Shown piece by piece: positions 1 to 64,000 of a stretch of 64,000 nucleotides of DNA. Made by a program: the position numbers and the translations under genes. Source of the DNA: Nocardioides daeguensis (GTDB lineage Bacteria > Actinomycetota > Actinomycetes > Propionibacteriales > Nocardioidaceae); assembly GCF_019192965.1 (NCBI RefSeq), contig NZ_JAHTKU010000002.1:1-64000 (forward strand). Reading direction: 5' to 3'. The notes under the pieces are model-generated. The model made no database searches. It had not been told where the DNA came from and was given only the letters and a program-made list of their open reading frames with translations. The stretch's first letter is position 1. Each line of letters begins with the position of its first letter.

Positions 1-60
1 GCGGGGGGGCGGGCGCGGGCGGCCCCCGCCCCCGGGGCGCCCCGCGGGGCGCCCCCCCCC
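1..60. terminator. Extreme-GC palindromic region after divIVA
   Basis: All 60 bases are G or C. Positions 34-55 form a perfect 22-base palindrome (GGGGCGCCCC, GC, GGGGCGCCCC). It lies 44 bases beyond the divIVA stop, so a factor-assisted terminator or end-of-operon hairpin is plausible, possibly shared with a gene off the left edge. There is no T tract on either strand. Such sequence is also error-prone in assembly, so exact base counts should be treated cautiously. Confidence 0.4.
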
Positions 61-98
61 GGTCCGGTCGAGCTGTCAGGAAGGTCGAGCCAGGCGGC

Positions 99-878
99 TC
101 AGGCCTCTTCCTCGCCAAGGATGGAGCGCAGCCGCTTGGGGGCCGGGGTCTCCTCGACGGGCGCCAAGGTGTCGCCCGGTGCCTGCAGCGACTCGAGCTG
201 CTGGGTGAAGTAGCTCTTGAGACGCGAGCGGTACTCACGCTCGAACGAGCGCAGCGTCTCGACCTCGGCGGAGAGCTTGTCGCGCTCCTTCTCGAGGTCG
301 CCGAAGAGCTGGGTACGACGCTCGGCGGTCTCGGCGTCGAGCATCTCGGCACGGGTCCGGGCGTCGGACTCGAGGCGGTCGGCCTTGATCTTGGCCTCGG
401 AGGCGAGGCGGTCGGACTTGGTCCGGGCCTCGCCGACGATCTTGTCGGCCTCGTTCTTGGCGTCCTCGACGAGCTCGTCGGCGTTGCGCGTGGCGATCTC
501 GAGGAGACGCGCCGCGGCGTTGGACGCCTCGGGGACGGTCTCGACCCGGATGGTCTCGACGCCGCCGGTGGCAGCGGGCGCCGGGACGGGGGCCGCCACG
601 ACGGGCTCGACGGGGGCAGGAGCCGCGACCGGAGCCGGGGGCTCGGGCAGGATCTCGGGCACCGGCGCCAGCTGGGTCGGAGCGTCGAACGTCGCCGACG
701 ACGAGCCGGCCTGCGCAGCCGCGAGCTTGGCGCGGAGGTCGTCGTTCTCCTGGGTCAGCCGAGCGAGCTCAGCCTCGACCTCGTCCAAGAACTGGTCGAC
801 CTCGCCCATGTCGTAGCCCTCGCGCAGCCGAACCGGCGTAAAGCGCTTGTTGCTCACGTCCTCAGGCGTCAGGGGCAT
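99..878 (-). CDS. divIVA: DivIVA/Wag31 polar growth protein
   Basis: Coiled-coil protein that marks the cell pole and recruits the elongation machinery in actinobacteria. The N terminus (MPLTPEDVSNKRF, then EGYDMGEVDQFLDEVE) is the classic DivIVA membrane-binding domain. A proline/alanine-rich linker spans about residues 60-110, followed by a long charged coiled coil (about 115-225). At 259 residues it matches actinobacterial Wag31 proteins. The start is preceded by AGGTGAGG a few bases upstream. It is the last gene of the minus-strand division cluster, behind yggT, and a possible -10 (TATGGT, 924-929) suggests it also has its own promoter. Confidence 0.95.
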   Translation of the reverse strand: MPLTPEDVSNKRFTPVRLREGYDMGEVDQFLDEVEAELARLTQENDDLRAKLAAAQAGSSSATFDAPTQLAPVPEILPEPPAPVAAPAPVEPVVAAPVPAPAATGGVETIRVETVPEASNAAARLLEIATRNADELVEDAKNEADKIVGEARTKSDRLASEAKIKADRLESDARTRAEMLDAETAERRTQLFGDLEKERDKLSAEVETLRSFEREYRSRLKSYFTQQLESLQAPGDTLAPVEETPAPKRLRSILGEEEA

Positions 879-923
879 GACCTCACCTATCTAACGAAGA
901 ATCTCGACGGTATGTCTTCACGA

Positions 924-929
924 ACCATA
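924..929 (-). promoter_or_regulatory. Possible divIVA -10 box (TATGGT)
   Basis: TATGGT on the minus strand fits the actinobacterial TANNNT -10. It would give a leader of about 40 bases containing the divIVA ribosome site. No convincing -35 is visible, so this is weak. Confidence 0.3.
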
Positions 930-1018
930 GCGCCTGCACGGGCGAAGGCGGCATCCGCGGCCCGTGCGTGACTCGGTCCCGCGCCAGCGTCCGGATGATC
1001 ACTGGCGTCACAGCAGTA

Positions 1019-1312
1019 TCACAGGAGCAGGTTGCGGCGGTTCACCTCGAGCAGGACGTAGGCAAGGATCATCACGAGGATGAAGCTGAGATCCAGGGCG
1101 AAGTTGCCGATCCGGATCGGCTTGATCACCCGCCGCAGCCCGTTGAGGGGCGGGTCGGTGACGGTGTAGGCCAGCTCGAGGAAGACCAGCACCGGTCCGC
1201 GCGGCTCCCAGGCACGCGCGAACACCTGCACCCAGTCGGTGATGAAGCGCACCCAGAGGAAGCCGATGAAGGCGAACAGCACGCCCTCGATGATCCAGCC
1301 GACGATCGTCAC
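1019..1312 (-). CDS. YggT family membrane protein
   Basis: Small integral membrane protein (97 residues) of the YggT/YlmG family. It starts with a hydrophobic helix (about residues 3-22), has the family segment around DPPLNGLRRVIKPIRIGN, and a second helix near the C terminus. In Gram-positive bacteria it sits between sepF and divIVA, as here, and has been linked to division and membrane organisation; its biochemical role is unknown. The GTG start at 1312 lies six bases after a TAGGTT -10 box (1319-1324), so translation is probably from a leaderless transcript, independent of sepF. Confidence 0.9.
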   Translation of the reverse strand: MTIVGWIIEGVLFAFIGFLWVRFITDWVQVFARAWEPRGPVLVFLELAYTVTDPPLNGLRRVIKPIRIGNFALDLSFILVMILAYVLLEVNRRNLLL

Positions 1313-1318
1313 GACGTC

Positions 1319-1324
1319 AACCTA
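1319..1324 (-). promoter_or_regulatory. Leaderless-type -10 box of yggT
   Basis: TAGGTT followed by six bases (GACGTC) and the GTG start codon. This spacing would put the transcription start at or next to the initiation codon. Confidence 0.5.
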
Positions 1325-1482
1325 TCGCCCGCCCACCAGCGCAGCGCCCGCGCCCGCCCACCACCGCAGCCCACCACCGCAGCCCACCACCGCCAACACC
1401 GTCGGCCAGCGCGAAACGCTGCGGGCCGGAGCCGTCGGAGCGAGGAGCGAGCGACCGGAGGTGGAGGGAGGCCTCTTTCCTC

Positions 1483-1959
1483 GAGCCGACCGTCTTGCCG
1501 CCACGCGAAGGCAACCACCCACCGACTCGACTGCGCGCGCGGCAGCGTGTCAAGCGAAGCGCCGACACGCTCGCGCCCGTCACCACGGCCGCCGGTCGTC
1601 GCGGGAAGACCGGCCGACGGAGCGTAGAGAGCGACGAAGGAGCGACCGGAGCGACCGAGGACGGCCTTTCCGCGAGCCGACCGTCTTGCCGCCACGCGAA
1701 GGCAACCACCCACCGACTCGACTGCGCGCGCGGCAGCGTGTCAAGCGAAGCGCAGACACGCTCGCGCCCGCCACCACGGCCGTCGGTCGTCGCAGGAAGA
1801 CCGGCCGACGGAGCGTAGAGAGCGACGAAGGAGCGACCGGAGCGACCGAGGACGGTCTTTCCGCGAGCCGACCGTCTTGCCGCCACGCGAAGGCAACCAC
1901 CCACCGACTCGACTGCGCGCGCGGCAGCGTGTCAAGCGAAGCGCCGACACGCTCGCGCC
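1483..1959. repeat. 191-bp tandem repeat, 2.5 copies
   Basis: Copies start at 1483, 1674 and 1865 with an exact 191-base period. The first 95 bases of each unit are almost invariant (1483-1577, 1674-1768, 1865-1959); the other 96 bases are present in the first two units only, with few differences. Each unit carries an 8-bp hairpin AGCGTGTC...GACACGCT with a 12-base loop. The single loop change in copy 2 (CGCC to CGCA) leaves the stem intact. Because 191 is not a multiple of 3, any reading frame shifts at each unit, so I regard it as noncoding. It fills most of the 654-base gap between yggT and sepF. Confidence 0.9.
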
Positions 1960-1966
1960 ATCCGGC

Positions 1967-2476
1967 TCAGCTCTGGTTGAAGAAGCCGTCGGCCGCGATG
2001 GCCTGCTTGTCCTCGGCCGCGACGGTCACGTTCGCCGGGGACAGCAGGAAGACCTTGTTGGTGACCCGCTCGATGCTGCCACGGGTCGCGAAGATCAGGC
2101 CGGCAGCGAAGTCGACCAGGCGCTTGGCGTCGGCGTCGTCCATCTCGGTGAGGTTCATGATCACCGGGATGCCCTCGCGGTACTCCTCGCCGATCGAGCG
2201 CGCCTCGTTGTACGTCGTGGGGTGGATGGTCGTGATCCGGGACAGCTCCGCCACGACCGGCTGCGCCGCGACCGCGACGGGACGGCGACGCTCCTCGAGG
2301 TCGGCGACACTGCCCGAGACGTTGCCCGACGGTACGGCGCGGACGGCGCGCTCCTGCCGGGACTCCCGCGTCTCACGCGGGCGGGCCGGCTCGGTCACCT
2401 CGTCGTCGTACTCGTCATAGCCGGTGTCCTCCAGCAGGCCGAGGTACTCACCGATCCTGCGCATCGCACCGCTCAT
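1967..2476 (-). CDS. sepF: SepF, FtsZ membrane anchor
   Basis: Cytoplasmic division protein that tethers FtsZ to the membrane; 169 residues. The N terminus ([17 protein letters not shown]) is the amphipathic membrane-targeting helix, followed by an acidic and arginine-rich linker. The C-terminal SepF (DUF552) domain, about residues 75-160, has [20 protein letters not shown] and the [15 protein letters not shown] core. GGAGG lies eight bases before the ATG. In actinobacteria lacking FtsA and ZipA, SepF is the main FtsZ anchor, binding the conserved FtsZ tail that is also present in this window. Its promoter-distal side faces the 191-bp repeat array. Confidence 0.95.
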
Positions 2477-2537
2477 GACTGTTGCCTCCGTGATCCGCGT
2501 CCCCGGGTACCGGGAACGTCTGGTGGTGTTGTGGACA

Positions 2538-3236
2538 TTACTGGACTCCCACCCTCGAACCGAGGACCGCGGAGCCTATGCGTACGTGTGTCGCGCCGAC
2601 GGTGATCGCCGCCTCCAGGTCACCGCTCATCCCGGCCGAGAGCAGGGTCGCGTCGGGGTGGCGGGCGAGGAAGTCGGCACGGATCCCGGCCAGCCGGGCG
2701 AAGGCCAGGGCGGGGTCGTCGCCGAGCGGCGCGACGACCATCAGGCCCCGCAGCCGAAGCTCCGGGGTGCGGGCGACCTCGTCTGCCAGGGCGGCCAGGG
2801 TGGCCGGGTCGGCGCCGGAGCGCTGGTCGCGCCCGGGCGGGTCGAGGCTGACCTGGAGCAGGACGTCGACGACCCGGCCGGCGTCGGCGGCACCGCGGGC
2901 GAGCCGCGGCACGAGGGCCGGGCGGTCGACGGACTCGACGACGTCGGCGTACCGGGCGACGGCGGCGGCCTTGTTGGACTGCAGACCGCCGATGAAGTGC
3001 CAGCGCAGGTCGAGGTCGGCGCACTCGGCGGCCTTGGCCTCCGCCTCCTGGTGGCGGTTCTCCCCCACGTCGGTGACGCCGAGCCCGGCCAGCAGGCGAA
3101 CGTCGGAGGCCGGGAAGTACTTGGTGACCACGACCAGGGAGACGTCGTCGGCGGCGCGGCCGGCGTCGGCGGCGGCGCGCGCGATCCGGTCGTGGACGGC
3201 CCTCAGGTTGGTGCGCAGCTCGTCGAGGCGGGTCAT
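2538..3236 (-). CDS. YggS/PROSC family PLP-binding protein
   Basis: Pyridoxal-phosphate homeostasis protein with an alanine-racemase-like TIM barrel; 232 residues. Visible family features are the PLP lysine in [37 protein letters not shown], and the C-terminal [13 protein letters not shown] and [12 protein letters not shown] segments. These proteins carry PLP and affect amino-acid and vitamin B6 balance but have no firm catalytic activity. The ATG at 3236 overlaps the pgeF stop (ATGA), which fixes the start and indicates translational coupling. The position between pgeF and sepF is standard for Gram-positive bacteria. Confidence 0.92.
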
Positions 3237-3940
3237 CGCAGCCACACCAACCCGGCGAAGCGTCCGGCGGCCGCGCCGTCGCGTCGGTAGGAGTGGAAGG
3301 AGGCGTCCTCGCGCGTGCAGCCGGGGACGACGCTCGCCGGGACGCCCGCGGCGGCGAGCTGAGCGGCGACGCCGGCGCCCAGGTCGAGCGCGGGCGTGCC
3401 CCAGCTCGTCTCGGCGTACGTCGCGGGGACGGTGGCCGCCACCTCGTCGCGCAAGTCGGCGGGCACCTCGTAGCACCGGCCGCAGACGTGGGGACCGATC
3501 CAGGCACGGATGTCGCGGGCACCGAGCTCACGCATCCGCTCGACGGTCCGGGTGACGACGTCGAGCTGGACTCCGCGTCGGCCCGCGTGGGCGGCACCGA
3601 CGACGCCGACGACCGGGTCGCCGAGCACGACGGGGACGCAGTCGGCGACGCGGACCATCAGCCCGAGCCCGCGGCGTGCGGTGACCTGGCCGTCGGCGGT
3701 CGGGGCGGGGCCGTCCGCAGCGTCGACGACGACCACGACGTCGCCGTGGACCTGGTGCAGCCGCGCGAACGGGACGCCGGCCTCCTCCTGCAACGCGGCG
3801 AGCGCGCCGTCGATCCCGCCGGTGCCGTCGGTGCCGTCGGTCTCACCGAGGTCGAGCGAGGCGTCGGTGAACGCGACCTCGACCCGGCCCGCGTCAGCGG
3901 GGGCCGGGTCGAGGTCGATGGACTCACGAAAGGCGAACAC
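3233..3940 (-). CDS. pgeF: Peptidoglycan editing factor PgeF (YlmD/YfiH)
   Basis: Multicopper-oxidase-fold protein of the DUF152/laccase-domain family; 235 residues. The family's metal-site motifs are visible: RLHQVHGD (His), ADCVPVVLGDP (Cys) and GAAHAGRRGVQLDVV (His). Relatives show purine-nucleoside phosphorylase/adenosine deaminase activity, and E. coli YfiH edits misincorporated residues in UDP-muramyl peptides, which suits this location. It starts with GTG three bases after the ftsZ stop and overlaps yggS by four bases. Confidence 0.9.
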   Translation of the reverse strand: MFAFRESIDLDPAPADAGRVEVAFTDASLDLGETDGTDGTGGIDGALAALQEEAGVPFARLHQVHGDVVVVVDAADGPAPTADGQVTARRGLGLMVRVADCVPVVLGDPVVGVVGAAHAGRRGVQLDVVTRTVERMRELGARDIRAWIGPHVCGRCYEVPADLRDEVAATVPATYAETSWGTPALDLGAGVAAQLAAAGVPASVVPGCTREDASFHSYRRDGAAAGRFAGLVWLR

Positions 3941-3943
3941 GGC

Positions 3944-5137
3944 TCACTTCAAGAAGTCGGGCACGTCCAGGTCGTCGCCGTCGTCGAACTGCATCGGCGC
4001 CGGCGTGGTGCGGGCACCGACCGGCTGCGGCTCGGCGGGCGTCGCGGGAGCGGCGGCCTCACGGGTCGGTGCGGACTGGGCGGACTGGGCGGGCTGGGCC
4101 TGCTGGGCGGGGGCCGCGCGCGTGGGGGCCGGCGTGGCCGGCGCCTGCTGGGCCGGGCGGCGTACGGCGGACTCGTCGCGACGCTTCGGCAGGCCACCGT
4201 CGAAGCCGGCGGCGATGACGGTCACCCGGACCTCGTCGCCGAGGGCGTCGTCGATGATCGTGCCGAAGATGATGTTGGCGTCGGCGTGCACCGCGTCGGC
4301 GACCATCGCGGCGGCCTCGTTGATCTCGAAGATGCCGAGGTCGGAGCCACCGGCGATGGAGAGCAGGACGCCGTGGGCGCCGTCGATCGAGGCCTCGAGC
4401 AGCGGGCTGCTGATCGCCATCTCGGCCGCGGCCAGCGCCCGGTCCTCGCCGCGGGCCGAGCCGATGCCCATGAGGGCGGAGCCGGCGTTGCTCATGACCG
4501 CCTTGACGTCGGCGAAGTCGACGTTGATCAGGCCCGGCGTCGTGATCAGGTCGGTGATGCCGGAGACGCCCTGCAGCAGCACCTGGTCGGCCTGCTTGAA
4601 CGCGTCGAGCATCGACACGTTGCGGTCGGAAATCTGCAGCAGCCGGTCGTTCGGGATCACGATGAGGGTGTCGACCTCCTCGCGGAGACGCTCGATGCCC
4701 TCGTCGGCGGACTTCTTGCGGCGGGCGCCCTCGAAGGTGAACGGACGGGTCACCACACCGATGGTCAGCGCGCCGAGCGAGCGGGCGATCCGGGCCACGA
4801 CCGGCGCACCGCCGGTGCCGGTGCCGCCGCCCTCGCCCGCGGTCACGAAGACCATGTCGGCACCCTTGAGCACCTCCTCGATCTCCTCCGCGTGGTCCTC
4901 GGCGGCCTTGCCGCCCACGTCGGGGTTGGCGCCCGCGCCGAGACCGCGGGTCAGCTCGCGTCCGATGTCGAGCTTCACGTCGGCGTCGCTCATCAGCAGC
5001 GCCTGTGCGTCGGTGTTGATCGCGATGAACTCGACGCCCTTGAGGCCGACGTCGATCATCCGGTTGACGGCGTTGACGCCGCCGCCTCCGATGCCGACGA
5101 CCTTGATGATGGCCAGATAGTTCTGTGCTGCTGCCAC
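3944..5137 (-). CDS. ftsZ: Cell division GTPase FtsZ
   Basis: Tubulin-like GTPase that forms the division ring; 397 residues. The N-terminal Rossmann part has [16 protein letters not shown], the tubulin signature [11 protein letters not shown], and the T7-loop NVDFADVK. A variable Ala/Pro/Gln linker follows residue 320, and the protein ends in [10 protein letters not shown], the actinobacterial tail that binds SepF and other partners. I chose the GTG at 5137 because it gives the usual [14 protein letters not shown] start and is preceded by a strong GAGAGGTGGAG site; the longer in-frame extension upstream lacks family similarity. The promoter region carries a palindrome (5245-5261), and unusually the next gene upstream is on the other strand. 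Confidence 0.97.
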
Positions 5138-5244
5138 GGTGGCTCCACCTCTCCGGTGTTGCGATGAGTTCGTATGTGTCCGTTCACCGACGTCGGCGGC
5201 CGGACCGCTTCCCCGTGGCCAGCCGGCGTGTCGCCACAACCCTT

Positions 5245-5275
5245 ACCCTCAACCTGAGGGTTATAGTTATGTCAA
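5245..5275 (-). promoter_or_regulatory. ftsZ upstream region: palindrome and promoter-like boxes
   Basis: A perfect inverted repeat, ACCCTCA-ACC-TGAGGGT (5245-5261), lies about 110 bases before the ftsZ start. Next to it on the minus strand are TTGACA (5270-5275) and TATAAC (5260-5265). The two boxes are too close to form one standard promoter, so I read this as a promoter/operator zone without assigning exact boxes. It is the most AT-rich stretch nearby. Confidence 0.45.
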
Positions 5276-5403
5276 CCTCGTCGTGGTCACGACCCTAGGG
5301 ACGGTCCGGCGCACCAGCGCGCCGACACGCCGCACCGGTCCCGGAAAGTCCACCGCCGAGCGCGCCTCGCGCCGGCCCGCCCCCGAATGTCGGGACACCC
5401 GAC

Positions 5404-5423
5404 TAGCCTGCGACGTGGAGGTG
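5404..5423 (+). promoter_or_regulatory. -10 box and ribosome site of the PAP2 gene
   Basis: TAGCCT (5404-5409) fits TANNNT. GGAGGTG (5417-5423) is a strong ribosome site five bases before the GTG at 5429, and it decides that start over an ATG 42 bases upstream. Confidence 0.5.
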
Positions 5424-5428
5424 GGAGC

Positions 5429-6421
5429 GTGAGCGAAGCAACAGACACGGCGCGGCACTCGTCGCTCGCGGCGCGCGTCGTCGCACTGGTGGCCTACGTC
5501 GGCGCCCTGGCCGCGTACGTCGCCGTGGTCGGGCTGCCGAAGCAGTCGTGGGTCGCGATCCTGTGGCTGTGGCTGCTCACCATCGCCTGGGACGTGCGCA
5601 AGCCGGTTCGCGAGCACCGCGCCTTCCTCAGGGACTGGGCGCCCGCTGTCGCGCTGCTCCTGGTCTACCTCTACAGCCGGGGGATCTCCGACGACCTGGG
5701 GCTCGGCTCGGTGCACGTGACCGCACCGATCGAGGCCGACCGCTGGCTCTTCGGCGGCACCCTGCCGACCGAGTGGCTGCAGGCGCACCTGTGCGGGGAC
5801 CCGTGCCTGCGCGCCTCCGCGCCCGCCTGGTACGACGTGGTGCTCACGACCGTCTACTACTCGCACTTCTTCGTGGCGCTCACGATCGCCACGGTCCTGT
5901 GGATGCGCGACCGGCCGGAGTGGGTGCGCTACATGCGGCGCTACCTGTCGCTGAGCTTCCTCGCCCTGGCCATCTACATCGCCTACCCGATGGCGCCGCC
6001 GTGGATGGCCTCGCGCGACGGCTACCTCACCGACGACATCTCGCGGATCACCGGACGCGGCTGGTGGGACCTCGGCCACAGCGGCAGCAGCGGCGGCGGA
6101 GGCACCCACCAGAGCATCTCGGCGGTGGGCAACCAGGTCGCCGCGATGCCGTCCCTGCACGCCGGCATCGCGATCCTGGTCGCCGCCTGGGCGATCCCGA
6201 GGCTGCCGGTGCGGTGGCGCTGGCCGATGGCGCTGTACCCGGTCGCGATGTCGTTCATGCTCGTCTACTACGCCGAGCACTACGTCGTCGACGTGATCGC
6301 CGGCGGTCTGTGCGTCGCCGTCGTCCTGGTCGGCTGGTCCCTGGCCGAGCGCCGGCGGCGGCCGGCACCACCGCAGACGCCTCAGCGGGTGGTCGGGGCC
6401 CCGGGGACCGAGACGTCGTAG
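5429..6421 (+). CDS. PAP2-superfamily membrane phosphatase, antisense within dcw cluster
   Basis: Integral membrane protein (330 residues, about six hydrophobic helices) of the PAP2_3 / inositolphosphotransferase-like group. The active-site motifs are MPSLHAGIAI and AEHYVVDVIAGG (His and Asp), preceded by an extracytoplasmic Gly/Ser-rich stretch. Such enzymes remove phosphate from lipid phosphates or transfer phospho-head groups; the substrate cannot be read from sequence. In this position one candidate substrate class is polyprenyl pyrophosphate or a phospholipid, but that is inference. It runs opposite to every neighbouring division gene and its 3' end overlaps the ftsQ 3' end by 40 bases. 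Confidence 0.85.
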   Translation: MSEATDTARHSSLAARVVALVAYVGALAAYVAVVGLPKQSWVAILWLWLLTIAWDVRKPVREHRAFLRDWAPAVALLLVYLYSRGISDDLGLGSVHVTAPIEADRWLFGGTLPTEWLQAHLCGDPCLRASAPAWYDVVLTTVYYSHFFVALTIATVLWMRDRPEWVRYMRRYLSLSFLALAIYIAYPMAPPWMASRDGYLTDDISRITGRGWWDLGHSGSSGGGGTHQSISAVGNQVAAMPSLHAGIAILVAAWAIPRLPVRWRWPMALYPVAMSFMLVYYAEHYVVDVIAGGLCVAVVLVGWSLAERRRRPAPPQTPQRVVGAPGTETS

Positions 6422-7134
6422 ACCTGGGCCTCGCGGTTCAGCAGCTCGAGCAGCACGGCAGCCTTGTCGTCGGCCTGCTCCGCGCTCCCCCAGCGCACCA
6501 GCCGGCCGTCGCGCAGGTGGAGGTCGATCTCGTCGACGGTGCGGACCTCGACGAAGTCGACGAGCTCGGCGACGGCGGAGTCGAGGGCGACCACGACGGC
6601 GGCACCCTCGGCGAGAGCGTCGCTGTCGGCACCCGCACCGACCTTGACCCGCGGCAGCCCGGCGGGAGCCTTGGCGAGCCGGCCGAAGGCGACGCCGGAC
6701 GCGTCGAGGTTGGTGAGCCGGTCCCCGCGGTCGAGGACCGCGACCGGAGTGCGCTCGACGATCTCGATGCGTACGTCGTGGGGCCAGGTCCGGGAGACGT
6801 CGACCGTCTTGACCGTTGCGAGGGACTTGAGGCGGACCTCGATGGCGTGCAGGTCGACGGTCGCGAGCGGCCCCCCGAGGGGGACGTCGGCGGTCGTGAG
6901 CACCTGCTTCTCGGACAGCTGGGCGTTGCCGACCACCTGGACGGCGTCGGCGCGCAGCCAGGCGGAGAAGTAGAGCGCGTAGACGCCGAAGCCCACCGCG
7001 GCGACGAGCAGCACCGCGGCCAGGACGTAGCGCCAGGTCAGCCACCGGCGGGCGCGCTGGCGTCGGGCGAAGGCGCGACGCGTCCGGTCCTGCGGGCTGC
7101 GCGCGCCCGCCCCGCGGCCGCTACCCCTCGCCAT
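6382..7134 (-). CDS. ftsQ: Cell division protein FtsQ
   Basis: Bitopic divisome protein, 250 residues. It has a basic cytoplasmic N terminus (rich in Arg), one transmembrane helix (about residues 34-55, YVLAAVLLVAAVGFGVYALY), a POTRA domain starting LRADAVQVVGNAQLSEKQV, and a beta domain with the DVRIEIVERTPVAVL segment typical of FtsQ/DivIB. It links early and late division proteins through FtsL and FtsB. It overlaps the end of murC by 14 bases, so it is translated with the mur genes. Downstream, ftsZ is separated by the antisense PAP2 gene. Confidence 0.93.
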   Translation of the reverse strand: MARGSGRGAGARSPQDRTRRAFARRQRARRWLTWRYVLAAVLLVAAVGFGVYALYFSAWLRADAVQVVGNAQLSEKQVLTTADVPLGGPLATVDLHAIEVRLKSLATVKTVDVSRTWPHDVRIEIVERTPVAVLDRGDRLTNLDASGVAFGRLAKAPAGLPRVKVGAGADSDALAEGAAVVVALDSAVAELVDFVEVRTVDEIDLHLRDGRLVRWGSAEQADDKAAVLLELLNREAQVYDVSVPGAPTTR

Positions 7135-8500
7135 CGCCCCGCTCCGCGAGGGCGGCGAGCACCTGGGGCGCGAGCGCGGTCACGTCGCCCGCCCCGAGGG
7201 TGAGGACGAGGTCGCCGGGCCGGGCCAGCTCCACCAGTGCGGGTACGACGCCCGCCCGGTCGGGCACGAACCGCACCCGGTCGCCGGGAAGCGGCACTGC
7301 CTCGGCCACCCGCGCGCCGGTCACGTCGGGGTCGGGGTCCTCCCGGGCGACGTACACGTCCATCACGACGACGTCGTCGGCGGCCCCGAGCTCGCGGCCC
7401 ATCTCCTCGCCGAAGATCCGGGTGCGGGAGACGAGGTGCGGCTGGAAGCACACGACGAGCCGCCCGTCCGGCCCCACCAACGAGCGGGCGGCCTCGAGGT
7501 CGCCGCGGATCTCGCTGGGGTGATGGGCGTAGGAGTCGTAGACGCGCACGCCGGCGGCCTCGCCGACGAGCTCCATGCGGCGCTTGGCGCCCTGGTGCTG
7601 CGCGAGGCCGCGGACCAGCGCGGCCGGGTCGAGGCCGAGCTCGAGGCCGGCGGCCAGGGCGAGCAGGGCGTCCTGGGCGTAGTGGCGACCGGGCACGGCG
7701 AGCTCGACGGTGCCGAGGTCGGTGCCGTCGCTCGACACCCGGAAGCGGGTGCGACCTGCCTCGATCACGAGGTCATGGCCGCGCAGCCGGGCATCGTCGG
7801 AGAAGCCGACGGTGCGGGTGGCGAGATCGGCCCGATCGGCGAGGGTCACCCCTGCCCGGCGCGCGAACTCGGCGAAGGCGGCCTCGTAGGCCTGCTCGGT
7901 GCCCCAGTGGTCGAGGTGGTCGGCGTCGACGTTGGTGATCACGCCGATCCGCGGGGTGTAGACGAGGAAGGCGCCGTCGGACTCGTCGGCCTCGACGACC
8001 GCGACCGGGCTGGTGCCGAGGCGGGCGTTGGTGCCGAGCGCCTCGACCTCCGCGCCGATGGCGAAGGTGAGGTCGACGCCGGCCGCGCGCAGCGCCATCA
8101 CCGTCATCGCCGTGGTCGTGGTCTTGCCGTGGGTGCCCGCGATGGCGACGACGTCCTTGTCGAGCAGCACCGACTGCAGGCCGGCCGAGCGCGGCCACAG
8201 CCGCAGGCCGCGCTCGAGCGCGGCGACGACCTCGGGGTTGTCCTCGCGGACGGCGGTGGTGGCCACGACGGTGTCGACGCCGTCGAGGTGGGCGGCGTCG
8301 TGGCCGACGTGGACGGTGATGCCCTCGGCTCGCAGCGCCGAGACGACCGCCGAGTCACTGGCGTCGCTGCCGCTGACCGCCACGCCCGCCTGGTGCATCA
8401 GCCGGGCGATGCCGGACAGACCGGCACCACCGATGCCGATGAAGTGGACGCGACCGAGCCGGTCGGCGGGCAGGATCTCGTCGGGGACGGGGATCTTCAC
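7121..8500 (-). CDS. murC: UDP-N-acetylmuramate--L-alanine ligase MurC
   Basis: Adds L-Ala to UDP-MurNAc in the cytoplasmic stage of peptidoglycan synthesis; 459 residues. The N-terminal UDP-binding part has VHFIGIGGAGLSGIARLM, the central ATPase domain has GTHGKTTTTAM (about residue 117), and ADESDGAF plus DSYAHHPSEI are Mur-ligase signatures. GTG start; its GTGA overlaps the murG stop by four bases. Confidence 0.97.
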   Translation of the reverse strand: MKIPVPDEILPADRLGRVHFIGIGGAGLSGIARLMHQAGVAVSGSDASDSAVVSALRAEGITVHVGHDAAHLDGVDTVVATTAVREDNPEVVAALERGLRLWPRSAGLQSVLLDKDVVAIAGTHGKTTTTAMTVMALRAAGVDLTFAIGAEVEALGTNARLGTSPVAVVEADESDGAFLVYTPRIGVITNVDADHLDHWGTEQAYEAAFAEFARRAGVTLADRADLATRTVGFSDDARLRGHDLVIEAGRTRFRVSSDGTDLGTVELAVPGRHYAQDALLALAAGLELGLDPAALVRGLAQHQGAKRRMELVGEAAGVRVYDSYAHHPSEIRGDLEAARSLVGPDGRLVVCFQPHLVSRTRIFGEEMGRELGAADDVVVMDVYVAREDPDPDVTGARVAEAVPLPGDRVRFVPDRAGVVPALVELARPGDLVLTLGAGDVTALAPQVLAALAERGDGEG

Positions 8501-9591
8501 CTGGCGGCTCCGGCCACGTCGCGAATGATCCGCGCCAACCGGTCGTCGGCGTCGCGCGGGACCAGGCCCGAGGCCGCTGCACCCATCCGGGCCAGCCGCT
8601 CCGGGTCGGTGGCCAGCGCGGGCACCGTGTCGGCGACGTAGTCGGCGGTGAAGGAGGCGTCCTCCACCAGCAGCGCTCCCCCGGCGTCAACGACCGGCCG
8701 TGCGTTGAGCGCCTGCTCGCCGTTGCCGATCGGCAGCGGTACGAAGATCGCCGGGACGCCGGTGGCCGCGGCCTCGACGACGCTGGACGCGCCCGAGCGG
8801 CAGACCATCACGTCGGCGGCCGCGAGCGCCAGGTCCATCCGCTCGACGAACGGCACGACGACGTACGGGACGCCGGTCGGGACCGGATCGCTCCAGCTCG
8901 GGTCGCTCGCGCCGTTGGGGCCGATCACGTGGAGCACCTGGACCCCGGCCGCGCCGAGCGCTGCCGCGGCGCCGCTGACCGCCTGGTTGAGGCGGCGCGC
9001 GCCCTGGGAGCCGCCCGTGACGACGAGGGTCGGCAGTGCCGGGTCGAGCCCGAAGAACGCACGGGCCTCGGCCCGCAGGGCGGGCCGGTCGAGGGTGGAG
9101 ATCATCCGGCGGATCGGGAGGCCGACGTACTCCGCGTGGCGCAGCGGCGTGTCCGGGAAGCTGACCGCGACCCGGTCGGCGATCCGCGCACCCACCTTGT
9201 TGGCGATGCCGGGCAGGGCGTTCTGCTCGTGCACCACGAGCGGCAGCCGGCGGCGGCGCGCCGCGATGTAGGCCGGCATCGAGACGTAGCCGCCGTAGCC
9301 GACGATCACGTCGGGGCGGACCTCGTCGACCACCTCGAGCGCGGCCTTGACTGCGGCCCGCAGCCGGTTCGGGACCAGAGCGAGGTCCTTGCCGGGCTTG
9401 CGAGGCAGCGGGACGGGCGGCACCAGCCGCAGCGGGTACCCGGCCGCGGGCACGACCTTGTTCTCCAGGCCGCGCGGTGTGCCGAGGCAGGTGATCTCGG
9501 CGTCCGGGTCGAGACGGCGCAGGGCGTCCGCGGTCGCGAGCAACGGCGAGGTGTGCCCCGCCGTCCCCCCGCCGGCCAGAAGAATCCTCAC
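8497..9591 (-). CDS. murG: MurG, lipid II-forming GlcNAc transferase
   Basis: Transfers GlcNAc from UDP-GlcNAc to lipid I to give lipid II at the inner face of the membrane; 364 residues, GT28 family. The N-terminal glycine-rich loop reads GGGTAGHTSPLL, followed by YGGYVSMPAYIAA and VHEQNALPGIANK. The C-terminal nucleotide-sugar site has VTGGSQGARRLNQ and VCRSGASSVVEAAATGVPAIFVPLP. GTG start at 9591, 25 bases after ftsW. Confidence 0.96.
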   Translation of the reverse strand: MRILLAGGGTAGHTSPLLATADALRRLDPDAEITCLGTPRGLENKVVPAAGYPLRLVPPVPLPRKPGKDLALVPNRLRAAVKAALEVVDEVRPDVIVGYGGYVSMPAYIAARRRRLPLVVHEQNALPGIANKVGARIADRVAVSFPDTPLRHAEYVGLPIRRMISTLDRPALRAEARAFFGLDPALPTLVVTGGSQGARRLNQAVSGAAAALGAAGVQVLHVIGPNGASDPSWSDPVPTGVPYVVVPFVERMDLALAAADVMVCRSGASSVVEAAATGVPAIFVPLPIGNGEQALNARPVVDAGGALLVEDASFTADYVADTVPALATDPERLARMGAAASGLVPRDADDRLARIIRDVAGAAR

Positions 9592-9616
9592 GCGGCTGAA
9601 CCTATCGCGCGCCGGG

Positions 9617-10846
9617 TCAGGCGCTCAGACCGGCCGAACGCGCCCGGCGCCGCTGGGCGAGCGCCCGGGCGGCGGCAGGCTCGCGCCGGGCGAAGCCGAT
9701 GACCAGGCCGAGCGCGCTCAGCGTCGGCAGCAGGCTCGAGCCGCCGTACGACACGAGGGGAAGCGGGATGCCGATGACGGGGAGCAGGGCCAGCACCATG
9801 CCGACGTTGATGATCATCTGACCCAGCAGCCAGACCACGATGCCGAAGGTGCAGTAGCGCACGAACGGCTGCTTGGTCTCGCGGGCGACCCGCACGCCGG
9901 CGTAGGCGAGGACGAGGAACAGTCCGATCACCAGCAGGGTGCCGACCAGGCCGAGCTCCTCGCCGAGCACGGCGAAGATGAAGTCGGTGTGGGCCTCGGG
10001 CAGCTGGCCCCACTTCTGCTGGCTGGCGCCGATCCCCTCACCGAGGACGCCGCCGCTGGCCATGGCGTACAGGCCGTGGGCCGGCTGCCAGCCGGTGCCG
10101 TGGTAGTCCTTGAACGGGTCGGCGAAGTTGGCGATGCGCGCCAGGCGGGTGGGCGAGGTCGCGGCCAGGCCGAGCGCAGCGACGGTGACCACGGCGAACA
10201 CCATCCCGAACAGGCGGCCCGGGGCGCCGACGACCCACAGCATCGCGACCAGCAGGGCGAAGAAGACGAGCGCCGTGCCGAGGTCCCTGCCGAGGACGAC
10301 GAGCCCGGTCGCCAGCACCATGCCGGGCACCACGGGCACCAGCATCTGGTGGAGGTTGCCGAGGCGGCGCTCCTTGTTGGCGTAGATGTTGCTCGCCCAG
10401 ATGATCAACGAGAGCTTGGCGATCTCGGACGGCTGGATCTGGACCGGGCCGAGCACCAGCCAGTTCGTGTTGCCGCCGACCTCCTTGCCCGCGAACGCGG
10501 TGACCAGGAGCAGGGTGAGGGACACACCGAAGGCCGGGTAGGACAGTCTGCGGACCCAGCGCTCGGAGACGCGCGAGGCGATGAACGCGCACGGGACGCC
10601 GATCAGCACCCACATCATCTGGCGGCGCACGATCGTGTAGGAGTCGCCGGTCTCGCGGTAGGCGCGCACGCTCGAGGCGCTGAGCACCATGATCAGGCCG
10701 ATCACCAGCAACAGCGCGGTGGCGCCGAGGAGCAGGTAGTAGGTCGTCAGCGGGCGCTCGAGCGCGTCCTTGAGGGCGCTGAGCCAGCCCGGTCGCCGGG
10801 TCCGGGCACGGAGGATGCCGAAGCGGATGCGCTCGGGCTGGGTCAT
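9617..10846 (-). CDS. ftsW: FtsW, septal peptidoglycan glycosyltransferase (SEDS)
   Basis: Polytopic SEDS protein, about ten membrane helices, that polymerises lipid II at the septum together with the class B PBP encoded upstream. Signatures are QIQPSEIAKLSLIIWASN, the GLYAMASGGVLGEGIGAS loop with KWGQLPEAHTDFIFAVLGEE, and IPLPLVSYGGSSLLP near the C terminus. I place the start at the ATG 10846 (409 residues). A longer frame runs deep into murD, and the only strong purine-rich site (AGGGGGAG) lies about 30 bases upstream of this ATG, so the exact start is uncertain. It overlaps no other reading frame with this choice except by proximity to the murD stop at 10900. Confidence 0.95.
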   Translation of the reverse strand: MTQPERIRFGILRARTRRPGWLSALKDALERPLTTYYLLLGATALLLVIGLIMVLSASSVRAYRETGDSYTIVRRQMMWVLIGVPCAFIASRVSERWVRRLSYPAFGVSLTLLLVTAFAGKEVGGNTNWLVLGPVQIQPSEIAKLSLIIWASNIYANKERRLGNLHQMLVPVVPGMVLATGLVVLGRDLGTALVFFALLVAMLWVVGAPGRLFGMVFAVVTVAALGLAATSPTRLARIANFADPFKDYHGTGWQPAHGLYAMASGGVLGEGIGASQQKWGQLPEAHTDFIFAVLGEELGLVGTLLVIGLFLVLAYAGVRVARETKQPFVRYCTFGIVVWLLGQMIINVGMVLALLPVIGIPLPLVSYGGSSLLPTLSALGLVIGFARREPAAARALAQRRRARSAGLSA

Positions 10847-10899
10847 GGGAGAGTGGGCGGTGGTGATGTCGCTCCCCCTTGCTCCTGCTGTGCTGCTGG

Positions 10900-12378
10900 T
10901 CAGCCCCTGACGTGGTCCTGCACGGCCGCGGCGAAGGCGTCGCCCCGCGCGGCGTAGTCGGTGAACTGGTCCATCGAGGCACATCCCGGCGCCAGCAGCA
11001 CGGTGTCGCCCGGTTGGGCGGCCTCGGCTGCCGCGGCGACGACGCGCCTCATCAGGTCGAGCTCTCCGACGGCTCCAGTCTCAGGGGTGTCCACCTCGAT
11101 CACCGGCACATCGGGTGCGTGTCGCGAAAGCGCGTCGGCGATCACCTGCCGGTCACGGCCGATGAGCACGGCGGCGCGCAGCCGCCCGCCGACCGAGCGG
11201 ACCAGGTCGTCGAAGGCGGCGCCCTTCGCGAGACCCCCGGCGACCCACACGACCGGCTCGAACGCGACCAGTGAGGAGGCCGCGGCGTGCGGGTTGGTGG
11301 CCTTGGAGTCGTCGACCCAGGTGAGACCGTCGTGCTCGGCCACCACGGCGATCCGGTGCCCGTCGGGACGGAAGGCCCGCAGCCCGTCGCGTACGGCGGA
11401 CCGGCTGATGCCGTGGGCCCGCGCGAGGGCTGCGGCGGCGAGGGCGTTGGCCACGAAGTGCGGGGCCCTCGAGGCGAGGTCGTCGAGGGTGCACAGCTCG
11501 GCGGCGCTGGTGGCGCGCTCCTCGATGAAGGCCCGGTCGACGAGGATGTCCTCGACCACGCCGAGCATCCCGGCCGCCGGGGTGCCGAGGGTGAACCCGA
11601 TGGCCCGTGCGCCCTCCATCACGTCGGCGTCGCGGACCAGCTCCTCGGTGGCGGGGTCGGCGACGTTGTAGACGCAGGCGCGCTGGACGTTCTCGTAGAT
11701 CCGGCCCTTGTCGCGGGCGTAGTCGTCCATCCCGGTCGGCCCGGTGTACCAGTCGAGGTGGTCCTCGGCGATGTTGAGCACGACGGCGCTCTCCGCCGAC
11801 ATCGAGGCGGTGTAGTGGAGCTGGAAGCTGGACAGCTCGACCGCGATCACGTCGTACGGCTCGGGGTCCATGACCGCCTCGGTCAACGGCAGGCCGACGT
11901 TGCCGGCGGCGACGCTGCGCAGGCCGGCCGCGCGCAGGATGCTGTCGAGCATCTGCACGGTGGTCGTCTTGCCGTTGGTGCCGGTCACGCACAGCCAGGG
12001 CGCGGGGTTCTCGGGGTCGCGCAGTCGCCAGGCCAGCTCGACCTCGCCCCAGACGGGGACACCCCGCTCGCGTGCGGCCGTGATGATCGGGGCGTCGGGG
12101 CGGAAGCCGGGCGAGACGACGAGGAGGTCGGTCTCGTCGGGCAGCGTCGCGGTCGCGCCCTCGTGGACCTCGATCCGGGCGCCGAGCACCTCGAGCAGCT
12201 CGGCGCGCTCGAGGTGCTTCGGGTTCACGGACTCGGCGACGGCGTGCACGGAAGCGCCGAGGTGGAGCAGGTTGTCGACGGCCGCGGCACCGCTGGTGCC
12301 GAAGCCGGCGACGACGGCGCGGACGCCCTCCCAGGAGTCGGTGCGGCCGAGGGTGGAGACGTCAGGACGTTCAGGCAT
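10900..12378 (-). CDS. murD: UDP-MurNAc-L-Ala--D-glutamate ligase MurD
   Basis: Adds D-Glu to UDP-MurNAc-L-Ala; 492 residues. The N-terminal Rossmann domain begins VVAGFGTSGAAAVDNL. The ATP-binding loop is TGTNGKTTTVQML. Further ligase signatures are LNIAEDHLDWY, VDDSKATNPHAA (C-terminal domain) and LLAPGCASMDQF. It is somewhat longer than the ~450-residue average because of a longer N terminus and an inserted stretch in the central domain. ATG start 12 bases after mraY. Confidence 0.96.
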   Translation of the reverse strand: MPERPDVSTLGRTDSWEGVRAVVAGFGTSGAAAVDNLLHLGASVHAVAESVNPKHLERAELLEVLGARIEVHEGATATLPDETDLLVVSPGFRPDAPIITAARERGVPVWGEVELAWRLRDPENPAPWLCVTGTNGKTTTVQMLDSILRAAGLRSVAAGNVGLPLTEAVMDPEPYDVIAVELSSFQLHYTASMSAESAVVLNIAEDHLDWYTGPTGMDDYARDKGRIYENVQRACVYNVADPATEELVRDADVMEGARAIGFTLGTPAAGMLGVVEDILVDRAFIEERATSAAELCTLDDLASRAPHFVANALAAAALARAHGISRSAVRDGLRAFRPDGHRIAVVAEHDGLTWVDDSKATNPHAAASSLVAFEPVVWVAGGLAKGAAFDDLVRSVGGRLRAAVLIGRDRQVIADALSRHAPDVPVIEVDTPETGAVGELDLMRRVVAAAAEAAQPGDTVLLAPGCASMDQFTDYAARGDAFAAAVQDHVRG

Positions 12379-12390
12379 CAGCGGGGTGGT

Positions 12391-13461
12391 TCATAGACGG
12401 GAGACCCATTCGGCGTAGAAGATGCCGAGACCGGTGGCGACGAAGAGACCGGTGATGATCCAGAACCGGATCACGACGGTGACCTGCTCCCAGCCGAGCA
12501 TCTCGAAGTGGTGGTGGATCGGCGCCATCCGGAAGATCCGGCGGCCCTTGGTGAGCTTGAAGAAGCCGACCTGCAGCATGACCGAGACCGTCTCGAGGAC
12601 GAACAGGCCGCCCAGGACGACGAGCAGCAGCTCGGTGCGGGTGAGGATCGCGAAGCCGGCCAGCGCGCTGCCGAGCGCGAGCGACCCGGTGTCGCCCATG
12701 AAGATCTTCGCCGGGGACGCGTTCCACCACAGGAAGCCGAAGCAGGCGCCGGTGATCGCGGCGCCGATGATCGCCAGGTCGAGCGGGTCACGGACGTTGT
12801 AGCAGGTGGCGCTCGGGTCCTCCTGGCAGAACTGGTTGTTCTGCCAGATGTTCACCAGCGTGTAGGCGCCGAAGACCATCACCGAGGCTCCGGCGGCGAG
12901 GCCGTCGAGCCCGTCGGTGAGGTTGACGGCGTTGCTGAACCCGGCCACGAACAGCCAGATCAGCGCGATGGCGAGGATCGTGGGCAGCACGAACCAGTCG
13001 AGCTCGCGCAGGAAGGAGACCTTCTCACTGGCCGGCGTGCGGCCGTGCTCGTCCTCGAGCAGCGGCGAGAGCGCGAGCCAGCCGAAGACGAGTGCGATCA
13101 CGGTCTGCCCGGCCATCTTGGCCTTGCTGCGCAGGCCGAGGCTGCGCTGCTTGTAGATCTTGATGAAGTCGTCGAGGAACCCGACCAGGCCCATGCCGAC
13201 GAACAAGAAGAGCAGCAGCATCGCCGAGGCGCTCGGGGTGGTGAGCGTGATCAGCTTGGCGGCGAAGTAGCCGACGACCGCGGCCAGGATGATGACGACG
13301 CCGCCCATCGTGGGGGTGCCGCGCTTCGTGTGGTGGCTCGTCGGGCCGTCGTCACGGATCTCCTGGCCGTAGCCGAGCTTCGTGAACGCATTGATCGCAA
13401 CCCGGGTGCCGAGCAGCGAGATCAGCAGGGCGATGCCTCCGCCGAGCAGGATCGCTCTCAC
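12391..13461 (-). CDS. mraY: MraY, phospho-MurNAc-pentapeptide translocase
   Basis: Membrane enzyme (356 residues, about ten helices) that makes lipid I from UDP-MurNAc-pentapeptide and undecaprenyl phosphate. Catalytic and family motifs are all present: the cytoplasmic GPTSHHTKRGTPTMGG loop, GFLDDFIK (Asp pair), NAVNLTDGLDGLAAG, FMGDTGSLALG and IHHHFEMLGW. The GTG start overlaps the murF stop (GTGA), which fixes it. Confidence 0.97.
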   Translation of the reverse strand: MRAILLGGGIALLISLLGTRVAINAFTKLGYGQEIRDDGPTSHHTKRGTPTMGGVVIILAAVVGYFAAKLITLTTPSASAMLLLFLFVGMGLVGFLDDFIKIYKQRSLGLRSKAKMAGQTVIALVFGWLALSPLLEDEHGRTPASEKVSFLRELDWFVLPTILAIALIWLFVAGFSNAVNLTDGLDGLAAGASVMVFGAYTLVNIWQNNQFCQEDPSATCYNVRDPLDLAIIGAAITGACFGFLWWNASPAKIFMGDTGSLALGSALAGFAILTRTELLLVVLGGLFVLETVSVMLQVGFFKLTKGRRIFRMAPIHHHFEMLGWEQVTVVIRFWIITGLFVATGLGIFYAEWVSRL

Positions 13462-14828
13462 GCCGTCGTCTCCTCCAGGATCGCTGCTGCCACCACTTCC
13501 AAGGCGGCGCCGCGCGACGCCTTGACGAGGACGACGTCCTCCGCCCCGGCATTCTGCCGCACCCAGGCCGTCGCTTCCTCCCGCCCCGCCGTGACGATCA
13601 CCTCACCGGCCCCGGTCCGGGCCCCCTCGGCGATCCCGGAGGCGGCTGGACCGACGACCACGACGATGTCGACGCCGAGCCGGGCGGCGTCGGCGCCGAC
13701 GGCCCGGTGGCCGGCCTCGTGCTCGTCACCGAGCTCGCGCATCTCCCCCAGCACGGCGATGGTGCGCCGTCGCCGGGTGTCGTCGCCGCGGCCGATCGCG
13801 ACCAGCGCCTCGAGAGCGGCACGCATCGAGTCCGGGTTGGCGTTGTAGGTGTCGTTGACGACGACCAGGCCGTCGGACCGCTCGCCGATCTCCATCCGCC
13901 ACCGTGAGGCGGAGCGCGCCTCGCCGAGGGCCCGGGCCACGTCGGCGAGCGGGAACCCGGCAGCCGTGGCCATCGCGGCCGCGGCCACGGCATTGGGCAC
14001 CTGGTGGAGCCCGGCCTGGAGCAGCTGGACGGCGTGCGCCCCCTCCTGGCCGGTGAGCAGGAAGGCCGGCCGGCCGAGGGCGTCGAGGTGCACGTCGCGC
14101 CAGTGCAGGTCGGCGGCGTGGCCGAAGGTGAGCACCCGGGCGCGGGTCCGCACGGCCATGGCGGCCACGAGCGGGTCGTCGGCGTTGAGGACCGCAGTGC
14201 CGTCGGCCGGGAGGGCCTCGACCAGCTCGCCCTTGGCGCGCGCGATCTGCTCCTGACCGCCGAACTCGCCGACGTGGGCGGTGCCGACGTTGAGCACGGC
14301 CGCTATCGCGGGGGGCGCGATGTCGCACAGGTAGGAGATGTGCCCGATCCCGCGGGCCCCCATCTCGACCACGAGGAAGCGGGTGCCGGGGTCGGCGCGC
14401 AGCACCGTGAGCGGGACGCCGAGCTCGTTGTTGTTGTTGGCGGCGGTCGCGACGACGACGTCCTCCCCGGCGAGGGTGCGCAGCACCGCGGCGAGGTAGT
14501 CCTTGGTGCCGGTCTTCCCCTGCGAGCCGGTGATCGCCAGCACCGTGGGGTCGAGCCGGTCGAGCACGTGGCGGGCCAGCCGTCCCAGCGCGGCGACCGG
14601 GTCGGCGACGACCACGGTCGGCGCGGTGGTCGCACGGCTGCCGAGCACGGCGTGGGCGCCGTCGGCATAGTCGTGGCCGTCGACCCGCTCCCCCACGACC
14701 GCGACGAACAGACCGTCGGCGAGCGGGGTTCGGCTGTCGACGTACGCGGGGGCGGAGACGGTGACGTCCGTGCCGTGCAAGGTGCCGCCGACCACCTCGG
14801 CGATCACCGAGAGCGGGAGCGGGATCAT
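13458..14828 (-). CDS. murF: UDP-MurNAc-tripeptide--D-Ala-D-Ala ligase MurF
   Basis: Adds the D-Ala-D-Ala dipeptide to complete the pentapeptide precursor; 456 residues. Domain order: N-terminal substrate domain (to about residue 90), ATPase with GSQGKTGTKDYLAAVL, LNVGTAHVGEFG and the carbamylated-lysine region, and a C-terminal domain with VVNDTYNANPDSMRAAL and AVLGEMRELGDEH. Its ATG overlaps the murE stop (ATGA). Confidence 0.97.
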   Translation of the reverse strand: MIPLPLSVIAEVVGGTLHGTDVTVSAPAYVDSRTPLADGLFVAVVGERVDGHDYADGAHAVLGSRATTAPTVVVADPVAALGRLARHVLDRLDPTVLAITGSQGKTGTKDYLAAVLRTLAGEDVVVATAANNNNELGVPLTVLRADPGTRFLVVEMGARGIGHISYLCDIAPPAIAAVLNVGTAHVGEFGGQEQIARAKGELVEALPADGTAVLNADDPLVAAMAVRTRARVLTFGHAADLHWRDVHLDALGRPAFLLTGQEGAHAVQLLQAGLHQVPNAVAAAAMATAAGFPLADVARALGEARSASRWRMEIGERSDGLVVVNDTYNANPDSMRAALEALVAIGRGDDTRRRRTIAVLGEMRELGDEHEAGHRAVGADAARLGVDIVVVVGPAASGIAEGARTGAGEVIVTAGREEATAWVRQNAGAEDVVLVKASRGAALEVVAAAILEETTA

Positions 14829-16351
14829 GCCTCACCTCCGGGGCCGGGCAGTTCGGCGAGCAGCTCGCGGAGCACCGCGCGGTCGTCGAACGGGTGCACG
14901 ACGCCCCCGATCTCTTGGCCCGACTCGTGGCCCTTGCCGGCGACGAGGACGACGTCGCCGGGACCGGAGCGGCGCAGGGCGGTCGCGATCGCCTCCCGGC
15001 GGTCGCCGACCTCGAGGACCTCGGCGGTGCCGGTCCGGGCGCCGGCCAGGACCTCGGCACGGATGGCGGCGGGGTCCTCGGAGCGGGGGTTGTCGTCGGT
15101 CACGACGACGAGGTCGGCCAGCTCGGCGGCGATCGCACCCATCACGGGACGCTTGCCGCGGTCGCGGTCACCCCCAGCGCCGATCACGACCACCAGCCTG
15201 CCACGGGTGAGCGGGCGCAGGGTCCGCAGCACGGCGTCCACGGCGTCGGGCTTGTGGGCGTAGTCGACGACGACGGTCAGGTCGCGGTCGGTGTCGATCC
15301 GCTCGAGCCGCCCGGGTACGCCGCCCGAGCGACCGATCCCGTCGGCGACCCGCTGCGGGTCGAACCCCGCCTCGGCCGCCGCGGCGATGGCGGCGAGGGC
15401 GTTGGCGACGTTGAACCCACCCGCCAGCGGGACGGCCGCGGCGACGGTGAGGCCGTCGGGGCCGTGGACGGTGAAGGTCGAGCCGCCGGGACGCTGGTCG
15501 ACGTCGGCGACCGTCCAGTCGGCGTCACGCCCGACCGCGTAGGTGCGGATCGGGACCGGCGCGTCCGCGGCGAGGCGACGACCGTGCTCGTCGTCGACGC
15601 AGACCAGGCCGAGCCGGGCGTGCTCAGGAGTGAACAGCATCGCCTTGGCGGCGAAGTAGTCCTCGACGTCGGCGTGGAAGTCGAGGTGGTCGCGGCCCAG
15701 GTTGGTGAAGACGGCGACGTCGAACACGACCCCGTCGACGCGGCCCATCACGAGCGCGTGGCTGGACACCTCCATCGCGCAGGCGGTGACGTCGAGCTCG
15801 CCCATCCGGGCGAACAGGCCGTGCAGGTCGGGTGCCTCCGGGGTGGTCAGCGCGGTCTTGACCTCCGCACCGGCGATCCGGGTGCCGACGGTGCCGATCA
15901 CGGCGCTGCGCACGCCGGCGGCGAGCAGGCCGCCGTCGAGCAGCCGGGTGACGGTGGTCTTGCCCTGGGTGCCGGTGACGCCGATCGTCCGCAGCGCGGC
16001 CGCCGGGTGGCCGTAGACGAGTGCGGCGGCCGCACCGAGGACGGCGCGGGGCTCGGCCACCACGAGGGCCGGGAGGCCGGTCGGGGCGGCGAGCCGTGCG
16101 CCCTCGGCGTCGGTGAGCAGCGCCACCGCGCCCGAGGCCGCGGCCTGCTCGGCGAAGGCGGCGCCGTGGGCGCGCGCGCCAGGCAGGGCGGCGTACAGGT
16201 CGCCGGGAGCGACCCGCCGCGAGTCGAGGGTGAGGCCGGTGACGACGACGTCGCTCGCGACCACAGCGGCACCCACGGCCCGGGCGACCTCGGCCAGCGG
16301 TGTGGCCGGGGGGCGCGCGGGGCGCGTGGCGAGGGCTTCGCCGCTCACCAC
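14825..16351 (-). CDS. murE: UDP-MurNAc-dipeptide--diaminopimelate ligase MurE
   Basis: Adds the third stem residue; 508 residues. ATP loop GVTGTQGKTTVTRLL, ACAMEVSSHALVMGRVDG, TNLGRDHLDFHAD, and the C-terminal specificity motif DDNPRSEDP. The DNPR form is the one found in diaminopimelate-adding enzymes rather than lysine-adding ones, so the cell wall should contain DAP (isomer not determinable). Two adjacent GTG codons, 16351 and 16348, could start it; the second forms a GTGA overlap with the ftsI stop and is equally good. Confidence 0.96.
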   Translation of the reverse strand: MVSGEALATRPARPPATPLAEVARAVGAAVVASDVVVTGLTLDSRRVAPGDLYAALPGARAHGAAFAEQAAASGAVALLTDAEGARLAAPTGLPALVVAEPRAVLGAAAALVYGHPAAALRTIGVTGTQGKTTVTRLLDGGLLAAGVRSAVIGTVGTRIAGAEVKTALTTPEAPDLHGLFARMGELDVTACAMEVSSHALVMGRVDGVVFDVAVFTNLGRDHLDFHADVEDYFAAKAMLFTPEHARLGLVCVDDEHGRRLAADAPVPIRTYAVGRDADWTVADVDQRPGGSTFTVHGPDGLTVAAAVPLAGGFNVANALAAIAAAAEAGFDPQRVADGIGRSGGVPGRLERIDTDRDLTVVVDYAHKPDAVDAVLRTLRPLTRGRLVVVIGAGGDRDRGKRPVMGAIAAELADLVVVTDDNPRSEDPAAIRAEVLAGARTGTAEVLEVGDRREAIATALRRSGPGDVVLVAGKGHESGQEIGGVVHPFDDRAVLRELLAELPGPGGEA

Positions 16352-18171
16352 TCGACCGGCGTCCGGTTGGGCTGGGCGCCGGTGGGAGCGACGCCGTAGC
16401 GGCGCAGGGCATAGCTCATCAGCTGGGCGAAGGCCGGGCCGGCCACGCTGCCGCCGCCGCTGCCCGCGCGCGGGCGGTGCACCACGACGTAGATCGTGAA
16501 CCGCGGCGCGTCGGCCGGGGCGAAGCCGGCGAAGGAGACCGTGAGGCTGCCGTCGTAGCGGCCGTCGACCACCCGCTGGGCGGTACCGGTCTTGCCGGCG
16601 ACGCGGTAGCCGGGGACCGCCGCGCGCGGCGCGACGCCGGCCTCGGGGTCGACCACGCGCTCCATCATCAGCATGGTCTCGTGCGCGGCGTCGGCGCTGA
16701 TCACACGCCGGCTGGTCGCCACGTCGGTGCCGACCTCGGTGCCGTCGTCGGTGCGGGCCTCGCCCTTGACCAGGCTCGGGGCGACCCGGACGCCGCCGTT
16801 GGCGATGGTGTTGACCGCGGCGATCATCTGCACCGCGTTGACCGACAGCGACTGGCCGAACGCGATGCGGTCGCCGACCTGCGAGGTCCAGGCCGCGCCC
16901 TGCGGCAGCAGGCCGCGGGTCTCGCCGCCCAGGCCGACGCCGGTGCGGTCGCCGAGTCCGAAGCCGGTCAGGTAGCCGCGCAGCTGGCCCGGTTTGAACT
17001 GGTCGGCGGCGAGCACGGTGCCGACGTTCGAGGACTTGGCGAGGATGCCGGCGAGAGTGAGCTTGAGGGTGCCGTGGTCCCAGTAGTCGCCGATCGGCCG
17101 GTCCTGTCGGTGCAGCTGTCCCGGGACCTTGAACCGCTGCTCCTTGAACGCCAGGCCGGCGTCGACGAGCGAGCTCACGGTGAGCACCTTCTCGACCGAG
17201 CCCGGCTCGTAGACGTCGGTCAGCGCCGAGGACTTGTAGAGCTCCTCGGGGTAGCTGCGCGGGTCGGAGGCGTCGTACGTCGGGTAGTCGGCCAGCGCGA
17301 GCAGCTCACCGGTCCTGGTGTCCTGGATCAGCGCCATGCCGGACTCGCCACCGGACTTCTGCACGGTCTGCTGGAGCACGCGCTGGGTGTAGAACTGCAG
17401 GTCCCGGTCGATGGTCAGCGTGAGGTTCTTGCCGTCGACCGCAGGCGTGACCGTGTTGTCACCGAGCGGGATCTGGTTGCCGGCGCCGACCTCGTAGCGG
17501 GCCTCGCCGTCCTTGCCGGACAGGTAGGTGTTGAACGAGTCCTCGAGCCCCGCGAGGCCGATGGTCGCGGCCTGCTTGCCCTTCTTGCCGTTCTCGCCGA
17601 GGAAGCCGATCAGGTTGGCCGCGACCGTGTCGTTGGGGTAGATCCGCAGCGGGTCGCGCTCGGTCTGCAGACCGCTGAACGGGCGCCCCTTGTCGTCCTT
17701 GAACTGCTCCTGGATGTCGGCGACGACCTTCTCGGCCTTGCTCGCCGGCACCTGGCGGGCGACGTACTGGAACCGGCCGCCTTCGCCCGTCACCCGCAGC
17801 CGGCGCAGGGTCTCGAAGTAGTCGACGCCGAGGCGCTCGGACAGGATCGTCGCCAGCTCGGGGGCCACCTTGGCCGTCACCTTCGGGTCGGCCACGACCA
17901 TCCGGCCGTCGACGGTCTCGGCCATCGGGTGGCCGTTGCGGTCGAGGATCTCGCCTCGGGTGGCGGGCAACGTCACGTGGACCTGGCCCTCGGCCGCGGC
18001 CATCTCGGCGTACGACTGCGGGTCGATGCCCTGCAGCTGGACCAGGCGCGCGGCGAACACCGAGAGCACCATCGCGATGAGCAGGAACCCGACGTGCATC
18101 CGGCGGTGCGGCGAACCGCGCAGGACCTCTCCGGTGCGCAGCCGCAGTCGACTGGGAGTGGGACGGCTCAC
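16345..18171 (-). CDS. ftsI: Class B penicillin-binding protein FtsI (PBP3-like)
   Basis: Septal transpeptidase, 608 residues, partner of FtsW. It has an N-terminal membrane anchor (MHVGFLLIAMVLSVFAARLVQL), the dimerisation/pedestal region with TRGEILDRNGHPMA, and a transpeptidase domain with the three active-site motifs: SVEK (in YEPGSVEKVLT, serine nucleophile), SSN (AKSSNVGT) and KTGTAQ. No PASTA domains follow, unlike some actinobacterial relatives. GTG start 23 bases after the ftsL-like gene. Confidence 0.95.
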   Translation of the reverse strand: MSRPTPSRLRLRTGEVLRGSPHRRMHVGFLLIAMVLSVFAARLVQLQGIDPQSYAEMAAAEGQVHVTLPATRGEILDRNGHPMAETVDGRMVVADPKVTAKVAPELATILSERLGVDYFETLRRLRVTGEGGRFQYVARQVPASKAEKVVADIQEQFKDDKGRPFSGLQTERDPLRIYPNDTVAANLIGFLGENGKKGKQAATIGLAGLEDSFNTYLSGKDGEARYEVGAGNQIPLGDNTVTPAVDGKNLTLTIDRDLQFYTQRVLQQTVQKSGGESGMALIQDTRTGELLALADYPTYDASDPRSYPEELYKSSALTDVYEPGSVEKVLTVSSLVDAGLAFKEQRFKVPGQLHRQDRPIGDYWDHGTLKLTLAGILAKSSNVGTVLAADQFKPGQLRGYLTGFGLGDRTGVGLGGETRGLLPQGAAWTSQVGDRIAFGQSLSVNAVQMIAAVNTIANGGVRVAPSLVKGEARTDDGTEVGTDVATSRRVISADAAHETMLMMERVVDPEAGVAPRAAVPGYRVAGKTGTAQRVVDGRYDGSLTVSFAGFAPADAPRFTIYVVVHRPRAGSGGGSVAGPAFAQLMSYALRRYGVAPTGAQPNRTPVEW

Positions 18172-18194
18172 GGATCGAGGCTACGGCGCGAGGG

Positions 18195-18722
18195 TCACTG
18201 AACGGTGGCGGGCACGCCGTCGGTGGCGGGCTTCACCTTCTGCTTGACCGGCGGCGGGTCGAGGAACGAGGGACGCTGCGGGCCGGGCTGCTCCAGCGGG
18301 AGCCGGTCCGCCCCGGTGGCGGGCTGGGGGTCGCCGCTGATCTCGCCGGAGCCGAGGTGCAGGACACCGGCGGCGGTGCTCGGCGTCACCATGCCGAGCT
18401 TCTCGGCGGCGGCGGCGACGTGGGCCGGGTCGTTGAGCGACTGGAGATCCATCTCCAGCGCCTCCTGCTGAGCGCCGAGGTCGGTGGCCTGCTTGCGCAG
18501 GGCGGTCTCGCGGAAGGAGGCCTGCTGCATCGAGGTGTTGAACATGAGCAGGCCGATCACGCCACCGAGCAGGATCACGCTGACGAACGTCACGAACGGC
18601 ACCCGGGGGGCGCGGGTGCGCCGCCGCGGTACGACGGTCAGCCGGGCCCGCTCCAGGGCCGCCTGCGCGATGCGTGGGGCGACGTACGGGAGCCGGTTGC
18701 GCACAGGTGAGGTGGAGGACAT
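18195..18722 (-). CDS. FtsL-like divisome protein
   Basis: Bitopic protein, 175 residues: basic cytoplasmic N terminus with TRAPRVPF, one transmembrane helix (about residues 43-61, VTFVSVILLGGVIGLLMFN), then a short coiled coil (SFRETALRKQATDLGAQQEALEMDLQSLND) and a proline-rich tail. Position between rsmH and ftsI, topology and the coiled coil match FtsL; sequence conservation in this family is always low, hence moderate confidence in the name. Its ATG shares one base with the rsmH stop (TGATG), so translation is coupled. Confidence 0.8.
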   Translation of the reverse strand: MSSTSPVRNRLPYVAPRIAQAALERARLTVVPRRRTRAPRVPFVTFVSVILLGGVIGLLMFNTSMQQASFRETALRKQATDLGAQQEALEMDLQSLNDPAHVAAAAEKLGMVTPSTAAGVLHLGSGEISGDPQPATGADRLPLEQPGPQRPSFLDPPPVKQKVKPATDGVPATVQ

Positions 18723-19708
18723 CAGACGGCTCCCTTGCCAGTGGATGTGCTGCTCGGACGGTGGTCGGCACGGATGCGCTCGATCGCGCGGAGTCGGACG
18801 GAGGCGGCCCGCGGGTTCTCCTCGACCTCCGCGGGGGTGGCCTGCTCGGCGCCGCGGGTGACGAGCCGGTACGACGGCTCCGCGCCCTCGGGCACGAACG
18901 GCAGGTCCTCGGGGACGTCGAGCCGGGTCGCCGCGGCGAAGGTCCGCTTGACCAGCCGGTCCTCCAGCGAGTGGTAGGACTCGACGACCACGCGACCGCC
19001 GACGCCGATCACCTCGACCGCCGCGGGCATCGCCCGCTCCAGCACCCGCAGCTCGTCGTTGACCTCCATCCGCAGCGCCTGGAACGTGCGCTTCGCGGGG
19101 TGGCCGCCGGTACGGCGGGCGGGGGCCGGGATCACCTGGTAGAGCAGCTCGACGAGACGGGCCGAGCTCGTGAACGGCTCCACCTGGCGCTCACGGACGA
19201 CGGCGTCGGCGATCCGGCGCGCCATCTTCTCCTCGCCGTACTCCCGCAGGACGCGGGCCAGGTCGGCGGCGCTGTAGGTGTTGAGGACGTCCGCCGCGGT
19301 CGGGCCGGTGTCCCCCATCCGCATGTCGAGGGGCGCGTCGACGGCGTAGGCGAAGCCTCGCTCCGGCAGGTCGAGCTGCATCGAGGAGACCCCGAGGTCG
19401 AACAGGACACCGGCCACCTCGTCGAGACCCTGGTCCGCGACGACGTCGGCGATCTCGTCGTAGACGGCCTGGACTCCGACGAACCGGTCGCCGTACGGCG
19501 CCAGCCGCTCGCGGCTCATCGCGAGCGCCCGTGGGTCGCGGTCGATGCCGATCACCCGGGCCTGGGGGCAGCGCTCGAGGACCGCCTCGCTGTGGCCACC
19601 GAGGCCGAGCGTGCAGTCCACGAGGACGGCGCCCTCGTGGTCGAGCGCGGGCGCGAGGAGGGAGACGACCCGGTCCAGCAGGACGGGGACGTGGCGGGGG
19701 CCGCTCAT
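18722..19708 (-). CDS. rsmH: 16S rRNA (cytosine1402-N4)-methyltransferase RsmH (MraW)
   Basis: SAM-dependent methyltransferase acting on C1402 of 16S rRNA in the P site; 328 residues. Motifs are the family start [14 protein letters not shown], the SAM loop [36 protein letters not shown], and the C-terminal [17 protein letters not shown]. The ATG lies one base after the stop of the small membrane ORF 19710-19862, so it is probably translated by coupling to it. Confidence 0.97.
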
Positions 19709-19709
19709 G

Positions 19710-19862
19710 TCAGCGCCCCGCGAGGTGGGTCAGGACGAGCAGGAGTGCGCACCCGACCGAGAGCGACGCGGAGAAGGCCATCAACGTGACGGCATCGCGC
19801 GCCTGCTCACGGACGCGGCGCGCACCGGTGACCTCCGGTGGCTGCGTGCGAACGACGCTCAT
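19710..19862 (-). CDS. Small single-helix membrane protein between mraZ and rsmH
   Basis: A 50-residue reading frame starting [17 protein letters not shown], then a charged segment (REQARDAV) and one strong hydrophobic helix (about residues 26-46, [18 protein letters not shown]), ending HLAGR. A ribosome site GAGGGG lies about eight bases before the ATG. The stop is one base before the rsmH ATG. Short N-in membrane proteins can occur upstream of rsmH in actinobacteria, but I do not recognise a named family. Being coupled to the division operon, a divisome or wall role is a reasonable guess, not shown. Confidence 0.7.
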
Positions 19863-20163
19863 GCTCTCGACCCCTCGACCCTGGGAATTGGCTGTGCTGC
19901 TGGAAATGGCGAGATCCGCAGAGCCAGGTCACGGCCCGCTCCCATCCCGGTGTTCGGGGTGCCGTCTGGTGCCGGGGAAGGTGCCCCAGAAGGCGGTGGT
20001 TCGCCTGTCGCCTGTGGCCGGGGAAGGTGCTACAGGAGTCAGGATCAGGGAGCGGGAACGGGCCGAGACCTCGTCCTGCGGATCCGCTGTTGTGTTGTCA
20101 GTGGTGGTGCTGCTGTGTTGCGGGTGCTGCTGACCTGGTGCTGCTGGTCTGGTGCTGCGGCGG
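19863..20163. other. Gene-free stretch between mraZ and the small membrane ORF
   Basis: About 300 bases with no plausible gene on either strand. It contains a 14-base perfect direct repeat (GCCGGGGAAGGTGC at 19971-19984 and 20017-20030, 46 apart), and a CTGCTG/TGGTGCTG-rich stretch toward mraZ (20100-20160). On the coding (minus) strand it could be a long leader for the small ORF-rsmH transcripts; no terminator with a T tract is visible. Confidence 0.5.
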
Positions 20164-20586
20164 CTAGTCGTCGTCCTCGTCGAGGTCGGCGAACTCCTCC
20201 AGCGCCTCGAGCTGGAACTCGCGCCAGGCGGCGGGGTTCCAGATCTCCAGGCGGTCCCGGACCCCGATCACGACGACGTCGCGCTCGAGGCCGGCGTACT
20301 CACGCAGGTGGGCCGGGATGCCGATCCGGCCCTGCTTGTCGGGGGTGCTCTCGTCGCCGCCGGCGAAGAGCACCCGGGCGTAGCGCCGGGCGGCGCGGTT
20401 GGTCATCGGCCGGGCGGCTTGCCGCTCGGCCTCCTCGGCGAAGACATCGGTCGGCCAGACGACGAGGCACTTGTCCTGTCCCTGTGTGACCACGAGGCCC
20501 TCCGCCAGCCGATCCCTGAACTTCGCCGGGAGGAAGAGGCGGCCCTTGTCGTCGAGCTTCGGGGTGTAGGTGCCCATGAAGAGCAT
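20164..20586 (-). CDS. mraZ: Transcriptional regulator MraZ
   Basis: 140-residue DNA-binding protein, two tandem SpoVT/AbrB-like swapped-hairpin domains. Domain 1 contains DDKGRLFLPAKFRDRL; domain 2 contains DKQGRIGIPAHLREYAGL, the two DxxGR repeats of the family. MraZ forms ring oligomers and regulates its own dcw operon. The ATG at 20586 gives the usual short N terminus (MLFMGTYTPKLD) and follows a GGGGGTGG site; the in-frame upstream extension reads through the operator and promoter, so it is not translated. The acidic tail (FADLDEDDD) is as in other actinobacterial members. Confidence 0.95.
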   Translation of the reverse strand: MLFMGTYTPKLDDKGRLFLPAKFRDRLAEGLVVTQGQDKCLVVWPTDVFAEEAERQAARPMTNRAARRYARVLFAGGDESTPDKQGRIGIPAHLREYAGLERDVVVIGVRDRLEIWNPAAWREFQLEALEEFADLDEDDD

Positions 20587-20624
20587 CGGGCCACCCCCAG
20601 CCGTCCCACCGGACTCCGCCATTC

Positions 20625-20660
20625 CTCCACTTTCCCCCACAGTACTCCACTTTCCCCCAC
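20625..20660 (-). promoter_or_regulatory. MraZ box direct repeats (autoregulatory operator)
   Basis: Two identical 16-base units, GTGGGGGAAAGTGGAG read on the minus strand, at 20625-20640 and 20645-20660, spaced 20 bases (two helical turns). Degenerate copies continue upstream (GTGG at 20667-20670, GAAAGTGG at 20678-20685). Tandem G-rich repeats of this kind are the known MraZ target in several phyla. Confidence 0.8.
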
Positions 20661-20666
20661 CGTCAA
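20639..20666 (-). promoter_or_regulatory. mraZ/dcw promoter overlapping the operator
   Basis: -35 TTGACG (20661-20666) and -10 TACTGT (20639-20644), spacer 16. The operator repeats fill the spacer and flank the -10, so MraZ binding should block RNA polymerase. Predicted leader about 45 bases. Confidence 0.6.
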
Positions 20667-20846
20667 CCACCGACGCACCACTTTCGGCGGCGTGGCGCAC
20701 CACCGCGCGCCTCAAAACCGCAGGTCAGCGCCCGGGGAGCGCCGGTGGAGCGAAGTGGAGCGCCCGCCCGTGGCGCGGGCTGCTCGACGGGCCCGACCGG
20801 GCCGACGTCTCGCTGCGGAGTGCTGCCGCGGTTCCCACCGCAGCCG

Positions 20847-20852
20847 TAGGGT
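20847..20852 (+). promoter_or_regulatory. Possible -10 box of the moxR operon
   Basis: TAGGGT fits TANNNT and would give a leader of about 38 bases containing the GAGGGAGA ribosome site of moxR. No clear -35. This promoter and the mraZ promoter diverge within the 310-base gap 20587-20896, which otherwise holds no gene. Confidence 0.4.
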
Positions 20853-20896
20853 TGCTCCACTGCAGCGAGGTGGCTGCCGAGAGAGGGAGAAGAGCC

Positions 20897-21862
20897 GTGG
20901 AGTCGCCGAGCACCGATGTCGACACCGTTGCGCGCGTCGCCGGGCGGATCCAGGCCAACGTCGAGAAGGTGATCGAGGGCAAGGGCGAGGTCGTCTCCGC
21001 CTCGATCGTCGTGCTGCTGGCCGAGGGCCACCTGCTCCTCGAGGACGTCCCCGGTGTCGGCAAGACCATGCTGAGCAAGGCGCTCGCGCGCAGCATCGAC
21101 TCGACCGTGCGCCGGATCCAGTTCACCCCGGACCTGCTGCCGTCCGACATCACGGGGGTGTCGGTCTACAACCAGTCGACCCGCGAGTTCGAGTTCCGGC
21201 CCGGCGGCGTGTTCGCCAACGTGGTCATCGGCGACGAGATCAACCGCGCCTCCCCCAAGACCCAGTCGGCGCTGCTGGAGTGCATGGCCGAGCGACAGGT
21301 GACCGTCGACAACATCACCTACCACCTCGAGTCGCCGTTCATGGTGATCGCGACCCAGAACCCGGTGGAGATGGAGGGCACCTATCCCCTCCCCGAGGCC
21401 CAGCGCGACCGCTTCCTCGCCCGGGTCTCGATCGGCTACCCGGTGCCGGCCGCGGAGATCGCGATGCTGGCCAGCCACGGCGCGGCCAGCCCCCTCGACG
21501 ACCTCGAGCCGGTCACCGACAGCGCCGAGATCCGCAAGATGTGCGCCATCGTCAGCCAGGTGCACGTGTCCGACGTCGTGCAGCGCTACGCCGTCGCCCT
21601 GACCGCTGCCACCCGGCACAGCCCCGAGCTGGTGCTCGGCGCCTCGCCACGCGCCACGCTCCACCTGGTCCGGGCCGCCAAGGCCCGCGCAGCCCTGCAC
21701 CGCCGCGACTACGTCCTGCCCGACGACCTGCGGGCCCTCGTGCAGCCGGTGCTCGCCCACCGTCTGCTGCCCAGCGCGGAGGCCGCCATCGGCGGACGGG
21801 ACGTCGCGACCATCCTGGAGGGCATCGCGGCGCAGGTCCCGGTGCCCGAGCCGACGTCCTGA
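20897..21862 (+). CDS. MoxR-family AAA+ ATPase
   Basis: Chaperone-like AAA+ ATPase, 321 residues. Walker A is EDVPGVGKTMLSKAL, Walker B VVIGDEINRASPKTQSALLE, followed by the MoxR insert and ATQNPVEMEGTYPLPEAQRDRF sensor region. MoxR proteins work with a downstream DUF58 protein that carries a VWA-like or related domain, often together with a transglutaminase, exactly the gene order here. The GTG at 20897 is supported by GAGGGAGA seven bases before it; the longer frame upstream crosses the mraZ promoter. The client is unknown. Confidence 0.93.
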   Translation: MESPSTDVDTVARVAGRIQANVEKVIEGKGEVVSASIVVLLAEGHLLLEDVPGVGKTMLSKALARSIDSTVRRIQFTPDLLPSDITGVSVYNQSTREFEFRPGGVFANVVIGDEINRASPKTQSALLECMAERQVTVDNITYHLESPFMVIATQNPVEMEGTYPLPEAQRDRFLARVSIGYPVPAAEIAMLASHGAASPLDDLEPVTDSAEIRKMCAIVSQVHVSDVVQRYAVALTAATRHSPELVLGASPRATLHLVRAAKARAALHRRDYVLPDDLRALVQPVLAHRLLPSAEAAIGGRDVATILEGIAAQVPVPEPTS

Positions 21863-21882
21863 CGGCAGGACCGGGTCAGCCC

Positions 21883-23121
21883 GTGCGCCGGCACCTCTCC
21901 TCCCTCACCCTCCGCGGACGGGCGTTCCTCGCCGCGGGAGGAACGGCGGTCGCCTGCGCGATCGGCTTCGGCCAGCCCGCGCTGACCCGGGTCGGCGTCC
22001 TGGTGATGGCGCTGCCGCTGCTCGCGGCGCTCGTGGTGAGCCGGCGCAAGCACGACCCGACGGTGAGCCGCACCGTGTGGCCACGCCTGCTCCGCGCCGG
22101 GGAGACCGCGCGGATCGACCTCACCATCGCCAGCGACCGCAAGCGCTCCGACGGCGCCCTGCTCGTCGAGGACACCCTCCCCTACGCCCTCGGCGGGCGG
22201 GCACGGTTCGTGCTGCAGGCCCTGGGCAGCGAGTGGGAGCGCACGGTGTCCTACCCCGTCCGCTCCGACATCCGGGGGCGGTACGTCGTCGGGCCGGTCG
22301 TCGCCCGGCTGGCCGACCCGTTCGGGCTGGTCGAGCGACGCCGCGCGATCGGCGGGACCGCCCAGCTGACCGTCACCCCGCGCGTCGTACCGCTTCCCGC
22401 CATCCCGCTGACCGGCGGCTGGCAGGGCGCGGGCGAGCACCGGCCACAGGCGTTCGCGTCCGGGTCGGCCGAGGACGTCAGCGTGCGGGAGTACCGTCGT
22501 GGCGACGACCTGCGCCGGGTGCACTGGCGCAGCTCGGCCCGTATCGGCGAGCTGATGGTGCGGCGCGAGGAGCAGCCCTGGGAGGCGCACGCCACCGTCC
22601 TGCTCGACAACCGGCGCCTCGCGCATCGCGGCCAGGGCCCGGCCTCAAGCCTCGAGGCGGCCGTGATCGCCGCCGCCTCCGTCGTCGTCCACCTCGAGCA
22701 GCACGGGTACGCCGTCCAGCTGTGCACCGCCGACGGGATCGGCGGCGTCGGCGGCCCGGGCACCCTCGGCGCCGAGCAGGCCCTCGAGCACCTGGCCGTG
22801 CTCGAGATGTCGCCCCGCTCCACCCTCCACATCACCTGGTCCGGCGAGCAGGCCCGCGGCGGCGTCGTGGTCGCGGTCCTGGGCGGCTTCCTGCCCGACG
22901 ACAACGCGGCACTGCGCCGGATCCGGCACGACGCCGGCGCCGCCCTGGCGCTCGTGCTCGACGTCGACCAGTGGTCGCCGAGCCGCGCCGGGCTGGGCGC
23001 CGCGGCCGCCGCACCGGTGACCTCGCTCGCGTGGCGCGCCACGGCGCTCGGCCCCCGCGACCACCTCGACGCCGCCTGGCGCGAACTCGGCCAGGCGCCC
23101 GTACGCGGAGGCGCCCGCTGA
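21883..23121 (+). CDS. DUF58 domain protein
   Basis: 412 residues. Two N-terminal membrane helices (about residues 14-50), then a beta-rich region and the DUF58 core: AFASGSAEDVSVREYRRGDDLRRVHWRSSARIGELMVR, the signature of the family, around residues 190-230, followed by an alpha/beta region resembling a VWA fold. Partner of the upstream MoxR ATPase (20-base gap) and of the downstream transglutaminase, whose ATG shares a base with this stop. GTG start chosen because it begins at the first membrane-helix region; the ribosome site is weak, so coupling to moxR is likely. Confidence 0.88.
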   Translation: MRRHLSSLTLRGRAFLAAGGTAVACAIGFGQPALTRVGVLVMALPLLAALVVSRRKHDPTVSRTVWPRLLRAGETARIDLTIASDRKRSDGALLVEDTLPYALGGRARFVLQALGSEWERTVSYPVRSDIRGRYVVGPVVARLADPFGLVERRRAIGGTAQLTVTPRVVPLPAIPLTGGWQGAGEHRPQAFASGSAEDVSVREYRRGDDLRRVHWRSSARIGELMVRREEQPWEAHATVLLDNRRLAHRGQGPASSLEAAVIAAASVVVHLEQHGYAVQLCTADGIGGVGGPGTLGAEQALEHLAVLEMSPRSTLHITWSGEQARGGVVVAVLGGFLPDDNAALRRIRHDAGAALALVLDVDQWSPSRAGLGAAAAAPVTSLAWRATALGPRDHLDAAWRELGQAPVRGGAR

Positions 23122-25472
23122 TGAGCACCGGCAGCATCACCGACCGGCGCGGTCCGTTCGGCCCGCACCTCCTCTTCGGTGTGGTCGCCGTCCTGACGGC
23201 CTGGGCCGCGCTGATCGCGTGGGGCGGCTTCGTCGACGACCCGGGCAGCTACCTGCGTCCGCTCGCCGTCCTCGGCGCGCTGTTGGCGCTCAGCGGTGCA
23301 CTGCTCCGGTGGAGCGGGATCCCACGCTGGCTGACCGCGCTCGCCCAGCTCGCGCTGACCACCTTGTTCGTGTCGCAACACATCACCGGGTCGCTGCTCC
23401 CGGTGGGCGGCACGGCCGGCGAGCTGTGGCAGGCGCTCGAGACCTCGGTCCGGACCTCACGCCGGTACGCCGCGCCGATCGGCGACCAGGTCCCGCCGGT
23501 CTGGCCGCTGCTCGTCGTCGCCGGGGCCGCGGTCCTCGTCCTCGTCGAGATCCTCGCCTGCACCCTGCGCAGGGTCCCCGCCGCCGGGCTCGCCCTGCTC
23601 GCCGCCTACGCCCTGCCCAGCGGCGTGCTCGACGACGGCCCGGACGCGGCCAGCTTCGTCGGCGCCGCCGCCGGGTTCATCGTCCTGCTCCACCTCGACT
23701 CCCGCGATCACCTGCTGCGCTGGGGCCGCTCGGTCGGCCCCGACCAGGACACCCTGTGGCGCGGCAACCCGTTGCGCGAGGCGATGCGTGCGGGCGCCGG
23801 CCGGATCGGCGTCACGGCCACCGCGCTCGCGCTCCTCGTCCCTGCCGTGCTGCCGACGGTCGGCGTCGACCTGCTCGACCTCGGCACCGGCAGCGGCAAC
23901 GGCGACATCCGGATCCGCAAGCCGGTCGCCGACATGCGCCGTGACCTGGAGCGCGGCGAGGACGTGCCGCTGGTCGAGGTCCTCACCGACGACCCCGCGC
24001 CGTCGTACCTGCGGATCTCGGTGCTCAACCGCTACACGGGCGACGAGTGGAGCAGTGGCGACCGCGACGTGGCGCGCGACGACCGCGCCGACGGGCAGGT
24101 CCCCCTCCCCCGCGGGCTCTCCGACGAGGTGCCGCGCACCACCTACGACTACGACGTGTCGATCAGCGAGGACCTCGACTCCACCTGGCTGCCGACTCAG
24201 TACCCCGTGTCCGCGATCGACGCTCCCGGCGACTGGCGCTTCGACCCGGCGACCATGGACTTCCTGGCTGCCGACGGCGGACTCGACACCCGCGGCATCA
24301 GCTACACGATGAAGTCGCTGTCGCTCGACTTCGGCACCGACCGCGCGTTCTTCCGCAACTCCGGAGCGGGCGACACCTCCGAGGAGGTGCGGCGCCTCCC
24401 GACCACGGTGCCGCCGATCGTGCGCAACCTCGCGCGCGAGGTGAGCGCCGGTGGGACCACCGACTACGAGCGGGCGCTGTTGCTGCAGCGCTGGTTCCGG
24501 CAGGACGGCGGGTTCACCTACGACCTGCGCCAGGCGCCGAAGGGAACCGGGAACCAGACCCTGGCCGGCTTCCTGGCCCGCGACGGCCGCGTCGGCTACT
24601 GCGAGCAGTTCGCCTCCGCGATGGCCGTGATGGCACGGGTGCTCGGCATCCCGTCCCGGGTCGCGGTCGGCTTCCTCCAGCCCGACCCGGTCGGCAAGCG
24701 CCGCTGGGTGTACAGCAGCCACGACCTGCACGCCTGGCCCGAGCTCTACTTCGAGGGCTCCGGCTGGGTCCGCTTCGAACCCACTCCCGCGGGCCGCGTC
24801 GAGGACGTTCCTCCCTACACCCGGGTCGCCGTCGCCGGCGGCAGCGACGACCCGCGCGGTGGGCCGACCGCCGCGAGCTCGGCGACCTCCGGCGGCACCG
24901 GCACGGCCGGGCCCAGCGCTGGACCGAACCGGCGACCGGAGATCGAGCGCGACACCGGCTCGACCACCAGCGCCGACGAGGGCGGGCTGCCGCTGCCACT
25001 GCTGATCGGCGGCGGTGCCCTGCTCCTGCTGCTCGTGGCCGGCATCGCCGCGCTCGGCGGTCCGAGTGCCGTGCGGGCCCGTGAGCGCCGGACCCGTCTG
25101 GCGGGGACGCCCGACGACGTCTGGCGCGAGGTGCGCGCCACCGCCGTCGACCTGGGCCTGGCCTGGCCGGCCGGCCGCTCGCCACGCGAGGCGGGCGCCT
25201 TCCTGCTCGACCACCTCGCCGTCCCGACCGACCGGCCCGCCGAGCGGCCGCGCACCGGCGCCGAGGCCGCGCCGGAAGCCGCCGACGCGCTCGAGCGACT
25301 GGTTCTCGCGGTCGAGCGGTCTCGCTACGCGCGGCCGGGGTCGGTGGCAACCCTCGAGCGGACCTCGGCCACCGAGGACGGTGCGCTCGTCGTCGCGGCA
25401 CTCCAGGCCGGGGTCACGCCACGTGCACGGCGGCGGGCGCGGTGGATCCCGCTCTCGGTCTGGCGGCGCTGA
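23121..25472 (+). CDS. Membrane-anchored transglutaminase-like protein (TgpA type)
   Basis: 783 residues. The N-terminal DUF3488-like part has about six membrane helices (residues 15-250). An extracytoplasmic region follows, with a transglutaminase-like core: Cys in GRVGYCEQFASAMAVMA, His in SSHDLHAWPELYF, and the third site in GWVRFEPTP. A Gly/Ser/Thr linker leads to another helix (LPLPLLIGGGALLLLLV) and a cytoplasmic DUF4129-like tail. Members of this group are predicted extracellular peptidases or amidases acting near the envelope. It overlaps the DUF58 stop (TGATG). Confidence 0.88.
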   Translation: MSTGSITDRRGPFGPHLLFGVVAVLTAWAALIAWGGFVDDPGSYLRPLAVLGALLALSGALLRWSGIPRWLTALAQLALTTLFVSQHITGSLLPVGGTAGELWQALETSVRTSRRYAAPIGDQVPPVWPLLVVAGAAVLVLVEILACTLRRVPAAGLALLAAYALPSGVLDDGPDAASFVGAAAGFIVLLHLDSRDHLLRWGRSVGPDQDTLWRGNPLREAMRAGAGRIGVTATALALLVPAVLPTVGVDLLDLGTGSGNGDIRIRKPVADMRRDLERGEDVPLVEVLTDDPAPSYLRISVLNRYTGDEWSSGDRDVARDDRADGQVPLPRGLSDEVPRTTYDYDVSISEDLDSTWLPTQYPVSAIDAPGDWRFDPATMDFLAADGGLDTRGISYTMKSLSLDFGTDRAFFRNSGAGDTSEEVRRLPTTVPPIVRNLAREVSAGGTTDYERALLLQRWFRQDGGFTYDLRQAPKGTGNQTLAGFLARDGRVGYCEQFASAMAVMARVLGIPSRVAVGFLQPDPVGKRRWVYSSHDLHAWPELYFEGSGWVRFEPTPAGRVEDVPPYTRVAVAGGSDDPRGGPTAASSATSGGTGTAGPSAGPNRRPEIERDTGSTTSADEGGLPLPLLIGGGALLLLLVAGIAALGGPSAVRARERRTRLAGTPDDVWREVRATAVDLGLAWPAGRSPREAGAFLLDHLAVPTDRPAERPRTGAEAAPEAADALERLVLAVERSRYARPGSVATLERTSATEDGALVVAALQAGVTPRARRRARWIPLSVWRR

Positions 25473-25703
25473 GCGGTGCTCGGCCGCGGTCACCGCCGCA
25501 CTCGACGCCGCCACCCTCGTGAGCGGAGGACCCCGCCGCTGATCTCGGCCGGCTCCTGACCGACGACCGGGGCGCCGTCGCCCGCTCCCGGGAGGGGGCA
25601 GCTGCAGTGCCCGGCTTGACTGCCGTCGTACGCCGGCGACCGGCGGCCGGACGTGCCGATGTCCCCGCAGCCTGCTGGTCCTGCGGGGTTCGGGGCGGAG
25701 TGG
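25473..25703. terminator. Convergent intergenic region with hairpin
   Basis: Between convergent tgpA-like and DUF222-HNH genes. A perfect 8-bp hairpin CCCCGCAG / CTGCGGGG (25663-25670, 25681-25688, 10-base loop) sits just beyond the HNH stop. It lacks a T tract. I see no gene here. Confidence 0.45.
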
Positions 25704-27119
25704 CTACTCGTCGGGCGGGTGGACCACATGGGTGCCGCGGTGGTCGACCCGGAACCGGAACCCACTGGGGCTGGTCCACACATAGGACCCGGGCATCACG
25801 ATGTCGTAGCGCCATGCCGAGTGGGTCTTCGCCCGGTGATGACGCCTGCAGAGCGGAACTTCGTTGCACGGACAGGTCACGCCACCCTCGCCGTAGGGGC
25901 GGGCGTGGTCGAGGTCGCAGCGTTGTGCGGGGCGGGTGCAGTGCGGGAACCGGCAGGAGTGGTCGCGCAGGGCGACGCGGGTCTTGTGCCGGTCGGGGAT
26001 CTCGTAGGAGTCGACGGGGACGTGGTCGGCCAGGTCGATGACCGGGCGCACGATGATCGTGGTGCCCTTCGCCCGCAGCCACTCGCGGATCTGGGCGGTG
26101 CTGATCGGACAGCGCCCTTCCTCCCACCGCCCGACGGGGTTCGCGAACGGGTTCGTGTCGTCGAGGAGGCTGGTGTCGGTGAGGTGGACGTTCAAGACCA
26201 CCTTGCGACCCGGCACCGTGCTCCCGGTGGTTGAGCTGTCTCCGGTGGTTGAGGTGCGAGCGCCAGCGAGCATCGAAACCCCCGGGCCCTCCGGCTCCCC
26301 GGTGGTTGAGGTGCGAGCGCCAGCGAGCCTCGAAACCCCCGGGCCCCCTGGGCCCTCGGAGGCCGGGATGAGCAGGTCGAGCGCGAGGTCCTGACGGGCG
26401 AGCTCGGCGGCAGCCTTGGACCGTCGTACGTCCAGGGACGACTCGTCGCCCAGCTTCCCGAGGACCTCGGCACGCCGTGCCACCGCGAGGTTCAGGTCGT
26501 GCCCGTCAGCGGCATCCAGCAGCCCGTCGAGGTGAACCAGGCCGTGCTCGTCGACCTCACCGATGTCGAAGTGACGCTGATCCGATGCGTTCCGCCGGTC
26601 GGTCTCTGCCTGCTCGGGGTCGAACCGCAGGACTGCTTCGGTGATGAGGCGTTCGAGCTGGGCCCATCCGACGCCGGAGGCGTGGAACAGCTGCCGGTCC
26701 ACGAACGCCGCCGCTTCGGCACACAAGCCGTGGGTCAGGTCGGCGATGCGTTCGGCCCGCCACGGCGCCAACCGCCCGGCGGTCACCGCGGCGTAGACGT
26801 TGGGGAGCCGCCAGGCGCACTCGATCACCCGCCCGACGTACGCCTTGCCACCATCGGGGGTGCGGCCGAGGACCGCGACGAGCTCCATGACCGCGAACTC
26901 GGAGATCAGGGGTGCGCCGGGTCCGGCGATGGGGATGCCGGTGTCGAGATAGCCCTCGGTGATCGTCGCGGCGCCTTCAGGTCCGGTGACGATGTGGTCG
27001 CCGGCCCAGGCGGCGATGTCTTCCCATTCCTCGATCACCAAGGTGTTGCGGGAGCGGATCCGCTCACCCACGCGCGACAGCAAAGCTGTCGTCGAACGGT
27101 GCCGGGTTCCGAGATCCAT
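25704..27119 (-). CDS. DUF222 / HNH endonuclease-domain protein (13E12 family)
   Basis: 471 residues. An all-helical DUF222 domain (about residues 20-330) precedes a C-terminal HNH nuclease motif: CRFPHCTRPAQRCDLDHARPYGEGG, then N and LCRRHHRAKT (about residues 395-450). This is the 13E12 repeat family, abundant in actinobacteria; some mycobacterial members are DNA-damage induced, but I see no SOS box here. Residues about 259-292 are encoded by two copies of a REP-like palindromic element and read GVSRLAGARTSTTG and GVSMLAGARTSTTG, interrupting the C-terminal part of DUF222 in frame. The protein may still be functional if this is a surface loop. Confidence 0.88.
   Translation of the reverse strand: MDLGTRHRSTTALLSRVGERIRSRNTLVIEEWEDIAAWAGDHIVTGPEGAATITEGYLDTGIPIAGPGAPLISEFAVMELVAVLGRTPDGGKAYVGRVIECAWRLPNVYAAVTAGRLAPWRAERIADLTHGLCAEAAAFVDRQLFHASGVGWAQLERLITEAVLRFDPEQAETDRRNASDQRHFDIGEVDEHGLVHLDGLLDAADGHDLNLAVARRAEVLGKLGDESSLDVRRSKAAAELARQDLALDLLIPASEGPGGPGVSRLAGARTSTTGEPEGPGVSMLAGARTSTTGDSSTTGSTVPGRKVVLNVHLTDTSLLDDTNPFANPVGRWEEGRCPISTAQIREWLRAKGTTIIVRPVIDLADHVPVDSYEIPDRHKTRVALRDHSCRFPHCTRPAQRCDLDHARPYGEGGVTCPCNEVPLCRRHHRAKTHSAWRYDIVMPGSYVWTSPSGFRFRVDHRGTHVVHPPDE
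26242..26285 (+). repeat. REP-like element, copy A (inside HNH gene)
   Basis: Begins CCGGTGGTTGAGGTGCGAGC and ends CATCGAAACCCCCGG; same element as copies B-F. A truncated left end (CCGGTGGTTGAG) lies just before it at 26224-26235. Confidence 0.85.
26299..26342 (+). repeat. REP-like element, copy B (inside HNH gene)
   Basis: Same orientation as copy A, 57 bases further on; differs from A at one base of the core (CCTCG for CATCG). The copy spacing is a multiple of three, so both are read in the same frame by the host gene. Confidence 0.85.
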
Positions 27120-27244
27120 GACCGGATTCTCTCAGTTGGGTCCGACACAACCCGAGGCCGCAAACCCGCCTGTGCACAGGCGAAACCCGACCATCGGGGT
27201 GGGGAGAGGCGACCTCACGATCGGTGACCGCAGGGGCTCGTGCC

Positions 27245-27381
27245 CCGGTGGTTGAGGTGCGACGAGCGCCAGCGAGGAGCCTCGAAACCACCGGGCCTCC
27301 GGACGCGAACTGTGCCCGGACGGTTCCGGCAGCATGGCCAGAGGTTTCGAGGCTCGCTGGCGCTCGCACCTCAACCACCGG
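27245..27381. repeat. REP-like inverted pair C/D (BIME-like unit 1)
   Basis: Copy C (27245-27294) runs forward with 9-base terminal inverted repeats CCGGTGGTT / AACCACCGG. Copy D (27343-27381) is the same element in reverse. About 48 bases separate them. Confidence 0.85.
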
Positions 27382-27392
27382 CGGGGACTGCT

Positions 27393-27530
27393 CCGGTGGT
27401 TGAGGAGCGACGAGCGCCAGCGAGGAGCCTCGAAACCTCCGGGCCCACGGGCGCGAACTGCGCCCGGGCGCGTTCCGGCAGCACGGCCAGAGGTTTCGAG
27501 GCTCGCTGGCGCTCGCACCTCAACCACCGG
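27393..27530. repeat. REP-like inverted pair E/F (BIME-like unit 2)
   Basis: Copy E (27393-27442, forward) and copy F (27492-27530, reverse) repeat the C/D arrangement, including the spacer, with a period of 148-149 bases. The whole 27120-27560 gap holds these units and no gene. Confidence 0.85.
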
Positions 27531-27560
27531 CGGCGGGCGGGGGCTGCGGTTCGGTGGGGC

Positions 27561-27989
27561 TCAGAAGCCGCCGCGGTCGCGGCGACGACGCCAGCGGGCC
27601 TGGAGGGTGTCCATGAAGCCGGAGGAGCGGCCGTGGCTCCGGCCGTGGTGGTGGCGACGGCCGCCGTCGACGACGCCGAAGCCGGACGGGTGGGAGGTGA
27701 CGTTGGGGGTCGCACCGCCGCGCTGGCTGCGGAGCGAACCCAGCAGGATGGTCGCGGAGGCGAGCATCACCAAGAAGCCGGCGACGCCGACGGGCCAGTA
27801 GCCGCTGACGGCACCGCCCATCATCACCGCGATGCCACCGGCGAACACGGCGCCTGCGAGGATCGCACGGCGTCGGGCAGCCTGCCGGAGGGTCGTGCCC
27901 CGCAGGGTGGACGCGAACTTGGGGTCCTCCTCGCTGAGGGCGCGCTCCATCTGCTCCAGCAGTCGCAGCTCCTCTTCCGAGAGTGGCAC
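27561..27989 (-). CDS. DUF3040 membrane protein
   Basis: 142 residues with the DUF3040 signature at the N terminus (VPLSEEELRLLEQMERALSEEDPKFASTLR), two membrane helices (about residues 45-85), and a basic His/Arg/Gly-rich tail (GGRRHHHGRSHGRSSG). Such proteins are common next to dcw genes or dinB in actinobacteria; no function is established. I chose the GTG at 27989, which yields the usual family start and follows GGAGGA; an in-frame GTG at 28004 would add five residues. Confidence 0.85.
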   Translation of the reverse strand: MPLSEEELRLLEQMERALSEEDPKFASTLRGTTLRQAARRRAILAGAVFAGGIAVMMGGAVSGYWPVGVAGFLVMLASATILLGSLRSQRGGATPNVTSHPSGFGVVDGGRRHHHGRSHGRSSGFMDTLQARWRRRRDRGGF

Positions 27990-28142
27990 CGAATCCTCCG
28001 ACACGTGTGAGGCGGTTCTCCGCCGATGACTTGCTTCAAGTGTAGGCAGGCATCTCCAGCGGTGGTAGGCCGTCCCCCGAAAATGTCCGGTCGACGACCG
28101 TGACCATCCCGACGGGTGGTCGGCCGCGGGGCCACCGCGGGG

Positions 28143-29345
28143 TCACAGCAGGCTCGCGCGGCGGACCGCGGAGCCGCCGAACCGGTCGATCGCTCGGTCG
28201 ACGGCACGGTCGGCGTCGGGCCAGCCGGGATCGCGCTCGCCGAGCACCATCTGGCGTCCGTCGGCGGGGCGCAGCGGACGCAGCCCCTCGACGCGGACGC
28301 CGACCAGGCGGACCGCGAGCCGGCGAGGTCCGCGGTCGAGCAGACCGTCGAGGAGCCTCACGGCGACGGCGTAGACCTCCTGGGTGACATCGGTCGCCAC
28401 CGGCAGGGTCCGCGAGCGTTGGACCGTGGTGAAGTCGGAGAACCGGACCGTGACGCTGACCGTGCGGCCGGTGCGGCCGGCGGTGCGGACCCGCGCCGCG
28501 ACCCGCGCGGTGAGGCGGAGCAGCTCGCGGCGCAGCGTCACCCGGTCACGTACGTCGACCGCCAGGGTGTGCTGCGCGCCCATGCTGCCCTCCGGCTCGC
28601 CCTCGCCGAACCCGAACACGCCTGCGCCACCGGGCACCAGCTCGGTGCGATCGGTCCCCCACACGAGGGCGTGGAGGTGGCCGCCGAGATGGTTGCCGAG
28701 CATCCGGCGCAGCAGGTCGACCTCGACCGCGGCGACGTCGCCCACGGTGACCAGCCCGAGGCGGTGGAGGCGTTGTCGGGTGGCCTCGCCCACGCCGTAC
28801 AGGACGCCGACGTCGAGCGGGTGCACCTCCGCGACGAAGCGGTCGGGCGGGATCACCCGGACACCGTCGGGTTTGGCCTGCCGGCTGGCGAGCTTGGCGA
28901 CCGAGATCGAGGCGGCGATGCCGACCGAGCAAGTGATGCCGTGCTCGGCGCGGATCCGGGAGCGGAGCCGCTCGGCGATCGTCTCCGGCGGCCCGAACAG
29001 CCGGACCGCGCCGCGCACGTCGAGGAAGGCCTCGTCGAGCGAGGTCACCTCGACCAGCGGCGTGACCGTGCGGAAGGTCTCCATGATCGCCCGCGACACG
29101 GGCGTGAGGAGGCCGAAGTCGGGCGGCATGGTGAGCGCGTGAGGGCACAGCCGAGCCGCCTCGGCGCCGGGCATCCCGGAGCGGATGCCGAAGCGCCGGG
29201 CCGGGTAGTTGGCCGACAGCACCACCCCGCGGTGTCCACCCCCGACGACGACCGGGACGTCGTGGAGCTCGGGCCGGTCCCGGGTCATCACGGAGGCGTA
29301 GAACGCGTCCATGTCGACGTGGAGGATCGGGCAGGCCGGCGTCAC
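28143..29345 (-). CDS. dinB: DNA polymerase IV (DinB, Y family)
   Basis: Translesion polymerase, 400 residues. Palm/finger motifs: HVDMDAFYASV (first catalytic Asp), VVVGGGHRGVVLSANYPAR, and TSLDEAFLDV (catalytic Asp-Glu); SVAKLASRQAKPDG and the helix-hairpin-helix YGVGEATRQRLHRLG follow, then the little-finger domain. No obvious beta-clamp peptide of the QxxLF type is visible at the C terminus. GTG start. It is the last of three genes behind a LexA box (30628-30643), with a 36-base gap to the methyltransferase. Confidence 0.95.
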   Translation of the reverse strand: MTPACPILHVDMDAFYASVMTRDRPELHDVPVVVGGGHRGVVLSANYPARRFGIRSGMPGAEAARLCPHALTMPPDFGLLTPVSRAIMETFRTVTPLVEVTSLDEAFLDVRGAVRLFGPPETIAERLRSRIRAEHGITCSVGIAASISVAKLASRQAKPDGVRVIPPDRFVAEVHPLDVGVLYGVGEATRQRLHRLGLVTVGDVAAVEVDLLRRMLGNHLGGHLHALVWGTDRTELVPGGAGVFGFGEGEPEGSMGAQHTLAVDVRDRVTLRRELLRLTARVAARVRTAGRTGRTVSVTVRFSDFTTVQRSRTLPVATDVTQEVYAVAVRLLDGLLDRGPRRLAVRLVGVRVEGLRPLRPADGRQMVLGERDPGWPDADRAVDRAIDRFGGSAVRRASLL

Positions 29346-29381
29346 GGCCCGCCTCCGGGCGGCGCCGCGACCCCCGTGGGC

Positions 29382-30098
29382 TCAGGACGCGGCGTGGGCC
29401 AGGACGTGGAGCTGCGTGGCGAGCGGGAGGTACTCCGGGCGCTGGGAGACCGCACGCTCCAGGTCGACGAGGGCCGCGGCGGCGCCGGGCTCCTGGTCGA
29501 CGAGGGCCGCGGGGACCAGGTCGGCGAAGACCCGGACCGCGTGGACCGAGACGGCACCGAAGCCGTGCTCGGCGAGCAGCGCGCGCACCTCCTCGGCGGT
29601 GAACCGGCGCCCGGTCCGGGCGTCGACCGGCTCGTGGTCGTCGAGCAGTGCGCGCGCCTGCTGGAAGTGGCCCGCCATGGCCCGGGTGATGACAGCGGCG
29701 TGCCGCTGCCCGACGACCAGGCTGAGCAGACCGCCCGGGCGGAGCACCTCGCGGATCCGGGCCAGCGCCAGCGCCGGGTCGACGACCTCGAGCACGCCGT
29801 GGCACAGCACCACGTCGGCACTGGCGGCGCCGACCACGTCGACCAGGTCCGCGACGTCGCCCTGGATCCCGGACACCTCGAGGTCGACCTCGCGCGCGCG
29901 GCGGGCCAGCGCCGCCAGCGCGTCGGGGCTGGGGTCGACGACGCGGACCCGGTGTCCCGACTCGGCGAGCCGTACGGCGAAGCCGCCGGTGCCGCCGCCG
30001 AGGTCCACCACGTCGCGGGGTCCGCCCGCGAGCGCGGACTCGAGGGCGTCCCACACGACCGCGGTGCGAACCGATCCACGCTGCTCGCGAGAGGCCAT
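29382..30098 (-). CDS. SAM-dependent methyltransferase (class I) in SOS operon
   Basis: 238 residues. Rossmann-fold motif I is VVDLGGGTGGFAVRLAESG, followed by RVVDPSPDALAAL and QGDVADLVD, then LCHGVLEVVD and LRPGGLLSLVVG. This resembles UbiE/COQ5- or CmoA-like small-molecule or tRNA methyltransferases; the substrate cannot be told. The ATG at 30098 is seven bases after TAGTGT (30106-30111), a leaderless-type promoter, so it may be transcribed both from the SOS promoter upstream and on its own. Confidence 0.82.
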   Translation of the reverse strand: MASREQRGSVRTAVVWDALESALAGGPRDVVDLGGGTGGFAVRLAESGHRVRVVDPSPDALAALARRAREVDLEVSGIQGDVADLVDVVGAASADVVLCHGVLEVVDPALALARIREVLRPGGLLSLVVGQRHAAVITRAMAGHFQQARALLDDHEPVDARTGRRFTAEEVRALLAEHGFGAVSVHAVRVFADLVPAALVDQEPGAAAALVDLERAVSQRPEYLPLATQLHVLAHAAS

Positions 30099-30105
30099 GC
30101 GCCGA

Positions 30106-30111
30106 ACACTA
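30106..30111 (-). promoter_or_regulatory. Leaderless-type -10 box of the methyltransferase
   Basis: TAGTGT, seven bases from the ATG at 30098. It would be an internal promoter of the HEPN-methyltransferase-dinB group. Confidence 0.4.
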
Positions 30112-30145
30112 GTGGCTCCCCCGGGCCGATCAGGCAGGCGCTCCG

Positions 30146-30604
30146 TCAGCCGACGGCCAGGCCGGCCAGCTGGTCGCCCACCGGGACGTGAGGGGCGAGT
30201 CCCAGCGCCTGCTCGACCAGTGCCAAGAAGCGGTCGGCGTCGCGGACCAGGTCGTCGGCCTCGCGCTCGGTGGCCGCGCGCGAGGAGCCGGCCTCGGCCG
30301 CGGCCCGCTTGGCGGCGCCGGCCGCGAAGAAGGACGCCCACTCGGAGAGCTCCGGCGCGACGTCGGCGAGGAGCACCCAGGCGTTGCGCTGGGCTCGCCG
30401 ACGGCCCGCCTCGGGGCGGGCGCGGGCGGCCAGCAGCGCGGCCGCCGCGCGCAGGGCCGCGACGTGGGCGCATGCGTAGCGGGTGGCCACGTCGCGGGCA
30501 GCCACGGCCTCGCTCAGCGATTCTGCCGCACGGATCAGGTAGTTGTGGGTGGTCGCCGGCAGGGCGTGCGGGCTGACCGTGAAGGGGGCGAACTGCTGGG
30601 CCAC
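30146..30604 (-). CDS. SAV_6107-like HEPN domain protein
   Basis: 152-residue all-helical protein matching the actinobacterial SAV_6107-like HEPN family. The helix-2 stretch RYACAHVAALRAAAALLAA carries R42 and H47 in the Rx4H arrangement of active HEPN ribonucleases, although the residue after Arg is Tyr, not the usual polar one. HEPN domains are found in toxins and RNA-cleaving stress proteins; no activity is known for this family to me. It is the first gene after a perfect LexA box and is followed by a methyltransferase and dinB, so DNA-damage induction is likely. GTG start with GGAGGAG upstream. Confidence 0.82.
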   Translation of the reverse strand: MAQQFAPFTVSPHALPATTHNYLIRAAESLSEAVAARDVATRYACAHVAALRAAAALLAARARPEAGRRRAQRNAWVLLADVAPELSEWASFFAAGAAKRAAAEAGSSRAATEREADDLVRDADRFLALVEQALGLAPHVPVGDQLAGLAVG

Positions 30605-30627
30605 GGCGTCTTCTCCTCCGATCGCGT

Positions 30628-30643
30628 TCGAACAGGTGTTCGA
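30628..30643 (-). promoter_or_regulatory. LexA (SOS) box
   Basis: TCGAAC-AGGT-GTTCGA, a perfect match to the mycobacterial/actinobacterial SOS consensus TCGAAC-N4-GTTCGA. It lies 24 bases before the HEPN gene start and next to the predicted transcription start. Confidence 0.88.
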
Positions 30644-30651
30644 ACGCTCCG

Positions 30652-30681
30652 AAGGTACACCGGAGGTCCGACACGACTCAA
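30652..30681 (-). promoter_or_regulatory. Promoter of the HEPN-methyltransferase-dinB operon
   Basis: -35 TTGAGT (30676-30681), 18-base spacer, -10 TACCTT (30652-30657). The start point would fall inside or beside the LexA box, a usual place for repression. Confidence 0.55.
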
Positions 30682-30691
30682 GGGCCGCGCC

Positions 30692-31168
30692 TCAGCGAGC
30701 GGCGTCGCGGACGTACTGCGCGCTCTGCGGGTGCCACAGGAAGACCAGGGTCACCGCGCTGAGCACGGCGGCACCGATCGCCATCGCGTCGACCATCGTG
30801 GGCGGGTCGGTGCGGACCGTCGCGACGGCCACCACGATCACGCCGGCCACGATGGCGGCCAACGAGTGGCGAGCCCAGTTGTGGCCGGCCCAGAACAGCG
30901 CGATCAGCGTCGCCGCCAGGACCGCCGTGACGCCGTACAGCACGAGGATGACGGGCACGAACTCGACCGGCTGGACCGTGCTGTCCCCCACCTGCATCGG
31001 CGACCAGACGCTGCCGAGCTCGTCGCGCTGGACGACCACGAGGACGCACACGAGCAGACCGGCCGCGACCAGGAACCACAGCAACCGGCAGGCGACGACG
31101 ACCGCGGGCGGCCGCACCAGCTGCGCGGCCTCCGGGGCGGCCTGCTGCTCGGCGTCGGTCTCGGGCAT
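30692..31168 (-). CDS. Four-helix membrane protein of unknown function
   Basis: 158 residues. After a short Ala/Gln/Glu-rich cytoplasmic start, there are four predicted membrane helices (about residues 25-45, 72-95, 100-120 and 128-148). GGAGGAACC immediately precedes the ATG at 31168, which decides the start. I do not recognise a family. It is divergent from the deacylase gene on the plus strand and ends 11 bases beyond the SOS promoter -35, so it points toward the SOS operon. Confidence 0.75.
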   Translation of the reverse strand: MPETDAEQQAAPEAAQLVRPPAVVVACRLLWFLVAAGLLVCVLVVVQRDELGSVWSPMQVGDSTVQPVEFVPVILVLYGVTAVLAATLIALFWAGHNWARHSLAAIVAGVIVVAVATVRTDPPTMVDAMAIGAAVLSAVTLVFLWHPQSAQYVRDAAR

Positions 31169-31201
31169 GGTTCCTCCAGTCCGTGGTGGGGTCGTGCTCG
31201 G

Positions 31202-31207
31202 TAGGGT
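31202..31207 (+). promoter_or_regulatory. Leaderless-type -10 box of the YbaK-like gene
   Basis: TAGGGT followed by seven bases and the ATG at 31215. Confidence 0.5.
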
Positions 31208-31214
31208 CACCCCC

Positions 31215-31694
31215 ATGTCGGCCGAGCATCCCTCGATCACCCGGTTCCGCGACGAGCACCAGCGCCGGGGCGGAACCGGCGAGATCGTCATTCTGCCCGA
31301 CTCGGTCCACACCGCCGCACTGGCCGCCGAGGCGCTCGGCTGCGAGGTGGGGGCGATCGCCAACAGCCTGCTCTTCGACGCCGACGGAGCGCCGGTGCTG
31401 ATCCTCACGTCCGGAGCACATCGCGTCGACACCGACCTGGTCCGCACGGCGATCGGCGGTCCCGAGCTGCGCCGCGCGAAGCCGGAGTTCGTCCGCGAGC
31501 ACACCGGTCAGGTGATCGGCGGCGTCTCCCCCATCGGCCACCCGGCGCCGGTGCCGACGTACCTGGACCGGTGGCTGCAGCGTCACGAGGTCGTGTGGGC
31601 GGCGGCCGGCCACCCGGCGGCGGTCTTCTCGACGACGTACGACGAGCTGCTCGACCTCACCGGCGGCACCCCGATCGACGTCGCGAAGGACTGA
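31215..31694 (+). CDS. YbaK/ProX-type aminoacyl-tRNA deacylase
   Basis: 159 residues spanning one YbaK/EbsC domain. Family features: the N-terminal hydrophobic TAALAAEALGCEVGAIANSLLF with the conserved glycine and lysine/asparagine positions, VLILTSGAHRVDTDLV, and VIGGVSPIGHPAPVPTYLD with the GxxSP-GH loop. These domains hydrolyse mischarged tRNA (for example Ala- or Cys-tRNAPro); which substrate applies is unknown. No ribosome site; a TAGGGT box seven bases upstream suggests a leaderless mRNA. Confidence 0.85.
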   Translation: MSAEHPSITRFRDEHQRRGGTGEIVILPDSVHTAALAAEALGCEVGAIANSLLFDADGAPVLILTSGAHRVDTDLVRTAIGGPELRRAKPEFVREHTGQVIGGVSPIGHPAPVPTYLDRWLQRHEVVWAAAGHPAAVFSTTYDELLDLTGGTPIDVAKD

Positions 31695-31703
31695 GGACCC
31701 CGC

Positions 31704-33020
31704 ATGGCACGCATCGTCGTCGTCGGCGGCGGCCTCGGCGGCATGGCCGCGGCCGCCCGGCTCGCCAAGCTCGGCCACGAGGTCGCCCTCCTCGAGGCCT
31801 CGCACCGGCTGGGCGGCGCGCTCGCGCCGGTGGAGCAGGACGGCCACGTGTGGGACGCGGGACCCGCGGCCACCCTGCTGCCGGCCGCCCTGCGCGACCT
31901 GTTCCGCAAGTCCGGCCGGCCGCTGGAGAAGGAGCTCGGCACGGACCTCGAACCGCTGCCGGTGCTGCGCGAGCACCGGTTCGCCGACCGGACCTCGGTC
32001 CGGTTGCCGGGCGGGTCGCGGGCCGACCAGATCGCGGCGTTCGACGCGCTGGAGCCCGGGCTCGGCGAGAAGTGGGCGGCCCACGTCGACGTCTACGGCC
32101 CGGTGTGGGACGTGCTGCGCCGCCACTACGTCGAGGTGCCGTGGGACCCGCGCACGAAGGGCGCGGTCCCCCAGGAGCTGGACTCGATGTTCGACATCCG
32201 CGAGACGCTCCACAAGCGGCTGCGCCACGCGCTCCGTGACGAGCGGCTGGCGCTGGTGGCCGGCTACCCGGCGGTCGCGGAGGGCCACGACCTGCGCAAC
32301 GTGCCGTCCTGGGTGGGCGTCACCGCCTACCTCGAGCAGTGCTTCGGCGGCTGGCGGGTCCCCGGCGGGATGGGCCGGATCGCCGACCTGCTGACCGCCC
32401 GCCTGGCGACCCGCGGGGTGCAGGTCCGCACCGGAGTCGAGGTCGAGGACCTGGTCGTGCGCGAGGGCCGGGTGGTCGCCGTACGGACGACGGAGGGCGA
32501 GGTGGACGCCGACGTCGTGGTGACCGCGATCGACCCGCGCCGACTGCCCGCGCTGGCGTCGTACGTCGAGCGGACGATGCCCGCCATCCCGCCGGTCGTG
32601 ACCCACGTGGGCCTCGCCGGCGACCTCCCCGACCTCCCCCACGAGCTGGTCATCCACGAGGAGCCGCTGATCACGGTGCGCCCGGGCGGCATCGCACCCG
32701 ACGGCGGGGCCGCGTGGACGATCCACGGCCGCGGCAAGATCGCCGAGGACCTCCTCGACGCGCTCGCCCGCCACAAGATCGACATCCGTGAGAACGTCGT
32801 CACCCGGGTCGACCTCTCGCCGCGCGACCAGGTCGAGCAGTGGCGCGGGTCGCCGATGGGCGTGCTGTGGCAGGGCCGCGGCACCGTACGCCGCCGGCTC
32901 GGCCCGTCGACGCCGGTCGCCGGCGTGTACGCCGCCGGCACCCACACCGCACCCGGCGCTGGGGTGCCGTTCGTGACCCAGTCGGCCGCGCTGGTGGCGC
33001 AGCTGGTCGGCCCCGCCTGA
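31704..33020 (+). CDS. FAD-dependent oxidoreductase (phytoene desaturase-like)
   Basis: 438 residues. N-terminal dinucleotide-binding fold VVVGGGLGGMAAAARLAKLGHEVALLEAS, followed by RLGGALAPVEQDGHVWDAGP, the flavin-binding extension of the amine-oxidase/phytoene-desaturase superfamily. A C-terminal flavin segment reads VYAAGTHTAPGAGVPFVTQSAALVAQ. The central substrate domain is less conserved, so the substrate is unknown. A carotenoid or other isoprenoid role is conceivable given the nearby polyprenyl synthase, but no phytoene synthase is present in the window. Nine bases after the deacylase stop, likely the same transcript. Confidence 0.82.
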   Translation: MARIVVVGGGLGGMAAAARLAKLGHEVALLEASHRLGGALAPVEQDGHVWDAGPAATLLPAALRDLFRKSGRPLEKELGTDLEPLPVLREHRFADRTSVRLPGGSRADQIAAFDALEPGLGEKWAAHVDVYGPVWDVLRRHYVEVPWDPRTKGAVPQELDSMFDIRETLHKRLRHALRDERLALVAGYPAVAEGHDLRNVPSWVGVTAYLEQCFGGWRVPGGMGRIADLLTARLATRGVQVRTGVEVEDLVVREGRVVAVRTTEGEVDADVVVTAIDPRRLPALASYVERTMPAIPPVVTHVGLAGDLPDLPHELVIHEEPLITVRPGGIAPDGGAAWTIHGRGKIAEDLLDALARHKIDIRENVVTRVDLSPRDQVEQWRGSPMGVLWQGRGTVRRRLGPSTPVAGVYAAGTHTAPGAGVPFVTQSAALVAQLVGPA

Positions 33021-33073
33021 CCTCGGGCGCAACAAACCGATCGTGCGAGCGAAGCGAGCGCCTCGCCTCTGCG

Positions 33074-33107
33074 CCGTCAGGCGGTGATCTCCGTCAGGCG
33101 GTGATCT
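33074..33107. repeat. 17-bp perfect tandem duplication at metF 3' end
   Basis: CCGTCAGGCGGTGATCT occurs twice in a row. The second copy holds the metF stop codon and the last three codons; the first repeats the same sequence just beyond the stop, giving a spare stop codon. Confidence 0.85.
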
Positions 33108-33984
33108 GCAGGGCCTCGAAGATCTCGAGCGTCGCCTTGGACCGGTTCAGCGTGTAGAAGTGCAGGCCCGGCGCACCGCCGGCGAGCAGGTCGTCGCAGA
33201 GCTCGGCGGCGATCCGGATGCCCTCGGCCCGCACCGCGGTCGCGTCGCCGTCGTACCTGCTGATCCGCTCGACGACGTCGTCGGGGACGCTGGTGCCGAT
33301 CAGCTCGCCCTGGCGGCGGATGGCGGCCAGGTTCAGGATCGGCATGATGCCCGGGAGGATCGGGATGTCGACGCCGCGGGCGCGGACCCGCTCGACGAGC
33401 GCGAAGTAGTCGGAGGCGCGGAAGAACATCTGGGTGACCGCGAACTCGGCGCCGGCCCTGGCCTTGTCGACGAGCACGTCGGCATCGGCGTCGAGCGACC
33501 CCGCCGAGGGGTGCCCCTCGGGGAACGCGGCGATGCCGACCCGGAAGTCACCGCGCGAGCGGGCCAGCTCGACCAGCTCGACGGCGTAGTTGAGACCGCC
33601 CTCGGTCGGGGTCCACTCGGCGCGCGGACCCTCCTGCGGGTCGCCGCGCAGCGCCATGACGTGGCTGACGCCCTCGGCGACATAGGAGTCGAGGATGCCC
33701 TCGAGCTCGGCGCGGGTGTGCCCGACGCAGGTCAGGTGGGCCATCGGGATCATCGAGGTCTCGCGGGCGATGCGACCGGTGATCGCGACCGTCTTGTCGC
33801 GGGTGCTGCCGCCGGCGCCGTAGGTCACCGAGACGAAGGTCGGGCGGTAGGGCTCGAGCGCCCGGATCGCGTCCCAGAGCTGCACCTCACCCGCCTCGTC
33901 CTTGGGGGGGAAGAACTCGAAGGAGAACGAACGGCCACCCTCACGGATGATCTCGCCGAGGGAGCGCCCAGCACCGGTGGTCAT
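33094..33984 (-). CDS. metF: Methylenetetrahydrofolate reductase MetF
   Basis: Flavoenzyme reducing 5,10-methylene-THF to 5-methyl-THF for methionine synthesis; 296 residues, TIM barrel. Motifs: FSFEFFPPKDEAGE, FVSVTYGAGGSTRDKT, AHLTCVGHTRAELEGIL, VMALRGDPQEGP, and TQMFFRASDYFALVERVRARG with ILPGIMPI. The start at 33984 follows a TACACT box by seven bases, so the transcript is probably leaderless. It is divergent from the polyprenyl synthase, the order seen at the mycobacterial idsA2 locus. Confidence 0.95.
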   Translation of the reverse strand: MTTGAGRSLGEIIREGGRSFSFEFFPPKDEAGEVQLWDAIRALEPYRPTFVSVTYGAGGSTRDKTVAITGRIARETSMIPMAHLTCVGHTRAELEGILDSYVAEGVSHVMALRGDPQEGPRAEWTPTEGGLNYAVELVELARSRGDFRVGIAAFPEGHPSAGSLDADADVLVDKARAGAEFAVTQMFFRASDYFALVERVRARGVDIPILPGIMPILNLAAIRRQGELIGTSVPDDVVERISRYDGDATAVRAEGIRIAAELCDDLLAGGAPGLHFYTLNRSKATLEIFEALQITA

Positions 33985-33991
33985 GGGCCGC

Positions 33992-33997
33992 AGTGTA
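33992..33997 (-). promoter_or_regulatory. Leaderless-type -10 box of metF
   Basis: TACACT, seven bases before the metF ATG. It diverges from the TAGGCT box at 34048. Confidence 0.5.
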
Positions 33998-34047
33998 GGT
34001 GTCGGGATCGGGCCGGGGGCCCGCATCTCGCCGATCCCGCGGGTCAC

Positions 34048-34053
34048 TAGGCT
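34048..34053 (+). promoter_or_regulatory. Leaderless-type -10 box of the polyprenyl synthase gene
   Basis: TAGGCT followed by seven bases and the GTG at 34061; no ribosome site is present. Confidence 0.55.
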
Positions 34054-34060
34054 CACAGCC

Positions 34061-35149
34061 GTGACCAGCCAGGCGTGGGACCCGACCCCCTTCCGGACCG
34101 AGGTCCAGGCCGCCCTGGACGCCTTCCTCGCCGACCAGGCGACCCGGCTCGCGGCGCTCGGCGGCGACGCGGCACGCCTGCTGTCCGAGGCGCGGGTCAC
34201 CGTGGCCGGCGGAAAGCGGTTCCGCGCGGCGTTCTGCCACTGGGGCTACGCCGCCCTCGCCGGCGCGCCGACCGGCACCGACGCCGAGGCGGTACGACGG
34301 GCCGCGGCCGCCCTCGAGCTGCTCCACGCCAGCGCGCTGGTCCACGACGACCTGATGGACGCCTCCGACACCCGGCGGGGGCGCTCGGCGACCCACCGCA
34401 CCTTCGAGCGCGCCCACCGCGCCGACGGTTGGCGCGGCGACCCGGAGCAGTACGGCGCCGCCGCGGCGATCCTCCTCGGCGACCTGCTGCTGTCGTGGTC
34501 CGACGAGCTGCTGCGCCGCTGCGGGCTGGGCTGGGACCGGGTCGGTCCCGCCCTCGACGTGTTCGACCTGTGCCGCTCCGAGGTGATCGCCGGCCAGTTC
34601 CTCGACGTCTCGGTCCAGGCGCGTGGCCGCGCCGACGTCGCGCAGGCGATGACCGTGCTGCGCTACAAGTCGGCGAAGTACTCCATCGAGCGCCCCCTGC
34701 ACGTCGGTGCCGCGCTCGCGGGCGCCGACGCCGCCACCCTCGACCTGCTCACCGCGTTCGGTCTGCCGCTGGGCGAGGCCTTCCAGCTGCGCGACGACCT
34801 GCTCGGCGTGTTCGGCGACCCGGCCACGACCGGCAAGCCCGCCGGCGACGACCTCGTGGAGGGCAAGCGGACCGTGCTCGTCGCGCTCGCGCTCGACCAC
34901 GCGGCCCCGGCCGACGCCGAACGCCTCGACGCCGCTCTCGGCACCGCGCTCACGGAGGCGGAGGTCGCCGAGCTGCGCACGATCATCGACGGCTGCGGTG
35001 CCCGCGCCGAGGTCGAGTCGATGATCGACGACCTCGCCCGCCGGGCGGTCGACGCGCTGCACCGCGGCCAGGCCGAGGCCGGCTGGGACGCCGAGGCGTG
35101 CCAGGTGCTCGAGCAGCTCGCCGCCGCGGCGACCCGCCGCGCCCGCTGA
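34061..35149 (+). CDS. Polyprenyl (geranylgeranyl-type) diphosphate synthase
   Basis: Trans-isoprenyl diphosphate synthase, 362 residues. First Asp-rich motif HDDLMDASDTRRG (DDxxD with two residues between), second motif FQLRDDLLGVFGDPATTGKPAGDDL, plus GGKRFRAAF. It condenses IPP with allylic diphosphates, probably to GGPP or a longer chain used for quinones or carotenoids; chain length is not predictable with confidence. It corresponds by position to mycobacterial idsA2 next to metF. GTG start, leaderless-type promoter. Ends one base before a run of ten C and a large palindrome that separates it from the convergent barstar gene. Confidence 0.9.
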   Translation: MTSQAWDPTPFRTEVQAALDAFLADQATRLAALGGDAARLLSEARVTVAGGKRFRAAFCHWGYAALAGAPTGTDAEAVRRAAAALELLHASALVHDDLMDASDTRRGRSATHRTFERAHRADGWRGDPEQYGAAAAILLGDLLLSWSDELLRRCGLGWDRVGPALDVFDLCRSEVIAGQFLDVSVQARGRADVAQAMTVLRYKSAKYSIERPLHVGAALAGADAATLDLLTAFGLPLGEAFQLRDDLLGVFGDPATTGKPAGDDLVEGKRTVLVALALDHAAPADAERLDAALGTALTEAEVAELRTIIDGCGARAEVESMIDDLARRAVDALHRGQAEAGWDAEACQVLEQLAAAATRRAR

Positions 35150-35154
35150 TCCCC

Positions 35155-35186
35155 CCCCCCGATCGTTCGATCGAACGATCGGGGGG
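35155..35186. terminator. 32-bp perfect palindrome between convergent genes
   Basis: Six C, then GATCGTTCGATCGAACGATC, then six G: fully self-complementary with its centre between 35170 and 35171. It lies between the stops of the polyprenyl synthase (35149) and barstar (35209), so a bidirectional terminator is the simplest reading, although no T tract follows. The GTTC-GATC-GAAC core has the half-sites in the opposite order to a LexA box. Confidence 0.65.
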
Positions 35187-35208
35187 CTGGGGCAGTCGGG
35201 CCCGCGCC

Positions 35209-35622
35209 CTACGCCAGCAGCGGTACGGCGTCCGCAGGCCCGGCGCCCCGCAGCAGGACCTCGACCGCGGGCCCCGCATCCCCCCGGTCCCCGAGGAGCT
35301 CGACCACGAGCCCGAACCAGCGGGGCTCGGCGTGGGCGAGGCCGGCCCAGGCGTCCCAGAGCAGGACCGTGCGGCCGGGCAGGTCGCGCAGGCAGTCGTT
35401 GAGGGCGTCGAGGTTGGCGCCGTAGTGGTCGGGGAAGGCCAGCGCGCTCCCGATCGCCCGCAGCACCTCGGCGCGGGTCTCGAGGCCGGCGCCGTCGACG
35501 TACCCGAAGCCCCAGCCGGCGTGCTCGACCGCGTGCCGCACGGCGGCGACGTCGAGCGCCGACTCCCAGCGGTGGACACCGGGCGTGTGCCGCCCGGCCA
35601 GCACCGCGGCGAGACCGCTCAT
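35209..35622 (-). CDS. Barstar-family RNase inhibitor
   Basis: 137 residues. The barstar core is recognisable in TRAEVLRAIGSALAFPDHYGANLDALNDCLRDLP (the FP-YGxNxDAL signature), with the flanking WGFGYVDGAGLE and a C-terminal LLWDAWAGL. The family inhibits barnase-type ribonucleases. The gene overlaps the upstream RNase gene by four bases (ATGA), so toxin and inhibitor are co-translated. Confidence 0.88.
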   Translation of the reverse strand: MSGLAAVLAGRHTPGVHRWESALDVAAVRHAVEHAGWGFGYVDGAGLETRAEVLRAIGSALAFPDHYGANLDALNDCLRDLPGRTVLLWDAWAGLAHAEPRWFGLVVELLGDRGDAGPAVEVLLRGAGPADAVPLLA

Positions 35623-36098
35623 GTGCGGATCCTCTCGAACGACGCGTAGTGGTCGCCGGTCCAGTACAGCTCGCCGCCGTCGCCCGCGATGATCCGCCGC
35701 GCGCCGCGGTCGTCGCTGCCGGGCGTCTCGACGGTGTACTCCGCGTAGTAGCCGCGCGGCCGGTCCGGCAGCAGGCCCTCGTAGTTGCCGAAGTCCGTCC
35801 CGTCCTTGCCGGGGTACGGGAACGGCCCGCCCGCCTCGATCAGCTCGACGGTGTCGGCCGCCTCGGGCGGCAGGTCCGCCAGGTCGACGTACGCGATGCC
35901 GTCCTCGTCGGCTTCCGCCCGCGCCTCGCGGGTGGCGCTCGGGGAGGCGGTGGCGCTCGGGGAGGCGGTGGCGCTCGGGGCGTCGGTCGCCCGGGACGGC
36001 CCGGGGTCCTCGCCGCCCCGCGACTGCAGCCACCACACGCCGACCAGCAGGACGACGGTGACCAGCGAGGAGACGACCCGGGTCGCCCGGCGGCTCAC
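35619..36098 (-). CDS. Membrane-anchored barnase-like ribonuclease
   Basis: 159 residues. An N-terminal signal or anchor helix (VVSSLVTVVLLVGVWWLQ) is followed by a Ser/Ala/Thr/Pro linker and a microbial-RNase (barnase/N1) domain, about residues 75-159, with GKDGTDFGNYEGLLP, YYAEYTVETPG (putative catalytic Glu), ARRIIAGDGGELYWTGDHYASFERI (Arg and His of the active site). The product is probably exported or exposed outside, so the RNase could act on other cells or on extracellular RNA. GTG start two bases after the Rv2175c-like stop; a 18-bp microsatellite encodes the linker. Confidence 0.82.
   Translation of the reverse strand: MSRRATRVVSSLVTVVLLVGVWWLQSRGGEDPGPSRATDAPSATASPSATASPSATREARAEADEDGIAYVDLADLPPEAADTVELIEAGGPFPYPGKDGTDFGNYEGLLPDRPRGYYAEYTVETPGSDDRGARRIIAGDGGELYWTGDHYASFERIRT
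35931..35980. repeat. 18-bp tandem repeat in the RNase linker
   Basis: GGTGGCGCTCGGGGAGGC repeated 2.8 times (35931, 35949, 35967). It encodes the SATASP repeat of the RNase linker on the minus strand. Unit length is a multiple of three, so copy changes keep the frame. Confidence 0.85.
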
Positions 36099-36100
36099 GC

Positions 36101-36472
36101 TCAGAAGGCGAGCGCCTGGGCGCGGCGCTTGACCTCGGCGCCCCGGTTCTCGCGCAGCGCGTCGATCGGGCGGCCCGGCAGGTCGGCGTCGAGGAAGATC
36201 CAGGCGATGCACTCGCGGTCGTCGAACCCGTTGTCGTGGAGCACGGTCAGCAGCCCGGGCAGGCCCTTGACCGGCTCCCCGTCGACGAGGAAGAGCGCCG
36301 GGACGCCCTGCCGCCGGCCCGCCCCGGGCACGGCCGCGGCGAGCTGGTGCTCGCGCACCATGGTGCGCACCGTGGCCGGTGTGACGCCGATCTGGGCGGC
36401 GGCCTGGTCCCAGTCCAGCCAGTCCTCGACGAGGGCGGCGAGGTCGAGGTCGGCCAGTCGCGGTTCACTCAT
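36101..36472 (-). CDS. Rv2175c-like DNA-binding protein
   Basis: 123 residues. An N-terminal helix-turn-helix-like domain (LAALVEDWLDWDQAAAQIGVTPATVRTMVREHQLAA) and a C-terminal winged part with PALFLVDGEPVKGLPGLLTVLHDNGFDDRECIAWIF, matching M. tuberculosis Rv2175c, a DNA-binding substrate of the neighbouring kinase PknL. Here too it is divergent from a Ser/Thr kinase gene. Phosphorylation of its N-terminal region by the kinase is therefore expected by analogy, not shown. Confidence 0.87.
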   Translation of the reverse strand: MSEPRLADLDLAALVEDWLDWDQAAAQIGVTPATVRTMVREHQLAAAVPGAGRRQGVPALFLVDGEPVKGLPGLLTVLHDNGFDDRECIAWIFLDADLPGRPIDALRENRGAEVKRRAQALAF

Positions 36473-36553
36473 GGACCCATTCTCCCCCACTGCCGCCGGA
36501 TCGCGCCCTCCGGCGGGTGCGGCGTGGCTTCGGGCCTGCGTGCTCCCTCCCCG

Positions 36554-36610
36554 TACGATGGTCGTTCCGGCCACCTTCCCCGGCCGGTCCAGCAGAACAT
36601 GCACAGGAGG
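36554..36610 (+). promoter_or_regulatory. Kinase gene -10 box and ribosome site
   Basis: TACGAT (36554-36559) fits the -10 consensus. AGGAGG (36605-36610), six bases before the GTG at 36617, decides the start over an ATG at 36599. Confidence 0.45.
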
Positions 36611-36616
36611 GTCGCT

Positions 36617-38716
36617 GTGCACGAAGACCAGCGCGCCCGCGGCGGCCCCGTCGCGCGCCCCGGCGACCCCTCGTCCGGTTCGCCGGTGTCGAAGCGCGTG
36701 GAGGACCACCAGTTCGGCCGGCTGCTCGACGGCCGCTACCGGATCGGCATCCGGATCGCCCGCGGCGGCATGGCCAGCGTCTACGAGGCCGTCGACACCC
36801 GGTTGGACCGCACCGTCGCCGTCAAGATCATGCACCCCGGCCTCGGGGACGCCACGACCCCCGACGACGACTCGTTCGCCCGGCGATTCGTCAGCGAGGC
36901 CAAGGCCGCCGCCCGGCTCTCGCACCCGCACGTCGTCGCCGTCTTCGACCAGGGCCGCGACGAGAGCGACGGCACCGTCTACCTCGTCATGGAGTACGTC
37001 CCGGGCCACACCCTGCGCGACACGATCTCCAAGGACGCCCCGATGTCGCCGGAGCGGGCGCTCGCCCTGCTCGACCCGATCCTCTCCGCCCTCGGCGCCG
37101 CACACCGGGCCGGGCTGATCCACCGCGACGTGAAGCCCGAGAACGTGCTCATCGCCGACGACGGGCGGATCAAGGTCGCCGACTTCGGCCTGGCCAAGGC
37201 GATCAGCACCGACACCCAGCACACCGCGACCAACGGCGTGCTCATCGGCACCGTCTCCTACCTCGCGCCCGAGCTGGTGGTCGAGCAGCGGGCCGACGCC
37301 CGCGCCGACGTGTACGCCGCCGGCGTGATCCTGTTCGAACTGCTGACCGGCACCAAGCCGCACACCGGCGAGACACCGATCGCGGTCGCCTACCGCCACG
37401 TCCACGAGGACGTGCCGGCCCCGTCGACCGTCGTCCCCGGCATCCCCGACTACGTCGACGCACTGACCGTGCGGGCCACCACCCGCGACCCGAGCCTGCG
37501 CCCGGCCGACGCCACGGTGCTGCTGCACCACGTGCGTCGGGTCGCGCAGGCGCTCCGCGACGGCGTGCGCTCGGACCCCGAGCTGGTCGCCGACCTGCTG
37601 CCGACGTCCCGCGCCGCCGCGCCCGCCTCCCCCGCCGGGGTCGACGGCGACACCAAGCCCGAGCCGGTGAGCTCGCTGTGGGACGACCTGCCCGACCTCG
37701 TCGCCCCGGACCACGAGCCGACCTCCGTCATCCGGGAGCAACCGGCGCCGCGGACCCCGCCTCCGCCAACCGCTGCGCCGCGCCCGGCGCGCGCCCCGCG
37801 CGAGCGCAAGCCCGGCCGGCGCAAGGGCCTCGCGGTCGCACTGGTCCTGGTCGTCCTGGCCGCCGCCCTCGGCAGCACCGCCTGGTGGGTCGGCTGGGGC
37901 CGCTACACCACGACGCCCGGCGTGATCGGGCTCGAGCAGGCGGCGGCCACGAAGAAGCTCGAGCAGGCCGGGCTGGGCGTCGAGGTCGGCAAGGAGGTCT
38001 ACTCCGAGAGCGTCGCCAAGGGCGTGGTCATCACGACCGACCCGCGACCCGGGTCCCGGATCCTGCCCGACGGCGACGTCAGCCTCACGGTCTCCCTCGG
38101 CAAGGAGCGGTACGACGTCCCCGACCTCGCCAACAAGACCGTGGCCGAGGCCGAGGCAGCGCTGAGCGAGGTGAAGTTCGTCGCTGCGCAGCAGCCCGTC
38201 GAGGAGTGGTCGGAGGACGTCGAGGCCGGCCGGGTGATCCGGACCGAGCCCGGCTTCGGCACCCCCGAGGCGCAGGGCCTGCCCGTCGGCACCTCGGTCA
38301 CGCTGGTCGTGTCCAAGGGCAGGAAGCCGATCAACGTCCGCAGCTTCGTCGGCAAGGACGCCGACCGGGCGACCCGGGTGCTGGAGAAGAAGGGGCTCGA
38401 GGTCGAGGTCGTCGAGGAGAGGTACAGCGACGAGGTCGCCAAGGGCGACGTGATCAGCCAGACCCCGGAGACCGGCACCCTGTTCAAGAACGACACCGTC
38501 CAGCTCGTCGTGTCCAAGGGCCCGGAGCTGGTCGAGGTCCCCGCGGTCCGCTACTCCTCGACCGACGACGCCGTGGCGAAGCTCGAGGAGCTCGGGTTCG
38601 TCGTCGACAAGCAGCGCGCCACCATCTACCTGACCGGATCGGTCGCCTGGGACACCGATCCGAAGGCAGGCGCGAAGCTCCCCAAGGGCAGCACGGTCGT
38701 CCTCTATGTCGTCTGA
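36617..38716 (+). CDS. Ser/Thr protein kinase with four PASTA domains (PknL/PknB type)
   Basis: 699 residues. Kinase domain about residues 40-310: glycine loop IARGGMASVYEA, catalytic Lys70 (VAVKIM), HRDVKPEN with Asp171, DFGLAKA at 189-195, and an activation loop with several Thr (STDTQHTATNGVLIGT). A Pro/Ala juxtamembrane linker, one membrane helix (about 404-426), then four extracytoplasmic PASTA repeats to the end, which bind muropeptides or lipid II in relatives. The locus equals mycobacterial pknL, whose product to my knowledge lacks PASTA repeats, so here the kinase is more PknB-like. Likely substrate: the divergent Rv2175c-like protein. Confidence 0.93.
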   Translation: MHEDQRARGGPVARPGDPSSGSPVSKRVEDHQFGRLLDGRYRIGIRIARGGMASVYEAVDTRLDRTVAVKIMHPGLGDATTPDDDSFARRFVSEAKAAARLSHPHVVAVFDQGRDESDGTVYLVMEYVPGHTLRDTISKDAPMSPERALALLDPILSALGAAHRAGLIHRDVKPENVLIADDGRIKVADFGLAKAISTDTQHTATNGVLIGTVSYLAPELVVEQRADARADVYAAGVILFELLTGTKPHTGETPIAVAYRHVHEDVPAPSTVVPGIPDYVDALTVRATTRDPSLRPADATVLLHHVRRVAQALRDGVRSDPELVADLLPTSRAAAPASPAGVDGDTKPEPVSSLWDDLPDLVAPDHEPTSVIREQPAPRTPPPPTAAPRPARAPRERKPGRRKGLAVALVLVVLAAALGSTAWWVGWGRYTTTPGVIGLEQAAATKKLEQAGLGVEVGKEVYSESVAKGVVITTDPRPGSRILPDGDVSLTVSLGKERYDVPDLANKTVAEAEAALSEVKFVAAQQPVEEWSEDVEAGRVIRTEPGFGTPEAQGLPVGTSVTLVVSKGRKPINVRSFVGKDADRATRVLEKKGLEVEVVEERYSDEVAKGDVISQTPETGTLFKNDTVQLVVSKGPELVEVPAVRYSSTDDAVAKLEELGFVVDKQRATIYLTGSVAWDTDPKAGAKLPKGSTVVLYVV

Positions 38717-39632
38717 CCGCAGCGCGGTCCCCGGCAGCACCCGTCGTACCGCCCGCCTGGCCACGCTCGCCCTCCTCGCGATGACCGCGTGCTGGGGCTC
38801 GACCTTCTTCTTGATCAAGGACCTGCTCGAGCGGGTTCCGACCGTCGACTTCCTGGCCGTGCGCTTCCTGCTCGCCGGGGCGGTGATGCTGCTCGTCGCT
38901 CCGCGCGCGGTCGCACGACTCGCTCCCGACGTACGACGCCGGGCGCTGGTGCTCGGCGCGCTCTACGGTGTCGCCCAGCTGTTGCAGACCGCCGGGCTCG
39001 CCGAGACCCCGGCCAGCGTGTCCGGCTTCGTCACCGGCCTGTACGTGGTGGCGACCCCGCTGTTCGCCGCCGCGGTGCTGCGCACCCGGATCACGCCGGC
39101 CACCTGGGGCGCGGTCGTGCTCGCCACCACCGGCCTGGGGGTGCTCACCCTCGACGGCTTCTCGATCGGGTACGGCGAGGCGATCACCCTCGTCGCCGCC
39201 CTGCTCTACGCGGGGCACATCGTGGCTCTCGGCGCCTGGTCGCGCCCGGCGGACGCCCTGGGCATGTCGATCCTGCAGATCCTGGTCATCGCCGCGATCT
39301 GCCTGGCCGCCGCCCTGGTGTCGGGCGAGCCCGGGATCGTGCTGCCCGAACGCGGCGGGGACTGGCTGAGCATCGTCTACATGGCGCTCTTCGCCGGCGC
39401 CGCGGCCCTGCTGGCGCAGACCTGGGCGCAGGCGCACCTGCCGCCGACCCGCAGCGCGATCATCATGAGCATGGAGCCGGTGTTCGCGGCGTTCTTCGCC
39501 GTCCTGCTCGGCGGCGAGTCGCTGTCCGTGCGGATGCTGGCGGGCGGCCTGCTGGTCCTGGCGGCGATGCTCGTGGTCGAGCTGGTCCCCCGGCGCCACG
39601 TCGAGGGCGAGGTCACCCACCTGGCGGTGTGA
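38706..39632 (+). CDS. EamA-type drug/metabolite transporter
   Basis: 308 residues with ten hydrophobic segments arranged as two EamA repeats (about residues 15-145 and 160-295). The N-terminal helix has the typical ACWGSTFFLIKDLL with VDFLAVRFLLAG, and the second repeat has TRSAIIMSMEPVFAAFFAVLLGGE. Transports small metabolites or exports them; substrate unknown. Its ATG overlaps the kinase gene by 11 bases. Confidence 0.88.
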   Translation: MSSDRSAVPGSTRRTARLATLALLAMTACWGSTFFLIKDLLERVPTVDFLAVRFLLAGAVMLLVAPRAVARLAPDVRRRALVLGALYGVAQLLQTAGLAETPASVSGFVTGLYVVATPLFAAAVLRTRITPATWGAVVLATTGLGVLTLDGFSIGYGEAITLVAALLYAGHIVALGAWSRPADALGMSILQILVIAAICLAAALVSGEPGIVLPERGGDWLSIVYMALFAGAAALLAQTWAQAHLPPTRSAIIMSMEPVFAAFFAVLLGGESLSVRMLAGGLLVLAAMLVVELVPRRHVEGEVTHLAV

Positions 39633-39695
39633 GGGGTGGCCAACCCAGGTCGGTGGGCGCACCATGGGCGGTGGGGGAACCGACCCTTGGGAGTG

Positions 39696-40184
39696 ATGAA
39701 CATGACCGGTCACGTGGTCCACGTGCACAGCACCATCGCCGCCCCGCCCGCGCAGGTGTGGGACGTCATCACCGACGTCGCCCACGCGGAGGACGTGCTG
39801 CGCAGCGTCAGCGAGAGCAAGCTCCTCACCGAAGGCGGCTACGACGTCGGCACGACCTGGCGCGAGCGGCGCACCCTGTTCGGGCACCACGGCCCCGAGC
39901 AGATCCAGGTCGTGGAGTCGCAGCCACAACGCCGTACCGTCGTCGAGGCGGAGGTCGGCAACGACATCATCCGCACCGCCTACCGCCTCACGCCCTCCGG
40001 ACCGGAAGCCACCGGGACCCGGCTGGCGATGACCACGACCGTGGAGATGAGCCACCGCTCGGCCCTGTCGCGGGCGATGTGGTCGATGTTCGGCGGGTTC
40101 AGCTACGAGCGCACCCGCCGGGTGCTCGAGCACGACCTCGAGGACATCGAGGCGGAGGCCTGCCGTCGCGCGCTGGCCGGCTGA
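39696..40184 (+). CDS. SRPBCC (START/Bet v1-like) family protein
   Basis: 162 residues forming one SRPBCC fold: N-terminal strand VVHVHSTIAAPPAQVWDVITDVAHAED, central strands WRERRTLFGHHGPEQIQVVE, and a long C-terminal helix SYERTRRVLEHDLEDIEAEACRRAL. The family holds hydrophobic ligands; no ligand is predictable. I chose the ATG at 39696 (GGGAG upstream); a longer frame adds 20 residues without family character. Confidence 0.8.
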   Translation: MNMTGHVVHVHSTIAAPPAQVWDVITDVAHAEDVLRSVSESKLLTEGGYDVGTTWRERRTLFGHHGPEQIQVVESQPQRRTVVEAEVGNDIIRTAYRLTPSGPEATGTRLAMTTTVEMSHRSALSRAMWSMFGGFSYERTRRVLEHDLEDIEAEACRRALAG

Positions 40185-40230
40185 GAGACGCCCGCGTCCC
40201 GAGGGGTGAGCCTCCGTCGTTCCGCCGGGG

Positions 40231-40236
40231 TACGGT
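40231..40236 (+). promoter_or_regulatory. -10 box of the zinc-ribbon gene
   Basis: TACGGT, ten bases before the ATG at 40247, implying a leader of only a few bases. Confidence 0.4.
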
Positions 40237-40246
40237 GAGCCCCGCC

Positions 40247-41266
40247 ATGACCACCCCGACGCACTGCACCAGCTGCGGGCACGAGCTCGGGGTCGGCCGG
40301 TTCTGCACCAACTGCGGGCAGCCCGTTCCCGGCCGGCACCCGGAGGCCGCGCCCGTTGCGAGCGCACCCGTGGTCCCGCCGCCGACGGGCCAGCTGCCGC
40401 CCGCCGCGCGCTATCCCCTGTACGCCGACTCGCCGACCGCCCCGTCCGGTCCGCCCCCGCTGGCGCCGCCGGCCGTCCCGGCCGCCGTCACGCAGGTGGC
40501 TCCCCCGCCGCCCTCGGCTCCGCTCTCCCCGGCCCCTCCGCCGGCGGGCGGCTCGACGGCGCGAACGCGGCTGCCCTGGCTGCCCTGGCTGCTCGGGGTG
40601 GTCGTGCTCGCGCTGGTGGCCGGCATCGGTGCCTTCCTGCTGGTCAGCGCGGGGGACGACGACGGGTCCGCCCTCGAGCAGCGCGCCGAGGAGGCCGAGC
40701 CGTCCTCGCCGAGCGACACCGACCGGTCCGGCGAGCCACGGCCGGACAGCTCGGGAACCGGCGGCCCGGTCGAGGCTCCCGAGCCCGGCGACCTGCGCGA
40801 CCTGACCGCGACGGCGCGCGCCGAGGTGCCGGCCACGGCGCCGGCCTCCCGCGACCGGCAGAACAGGCCGGTCACCTATGTCGCCGACAACATGCTCGAC
40901 GGCCGCCCGCGCACGGCCTGGCGGATGCCCGGCGACGGCACCGGAACCACCCTCGTCCTCGACCTCGGCGCGGAGGTCGTGCTGACCGAGGTCGGCCTGG
41001 TCAACGGGTACGCCAAGATCGACGGTGCCGACAACTGGTACCGCGGCAACCGACGGATCCGCGCCGTGCAGTGGGAGTTCGACGACGGTACGCGGATCAC
41101 CCAGGAGCTCGGCGACCGGCCGAGCATGCAGCTGCAGCCGGTCGGCCCGGTGGCGACCACGACGGTCGTGCTCCACCTGGTCGAGGTCAGCGCGCCCGGC
41201 AAAGGGCCGGGCGGCCGGGACTTCACCGCGATCAGCGACCTCCGCCTGCGCGGCGCCCGCAGGTGA
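40247..41266 (+). CDS. Zinc-ribbon membrane protein with discoidin/NADase-type glycan-binding domain
   Basis: 339 residues. An N-terminal zinc ribbon (CTSCGHELGVGRFCTNCGQP, four Cys), a long Pro/Ala linker, one membrane helix (about residues 110-134), an acidic Ser/Pro stretch, and an extracytoplasmic C-terminal beta domain from about residue 195 (VADNMLDGRPRTAWRMPGDGTGTTLVLDLG, then EVGLVNGYAKIDGADNWY). The last domain matches the NADase-type glycan-binding / F5-8C-like group found in many actinobacterial envelope proteins. It may sense or bind envelope glycans. Its stop codon sits in the first of two terminator-like hairpins. Confidence 0.8.
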   Translation: MTTPTHCTSCGHELGVGRFCTNCGQPVPGRHPEAAPVASAPVVPPPTGQLPPAARYPLYADSPTAPSGPPPLAPPAVPAAVTQVAPPPPSAPLSPAPPPAGGSTARTRLPWLPWLLGVVVLALVAGIGAFLLVSAGDDDGSALEQRAEEAEPSSPSDTDRSGEPRPDSSGTGGPVEAPEPGDLRDLTATARAEVPATAPASRDRQNRPVTYVADNMLDGRPRTAWRMPGDGTGTTLVLDLGAEVVLTEVGLVNGYAKIDGADNWYRGNRRIRAVQWEFDDGTRITQELGDRPSMQLQPVGPVATTTVVLHLVEVSAPGKGPGGRDFTAISDLRLRGARR

Positions 41267-41314
41267 GCCTGCGAACCTGCGGGCAGCGCCGCAGGTGGGC
41301 CTGCGAACCTGCGG
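41255..41314. terminator. Two tandem hairpins between convergent genes
   Basis: Hairpin 1: 10-bp stem GCCCGCAGGT / ACCTGCGGGC (41255-41264, 41275-41284). Hairpin 2: 8-bp stem CCGCAGGT / ACCTGCGG (41289-41296, 41307-41314). Both have ten-base loops (GAGCCTGCGA, GGGCCTGCGA) and are near-duplicates 33-34 bases apart. They lie between the zinc-ribbon gene and aroG; no T tract. Confidence 0.6.
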
Positions 41315-41331
41315 AGAGCGCCGCGGGTTGA

Positions 41332-42669
41332 TCAGCGCTTCTGGAGCATGCCGGCCACCTGGAAGGCCAGCTCGAGCGACTGCACCCGGTTGAGGCGCGG
41401 GTCGACGACCGACTCGTAGCGGTGGGCCAGGCCCTGCTCGTCGAGCTCCTCGCCGCCGCCGACGATCTCGGTGACGTCGTCGCCGGTGTTCTCCACCAGG
41501 ATGCCGGCCGGGACGGTGCCGAGTGCGTGGTGCACGTCGAAGAACCCCTGCACCTCGTCGAGGACGTCCTCGAAGCGGCGGGTCTTGTAGCCGTTGGACG
41601 TCTCGAAGGTGTTGCCGTGCATCGCGTCGCACACCCAGGCGACGTCGACGCCCTCGGCGGTGACCTTCTCGACCAACGACGGCAGGCCGTCGCGGATCTT
41701 GCCGGCGCCGAAGCGGGTGATGAAGGTGAGCCGGCCCGCCTCGTTGGTCGGGTTGAGCTTCGCGGCGAGGGCGAGCGCGTCGTCGGCCGTCGCGGTCGGG
41801 CCGAGCTTGCAGCCGATCGGGTTGCTGATGTGACTGAAGTACTCGACGTGCGCGCCGTCGAGCTGGCGGGTGCGCTCGCCGATCCAGACCATGTGGCCCG
41901 AGACGTTGTAGGGCTTCTCGGTGCGCGAGTCGATGCGGGTCATGGCGTGCTCGTACTCCAGCAGCAGCGCCTCGTGGGAGGAGTAGAAGTCGACCCGGTG
42001 GAACTCCTCGGGGTCGGCGCCGATCGCCTTCATGAAGGTCAGTGCCCGGTCGATCTCGGCTGCCATCGCCTCGTAGTGCTGGCCCACGGGGCTGTTGCGG
42101 ACGAACTCGGAGTTCCAGGTGTGCACCTGGCGCAGGTCGGCGTACCCGCCGGTCGTGAAGGCACGAACGAGGTTCAGCGTCGACGCCGAGGCGTGGTAGA
42201 CGTCGAGCAGCCGCTGCGGGTCGGGCCGACGCGACTCGGGGGTGAACTCGACGCCGTTGACCGCGTCGCCACGGTAGGCCGGCAGGGTGACGCCGTCACG
42301 CGTCTCGGTGTCGGAGGAGCGGGGCTTGGCGTACTGGCCGGCGAGGCGGCCGACCTTCACCACAGGCACCGACGCGGCATAGGTCAGCACCACCGCCATC
42401 TGCAGCAGCACGCGCAGCTTGTTGCGGGTGTTGTCGGCCGTCGCGTCGACGAAGGTCTCGGCGCAGTCACCGCCCTGGAGCAGGAACGCCTCGCCCCGGC
42501 TGGCGGCCGCGATCTTCGCCTTCAGCTCGTCGCACTCGCCGGCAAACACCAGCGGAGGCAGCGTGCGCAGTCGCGCGACCGCCGCGGCCAGGGCCGCAGG
42601 GTCGTCGTACGACGGCTGCTGCTTCGCTCCGATGGCGTGCAACTGCTCGAGGGACGGAAGGCTGGTCAC
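41332..42669 (-). CDS. aroG: Class II DAHP synthase
   Basis: 3-deoxy-D-arabino-heptulosonate-7-phosphate synthase, first step of the shikimate pathway; 445 residues. Class II (plant/mycobacterial) features: LVFAGECDELKAKIA, FLLQGGDCAETFVD (metal-site Cys), GRLAGQYAKPRSS, SHEALLLEYEHAMTR, GERTRQLDGAHVEYFSHISNPIGCKLGP, WVCDAMHGNTFE, and HLEvariant GVSHDDVTEIVGGG. GTG start six bases after TACGAT, a leaderless-type promoter. It is the aroG of the mycobacterial pknL-aroG neighbourhood. Confidence 0.95.
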   Translation of the reverse strand: MTSLPSLEQLHAIGAKQQPSYDDPAALAAAVARLRTLPPLVFAGECDELKAKIAAASRGEAFLLQGGDCAETFVDATADNTRNKLRVLLQMAVVLTYAASVPVVKVGRLAGQYAKPRSSDTETRDGVTLPAYRGDAVNGVEFTPESRRPDPQRLLDVYHASASTLNLVRAFTTGGYADLRQVHTWNSEFVRNSPVGQHYEAMAAEIDRALTFMKAIGADPEEFHRVDFYSSHEALLLEYEHAMTRIDSRTEKPYNVSGHMVWIGERTRQLDGAHVEYFSHISNPIGCKLGPTATADDALALAAKLNPTNEAGRLTFITRFGAGKIRDGLPSLVEKVTAEGVDVAWVCDAMHGNTFETSNGYKTRRFEDVLDEVQGFFDVHHALGTVPAGILVENTGDDVTEIVGGGEELDEQGLAHRYESVVDPRLNRVQSLELAFQVAGMLQKR

Positions 42670-42675
42670 CGCCCA

Positions 42676-42681
42676 ATCGTA
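42676..42681 (-). promoter_or_regulatory. Leaderless-type -10 box of aroG
   Basis: TACGAT followed by six bases (TGGGCG) and the GTG at 42669. Confidence 0.55.
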
Positions 42682-42689
42682 CCCAGTGC

Positions 42690-44138
42690 TCAGTCACGGG
42701 TCGGATCGACGTCCACGGGCCCGACCCCAACGACCGGTCCGGCCCCGGGCTTGTGGATCAGCCGGGTCACCAGCCACAGCGCGACGCCGATCCCGAGCAG
42801 GCCGGCGGCGATGCGGTACTGGATCAGGTCGGCCTCGAGCCGGGCCCACGGGCCGAGCAGGTAGGCGCAGAGCAGGGCGCCGAGCACGGGCGCCACCGTG
42901 GGTGCCCGGAAGCCGGTGCCGGGCTCGCGACGCAGCACCAGGCAGGCGAGGTTGACGACGGCGAAGACGGCGAGGAGCAGCAGCGCCGTCGTACCGGACA
43001 GGGCGCCGACGATGGTGCTGCTCGAGCCGAGCCGGACGTAGGTGATCAGCCCGAGGGCCAGCAGGGTCGTGAAGCCGATGGCGACGTACGGCGAGCGGCG
43101 GCCGGGCAGCACCTTGCCGAGCACCGGCGGGAGCACGTGCTGCTGGGCCATGCCGTAGATCAGCCGGCTGGCCATCAGCATGTTGATCAGCGCGGTGTTG
43201 GCGACGGCGAAGACGGTGAGGAACGGGAAGAGGTCGTCGATCGGCAGGTCCGGGGCCCCGATCTTCACGACGTCGATGAGGATGCCCGCCTCGGCGTTGC
43301 TCGGCGTACCGATCCGGTCGGCGGGGATCACGGCGACGACCGAGACCGCCACCAGCACGTAGAGGAGGACCGCGATCCCGAGCCCGGTGAGCATCATCCG
43401 CGGGAAGACCCGTTCGGGGTCCCTGGTCTCCTCGACCATGTTGACCGAGTCCTCGAAGCCCACCATCGAGAAGAACGCGATGGCCGTCGCGACGGTGACC
43501 GCCAGGAACAGGCCCTTGTCGTCGGGGCTCTCGAAGACCGTGACCCGGTCGAGATTGCCCTCGCCCTTGCCGATCACCCACAAGGCGATGCCGATCACGA
43601 TCACCAGCGCGGCCATCTCGACCACCGTGAGCACGACGTTGAAGCGCACGCTCTCCCCCACACCACGCAGGTTGACCAGCGCGAGCAGCACCATGAACGC
43701 GAGGGCGACCACGAGCACGAGCTCGTTGCTCGGCCCATCGTTGCCGAGGCCGATCAGCAGGTTGGAGGCGAGCAGGCCCGAGGACGTCGAGGCGCTCGTG
43801 ATGCCCGAGCAGACGACGGTGTAGCCAACCAGGAAGGTGACGAAGGGCAGCCCGAACGCCCTGTGCGCGTAGAGCGCCGCACCCGCCGCCTGCGGATACT
43901 TGGTGACCAGCTCGAGATAGGAGAACGCGGTCAGCGTGGCGATCGCGAAGGCCACCAGGAACGGCAGCCAGGCGATCCCGCCGACCTGTCCGGCGAGCCG
44001 CCCAGTCACGGCGTACACACCCGCGCCGAGGATGTCGCCGACGATGAACAGCAGCAGCAGACCGGGACCGAGGACCCGTCGCAGCTCCGGCTGACGACGG
44101 TGCCCCGACGTGGCGGCACCCGTGGTCTCCGTGGCCAT
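42690..44138 (-). CDS. APC-family amino acid permease
   Basis: 482 residues with twelve hydrophobic segments. The first helix region has the APC signature GPGLLLLFIVGDILGAGVYAVTGRLAGQVGG, and the sixth has FFSMVGFEDSVNMVEETRDPERVFPRMM. It imports or exchanges amino acids or polyamines; the substrate is unknown. I chose the ATG at 44138 (purine-rich AAGGGG upstream); a longer frame of 25 codons lacks membrane character. Stops 20 bases before the aroG start. Confidence 0.9.
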   Translation of the reverse strand: MATETTGAATSGHRRQPELRRVLGPGLLLLFIVGDILGAGVYAVTGRLAGQVGGIAWLPFLVAFAIATLTAFSYLELVTKYPQAAGAALYAHRAFGLPFVTFLVGYTVVCSGITSASTSSGLLASNLLIGLGNDGPSNELVLVVALAFMVLLALVNLRGVGESVRFNVVLTVVEMAALVIVIGIALWVIGKGEGNLDRVTVFESPDDKGLFLAVTVATAIAFFSMVGFEDSVNMVEETRDPERVFPRMMLTGLGIAVLLYVLVAVSVVAVIPADRIGTPSNAEAGILIDVVKIGAPDLPIDDLFPFLTVFAVANTALINMLMASRLIYGMAQQHVLPPVLGKVLPGRRSPYVAIGFTTLLALGLITYVRLGSSSTIVGALSGTTALLLLAVFAVVNLACLVLRREPGTGFRAPTVAPVLGALLCAYLLGPWARLEADLIQYRIAAGLLGIGVALWLVTRLIHKPGAGPVVGVGPVDVDPTRD

Positions 44139-44178
44139 CAGATGTCGCCCCTTCCCGCGCCCCGACCCGGCTCGCGCC

Positions 44179-44817
44179 TCACCTTCGCGCAGACCGGTGC
44201 GGAACGGAAGCACCTGCCGGCTCGGCCGGCATGTCGCCGGCCGGCACCCGGGCGACGTCGAGGTCCGCCAGCAGGCCCAGGAACGCCCGGGCGAACGGGT
44301 TGGCGGTGGTCCTCGACGCCACGGCGCGCCAGTCCACCTGCTCGCGAACGGCCCGCGCCACGGGAAGCACCGCGGTGAAGTCGCAGGCGTGCTCCTCGAG
44401 CGAGCCGAGCTTGTCGGCCATCAGCACGGTCGCGGAGAGCACCGGCATCCGCACCGACTCCACCTCGATCTCCTCGGCGTCGCCGAAGCGGGAGCGCCGG
44501 ATCGGCTCGTTGCGCACCCGGAAGATGACGTCGACCATCGCCTGGTCGACGAACACCTTGAACAGCCAGTCCTCCGGCGGCTGCACGACGTCCAACCCGC
44601 TCTCGGCGAGGACCTCCGCCACCCGGGCGGCGTCCTCCTCGGCGATCATGAAGTCGACGTCGTGGTCGGGCTCGGGGCCGCCTCGGGCCCACAGGCCGTA
44701 GCCGCCCGCGAGAGCGAACGGCACACCCGTCTCCTTGAGCAGCACCGCCACCAGCTTCAACGCCTCCCGCAGACGCCGGGGGCCGTTGGCGCCCTCCCCA
44801 GCCTCGCCCACCGTCAT
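44179..44817 (-). CDS. Nucleotidyltransferase-fold protein
   Basis: 212 residues. An N-terminal pol-beta-like NTase core: LAGGYGLWARGGPEPDHDVDFMIAEEDAARV (GG at the phosphate loop and the DxD pair at DVD), then FKVFVDQAMVDVIFRV with the third acidic residue. This looks like a minimal nucleotidyltransferase of the AbiEii/MNT-like type, sometimes an antitoxin or toxin partner, but no partner HEPN gene adjoins it. The start is either the ATG at 44817 or the GTG two codons later; GAGGAG sits immediately upstream, which favours the GTG. Its promoter lies in the palindromic gap before the EEP gene. Confidence 0.75.
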   Translation of the reverse strand: MTVGEAGEGANGPRRLREALKLVAVLLKETGVPFALAGGYGLWARGGPEPDHDVDFMIAEEDAARVAEVLAESGLDVVQPPEDWLFKVFVDQAMVDVIFRVRNEPIRRSRFGDAEEIEVESVRMPVLSATVLMADKLGSLEEHACDFTAVLPVARAVREQVDWRAVASRTTANPFARAFLGLLADLDVARVPAGDMPAEPAGASVPHRSARR

Positions 44818-44820
44818 CTC

Positions 44821-44881
44821 CTCGTGCTCGTGCGGCGAGCACGAGGTACCCGCCCGGGTGGGAGCCATCCGGGCGGGTACC
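44821..44881. promoter_or_regulatory. Two palindromes in the divergent NTase/EEP promoter region
   Basis: CTCGTGCTCG / CGAGCACGAG (10-bp stem, 5-base loop, 44821-44845) directly followed by GGTACCCGCCCGG / CCGGGCGGGTACC (13-bp stem, 11-base loop, 44845-44881). They occupy almost the entire 73-base gap between divergent starts. Confidence 0.75.
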
Positions 44882-44890
44882 TGCTGCGCG

Positions 44891-45658
44891 ATGCGCATCG
44901 TGACCTTCAACATCCTGGGCGGTCGCACCCAGCACGACGACGAGGTCGACGTGGACGTGCTGCGGGACGCGATCCGCGACCTGGACCCTGACGTGCTGGC
45001 CCTGCAGGAGGTCGACCACCTGCTCCACCGCTCGGGCCACGCGGACCTGACCGCCCTCTCCGCCGAGGCGATGGGCGCGACCGACCACCGCTTCGTCGCC
45101 GCGCTCGCCGGCAGCCCGGGGGCCACCTGGACCGCCGCGACCGGCGACGAGCAGCCGCACGACGCGGCGTACGGCATCGCGCTGCTGAGCCGGCTCCCGG
45201 TGACCGGCTGGCAGGTCCTGCGTCTGCCGGCGGTCGCGGCGCCGCTGCCGATGTGGTTCCCCGGACAGGCCACCCCGACCTGGGTCCGCGACGAGCCCAG
45301 GGTCGCGGTGACCGCGACCCTGGCCGCCCATGGTGGACAGGTGAGCGTCGCGACGACCCACCTGTCGTTCGTGCGTTGGTGGAACGGGCGTCAGCTGCGC
45401 CGCCTGGTGCGCTCGCTCTCCGGAGCCCCTCGCCCGCTGGTGCTGACCGGAGACCTCAACATGGGCGTCGAGCGTGCTGCGCGGATCTCCGGCCTGCACC
45501 CCCTGGCCACCCACCCGACCTTCCCTGCGGACCACCCGGTCGAGCAGCTGGACCACGTCCTCGCGGATCCGGCCCTGCCGGCCGTCGCCGAGGCCCGCCG
45601 GATGCAGCTCTCCGACCACCGTGCCCTCGTCGTCGACGTCGAACCCGTCAGTCGCTGA
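44891..45658 (+). CDS. Endonuclease/exonuclease/phosphatase (EEP) family protein
   Basis: 255 residues covering one EEP domain. N-terminal MRIVTFNILGGR with VLALQEVDHLLHRSG (metal-binding Asn and Glu), central TTHLSF, LTGDLNMG, and the C-terminal LSDHRALVVDV (catalytic Asp-His). Family members cleave phosphodiesters in DNA, RNA or lipids. No signal peptide is visible. The ATG at 44891 is directly after the second palindrome and no ribosome site is evident, which suggests a leaderless mRNA. Confidence 0.85.
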   Translation: MRIVTFNILGGRTQHDDEVDVDVLRDAIRDLDPDVLALQEVDHLLHRSGHADLTALSAEAMGATDHRFVAALAGSPGATWTAATGDEQPHDAAYGIALLSRLPVTGWQVLRLPAVAAPLPMWFPGQATPTWVRDEPRVAVTATLAAHGGQVSVATTHLSFVRWWNGRQLRRLVRSLSGAPRPLVLTGDLNMGVERAARISGLHPLATHPTFPADHPVEQLDHVLADPALPAVAEARRMQLSDHRALVVDVEPVSR

Positions 45659-46863
45659 GCGGAACGCCCCGCACCACGACCTGCACGGGCCGGCCCAGGG
45701 CGTCGGGCTCCGCGGCCAGGTCGCCGTCGACCACGAGCAGGTCGGCGGCCAGACCCGGCCGCAGGACGCCGGTCTCGGCGGCGAGGCCGCACGCGCGCGC
45801 CGCACCCGACGTGCCGGCGGCGAGCGCCTCGCGGAGCGGCCAGCCGGCCGTGACCAGGTCGAGCACCGCGCGCCACGCGTTGCCGTGCGCCTTCACCGGC
45901 CCGGCGCCCGCGTCGACACCCGGCACGACCCGCACCCCATGAGCGCGCATCCGACCGACGTCGACGTAACGCTGCGCGTAGAACTCGTCGATGCCGACCC
46001 CGAGGTGCTCCATGATCGCGAGGACGGCCGGGGGCGGCGCAGACATCCGGTCCAGCACCGCGCGGTCGTTCCCCATCGTCGGGTCGACCGCGACGCCGGC
46101 GGCCGCCGTGCGGTCGAGCAGGTCGTCGCTCAGCACCGCACCGCACTGCGTGACCCCGGTGAAGTGCTCGATCCCGTCGACGCCCGCCGCGAGCGCGACC
46201 TCGATCGCCACCGCCGAATGCGCGTGCGCGAGCACCGGGAGGCCACAGCCGTGCGCGGTCTCGACCACCACCCTCAGCGAGTCCACGCCGAACTGGGCAC
46301 CCACCATGTCGCTGCCGGAGGTGAGGAAGCCGCCACCGGCCATCACCTTGACCACGTCGACACCTCGCTCGGCGCGCTCGAGGACGGCGCAGCGCAGCTC
46401 GTCGTCGGTCGCGGCCTCGCCCCCGAGGAAGTGACAGTGGCCGCCCGGCGTCGTCAGTGGCGGCCCGGCCGCGACGATGCGGGGCAAACCCCGGGCCGCG
46501 GGCGTCGCGGAAGGACAGCGTGCGATAGCCGCGGTCCCCGAGGTCGCGCACCGTCGTCACCCCGGCGGCGACCTGCGCCGCCAGGGAGCGGGTGGTCTGG
46601 GCGTCGATCGCATCGGCCTCCAGCACGCCGACCCGTTCCAGCGCACCGACGCCGCCGTCGGAGACCAGGTGCACGTGGGCGTCGAGGAGGCCGGGCAGCA
46701 GCGTGCCGGCGTACGACGTCACGGGACAGTCGTGCGGCACGGCGAAGCCCGCCGGCTCGACACCGACGATCCGGTCGCCCTCCACCAGCACCGTCGCCCC
46801 GCCGGGCAGGAACCGAGTGCCGTCGAACGCGCGGGCAGCGCGCCACGCCTGCACGTCTTCCAT
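45648..46863 (-). pseudogene. Amidohydrolase, frameshifted
   Basis: The first part (from ATG 46863, MEDVQAW) has the N-terminal amidohydrolase features TLLPGLLDAHVHLVSDGG (metal HxH) and VAAGVTTVRDLGDRGYRTLSFRDARG. The rest continues one frame over: LPRIVAAGPPLTTPGGH, VVKVMAGGGFLTSGSD, LAHAHSAVAIEVALAAGVDGIEHFTG and RVVPGVDAGAGPVKAHG, to the stop at 45648. Together they form an uninterrupted imidazolonepropionase/prolidase-like amidohydrolase of about 405 residues. The shift lies near 46485-46492 in GGGGTTTGCCCC, where one base too many is present. Either a real lesion or a homopolymer error; without the shift both halves are in good condition. The unshifted frame reads Arg-rich nonsense for hundreds of codons. 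Confidence 0.8.
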
Positions 46864-46900
46864 GGTGCGCCCGCCGCGGGCGCGTGTCACGACCCCGGGA

Positions 46901-47929
46901 TCAGCCGAAGAAGACCTGGGCCTCGGCGTACTCCTGGGCACTGACCAGCTTGAGCGCTCCGGTGGCCTCCGCCAACGGCACCCGCACGATGGAGGTGCCG
47001 CGCAGCGCCACCATCACGCCGTACTCGCCGTCGGCCACGGCGTCGATCGCCTGCAACCCGCAGCGGGTCGCCAGCCAGCGGTCGAACGCCGAGGGCGTGC
47101 CGCCGCGCTGGATGTGCCCGAGGACGACCGCGCGGGCCTCCTTGCCGGTGCGCACCTCGATCTCGTGGGCGAGGCGGTCGCCGATGCCGCCGAGGCGGAC
47201 GTGCCCGAACGCGTCCTTCTCACCGCTGACCAGCGTCATGCCGGTGCCGTCGGCGGGGACGGCACCCTCCGAGACCACGATGATCGGGGCGTACTCGCTC
47301 CGGAAGCGGGTCTCGACGTGGGCGCAGACCGCCTCCACGTCGAACGGGACCTCGGGGATGAGGACGGCGCTCGCTCCCCCGGCGATGCCGGCGTGCAGCG
47401 CGATCCAGCCCGCGTGGCGGCCCATCACCTCCACGACGAGCACCCGGTGGTGCGACTCCGCGGTGGTGTGCAGCCGGTCGATCGCCTCGGTCGCGATGTT
47501 GACCGCGGTGTCGAAGCCGAAGGTGAAGTCGGTCCCGGACAGGTCGTTGTCGATCGTCTTCGGTACGCCGACCACCGCGACCCCCAGGTCGGCCAGCCTG
47601 GTCGCGACGCCCAAGGTGTCCTCCCCGCCGATGGCGACCAACGCGTCGACTCCTGCGGCGGCGAGGTTGTCCTTGATCCGCTCGACGCCTCCCTCGACCG
47701 CGAACGGGTTGGTGCGCGAGGAGCCGAGGATGGTGCCTCCGCGGGGCAGGATCCCGCGGCACTGCTCGATGCCGAGCGGCACGGTCGCGCCCTCGAGCGG
47801 GCCGCGCCAGCCGTCACGGAAGCCGACGAACTCGAACCCGTGGTCCTTCACCCCCCTCCGCACCACGGCCCGGATCACCGCGTTCAGGCCCGGGCAGTCA
47901 CCTCCGCCGGTCAGCACTCCGACACGCAT
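46901..47929 (-). CDS. pfkA: 6-phosphofructokinase, PPi-type residues
   Basis: 342 residues, group III PFK. N-terminal VGVLTGGGDCPGLNAVIRAVV; nucleotide/phosphoryl site LVAIGGEDTLGVATRLADLG; PKTIDNDLSGTDFTFGFDTAV; VVEVMGRHAGWIALHAG; HIQRGGTPSAFDRWLATRCG. The residue after GGE is Asp where ATP-dependent enzymes have Gly, and Lys is present in PKTIDND; together these mark pyrophosphate-dependent or dual-substrate enzymes. It catalyses fructose-6-P phosphorylation in glycolysis, likely reversible with PPi. ATG start; nine bases upstream of the ABC ATPase gene stop, same strand. Confidence 0.92.
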   Translation of the reverse strand: MRVGVLTGGGDCPGLNAVIRAVVRRGVKDHGFEFVGFRDGWRGPLEGATVPLGIEQCRGILPRGGTILGSSRTNPFAVEGGVERIKDNLAAAGVDALVAIGGEDTLGVATRLADLGVAVVGVPKTIDNDLSGTDFTFGFDTAVNIATEAIDRLHTTAESHHRVLVVEVMGRHAGWIALHAGIAGGASAVLIPEVPFDVEAVCAHVETRFRSEYAPIIVVSEGAVPADGTGMTLVSGEKDAFGHVRLGGIGDRLAHEIEVRTGKEARAVVLGHIQRGGTPSAFDRWLATRCGLQAIDAVADGEYGVMVALRGTSIVRVPLAEATGALKLVSAQEYAEAQVFFG

Positions 47930-47938
47930 GGCTTCAAA

Positions 47939-49093
47939 CTACGCGCCGAGGCGCAGCCCCGTCTCCCCGTCGAAGACGTGCAGGGAGGCCGGATCGACCG
48001 CGAGCCTCACCTGCTGGCCGCGGCGAAGACCGGAGCGCTGTTCGAGGCGCACCACGATCTGGGGGACCAGGTCGCGGCCGGGGCTGCCGGTCGGGTCGAT
48101 GCCGGTCGGGTCGATGCCGGTCGGGTCGATGCCGGTCGGGTCGATGCCGGTCGGGGTGGCGTAGAGGTAGGAGTCGGCACCGAGCTCCTCGACGACCTGC
48201 ACGGTGACCGGGAAGCCCTGCTCGCCCGCGCCGACCAGCCGCCATGCCTCGGGACGCACGCCCAGGGTCACCGCGCCCGAGGCCTGCGCGGCGGCGTCGC
48301 GGGCGATCGGGAAGTCGACGCCGTCGACGACCGCGATGCCGTCGCCGGCGGATCTGCCGGTCAGCAGGTTCATCGCCGGCGAGCCGATGAATCCGGCGAC
48401 GAAGGCGTTCGCCGGCCGGTCGAACAGCGCGAGCGGGGTGTCGACCTGTTGGAGCACGCCGTCCTTCATCACCGCGACGCGGTCGCCCATCGTCATCGCC
48501 TCGACCTGGTCGTGGGTGACATAGACCGTGGTGACACCCAACCGCCGCTGCAGGGCGGCGATCTGGGTCCGGGTGGACACGCGGAGCTTGGCGTCGAGGT
48601 TGGACAGCGGCTCGTCCATGCAGAAGACCTGCGGTTGGCGCACGATGGCCCGCCCCATCGCGACGCGTTGCCGCTGGCCGCCGGACAGGGCACGCGGCTT
48701 GCGATCGAGCACGCCCTCGAGGTCGAGCAGGCGCGCCGCCTCGGCGACACGGGTTCGGCGCTCGGCCTTCGGCACGCCGGCGATCTTGAGCGCGAAGGCC
48801 ATGTTGTCGGCGACCGAGAGGTGCGGGTAGAGCGCGTAGGTCTGGAAGACCATGGCGATGTCGCGGTCCTTGGGCGCCACCTCGGTGACGTCCTGCGCGC
48901 CGATGGAGATCGTGCCGGACGTGACGGGCTCGAGGCCGGCCAGCATCCGCAGCGACGTCGACTTCCCGCACCCCGAGGGGCCGACGAGCACCATGAACTC
49001 GCCGTCCTCGATGGTGAGGTCGAGCGCGTCGACCGCCGGGCGCTCCGCGCCGGGATACCTGTAGGTCGCCTGGTCGAACCGGACCTCGGCCAT
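47939..49093 (-). CDS. Sugar ABC transporter ATPase (MsiK/MalK type)
   Basis: 384 residues. Walker A VGPSGCGKSTSLRML, Q-loop, signature LSGGQRQRVAMGRAIVR, Walker B VFCMDEPLSNLDAKLR, H-loop VYVTHDQVEAMTMGDR. A C-terminal TOBE/regulatory region follows residue 240. It energises carbohydrate uptake, here most likely for the divergent binding protein and permeases. Residues about 313-336 contain a TGIDP tandem repeat encoded by a 15-bp microsatellite, in the regulatory domain. ATG at 49093 chosen to match the family start MAEVRFDQATYRYP. Confidence 0.92.
   Translation of the reverse strand: MAEVRFDQATYRYPGAERPAVDALDLTIEDGEFMVLVGPSGCGKSTSLRMLAGLEPVTSGTISIGAQDVTEVAPKDRDIAMVFQTYALYPHLSVADNMAFALKIAGVPKAERRTRVAEAARLLDLEGVLDRKPRALSGGQRQRVAMGRAIVRQPQVFCMDEPLSNLDAKLRVSTRTQIAALQRRLGVTTVYVTHDQVEAMTMGDRVAVMKDGVLQQVDTPLALFDRPANAFVAGFIGSPAMNLLTGRSAGDGIAVVDGVDFPIARDAAAQASGAVTLGVRPEAWRLVGAGEQGFPVTVQVVEELGADSYLYATPTGIDPTGIDPTGIDPTGIDPTGSPGRDLVPQIVVRLEQRSGLRRGQQVRLAVDPASLHVFDGETGLRLGA
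48086..48155. repeat. 15-bp tandem repeat (4.7 copies) inside the ABC ATPase
   Basis: GCCGGTCGGGTCGAT repeated at 48086, 48101, 48116 and 48131, identical, plus a partial fifth. On the coding strand it encodes (TGIDP)n. Perfect identity and unit length divisible by three suggest a variable-number repeat that keeps the frame. Confidence 0.92.
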
Positions 49094-49136
49094 GTCGCTC
49101 CTCTCCACCAGGGGCACTCCCCCCGTGATGCAGATC

Positions 49137-49165
49137 ACCGTAGGCGACAGAAGAGGCGCCGTCCA
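49137..49165 (-). promoter_or_regulatory. Promoter of the ABC ATPase gene
   Basis: -35 TGGACG (49160-49165), 17-base spacer, -10 TACGGT (49137-49142). The CebR-type operator 49167-49180 abuts the -35. Confidence 0.55.
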
Positions 49166-49166
49166 G

Positions 49167-49180
49167 TGGGAGCGCTCCCA
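49167..49180. promoter_or_regulatory. CebR-type operator O1
   Basis: TGGGAGCGCTCCCA, a perfect 14-bp palindrome identical to the Streptomyces CebR consensus operator. It sits next to the -35 of the ATPase promoter. The cognate regulator is probably the LacI protein at 53955. Confidence 0.9.
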
Positions 49181-49219
49181 TCACTGGCTACGCACGCATG
49201 AGCCGTTCCGTAGGACTCC

Positions 49220-49248
49220 TTGACGATCACTGTGACGCATGTCATGGT
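49220..49248 (+). promoter_or_regulatory. Promoter of the cebE-like operon
   Basis: -35 TTGACG (49220-49225), 17-base spacer, CATGGT (49243-49248) as a weak -10. Operator O2 lies just downstream, near the start point. Confidence 0.45.
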
Positions 49249-49265
49249 GGCCGAGCCGCAATTCA

Positions 49266-49279
49266 TGGAAGCGCTCTCA
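49266..49279. promoter_or_regulatory. CebR-type operator O2
   Basis: TGGAAGCGCTCTCA, an imperfect version of O1 keeping the TGG..AGCGCT..CA pattern. It overlaps or follows the start point of the binding-protein promoter. Confidence 0.75.
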
Positions 49280-49339
49280 CATCATCCGAAGCACCCGGCG
49301 GCAGCCCCCGCATCGCGTCCCACCCCGAGGAGCATCACC

Positions 49340-50632
49340 GTGCACCAGATCCGCCGATCCACCCGACTGCTCGCCTCGGCGGCCGTCGCGTCGCTCGTCC
49401 TCGCGACGAGCGCGTGCGGCTCCGGAGACGATCCCACCAAGTCCGCCGAGCAGAAGAAGCTCGACGACGGCGAGGCGCTCACCATCACCACCTTCGGCGA
49501 GTTCGGCTACGACGCGCTCATCGAGGAGTGGAACGCCGCCCATCCCGACGTCCAGGTGAAGCAGACCAAGGTCGGCAAGTGGGACACCTGGAAGGCCGAC
49601 CTCCAGACCAAGCTGCAGGCCAACAAGGGCCTGCCCGACGTGGTCGCTGTCGAGGGCGACTTCATGCCCGCCCTGGTGGCCGCACCCGAGCGCTGGGTCG
49701 ACCTCTCCTCCGACGACCTCGCCGGCCGCTGGCTGGACTTCAAGACCGAGGCCGCCACCACGGCCGACGGCGCCCTCGTCGGCTACGCGACCGACGCCGG
49801 CCCCGAGGCGATCTGCTACCGCGCCGACCTGTTCGAGAAGGCCGGCCTGCCGACCGACCGGGCCGAGGTCGCCGCGCTCCTCGGCACCTGGGACGACTTC
49901 TTCGCCACCGGTGAGAAGTTCAAGAAGGCCGTTCCCGAGGCCAACTGGTACGACGCCTCCGGGTCCGTCGCGCAGGCGATGCTCAACCAGGTCGAGTTCC
50001 CCTTCGAGCAGGCCGACAACACCGTCGACGTCAGCTCGCCTGAGCTGCGCCAGGTCTTCGACACCGTCGCCGAGCACGTCGACCTCGGCTCCCGGGCCGC
50101 GCAGTGGAGTGCCGACTGGACCGCCTCCTTCACGAAGGCCGGTGTCGCCACCGTCGCGTGCCCCGGTTGGATGCGCGCCAACATCAAGTCCAACCAGGGC
50201 GACCCCGCCCCGGACGGCGTCCAGTGGGACATCGCCGACGTCTTCCCCGGCGGTGGCGGCAACTGGGGCGGCTCGTACCTCGCCGTACCCAAGTCGTCGA
50301 CCCACCAGGACGACGCGCAGCAGTTCGCCAGCTGGCTGACCGCTCCCGAGCAGCAGGCGAAGGTCTTCGCCGTCACCGGCAACTTCCCCTCACAGGTCGA
50401 GGCGCTGGCCGACCCGTCCGTCCTGGCGGCCACGGACCCGTACTTCAACGACGCCCCGGCCGGTGAGATCTTCTCCAACCGCGCCGCAGCGATCACGGTG
50501 CAGCCCTACCACGGGCCGCTCTACTCCGACATCCTGCAGAAGTTCCAAGACGCCATCAACCGCGTCGACCAGGGCACCGACCCCGACAAGTCGTGGGAGA
50601 CGTTCCTCTCCGACGTCGCCGCCCTGCAGTGA
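49340..50632 (+). CDS. Cello-oligosaccharide-binding lipoprotein (CebE-like)
   Basis: 430 residues, extracellular solute-binding protein family 1. Lipoprotein signal: basic start (VHQIRRSTRLL), hydrophobic core, and a lipobox ending TSAC at Cys26. The mature part has the ALTITTFGEFGYDALIEEWNAAHPDVQV start and sugar-binding features (GSGSVAQAMLNQ, PGGGGNWGGSYLAVPKSS). The GTG at 49340 follows GAGGAG by seven bases; a longer in-frame extension lacks a signal peptide. It delivers sugar to the permeases encoded next. Assignment to cellobiose rests on the CebR-type operators and the downstream GH1, so it is an inference. Confidence 0.85.
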   Translation: MHQIRRSTRLLASAAVASLVLATSACGSGDDPTKSAEQKKLDDGEALTITTFGEFGYDALIEEWNAAHPDVQVKQTKVGKWDTWKADLQTKLQANKGLPDVVAVEGDFMPALVAAPERWVDLSSDDLAGRWLDFKTEAATTADGALVGYATDAGPEAICYRADLFEKAGLPTDRAEVAALLGTWDDFFATGEKFKKAVPEANWYDASGSVAQAMLNQVEFPFEQADNTVDVSSPELRQVFDTVAEHVDLGSRAAQWSADWTASFTKAGVATVACPGWMRANIKSNQGDPAPDGVQWDIADVFPGGGGNWGGSYLAVPKSSTHQDDAQQFASWLTAPEQQAKVFAVTGNFPSQVEALADPSVLAATDPYFNDAPAGEIFSNRAAAITVQPYHGPLYSDILQKFQDAINRVDQGTDPDKSWETFLSDVAALQ

Positions 50633-51675
50633 CCCAGCAGGTCCCGGACTCGCGCGCCGGGGAGGTCACCGCGACCTCCCCGGCGAGCGGGTCTCCCACC
50701 CCGGCCGGCAGGCCGCACCGGACCGAGCCGTCCGCGAGCGACGACGCCGCCCGACGGCGGCTGCTCCGGCGGCAGCGCCGCTCGCGCTGGGACCTGAAGC
50801 TGTCGCCCTACCTCTACGTCTCGCCGTTCTTCATCCTCTTCGCGCTGGTCGGGCTCTTCCCGCTGCTCTACACCGGGTTCTTGGCCGTCCACGACTGGAA
50901 CCGGGCGTACTACGTGCGCGGCGACTTCGTCGGCCTCGACAACTTCGTCTGGGTGCTGAAGGACCCGGTCTTCCGCACCTCACTGGTCAACACCTTCTCG
51001 ATCTTCTTGATGAGCTCGGTCCCGCAGGTGCTGCTGGCGGTCTCGATCGCCGGCCTGCTCGACACCCGGCTGCGGGGACGCACCTTCTGGCGGATGAGCG
51101 TGCTGCTGCCCTTCGTGGTGGCGCCGGCTGCCGCCGTGCTCATCTTCGGGAGCCTCTTCGCCGACCAGTCGGGCGTCGTGAACGGCTTCCTGCGCGAGCT
51201 CGGCCTCGACGGCATCCGCTGGCACGTCGACCGCTGGTGGAGCCACCTCGCGATCGCGGGCATGGTCAACTGGCGTTGGACCGGCTACAACGCGCTGATC
51301 TTCCTGGCCGCCATGCAGGCGGTGCCCCGCGACCTCTACGAGGCCGCGGCGCTGGACGGCGCCGGCAGAGTCCGGCAGTTCCTCTCGATCACGCTGCCCT
51401 TGATCCGGCCGACGATGGTCTTCGTCATCGTCACCAGCACGATCGGCGGCCTGCAGGTCTTCACGGAGCCGCGGCTCTTCGACGACACCCCCAGCCGTGA
51501 GGGCGGCGCCGACCACCAGTTCATGACGACGACGCTCTACGTGTACGTGAAGGGCATCGAGGACCAGTTCTACGGCCGAGCCTCGGCCGCCGCCTGGATC
51601 CTCTTCCTGATCATCGTCGCGATCGCCGTCCTCAACTTCACCCTCACCCGACTCCTGACGCGAAGGAGCGCCTAG
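50629..51675 (+). CDS. Sugar ABC permease (CebF/MalF-like)
   Basis: 348 residues, six membrane helices after a long basic cytoplasmic N terminus. The EAA loop reads YEAAALDGAGRVRQFLSITLPLIRPT (about residues 240-265), where the ATPase docks. It starts with GTG inside the cebE stop (GTGA), so the two are co-translated. Confidence 0.9.
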   Translation: MTQQVPDSRAGEVTATSPASGSPTPAGRPHRTEPSASDDAARRRLLRRQRRSRWDLKLSPYLYVSPFFILFALVGLFPLLYTGFLAVHDWNRAYYVRGDFVGLDNFVWVLKDPVFRTSLVNTFSIFLMSSVPQVLLAVSIAGLLDTRLRGRTFWRMSVLLPFVVAPAAAVLIFGSLFADQSGVVNGFLRELGLDGIRWHVDRWWSHLAIAGMVNWRWTGYNALIFLAAMQAVPRDLYEAAALDGAGRVRQFLSITLPLIRPTMVFVIVTSTIGGLQVFTEPRLFDDTPSREGGADHQFMTTTLYVYVKGIEDQFYGRASAAAWILFLIIVAIAVLNFTLTRLLTRRSA

Positions 51676-52508
51676 TGGCCACCATCGACCGCCGTCCGGG
51701 CTTCCTCGTCTACGGCCTCCTCGCCGCCTTCGTGCTCGGCTCCGCGCTGCCGCTCTACTGGTCGTTCGTCATCGGCTCGCACACCAAGGCGGAGGCGGAG
51801 CAGTTCCCGCCGCCGATCCTGCCCGGTGGGCACTTCTGGGAGAACGCCCGCAAGGTGCTCGACACGATCGACTTCTGGCAGGCACTGGCCAACTCGCTGA
51901 TCGTCTCGACCGCCTGTGCCGTGTCGGTCGTGTTCTTCTCCACGCTGGCCGGCTACGCGTTCGCCAAGCTCCGGTTCCGTGGGAGCAGCGTGCTGATGGG
52001 CTTCGTGGTCCTGACCATGGCGGTCCCGGTGCAGCTGGCGATGGTGCCGCTGTTCATCCTGATGCGGGACTACCGGCTGCTCGACACCCTCGCCGCCGTC
52101 GCACTGCCCACCCTGGTCACCGCGTTCGGCGTCTTCTTCATGCGGCAGTACCTCGTCGACGCCGTGCCCGACGAGCTGATCGAGGCCGCCCGGATGGACG
52201 GCTGCACCATGCTGCGGACCTTCTGGACCGTCGCGGTGCCCGCCGCCCGTCCTGCGATGGCGATCCTGTTCCTGTTCACCTTCATGCAGGTGTGGACGGA
52301 CTACATGTGGCCACTCGTCGCGCTCGACACGAAGAACACCCTGCAGACGGCGCTCGACGCGCTCGCCGTGACCGGGCAGGGCCAGACCACCGACCACGCA
52401 CTCGTCCTCGCAGGCGCCGGGATGTCCACCCTCCCGTTGCTCCTGCTCTTCGTCCTCGCCGGTCGCCAGCTGGTCACCGGCATCATGCAAGGAGCCGTCA
52501 AGGGATGA
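51675..52508 (+). CDS. Sugar ABC permease (CebG/MalG-like)
   Basis: 277 residues, six membrane helices. EAA loop IEAARMDGCTMLRTFWTVAVPAARP at about residues 165-190. Forms the channel with the CebF-like partner. The GTG start shares one base with the previous stop (TAGTG), and its own stop overlaps the beta-glucosidase ATG (ATGA). Confidence 0.92.
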   Translation: MATIDRRPGFLVYGLLAAFVLGSALPLYWSFVIGSHTKAEAEQFPPPILPGGHFWENARKVLDTIDFWQALANSLIVSTACAVSVVFFSTLAGYAFAKLRFRGSSVLMGFVVLTMAVPVQLAMVPLFILMRDYRLLDTLAAVALPTLVTAFGVFFMRQYLVDAVPDELIEAARMDGCTMLRTFWTVAVPAARPAMAILFLFTFMQVWTDYMWPLVALDTKNTLQTALDALAVTGQGQTTDHALVLAGAGMSTLPLLLLFVLAGRQLVTGIMQGAVKG

Positions 52509-53953
52509 CCCCCACGACCCCCGCCACCGACCTGCAGTTCCCGGCCGACTTCCTCTGGGGCGCCGCCACGGCGTCGTACCAGATCGAGGGAGCGGTCGAC
52601 GCCGACGGCCGTACGCCGTCCGTCTGGGACACCTTCAGCCGCGTGCCCGGCGCGGTGCGCAACGGCGACACCGGCGACATCGCCTGCGACCACTACCACC
52701 GGATGCCGGAGGACGTCGCCCTGGTCCGTGACCTCGGCCTCGGCTCGTACCGGTTCTCGATCGCGTGGCCGCGGGTCCGTCCCGACGGCGGCGCGGCCAA
52801 CCCGGCCGGCATCGGCTTCTACGACCGGCTGGTCGACGAGCTGCTCGGCGCAGGCGTCCTGCCCTGGGCGACGCTCTACCACTGGGACCTGCCCCAGACC
52901 CTCGAGGACGAGGGCGGCTGGCTCAACCGCGACACCGTCGAGCGCTACGTCGAGTACGCGCTGAGCGTGCACGACGCCCTCGGCGACCGCGTGCACCACT
53001 GGACGACCTTCAACGAACCGTGGTGCAGCGCCTTCCTCGGCTACACCGGCGGCCAGCACGCGCCGGGGCGCCAGGAGGGCGTCGCCGGCGTCATCGCCGC
53101 GCACCACCTGATGCTCGCGCACGGCAAGGCGCTCGACGAGCTGAGGCAGCGCGCCCCCGGGGACCAGCTGGGCATCACGCTCAACCTCACCCTCGCCGAG
53201 CCGTACGACGCCGACGAGCCGGCCGACGTCGCCGCGGCGCAGCGCGTCGACCAGCTCTGGAACCGGGTGTTCCTGGACCCCGTCCTCCGCGGCAAGTACG
53301 ACGACGGCCTGGCCGCACACACCGAGGGCATGACCTGGCGCGGGCACGCCTGGCAGGACTTCGTGCACGACGGCGACCTCGAGCTGATCGGCGCACCGAT
53401 CGACTTCCTGGGCGTGAACTACTACCACGGGGACGCCGCCTCCGGCCGGGCACACCCGGCGGCCGAGCTGCTCGGCTCACGGATCCCCCACCCGTCCCGG
53501 CCGACCAGCTCGCCGTTCCCCGGCGGTGAGCACGTCGTGTTCCCGCGGCGTGGGCTCCCCGTCACCGGGATCGACTGGGAGGTCCAGCCCGACGGGCTGA
53601 CCGACCTCCTCGTGGGGCTGCACCGCGACTACGACCTGCCACCGATCCACATCACGGAGAACGGCGCCGCCTACCCGGACGTCGTCGCCGCGGACGGCAG
53701 CGTGACCGACCCGGAGCGGGTCGCCTACTTCGACGGGCACCTGCGGGCCCTGCACGCCGCCATGGCGGCCGGCGTCGACGTCCGCGGCTACTTCGCGTGG
53801 AGCCTGCTCGACAACTTCGAGTGGGCCTACGGCTACGAGCAGCGGTTCGGCATCGTGCACTGCGACTTCACGACCCAACGACGCACCCCCAAGGCCAGCG
53901 CCCGGTATCTCGCCGCAGTCGCCCGCACGGGGCGCCTGCCGGAAGTCGGTTAG
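52505..53953 (+). CDS. Beta-glucosidase, GH1 family (BglC-like)
   Basis: 482 residues. N-terminal FPADFLWGAATASYQIEGA; acid-base Glu171 in TFNEPWCSAFLGY; nucleophile Glu385 in HITENGAAYPD; C-terminal YFAWSLLDNFEWAYGYEQRFGIV. No signal peptide, so it cleaves imported cellobiose or cello-oligosaccharides in the cytoplasm to glucose. It is the last catalytic gene of the transporter operon, overlapping cebG. The product can be phosphorylated by the ROK-type kinase at the right edge or by a distant one. Confidence 0.95.
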   Translation: MTPTTPATDLQFPADFLWGAATASYQIEGAVDADGRTPSVWDTFSRVPGAVRNGDTGDIACDHYHRMPEDVALVRDLGLGSYRFSIAWPRVRPDGGAANPAGIGFYDRLVDELLGAGVLPWATLYHWDLPQTLEDEGGWLNRDTVERYVEYALSVHDALGDRVHHWTTFNEPWCSAFLGYTGGQHAPGRQEGVAGVIAAHHLMLAHGKALDELRQRAPGDQLGITLNLTLAEPYDADEPADVAAAQRVDQLWNRVFLDPVLRGKYDDGLAAHTEGMTWRGHAWQDFVHDGDLELIGAPIDFLGVNYYHGDAASGRAHPAAELLGSRIPHPSRPTSSPFPGGEHVVFPRRGLPVTGIDWEVQPDGLTDLLVGLHRDYDLPPIHITENGAAYPDVVAADGSVTDPERVAYFDGHLRALHAAMAAGVDVRGYFAWSLLDNFEWAYGYEQRFGIVHCDFTTQRRTPKASARYLAAVARTGRLPEVG

Positions 53954-53956
53954 CGT
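53951..53956 (+). promoter_or_regulatory. Possible own -10 box of the LacI-family regulator
   Basis: TAGCGT, seven bases before the GTG at 53964. The first three bases are the beta-glucosidase stop codon. Confidence 0.35.
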
Positions 53957-55004
53957 GCCCCGGGTGAGCCGTCCGTCCAGCGACCTGCCCCCCGGCCAGG
54001 CGTCGGCACCGACCCTCGACGAGGTGGCGTCGCGGGCCGGCGTCTCGCGGGCGACCGCGTCCCGGGCGATCAACGGCGGCGACCGGGTCTCGGCCACGGC
54101 ACGCGCCGCCGTCGAGGCCGCGGTGCGGGAGCTCGGCTACACACCCAACCCGGCCGCGCGCAGCCTGGTCACCCGTCGTACCGACTCGGTGGCGCTGGTC
54201 GTCCCCGAACCCGACGAGCGCGTGTTCTCCGACCCGTTCTTCGTGCACACCCTGCGCGGCGTCAACCGGATGCTGGCCGCCCGTGACCTTCAGCTCGTGC
54301 TCCTCCTCGCCCGACCGGGCGACGAGCGGCGACTGCTGCGCTACCTCGGCAGCCGCCATGTCGACGGTGCCATCGTGGTCTCCCACCACCGCGACGACCA
54401 GCTCGCCGACCACCTGGCTGCCCTCGCGCTGCCGTGCGCCTTCATCGGCCGGCCGTGGACCAGCGCCGACCGGGTCGCCTACGTCGACACCGACAACGTC
54501 GCCGGAGGGCGGGCTGCCACCGAGCTGCTCATCGAGCGTGGCTGTCGCCGGATCGCCACGATCGCCGGCCCCGGCGACATGGCCGCCGGCATCGACCGGC
54601 TCAAGGGCTGGCGGGCCGCGCTGCGCGCCGCCCACCTCGCCGACGACCTGGTCGGGCACGGCGACTTCACCGAGCACGGCGGCGAGATGGCCGCCCGCCA
54701 GCTGCTCGAGCGGGCTCCGGACCTCGACGGCATCGTCGCGGCTTCCGACCTGATGGCTGCCGGCGCGCTGCGGGCACTGGCCGACGCCGGGCGCGTCGTC
54801 CCCGACGACGTCGCCGTGATCGGGTACGACGACGTGGGGGTGCCCGGGCGCACCACCCCACCGCTCACGACGGTGCGCAACCCGATCGGCGAGATGGCCG
54901 AGCAGGCCGTGCGGCTGCTGCTGGAGCAGATCAACGACCAGCGTGGGCCACGGCCGATGCGGGTGATCTTCCCTCCGGCGCTGGTCCGGCGCGACAGCGC
55001 CTGA
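53955..55004 (+). CDS. LacI-family repressor (CebR-like)
   Basis: 349 residues. N-terminal helix-turn-helix TLDEVASRAGVSRATASRAINGGDRVS with the hinge helix PNPAARSLVTRR, and a periplasmic-binding-like effector domain. The two CebR-type operators upstream of the transporter genes, the divergent arrangement and the operon order make it the probable sensor of cellobiose or cello-oligosaccharides that releases those promoters. The GTG at 53955 gives the longest product; a GTG three codons further (53964) is seven bases after TAGCGT and could be a leaderless start. Confidence 0.9.
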   Translation: MPRVSRPSSDLPPGQASAPTLDEVASRAGVSRATASRAINGGDRVSATARAAVEAAVRELGYTPNPAARSLVTRRTDSVALVVPEPDERVFSDPFFVHTLRGVNRMLAARDLQLVLLLARPGDERRLLRYLGSRHVDGAIVVSHHRDDQLADHLAALALPCAFIGRPWTSADRVAYVDTDNVAGGRAATELLIERGCRRIATIAGPGDMAAGIDRLKGWRAALRAAHLADDLVGHGDFTEHGGEMAARQLLERAPDLDGIVAASDLMAAGALRALADAGRVVPDDVAVIGYDDVGVPGRTTPPLTTVRNPIGEMAEQAVRLLLEQINDQRGPRPMRVIFPPALVRRDSA

Positions 55005-55024
55005 GGCGTCGGGACCGCGACCTC

Positions 55025-55030
55025 TAGGCT
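55025..55030 (+). promoter_or_regulatory. Leaderless-type -10 box of the DUF1028 gene
   Basis: TAGGCT followed by seven bases and the ATG at 55038, the same arrangement as at 34048. Confidence 0.55.
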
Positions 55031-55037
55031 CTGGGCC

Positions 55038-55859
55038 ATGACCTTCTCGATCGTGGCCCGCTCCGCCGACGGCGAGACCTGGGGCGTCGCCGTCGCGTCC
55101 AAGTTCCTGGCGGTCGGGTCCGCCGTCCCGGCCGCCGTCGCGGGCGTCGGCGCGCTGGCGACCCAGGCCGACGCGAACGTCGCCTACAAGGGCCTCGCGC
55201 TCTCCCACCTCGACGAGGGGGCGACCGCGCCGATCGCGCTTCAGCGCCTCCTCGAGGAGGACGAGGGCCGGGCGCACCGCCAGGTCGGCATCGTCGACCT
55301 CGACGGCACCGCCGCCTCGCACACCGGCACCGACTGCATCCCCTGGGCCGGCGGCCGGACCGGCGACGGCTACGCCATCCAGGGCAACTGCCTCGCCGGG
55401 GAGGAGGTCGTCGCCGCGATGGAGGACGCCTGGCTCGCCAGCCCGCCCGACGCCCCGCTCCAGGACCGGCTGCTGGCCGCGCTCACGGCCGGCGACGAGA
55501 AGGGCGGCGACCGCCGCGGCCGCCAGTCCGCCGCGATCCTCGTGGTCCGTGAGGGTGCCGGGTACGGCGGCCTCGACGACGTCGCCGTCGACCTCCGCGT
55601 CGACGACCACCCCGCCCCGATCGACGAGCTGGGCCGGCTCCTCGAGCTCCACGAGCTCTATCTCACGGCCTCGACCGAGGACGAGAAGGTCGTCGTCGAC
55701 GCCGCGCTGCGCGAGGAGCTGGAGGCGTTCGCGACCGCCGCCGGGCACCGCGACTTCGCCACCTGGGTCGGCACCGAGAACCACGAGATGCGGGCCGCTG
55801 CCGACCTGTCCTGGATCGACCGGCGGGTGCTGGCGATCGTGCGCGGTGAGGGCCGATGA
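55038..55859 (+). CDS. DUF1028 family protein
   Basis: 273 residues. The Ntn-hydrolase-like DUF1028 features are clear: MTFSIVARSADGETWGVAVASKFLAVG, ALATQADANVAYKGLAL, GIVDLDGTAASHTGTDCIPWAGG, and NCLAGEEVVAAMEDAW. It also has the C-terminal peptidoglycan-binding-like extension seen in longer members. The biochemical role is unknown. It starts leaderless and its stop overlaps the next gene (ATGA). Confidence 0.88.
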   Translation: MTFSIVARSADGETWGVAVASKFLAVGSAVPAAVAGVGALATQADANVAYKGLALSHLDEGATAPIALQRLLEEDEGRAHRQVGIVDLDGTAASHTGTDCIPWAGGRTGDGYAIQGNCLAGEEVVAAMEDAWLASPPDAPLQDRLLAALTAGDEKGGDRRGRQSAAILVVREGAGYGGLDDVAVDLRVDDHPAPIDELGRLLELHELYLTASTEDEKVVVDAALREELEAFATAAGHRDFATWVGTENHEMRAAADLSWIDRRVLAIVRGEGR

Positions 55860-56473
55860 GCGGCGGGTCCTGGGAGGAGTCGTGCACGGCGTTCGCCGAC
55901 GCGGCCGCCTGGTTCGTCACGACGACCGCCGCCGTCGGTGACCGGTGGAGCCAGCCGGGCCTCGGCGAGTGGGACGTGCGGGCGCTGGTCGGCCACACCA
56001 GCCGGGCCCTGCTCACCGTCGAGGAGTACGCCGCCCGCCCGGCGGCCACCGTCGAGCACGCCTCGCCCGGTGACTACTTCCGGGCCGCCCGGGCGATCGC
56101 CAACGGTCCCGACGTCGCCGAGCGCGGCCGAGCCGCGGGCGCCCTGCTCGGCGAGCACCCGGCCGCCGCGATCGCCACGATCGCCGACCGGGTCGTCCCG
56201 GCGCTCGCGTCGCTGTCCTCAGAACAGCTGGTCACGACGGTGGTCGGTGGGATGCGGCTGGCCGACTACCTGCCGACGCGGACCTTCGAGCTGGCCGTCC
56301 ACACCGCCGACCTCGCCCGCGCGCTGAGGCTCCCGGTCGACGTACCGGACACGGCCGCGGCGGCCGCGCTGGCGATCACCGCGGACCTGGCCCTCGGCAG
56401 CGGCCGGGCGGGCGCGCTGCTGCTCGCCGCGACCGGCCGCGCCGGTGCGCTGGACGGGCTCAGCGTGCTCTGA
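55856..56473 (+). CDS. Mycothiol-dependent maleylpyruvate isomerase-like protein
   Basis: 205 residues, DinB-like helical bundle (MDMPI/TIGR03083 type). Metal ligands: His in LVGHTSRALLTVEEY, then Glu and His in RTFELAVHTADLARAL, the R-xx-E-xxx-H-xx-D motif of mycothiol-dependent enzymes. Substrate unknown; most such proteins are uncharacterised. ATGA overlap with the DUF1028 gene, suggesting a two-gene operon. Its end overlaps the convergent coiled-coil gene by 14 bases. Confidence 0.8.
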   Translation: MSGGSWEESCTAFADAAAWFVTTTAAVGDRWSQPGLGEWDVRALVGHTSRALLTVEEYAARPAATVEHASPGDYFRAARAIANGPDVAERGRAAGALLGEHPAAAIATIADRVVPALASLSSEQLVTTVVGGMRLADYLPTRTFELAVHTADLARALRLPVDVPDTAAAAALAITADLALGSGRAGALLLAATGRAGALDGLSVL

Positions 56474-57356
56474 GCCTCTCCAGCGCCTGCTCCGCAGCGT
56501 CGCGCTCGGCCGTGGCGGTGCGCAGGTCGGCGCCGGTGCCGTCGCGGACCTCCTCGGCCTCGGCGAGCTCCTCCTCGAGCGCCTCGGCCTGCTCCTCCAG
56601 GTCGGCGAGGCGGCGGCGCAGCTCGTCGGTCTCGGCCTCGAGCTGCAGGGACCGGGCGGACAGGCGGGCGACCTCGCCGGAGGCGTCGTCGTGGGCGGCC
56701 CGCGCGGCGTCGTACTCCTCCTCGGCGGCCTCGAGGCGCTCCCGCGCCGCCGCGGTCGCCTTGGCCGCCCGGTCCGGGTCCGGTACGACGCGCAGGTCGG
56801 GCGGTCCCGGACGCGGGGCCGCGCGCGGGGTGGCGCTGAAGCCCAGGGCCTCGGGGACGGCGACGGCGCTGGCGAGGTCGTCGGCCGCCATCGGCTCGAG
56901 ACCGGTCGTGTGCAGCGCGCTGACGAGCAGGCCGCTGCGGACCGCGCGTCCGCACTCGGCGTCGACCATCGCCGCGGTGAGGGTGGCCTCGACCTGCTCG
57001 GCGACGGCCTCGGTGACCCGCAGGCCCTCCTCGGCCGCGATCCGCCGCGCCTGCGTGGTGACGGCGGCCGTGACCTGGCGGCGCTGCCTGGTCAACGCAC
57101 GCAGCTCGCCGGCCGACATCGCCTGCTGGGCGTCGCGCAGGGCGGCGCCGACGCTGAGGACCTGGTCGACCTGCGGGGCCTCGCGGCGCACGAGCAGGTC
57201 GACGACCCACGCGGCGGTGCTGGGCTTGCGCAGCGCCTTGACCTGCGCGGCGAGCGGCGTTCCCTTGAGCTCCTTGGCCCGCGCGTCGCGCGCCGGGGTG
57301 AACTGCGCCAGCGGCAGGGCGTAGAGCTCGTCGGCGATCTCCAGCAGGTCAGCCAC
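56460..57356 (-). CDS. Coiled-coil protein of unknown function
   Basis: 298 residues. The N-terminal 60 residues (MADLLEIADELYALPLAQFTPARDARAKELKG, then LRKPSTAAWVVDLLVRRE) recur in many actinobacterial hypothetical proteins. A long coiled coil spans about residues 195-298, rich in Glu, Ala and Arg. No membrane helix or enzymatic motif is seen; I do not assign a function. GTG start. Confidence 0.75.
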   Translation of the reverse strand: MADLLEIADELYALPLAQFTPARDARAKELKGTPLAAQVKALRKPSTAAWVVDLLVRREAPQVDQVLSVGAALRDAQQAMSAGELRALTRQRRQVTAAVTTQARRIAAEEGLRVTEAVAEQVEATLTAAMVDAECGRAVRSGLLVSALHTTGLEPMAADDLASAVAVPEALGFSATPRAAPRPGPPDLRVVPDPDRAAKATAAARERLEAAEEEYDAARAAHDDASGEVARLSARSLQLEAETDELRRRLADLEEQAEALEEELAEAEEVRDGTGADLRTATAERDAAEQALERLRAR

Positions 57357-57377
57357 GGTGCGAGTCTCCCAGACCCC

Positions 57378-57980
57378 TCATCGCAGCCCGGCGCCGATCA
57401 TGGCGACGGTCAGGTCGATCAGCTCCTCCCGGCCGACGCCGTCGGGCCGCCCGAGCGCGATCCGCAGGCAGGTCGAGACCAGCACGCCCATCAGCATGAA
57501 CACCACGGCCTCGAGCTGCTCGGGTGCGAGGTCGGGGCGGTGCCGGCGCGGGAGCAGCGAGGCGAGCCGGTGCAGGTCCGCCTCGATCTCGGGGAGGACG
57601 TTGGCGTTGTTGCCCGCGGGGATCTGGTTGACCATCGCAGTGATCACGCCGCGGTGCCGCTCGAAGCCGCCGACCAGGGTGACCACGACCATCCGCACGG
57701 CCGAGTCGACGTCGAGCTCCAGGGCGTCGACGACGCTCACCATGAGGTCGTCGCGGATGGCGTGCACCGCCTCCTCGCGGAGCACGGCGAGCAGCTCGGT
57801 GCGGTCGTTGAAGTAGCGGTAGAACGTCCCACTGCTCACGTGCGCGTCGCGGATGACCGCCGAGGTGGTCAGCCGGTCGAGGCCGTCGCGGTCGAGGATC
57901 CGCACCGCCGTGTCGAGCAGCAGCCGACGAGTCTGCACCGCCCGGTCCTGTCGCGGTCGCGCCCGCTGCCGATCCGCCAC
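57378..57980 (-). CDS. TetR-family transcriptional regulator
   Basis: 200 residues. N-terminal helix-turn-helix LLDTAVRILDRDGLDRLTTSAVIRDAHVSSGTFYRYFNDRTELL. The C-terminal ligand domain is not similar to a well-known subfamily. GTG start, ten bases after the LuxR-regulator stop, so it belongs to that operon. The ligand and targets are unknown. Confidence 0.88.
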   Translation of the reverse strand: MADRQRARPRQDRAVQTRRLLLDTAVRILDRDGLDRLTTSAVIRDAHVSSGTFYRYFNDRTELLAVLREEAVHAIRDDLMVSVVDALELDVDSAVRMVVVTLVGGFERHRGVITAMVNQIPAGNNANVLPEIEADLHRLASLLPRRHRPDLAPEQLEAVVFMLMGVLVSTCLRIALGRPDGVGREELIDLTVAMIGAGLR

Positions 57981-57990
57981 GCCGACCCCG

Positions 57991-58683
57991 TCAGTCCTCG
58001 TTGTCGTGGTTGTCGCGGTCGTCGTGGTCGTCGCGGTCGTCGTGGTCGAGGCCCTGCTCGATCACGTAGCGGGTGAGCTCGACCCGGTTGTGCATCTGCA
58101 GCTTGCGCAGGGTGTTCTGCACGTGGTTCTGCACGGTGCGGTGCGAGATGACCAGCCGCTCCGCGATGACCTTGTAGGACACGCCCTTCGCGACCATCCG
58201 CAGGATCTCGGTCTCGCGCTCGGTCAGCCGCTCGCCCGGGGGCGTGGCCGGCTCGTTCATCCGCCGGAACTCGCCGAGCACGAGGGCGGCCAGCCCGGGC
58301 GTGAAGACGGTGTCCCCCGCCGCGACCCGGCGTACGGCGCTCAGCAGCTCCGCGCGCGAGGCGGACTTGACCAGGTAGCCGGTCGCCCCCGCCTTCACCG
58401 CCGCGAGCACGTCGTCCTGCTCGCCGGAGGCCGACAGGACGAGCACCCGCGAGGACGGTTCGGCGGCCAGCACCTGCGCGGTCACCTCGACGCCGCTGGG
58501 CGAGGGGATCTGCAGGTCGAGGACGACCACCTGCGGCAGGGTCGCCCGGAACCGCGCGATCGCCTCGGTCCCCGTCGCCGCCACGGCGACCACGTCGAAG
58601 CCGGCGGCCTGGAGGTCGCGCTCGACGGCGTCGCGCCACATCGGGTGGTCGTCGACGACCATCACCCGGATCTGGTCCGTCAT
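57991..58683 (-). CDS. LuxR-type response regulator (MacR-like)
   Basis: 230 residues. Receiver domain with the acidic pocket DD at 11-12, phosphorylation site Asp56 (VVVLDLQIP) and Lys near 110; LuxR helix-turn-helix LTERETEILRMVAKGVSYKVIAERLVISHRTVQNHVQNTLRKL. The partner kinase is the upstream MacS-type sensor. The protein ends in an unusual tail of Asp, His, Arg and Asn encoded by a 9-bp tandem repeat. Confidence 0.92.
   Translation of the reverse strand: MTDQIRVMVVDDHPMWRDAVERDLQAAGFDVVAVAATGTEAIARFRATLPQVVVLDLQIPSPSGVEVTAQVLAAEPSSRVLVLSASGEQDDVLAAVKAGATGYLVKSASRAELLSAVRRVAAGDTVFTPGLAALVLGEFRRMNEPATPPGERLTERETEILRMVAKGVSYKVIAERLVISHRTVQNHVQNTLRKLQMHNRVELTRYVIEQGLDHDDRDDHDDRDNHDNED
58001..58045. 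repeat. 9-bp tandem repeat coding the response-regulator tail
   Basis: Five 9-base units (TTGTCGTGG, TTGTCGCGG, TCGTCGTGG, TCGTCGCGG, TCGTCGTGG) at 58001-58045. On the coding strand this gives the alternating Asp/His/Arg-rich C terminus. Confidence 0.85.
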
Positions 58684-58704
58684 GCGCAGGACCCTACGGG
58701 ACGG

Positions 58705-59211
58705 CTACGGGAGGCGGAGGTAGCGGCCGCGGCGGTGGAGCAGCGGGTCTCGATCGTCGCCGACGACGACGTGCTCGAGGACCGCGGTGACCTCGACCGA
58801 CCAGCCGACCTCGCGCTCGCCGGCCAACCGGACGCCGGCCCACGTCGTGGCCGTGGCGAGCCGCGGCCCCGAGGACTCCGTGACGAACGTGGCCTGGCGG
58901 AACGGCCCGCCCGGGGCGGGCGCCGTACCGGCGAAGGCCTCGGCGAGCTGGCGGTCGGCCCACGAGAGCAGCTGGACGACCCCCCGGCCGGAGTCGCGCA
59001 GGGCCGCCAGGAGGTCGGAGTCGGGGTCGAGCAGCGCCAGCACCGCCGGCTCGGGACCCAGCGCGACCATCAGCGAGGTGACCGTGAGCCCGGCGCGGTC
59101 GTGGTCGTCGCCGGCGGTCCACAGCGTGACGGCCCCGCCGACCCGGCCGCGGAACCGCCGGGCGGGGTCGGGGTCGGCGTCGGCGAACGGGTGCGTGCTG
59201 TGGATGGTCAC
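58705..59211 (-). CDS. Flavin reductase-like (FMN-binding split barrel) protein
   Basis: 168 residues, one split-barrel domain: FRGRVGGAVTLWTAGDDHDRAGLTVTSLMVALGPEPAVLALL, typical of the flavin reductase-like group. It may reduce or bind FMN for a partner enzyme, but none is adjacent. GTG start inside the histidine-kinase stop (GTGA), so it is co-translated with the kinase. Confidence 0.85.
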   Translation of the reverse strand: MTIHSTHPFADADPDPARRFRGRVGGAVTLWTAGDDHDRAGLTVTSLMVALGPEPAVLALLDPDSDLLAALRDSGRGVVQLLSWADRQLAEAFAGTAPAPGGPFRQATFVTESSGPRLATATTWAGVRLAGEREVGWSVEVTAVLEHVVVGDDRDPLLHRRGRYLRLP

Positions 59212-60284
59212 GATCGCTCCTTCCCACGGGGTACGGCGAGGGTCCACTCGGTTCCGTAGGGGCCGGTGTCGAGGGTGGCGCTGCCGCCGAGGTCGTGGAT
59301 CCGGCCGCGGATCGACTCGGCCACGCCGAGGCGCCCCTCCTGCTCGGCGGCCTCCAGCCGGCCGGCCGCGATGCCCGGCCCCTCGTCGCGGACACTCACC
59401 TCGACCCGGTCGCCGAGGTCCTCGACGAGCACCCAGGCACGGGCGTCCGGGCCGACATGGCGCTCGACGTTGTCGAGGCAGGCGCGCACCACGGCCGCCA
59501 GCTCGGTCACGGTGTGGGCGGGCAGCTCGACGGCACCCGCGGGCAGCGCGACCTCGATACCGGGGCGCGACCCCAGCGCGGCCAGCGCGCCGGCGAGGTC
59601 CGCGTGCCCGGCGAGCGCCTGGGGGGTCGCGGTCAGCGCGTCCTGGGAACGGATCAGGGTGCGCAGCGCCTGCTCCTGCACGCCGGCGGCACGGCCGAGC
59701 TCACCGCCCTGGCGCTGGACCAGGGCGAGCACCTGCAGCACGCCGTCGTGCACGGCACGCGCCAGCCGGGCCCGCTCGGCGGCGGCAGCGGCCTCACGCT
59801 GGGCGAGGTCGCGCTCGGCGGCCATCGCCTTCAGCGACTCGCAGACGAAGCCGACCATCGAGCCCCCGAGGAGGATGAGGAAGACGTTCCCCCAGTCCTT
59901 CTCGGCGACCTGGGAGCGGGTGAGCAGGTCGGTCGCGCCGAGCAGCACCGCCGCGACCGTGCCGCCACGCCAGCCGTAGCGCACCGCCCAGGCCAGCAGC
60001 GCGCCGACGATCCAGTAGCCGGGGATGGTCGCCTCGAACCAGTCCCCCTTCGCCACGGGGGTCGCGAGCAGCAGTGCCACGGCGAGTGCCAGGTCACCCA
60101 GCAGCACCGCGGGGACGCGGCGCTCGGGGGCCGCGTACACGACGACGGCGGCCGCCGTCGCGACCACCATCACCGCGACGCACGCCCAGCCGAGGACGGG
60201 ACGGTCGAAGTTGTCGCGGTAGGCGTTGAGGAGGACGGCGTAGCCGAGGACCACCACCCGCAGCACCGCCAGGGCACGGAACAT
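59208..60284 (-). CDS. MacS-family sensor histidine kinase
   Basis: 358 residues. Four to five membrane helices in the first 150 residues, a HisKA_3 helix with LARAVHDGVLQVLALVQRQ (phospho-acceptor His179), and an HATPase domain with ELAAVVRACLDNVERHVG, VSVRDEGPGIAAGRL. It feeds the LuxR regulator two genes downstream. Some family members start about 16 residues upstream, but no ATG or GTG is available there, so the ATG at 60284 is provisional. Confidence 0.9.
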   Translation of the reverse strand: MFRALAVLRVVVLGYAVLLNAYRDNFDRPVLGWACVAVMVVATAAAVVVYAAPERRVPAVLLGDLALAVALLLATPVAKGDWFEATIPGYWIVGALLAWAVRYGWRGGTVAAVLLGATDLLTRSQVAEKDWGNVFLILLGGSMVGFVCESLKAMAAERDLAQREAAAAAERARLARAVHDGVLQVLALVQRQGGELGRAAGVQEQALRTLIRSQDALTATPQALAGHADLAGALAALGSRPGIEVALPAGAVELPAHTVTELAAVVRACLDNVERHVGPDARAWVLVEDLGDRVEVSVRDEGPGIAAGRLEAAEQEGRLGVAESIRGRIHDLGGSATLDTGPYGTEWTLAVPRGKERS

Positions 60285-60331
60285 GCGGTCCTCGACCGCG
60301 ATCGCGGCCCGCGTGGTCGTGCCCTGGTCGG

Positions 60332-61099
60332 TCAGGACGCCAGCTTCCGCTCGCCGCCCTCGCCACGGTCGGACTTGCGCGACTCCGCCTTGGCGCGGGT
60401 GGCGTACATGTCGACGTACTCCTGCTGGGAGAGCCGCATGATCTCGTACATGATCTCGTCGGTGATCGAGCGCAGGATGAACCGGTCGTTCTCCATGCCG
60501 GCGTAGCGCGAGAAGTCGAGCGGCTTGCCGAAGCGCACCGTCGGCCGGGCGATCCGGCCGAACTTCTTGCCCGGGGGCGCCACGACATCGGTGCCGACGA
60601 CGGCGACGGGGATCACCGGGACACCGGTCTCGAGGGTCAGTCGGGCGATGCCGGTCTTGCCGCGGTAGAGGCGGCCGTCGTGGGAGCGGGTGCCCTCGGG
60701 GTAGATGCCGAACAGCTCGCCCTCGGCCAGCACCCGCTTCGCCGAGACCAGCGCTCCGGACGCGGCGTCACCACTGGTGCGGTCGATCGGGATGTTGCCG
60801 GTGCCGCTGAAGAAGTTCTTCTGCAGCCAGCCCTTGATGCCCGGCGAGGTGAAGTACTCGGCCTTGGCGACGAAGCGCACCATCCGCGGGATCACCAGCG
60901 GCATGAACAGCCAGTCGGCGTACGACAGGTGGTTGCTGGCGAGGATCGCCGGTCCCGTGGCGGGGACGTTCTCGACGCCTTCGGCCCGGGGGCGGAAGAC
61001 GACCTTCAGCAGCGGCCCGAGGGCGACGAACTTCAGGAACCAGTAGAACAACCGATCTGCCTTTCCCCAGTGTCCGGCGTCCGCCCGGACGGATGCCAC
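60332..61099 (-). CDS. plsC: 1-acylglycerol-3-phosphate O-acyltransferase (PlsC-like)
   Basis: 255 residues. Motifs of the family: NHLSYADWLFMPLVI (NHxxxxD), FSGTGNIPIDRTSG, EGELFGIYPEGTRSHDGRLYRGKTGIARL and VIPVAVVGTDVVAP. It adds the second acyl chain in phosphatidic acid synthesis at the inner membrane face. GTG start eight bases after TAGGAT (61108-61113). It heads the probable operon with the two-component system and TetR regulator. Confidence 0.92.
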   Translation of the reverse strand: MASVRADAGHWGKADRLFYWFLKFVALGPLLKVVFRPRAEGVENVPATGPAILASNHLSYADWLFMPLVIPRMVRFVAKAEYFTSPGIKGWLQKNFFSGTGNIPIDRTSGDAASGALVSAKRVLAEGELFGIYPEGTRSHDGRLYRGKTGIARLTLETGVPVIPVAVVGTDVVAPPGKKFGRIARPTVRFGKPLDFSRYAGMENDRFILRSITDEIMYEIMRLSQQEYVDMYATRAKAESRKSDRGEGGERKLAS

Positions 61100-61107
61100 T
61101 GCCTCGG

Positions 61108-61113
61108 ATCCTA
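61108..61113 (-). promoter_or_regulatory. Leaderless-type -10 box of plsC
   Basis: TAGGAT followed by eight bases and the GTG at 61099; probable operon promoter. Confidence 0.5.
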
Positions 61114-61137
61114 GTAGGTGTGCGGCACAATCTCGTC

Positions 61138-61926
61138 ATGCCTCCGAGCGCCCCGGACCGCGGGACCGACCAGACCGCGCCACTGATGATCGCGGCCCGC
61201 CCCGAGCTGACGGGCGGACGCCGGATCGGCGTGCTGCTCAGCCACGGCTTCACCGGCTCCCCCGCATCGATGCGCCCGTGGGGCGAGCACCTCGGCGCGC
61301 TCGGGTACGGCGTCGCCGTACCCCTGCTGCCGGGGCACGGCACCACCTGGCAGCAACTCAACACCCACCGCTGGGCGGACTGGTACGCCGAGCTGGCCCG
61401 CGCCTTCGACGCGCTGCGGGCCGAGCACGACGCGGTCGTGGTCGGCGGGCTGTCGATGGGCGGTGCGCTGGTGCTGCGGCTGGCGGCCGACCGGGCCGAC
61501 CAGGTCGCCGGCGTCATGGTGGTCAACCCGGCGGTCGCCACGCGGCGCCTGGACGTGAGGCTGCTGCCGGTCCTCAAGCACCTGGTGCCGTCGTTCCCGG
61601 CGATCGCCAACGACATCAAGAAGCCGGGCATCGACGAGCACGGCTACACCCGCACCCCGCTCAAGGCCATCCACTCGCTGCTGCAGGCCTGGCCCTCGCT
61701 GCGCGCCGACCTGCCGCGGATCACCGCGCCACTGATCTACTTCCGCTCGGCCGAGGACCACGTCGTCGACGACGCCTCGGAGCCGCTGGTGCTCGACGGC
61801 ATCGCGTCGACCGACGTCACGCGCATCGCCCTGCCGGAGAGCTACCACGTGGCCACGCTCGACAACGACGCCCCGACGATCTTCGCGGAGTCGGCGGCGT
61901 TCGTCGAGCGGGTCACCTCGGCCTGA
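61138..61926 (+). CDS. Alpha/beta-hydrolase (carboxylesterase/monoglyceride-lipase type)
   Basis: 262 residues. Oxyanion loop LLSHGFTGSPASM, nucleophile Ser in VVVGGLSMGGALVL, catalytic Asp in FRSAEDHVVDD and His in ESYHVATLDND. It hydrolyses small esters or monoacylglycerols; no signal peptide. The ATG at 61138 is favoured because upstream codons overlap the plsC start region. Confidence 0.88.
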   Translation: MPPSAPDRGTDQTAPLMIAARPELTGGRRIGVLLSHGFTGSPASMRPWGEHLGALGYGVAVPLLPGHGTTWQQLNTHRWADWYAELARAFDALRAEHDAVVVGGLSMGGALVLRLAADRADQVAGVMVVNPAVATRRLDVRLLPVLKHLVPSFPAIANDIKKPGIDEHGYTRTPLKAIHSLLQAWPSLRADLPRITAPLIYFRSAEDHVVDDASEPLVLDGIASTDVTRIALPESYHVATLDNDAPTIFAESAAFVERVTSA

Positions 61927-61948
61927 CCGGCGGCCTGACCGGCAGGCT

Positions 61949-61969
61949 GCCCCGCGCTGGGCGCGGGGC
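61949..61969. terminator. Hairpin after the lipase gene
   Basis: GCCCCGCG / CGCGGGGC, an 8-bp stem with a five-base loop, 22 bases after the stop. No T tract. Confidence 0.5.
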
Positions 61970-61970
61970 G

Positions 61971-61976
61971 TAGCCT
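61971..61976 (+). promoter_or_regulatory. Leaderless-type -10 box of the acidic membrane protein
   Basis: TAGCCT followed by six bases and the GTG at 61983. Confidence 0.5.
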
Positions 61977-61982
61977 GAGGGC

Positions 61983-62411
61983 GTGCAGCGGGACGACCCG
62001 GACAACGACGACGCCGCCTGGCAGGCGATCATCGACAACTACGGCGAGCGCGTCGAGATCGACCCGCCCGACGATCCCGACGACGACCCCGGCCCGGCAC
62101 CCGAGGGCGGCGACGAGCTCTACGACGACCGGTACGACGACGCCTACGACGAGATCGACCTCGTCGACGAGGACCGGTTCGTGCCCGACGCGGCGCCGCC
62201 GGTGCCGGTGCCGCCCGCCGACCGGATGCTCGCGTGGCTGGGCGTCTTCGGCTCGCCGACGGTGCTGCTCGTGTTCCTCGTCCTGGGGCTCGGCATGCCG
62301 AGCTGGCTCGGCTGGCTGTTGGTCGCCGGCTTCGTGGGCGGCTTCTGCTACCTGGTGATCAGGACGCCGGGCTCGCCGCGGGATCCGTGGGACGACGGGG
62401 CACGCGTCTGA
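61983..62411 (+). CDS. Acidic two-helix membrane protein
   Basis: 142 residues. The first 75 are extremely acidic (Asp/Glu, few basic residues) with short repeats (DDRYDDAYDEIDLVDEDRF), then a Pro stretch and two membrane helices (about residues 85-105 and 108-125). I do not recognise a family; such proteins are often near PASTA or wall genes in actinobacteria but no function is known. GTG start right after a TAGCCT box. Its 3' end overlaps the convergent GT87 gene by 53 bases. Confidence 0.7.
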   Translation: MQRDDPDNDDAAWQAIIDNYGERVEIDPPDDPDDDPGPAPEGGDELYDDRYDDAYDEIDLVDEDRFVPDAAPPVPVPPADRMLAWLGVFGSPTVLLVFLVLGLGMPSWLGWLLVAGFVGGFCYLVIRTPGSPRDPWDDGARV

Positions 62412-63615
62412 TCGCACCCCACGCCGCCGCCAGCGCCGCGACGCAGAGGCCGAGGAGCAGGAGGTTGCGCAGCGCGAGGAGGCCGACCACCGGCGCGCTC
62501 GCCCCCGAGTGTCCCTCGATCAGCGCCCCGTAGGCGTGCGGGTAGAGGACGTGGGACAGCACGGCAGCCGCCAGCAGCACGGCGGTCCAGCGGCCGAGTC
62601 GGCGACGGTCGGCCGCCTCGAGGAGAGCCAGTCCGGCGCAGGCCGCCGGGAGCAGCCACAGCAGGTACTGCGGGCTGAGGACCTTGCCGCTGACGACGAA
62701 GGCGGTCAGCGAGCCGAGCGTCAGCCAGACCACGCCGGGCAGTCCGGTCCGCGGGTCGGGCAGGCGGCGCCAGGCGAACGCCCACAGCACGAGGAGCACG
62801 AGTCCCAGTACGCCCGTGAGGACCGCGGACGCAGCCAGCAGGCCGCTCGTCCACGGCCCGTCGACCTCCCACGCGAGCGAGTCGGCGAAGGAGATGCGGT
62901 ACCCGTCGGGTGCGACCGCCCACCGCACCATCGCCGGCGTCGCGGCGACGGACTCCACCTGCAGACCCCGGTCACCCTGGTAGGTCAGCGGCGACACCAC
63001 CCGGTCCCAGCCGCCGACGGCGATGCTCACCGCGACCAGCACGATCCCGGCCGCGGCCCCGGCCCCGACGACCCGACTCCGGCTCGCGGCCGGGCCCGCG
63101 AGCCCGGGCAGCACGAGGGCGGGCGTGTACTTCAGCCCGGTGGCCAGGACGGCGAGCACCGCCGCCCGGCGCGGCGCCGCGACGAGGGACAGCAGCGCCA
63201 GCGCCACCAGGACACCGGGGACGAGGTCGAACCTGGCGTAGCTGATCGCGCCCAGCGCCGGGGTCGCGGCCAGCCACACGGCGACCGGCGCGACCGTTGC
63301 CGAGCGACGGAGCAGCGCAGCGAGGAAGCCCGCGTCCAGCAGCACCAGCAGCAGCAGGAGGACCACCTGGTAGGACGCCGTGACGCCGACGGCGGAGAGC
63401 AGGCCGTAGGGCGCCGCGAGCAGCAGGAACGCCGGCACGGGGTACTCCGCGAGCGTGCCGCCGACCCCCTCCGCCCCGAGGTCGTCGAGGCTCACCCGGT
63501 AGTAGTTGAGGTCGGAGAACGACCCCGACTCCGCGCTCGCCAGCAGCACGACCAGGACCAGGCGGCTCAGGCCCCACAGCAGCCAGGCCCGCACCGGGTC
63601 CAGCCGGCCGGTCAC
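62359..63615 (-). CDS. GT87-like integral membrane glycosyltransferase
   Basis: 418 residues with about ten membrane helices. An acidic loop near the N terminus (FSDLNYYRVSLDDLG, where a catalytic Asp would lie), VLATGLKYTPALVLPG and LSPQYLLWLLPAAC are seen in the DUF2029/GT87 group that uses polyprenyl-phosphate sugars (for example mannose or arabinose donors) on the outer face of the membrane. The precise acceptor is unknown. GTG start overlaps the ROK gene stop by four bases. Confidence 0.78.
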   Translation of the reverse strand: MTGRLDPVRAWLLWGLSRLVLVVLLASAESGSFSDLNYYRVSLDDLGAEGVGGTLAEYPVPAFLLLAAPYGLLSAVGVTASYQVVLLLLLVLLDAGFLAALLRRSATVAPVAVWLAATPALGAISYARFDLVPGVLVALALLSLVAAPRRAAVLAVLATGLKYTPALVLPGLAGPAASRSRVVGAGAAAGIVLVAVSIAVGGWDRVVSPLTYQGDRGLQVESVAATPAMVRWAVAPDGYRISFADSLAWEVDGPWTSGLLAASAVLTGVLGLVLLVLWAFAWRRLPDPRTGLPGVVWLTLGSLTAFVVSGKVLSPQYLLWLLPAACAGLALLEAADRRRLGRWTAVLLAAAVLSHVLYPHAYGALIEGHSGASAPVVGLLALRNLLLLGLCVAALAAAWGAIRRVPRRPTDPAASPAS

Positions 63616-64000
63616 GAACGGCCGTCCCGGGCGAGCAGGGCCGCACCGATCGCGCCCGCCTCGGGACCGAGCAGGGCCGGCACCAGCGCCGGCACGGCGC
63701 GGTAGGCCGTGCCCTGCAACGAGTGGACCAACGCCGTGCGGGCCGGTCCGAGCAGCAGCTCGCCCACCGCGGACACCCCGCCGCCGACGACGACCAGCCC
63801 CGGATCGAACGCAGAGACCAGGCCGGCGACGCCGATCCCGAGCCAGGTACCGACCGAGGCGAACGAGCTGAGCGCGACCGGGTCGCCGGCACGGGCCAAC
63901 GCCGTGACCTCGGGCCCGTCGAGGTGCCGACCGAGCGCGACCCGGGTGACCCGTTCGAGGGCGCGCCCGCTGCAGTACTGCTCCCAGCAGCCGCGCAGCC
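63612..64000 (-). CDS. ROK-family sugar kinase, 3' part (runs off right edge)
   Basis: The last 129 codons are in the window. They include RGCWEQYCSGRALERVT, part of the ROK zinc-binding/sugar site (CxCGxxGCWE-type), then LVSAFDPGLVVVGGGVSAVGELLL and ALVPALLGPEAGAIGAALLAR, the C-terminal features of ROK glucokinases and related repressors. Because no helix-turn-helix end can be seen, kinase versus repressor cannot be decided; kinase is more likely. A glucokinase here would phosphorylate glucose released by the GH1 enzyme, but linkage is only regional. Confidence 0.85.
   Translation of the reverse strand, partial: LRGCWEQYCSGRALERVTRVALGRHLDGPEVTALARAGDPVALSSFASVGTWLGIGVAGLVSAFDPGLVVVGGGVSAVGELLLGPARTALVHSLQGTAYRAVPALVPALLGPEAGAIGAALLARDGRS

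Follow-up and report, generated by a model that had tools for sequence, protein, structure and literature searches.

The window, by which we mean the whole stretch of DNA analysed, covers the opening 64 kb of contig 13. The genome, 4.66 Mb in size, belongs to the genus that also contains N. carbamazepini and N. albidus. The window carries a DUF222-HNH-like gene with short palindromic elements both inside its reading frame and in the gap upstream of it:

25663..25688, minus strand: hairpin immediately 3′ of the stop codon, seen in the sequence
25704..27119, minus strand: DUF222-HNH-like gene, 471 aa, one of eight close paralogues, carries elements
25821..25955, minus strand: HNH-like region, a Cys/His cluster with DH..N..CxxHH, read by eye in an alignment
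26214..26363, minus strand: the whole expanded linker, 150 nt, against 30-36 nt in the 22 relatives analysed
26224..26241, plus strand: left-arm-only remnant, encoding the linker part DSSTTG
26242..26285, plus strand: in-frame element copy, 34-nt core at 26247-26280, antisense reading GVSMLAGARTSTTG
26299..26342, plus strand: in-frame element copy, 34-nt core at 26304-26337, antisense reading GVSRLAGARTSTTG
27250..27289, plus strand: upstream element, 40-nt type, pattern match
27343..27376, minus strand: upstream element, 34-nt type, its 44-nt form 95% complementary to the 26299 copy (inverted pair)
27398..27437, plus strand: upstream element, 40-nt type, pattern match
27492..27525, minus strand: upstream element, 34-nt type, pattern match

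The window protein matches the Pfam DUF222 model (PF02720) at 33.8 bits, against a curated cut-off of 24.4. This was the only Pfam family matched even with E allowed up to 1; neither Pfam nor NCBIfam found HNH in the window protein, and two proteins checked had no NCBIfam family at all. From the motif read by eye and two weak profile matches (the HNH model PF01844 against the homologue L105 at a sub-cutoff E of 0.036, and a match to McrA at E 0.059), the protein looks HNH-like and is a putative nuclease. Its AlphaFold model has a mean pLDDT of 65 and a pTM of 0.42, so the fold cannot be judged, and a Foldseek search of the model against the PDB returned nothing at E 0.001. By eye, the hairpin that follows the stop codon recurs in variant form after three other paralogues (C5, C7a and C7b) and in more divergent form after C41.

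The two palindromes in the gene are 44 nt long, 91% identical over a 57-nt register, spaced 57 nt from start to start, and encode GVS(R/M)LAGARTSTTG. They agree in coordinates and in both peptides with the original prediction, made from the sequence of the window, that two copies of a palindromic element lie in frame within the HNH gene, 57 bases apart; its further claim that the same element occupies the neighbouring gap is borne out by the four copies at 27250-27525, which alternate in orientation. The exact pattern GGTTGAG-N(14-40)-CTCGAAACC occurs five times in the window and not once in 100 shuffles; the 26242 copy, with a single base change in its right arm, falls outside the exact set. 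Rfam, searched over 25400-28000 at E 0.1, matched no family.

The genome-wide search for copies that the prediction had proposed found 87 exact matches, against none for a reversed control pattern. Copies read CCGGTGGTTGAG ... CTCGAAACC and range from 32 to 54 nt in size. Fourteen of the 87 lie in coding frames, nine in DUF222 paralogues and five in other genes; 13 of these calls rest on codon statistics on both flanks and one (C7:43061) on its ORF, and the exact copies outside coding frames have one coding-like flank or none. Within the 40-nt class, which comprises 17 distinct sequences among 50 rows, the inner pairs 14-27, 17-24 and 18-23 are seen as both GC and CG, and positions 12-29 and 13-28 are unpaired. 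The 40-nt type folds with a z-score of -3.83 and the 34-nt type alone with -0.87 to -1.42, a weak hairpin. One further locus, C6:84228-84487 of the same genome (G000), holds a longer, 54-nt element three times in tandem at a spacing of 103 nt; its outer arms are those of the family and its inside is a different one.

Beyond this genome, matches to a looser pattern turn up in 186 of the 196 genus genomes, between 0 and 439 per genome, and a lone match may be due to chance; in a set of 147 genomes from the order, counts above 12 are confined to the genome's own family. The Y1 transposase profile (Y1_Tnp, PF01797) found no match in the own genome and a match in one of the 196 genomes of the genus sample, with 5 of 14 control genomes positive. 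The elements are a REP-like palindromic family of Nocardioidaceae without the usual REP transposase. With that transposase family almost missing from its sampled genomes, the genus offers a clean setting for finding out by what other means REPs can spread.

All eight close paralogues in the own genome carry the element, and in each it occupies the same position, flanked by LALDL..P and T(V/I)P(G/R)RK. Their linkers measure 93, 75, 69, 105, 150, 135, 105 and 138 nt, every length a multiple of three. Besides the window gene, four paralogues are intact and encode proteins 87-93% identical to the window protein; the other three are broken, by an early stop (L046, C34), by a frame shift (L049, C25b) and by loss of the end, with unrelated sequence in its place (L052, C25a). 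Residues 8-40 of the five intact paralogues come in two N-terminal versions, of the SRVGERIRSRNTL and SGLRAEVEGRQASL types, perhaps a sign of mosaic exchange.

In four related Nocardioides, both the arm motif and the peptide are absent from 22 of 22 analysed genes (Nocardioides sp. SLBN-35, n=4; N. carbamazepini, n=9; Nocardioides sp. LHD-245, n=7; N. albidus, n=2, not counting its L088-L091, whose linkers are unreadable), and the linkers are 30-36 nt long. The N. albidus genes L082-L085 also have plain linkers. The original prediction had named the peptide in homologues lacking the element as the result that would make it ancestral protein sequence; with 0/22 such genes, its insertion reading stands. 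Both flanks are syntenic with at least one related species at five of the eight own loci (C34, C41, C5, C7b and C25b) and one flank is at C25a; the window locus and C7a found no partner among the fetched loci. Since element-free genes occupy the syntenic position for five of the eight sites, the comparison of sequences indicates that the gene stood at these sites before the element arrived and that the insert is derived.

In a tree built from the sequence preceding the linker, each of the five genomes forms a group of its own, with 100/100 for the own eight genes. After the linker, three genome groups hold; the own C7a is placed beside N. albidus, the own group appearing in 41% of bootstraps, and L064 stands apart from the other LHD-245 genes, the LHD-245 group as a whole appearing in 5% of bootstraps. 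(The trees omit alb_L083, which has N in its sequence, and N. albidus L082, L084 and L085.) Grouping by genome despite shared sites is the pattern that concerted evolution by gene conversion would be expected to leave, and gene conversion probably spread the insert among the paralogues.

The insert appears to be tolerated because five of the six frames through the 34-nt core are open, the length in the linker stays divisible by three and a disordered linker is predicted (pLDDT below 50 for residues 243-314 in the AlphaFold model). Without the insert, as in L101, the linker sits within the span of the Pfam DUF222 model. Tandem units within linkers are 27 nt (four cases) or 57 nt (the window gene and C7b) long and those outside linkers 32 to 44 nt, the one in a YgfZ-like gene being 42. 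The five intact paralogues are under purifying selection, with dN/dS of 0.10-0.36 in all 20 comparisons.

Five other genes of the own genome hold one in-frame copy each (L128, L129, L136, L142 and L144), and their products belong to five families: a GcvT-family protein that we take to be YgfZ-like, a thioredoxin-like protein, an Lhr-like helicase, the NAD(P)H-hydrate repair enzyme (Nnr) and an M3 peptidase. The element is read in three different frames across host genes. At the element, the Lhr-like helicase is 14 residues longer than its solved homologues and the M3 peptidase 12 residues longer; Nnr has three extra residues inside the element and five just after it, and for the YgfZ-like protein the match to solved structures is too weak to judge the insert. 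With in-frame copies in five unrelated genes the element is not special to the nuclease gene; the original prediction had called a repeat that supplies protein sequence to a nuclease-family gene unusual.

The same linker is occupied in other, often distant, homologues, among them G072 L115, G062 L105 and G078 L116; elements are present in 8 of 9 sampled G078 paralogues of the same type and in 1 of 3 from G072. In a sample of 30 genomes (described below), linker elements were found in G016, G019, G036, G146 and G189, giving an in-gene count of five; an automatic count of six included G041 (L118), whose element, to judge from the peptide, precedes the true start. Three of these genomes (G146, G016 and G036) form one clade in the control-gene tree. 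The in-linker elements comprise about five sequence types in both orientations: plus in G146, G016 and G036, minus in the own genome, G078, G072, G062 and G189, and both in G019. As far as sequence types can tell, this variety makes several separate origins likely. In the own genome and in G189, the upstream region and the linker hold the same subtype in inverted orientation. The next loop of the protein holds a different element type in G093 (L096) and, by eye, a similar peptide in G055 (L109).

Elements also gather around these genes. The 30 genomes were hand-picked as having at least 28 pattern matches and a protein match, not all qualifying genomes being included, and in each we compared one DUF222-HNH gene with one dinB-like control gene (Pfam IMS). 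An element lay within 600 nt upstream of the DUF222-HNH gene in 19 of 30 genomes and of the control in none, with 0.34 expected from genome averages; in the other 11 genomes the DUF222-HNH gene had no upstream element. Over the 30 whole loci the totals were 61 and 6 elements, respectively, and inside the genes 5 and 0. Upstream elements were oriented plus in 31 cases and minus in 5, and neither this bias nor the enrichment is corrected for relatedness; 17 of the 19 genomes were mostly plus, with G053 minus and G079 mixed. Among 30 DUF222 loci picked via Pfam score from 12 element-rich genomes, 4 of them cut by contig ends, an element lay within 700 nt upstream in 7. In the own genome, the eight DUF222 units, whose limits were set by hand, account for 28 of the 87 copies, and the 34-nt type is concentrated there (20/26, against 8/61 for other sizes; Fisher p 1.4e-8); none of four other DUF222 genes checked in that genome had an upstream element.

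Partial copies of the element are polar. Tandem arrays in the own genome (G000 C33:103326-103532, C7:41831-42051 and C25:14516-14650, for example) run from left-arm-only partials to one full copy, each unit with a few flank bases. The regions holding all 87 copies (about 344 kb) contain 55 left-arm copies without a right arm, including two full copies with a changed right arm. Of these, 53 precede another left arm within 70 nt, and in 37 of the 53 the next unit repeats at least three of four flanking bases. Of the 16 right arms without a strict left arm, 14 belong to full copies in which the left arm is a variant, and two by eye seem right-only. In 211 loci of other genomes, tandem partial copies were left-arm-only in 79 cases and right-arm-only in 21; over all partial matches in the same loci, right-only exceeded left-only (300 versus 159), the right pattern being two bases shorter and less specific. 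This polarity looks like the product of repeated nick-and-copy at one end, and the HNH-like protein would be a natural candidate for the nick. For a part of the HNH protein in the element's spread, the support is co-localisation, and there is a counter-example in G130: 49 pattern matches, and not one DUF222 hit among all 24 of its candidates scored (genus tallies otherwise scored about 11 per genome). Conversely, G014, G035 and G129 each reach 10 or more DUF222 hits with no more than one pattern match.

We consider it probable that a REP-like element was inserted in frame, was tolerated, and was then carried across the paralogues by gene conversion. In an ancestor of the species, one element would have entered a multi-copy DUF222-HNH-like gene at its flexible linker, replacing about seven codons as judged by eye from the linkers. 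Its open core, a length divisible by three and the disorder of the linker would have let it persist; conversion among the paralogues would have distributed it over the eight loci, and the linkers would have become variable as elements, whole or partial, were duplicated locally. A single original insertion would be the simplest history, the alternative being repeated insertion into each paralogue; gene conversion would be the spreading step, and the peptide seems to be tolerated rather than to have gained a function. Several findings sit less comfortably with this account: the own and LHD-245 groups are not strictly monophyletic after the linker, three of the eight loci (the window locus, C7a and C25a) found no two-flank syntenic partner among the loci fetched, three of the eight paralogues are broken, and Nnr shows just three extra residues inside its element. 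A gene-carrying mobile unit with fixed ends was set aside as the main explanation, since at five of the eight loci the syntenic genes of relatives have no element. That the peptide is ancestral protein sequence, from which the intergenic copies derive, has next to no chance of being right given its absence from the related genes analysed and the three frames used across host genes, and we found nothing in its favour.

Tolerance by itself does not account for the gathering of elements at DUF222 genes. One suggestion, which we regard as quite possible and which is compatible with the tolerated-insertion account while addressing the clustering, is that elements insert anywhere, that most insertions into coding sequence disappear and that copies survive where a multi-copy gene is dispensable, in its disordered linker and in the long gap upstream, to be multiplied by conversion; it fits the predicted disorder, the eight own copies at one position, grouped by genome, and the other host genes that put up with in-frame copies, and it does not readily yield the upstream excess over the control or the orientation bias, although that control is a single gene with an unmatched upstream gap. 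Those two features would instead be expected if the DUF222-HNH-like protein itself propagated the elements, recognising or nicking the palindrome so that copying is primed and elements gather around and inside its own gene, as REPs do at RAYT genes. The HNH nick and subsequent repair copying would add left-arm-first partial units with a few flank bases, elements would pile up mostly in one orientation, and gene conversion would keep enzyme and element families together in each genome. The excess of elements per locus, the concentration of the 34-nt type at DUF222 units, the other element types in the equivalent linker elsewhere, the polar partial copies and the near absence of Y1_Tnp all lean this way. 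We nonetheless think the propagation role unlikely, in view of G130, of the three genomes rich in DUF222 and nearly devoid of elements, of the low counts at Pfam-picked loci and at the other own DUF222 genes, of the copies in five unrelated genes and of figures that ignore relatedness; that DUF222-HNH proteins supply the propagation factor missing from a RAYT-free class of REPs in Nocardioidaceae is correspondingly doubtful. Less plausible again is that the in-gene copy was kept because it is useful: it might serve in cis, for regulation or for recombination among the paralogues, or the linker peptide might itself be functional. The inverted same-subtype pairs and the near-universal occupation in the sampled G078 paralogues would suit such a use, which is improbable when related species manage without the element and its in-gene orientation varies among genomes. 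The original prediction was right about the observation and about insertion, was not borne out in singling out the nuclease gene, and proposed a part for the protein in spreading the element that we think unlikely. Whether elements persist or move without DUF222 could usefully be asked in G130.

Within the tolerated-insertion account, what is unusual is the recurrence in one linker together with RAYT-free REPs clustered at DUF222-HNH genes, and a search of the open-licence literature found no paper linking DUF222 with palindromic elements. A close parallel is provided by the Rickettsia palindromic elements (RPE), reportedly described by Ogata et al. in 2000 and 2002. In the passages on them in PMC10969869 and PMC3733652, RPE are dispersed palindromes of about 150 bp with a CGTC tag that lie in frame in several unrelated genes and are translated. 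The likeness to these descriptions is in-frame insertion into several unrelated genes, here eight DUF222 genes and five others; the Nocardioides elements differ in being 32-54 nt long, GC-rich and without the CGTC tag, in belonging to free-living actinobacteria and in having a recurrent site in one gene family. As far as these passages go, in-frame palindromic insertions have been described in Rickettsia, with scattered intragenic REPs elsewhere in bacteria. Here, in a free-living actinobacterial genus, such insertions recur in the linker of one nuclease-like family, and element-free syntenic copies in related species provide natural controls.

REPs, as portrayed in sections of PMC3733652, are short palindromes found mostly outside genes and clustered beside a multi-copy gene, those of the RAYT-associated type having a GTAG tetranucleotide at one end; intragenic REPs are reported there too, among them one in recB whose position is roughly shared by two Xanthomonas species. 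The Nocardioides elements resemble REPs, taken as imperfect palindromes of 20-40 nt with many copies, mostly outside genes, and differ from REPs and REPtrons in lacking the GTAG tag, in the Y1 transposase being present in 1 of 196 genomes and in the neighbouring gene being DUF222-HNH. On the side of the gene, the parallel is REP13E12 of M. tuberculosis, multi-copy loci that the relevant part of PMC10589994 mentions alongside HNH endonuclease/DUF222 and which, according to a portion of PMC13061034, undergo frequent gene conversion and have no defined function. Multi-copy DUF222 genes and, probably, conversion are common to both systems, likened by description, with the palindromic element unmentioned in those portions of the two sources. 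DUF222-HNH genes, repeated in M. tuberculosis as REP13E12 as well as here, become testable candidates for what spreads REPs.
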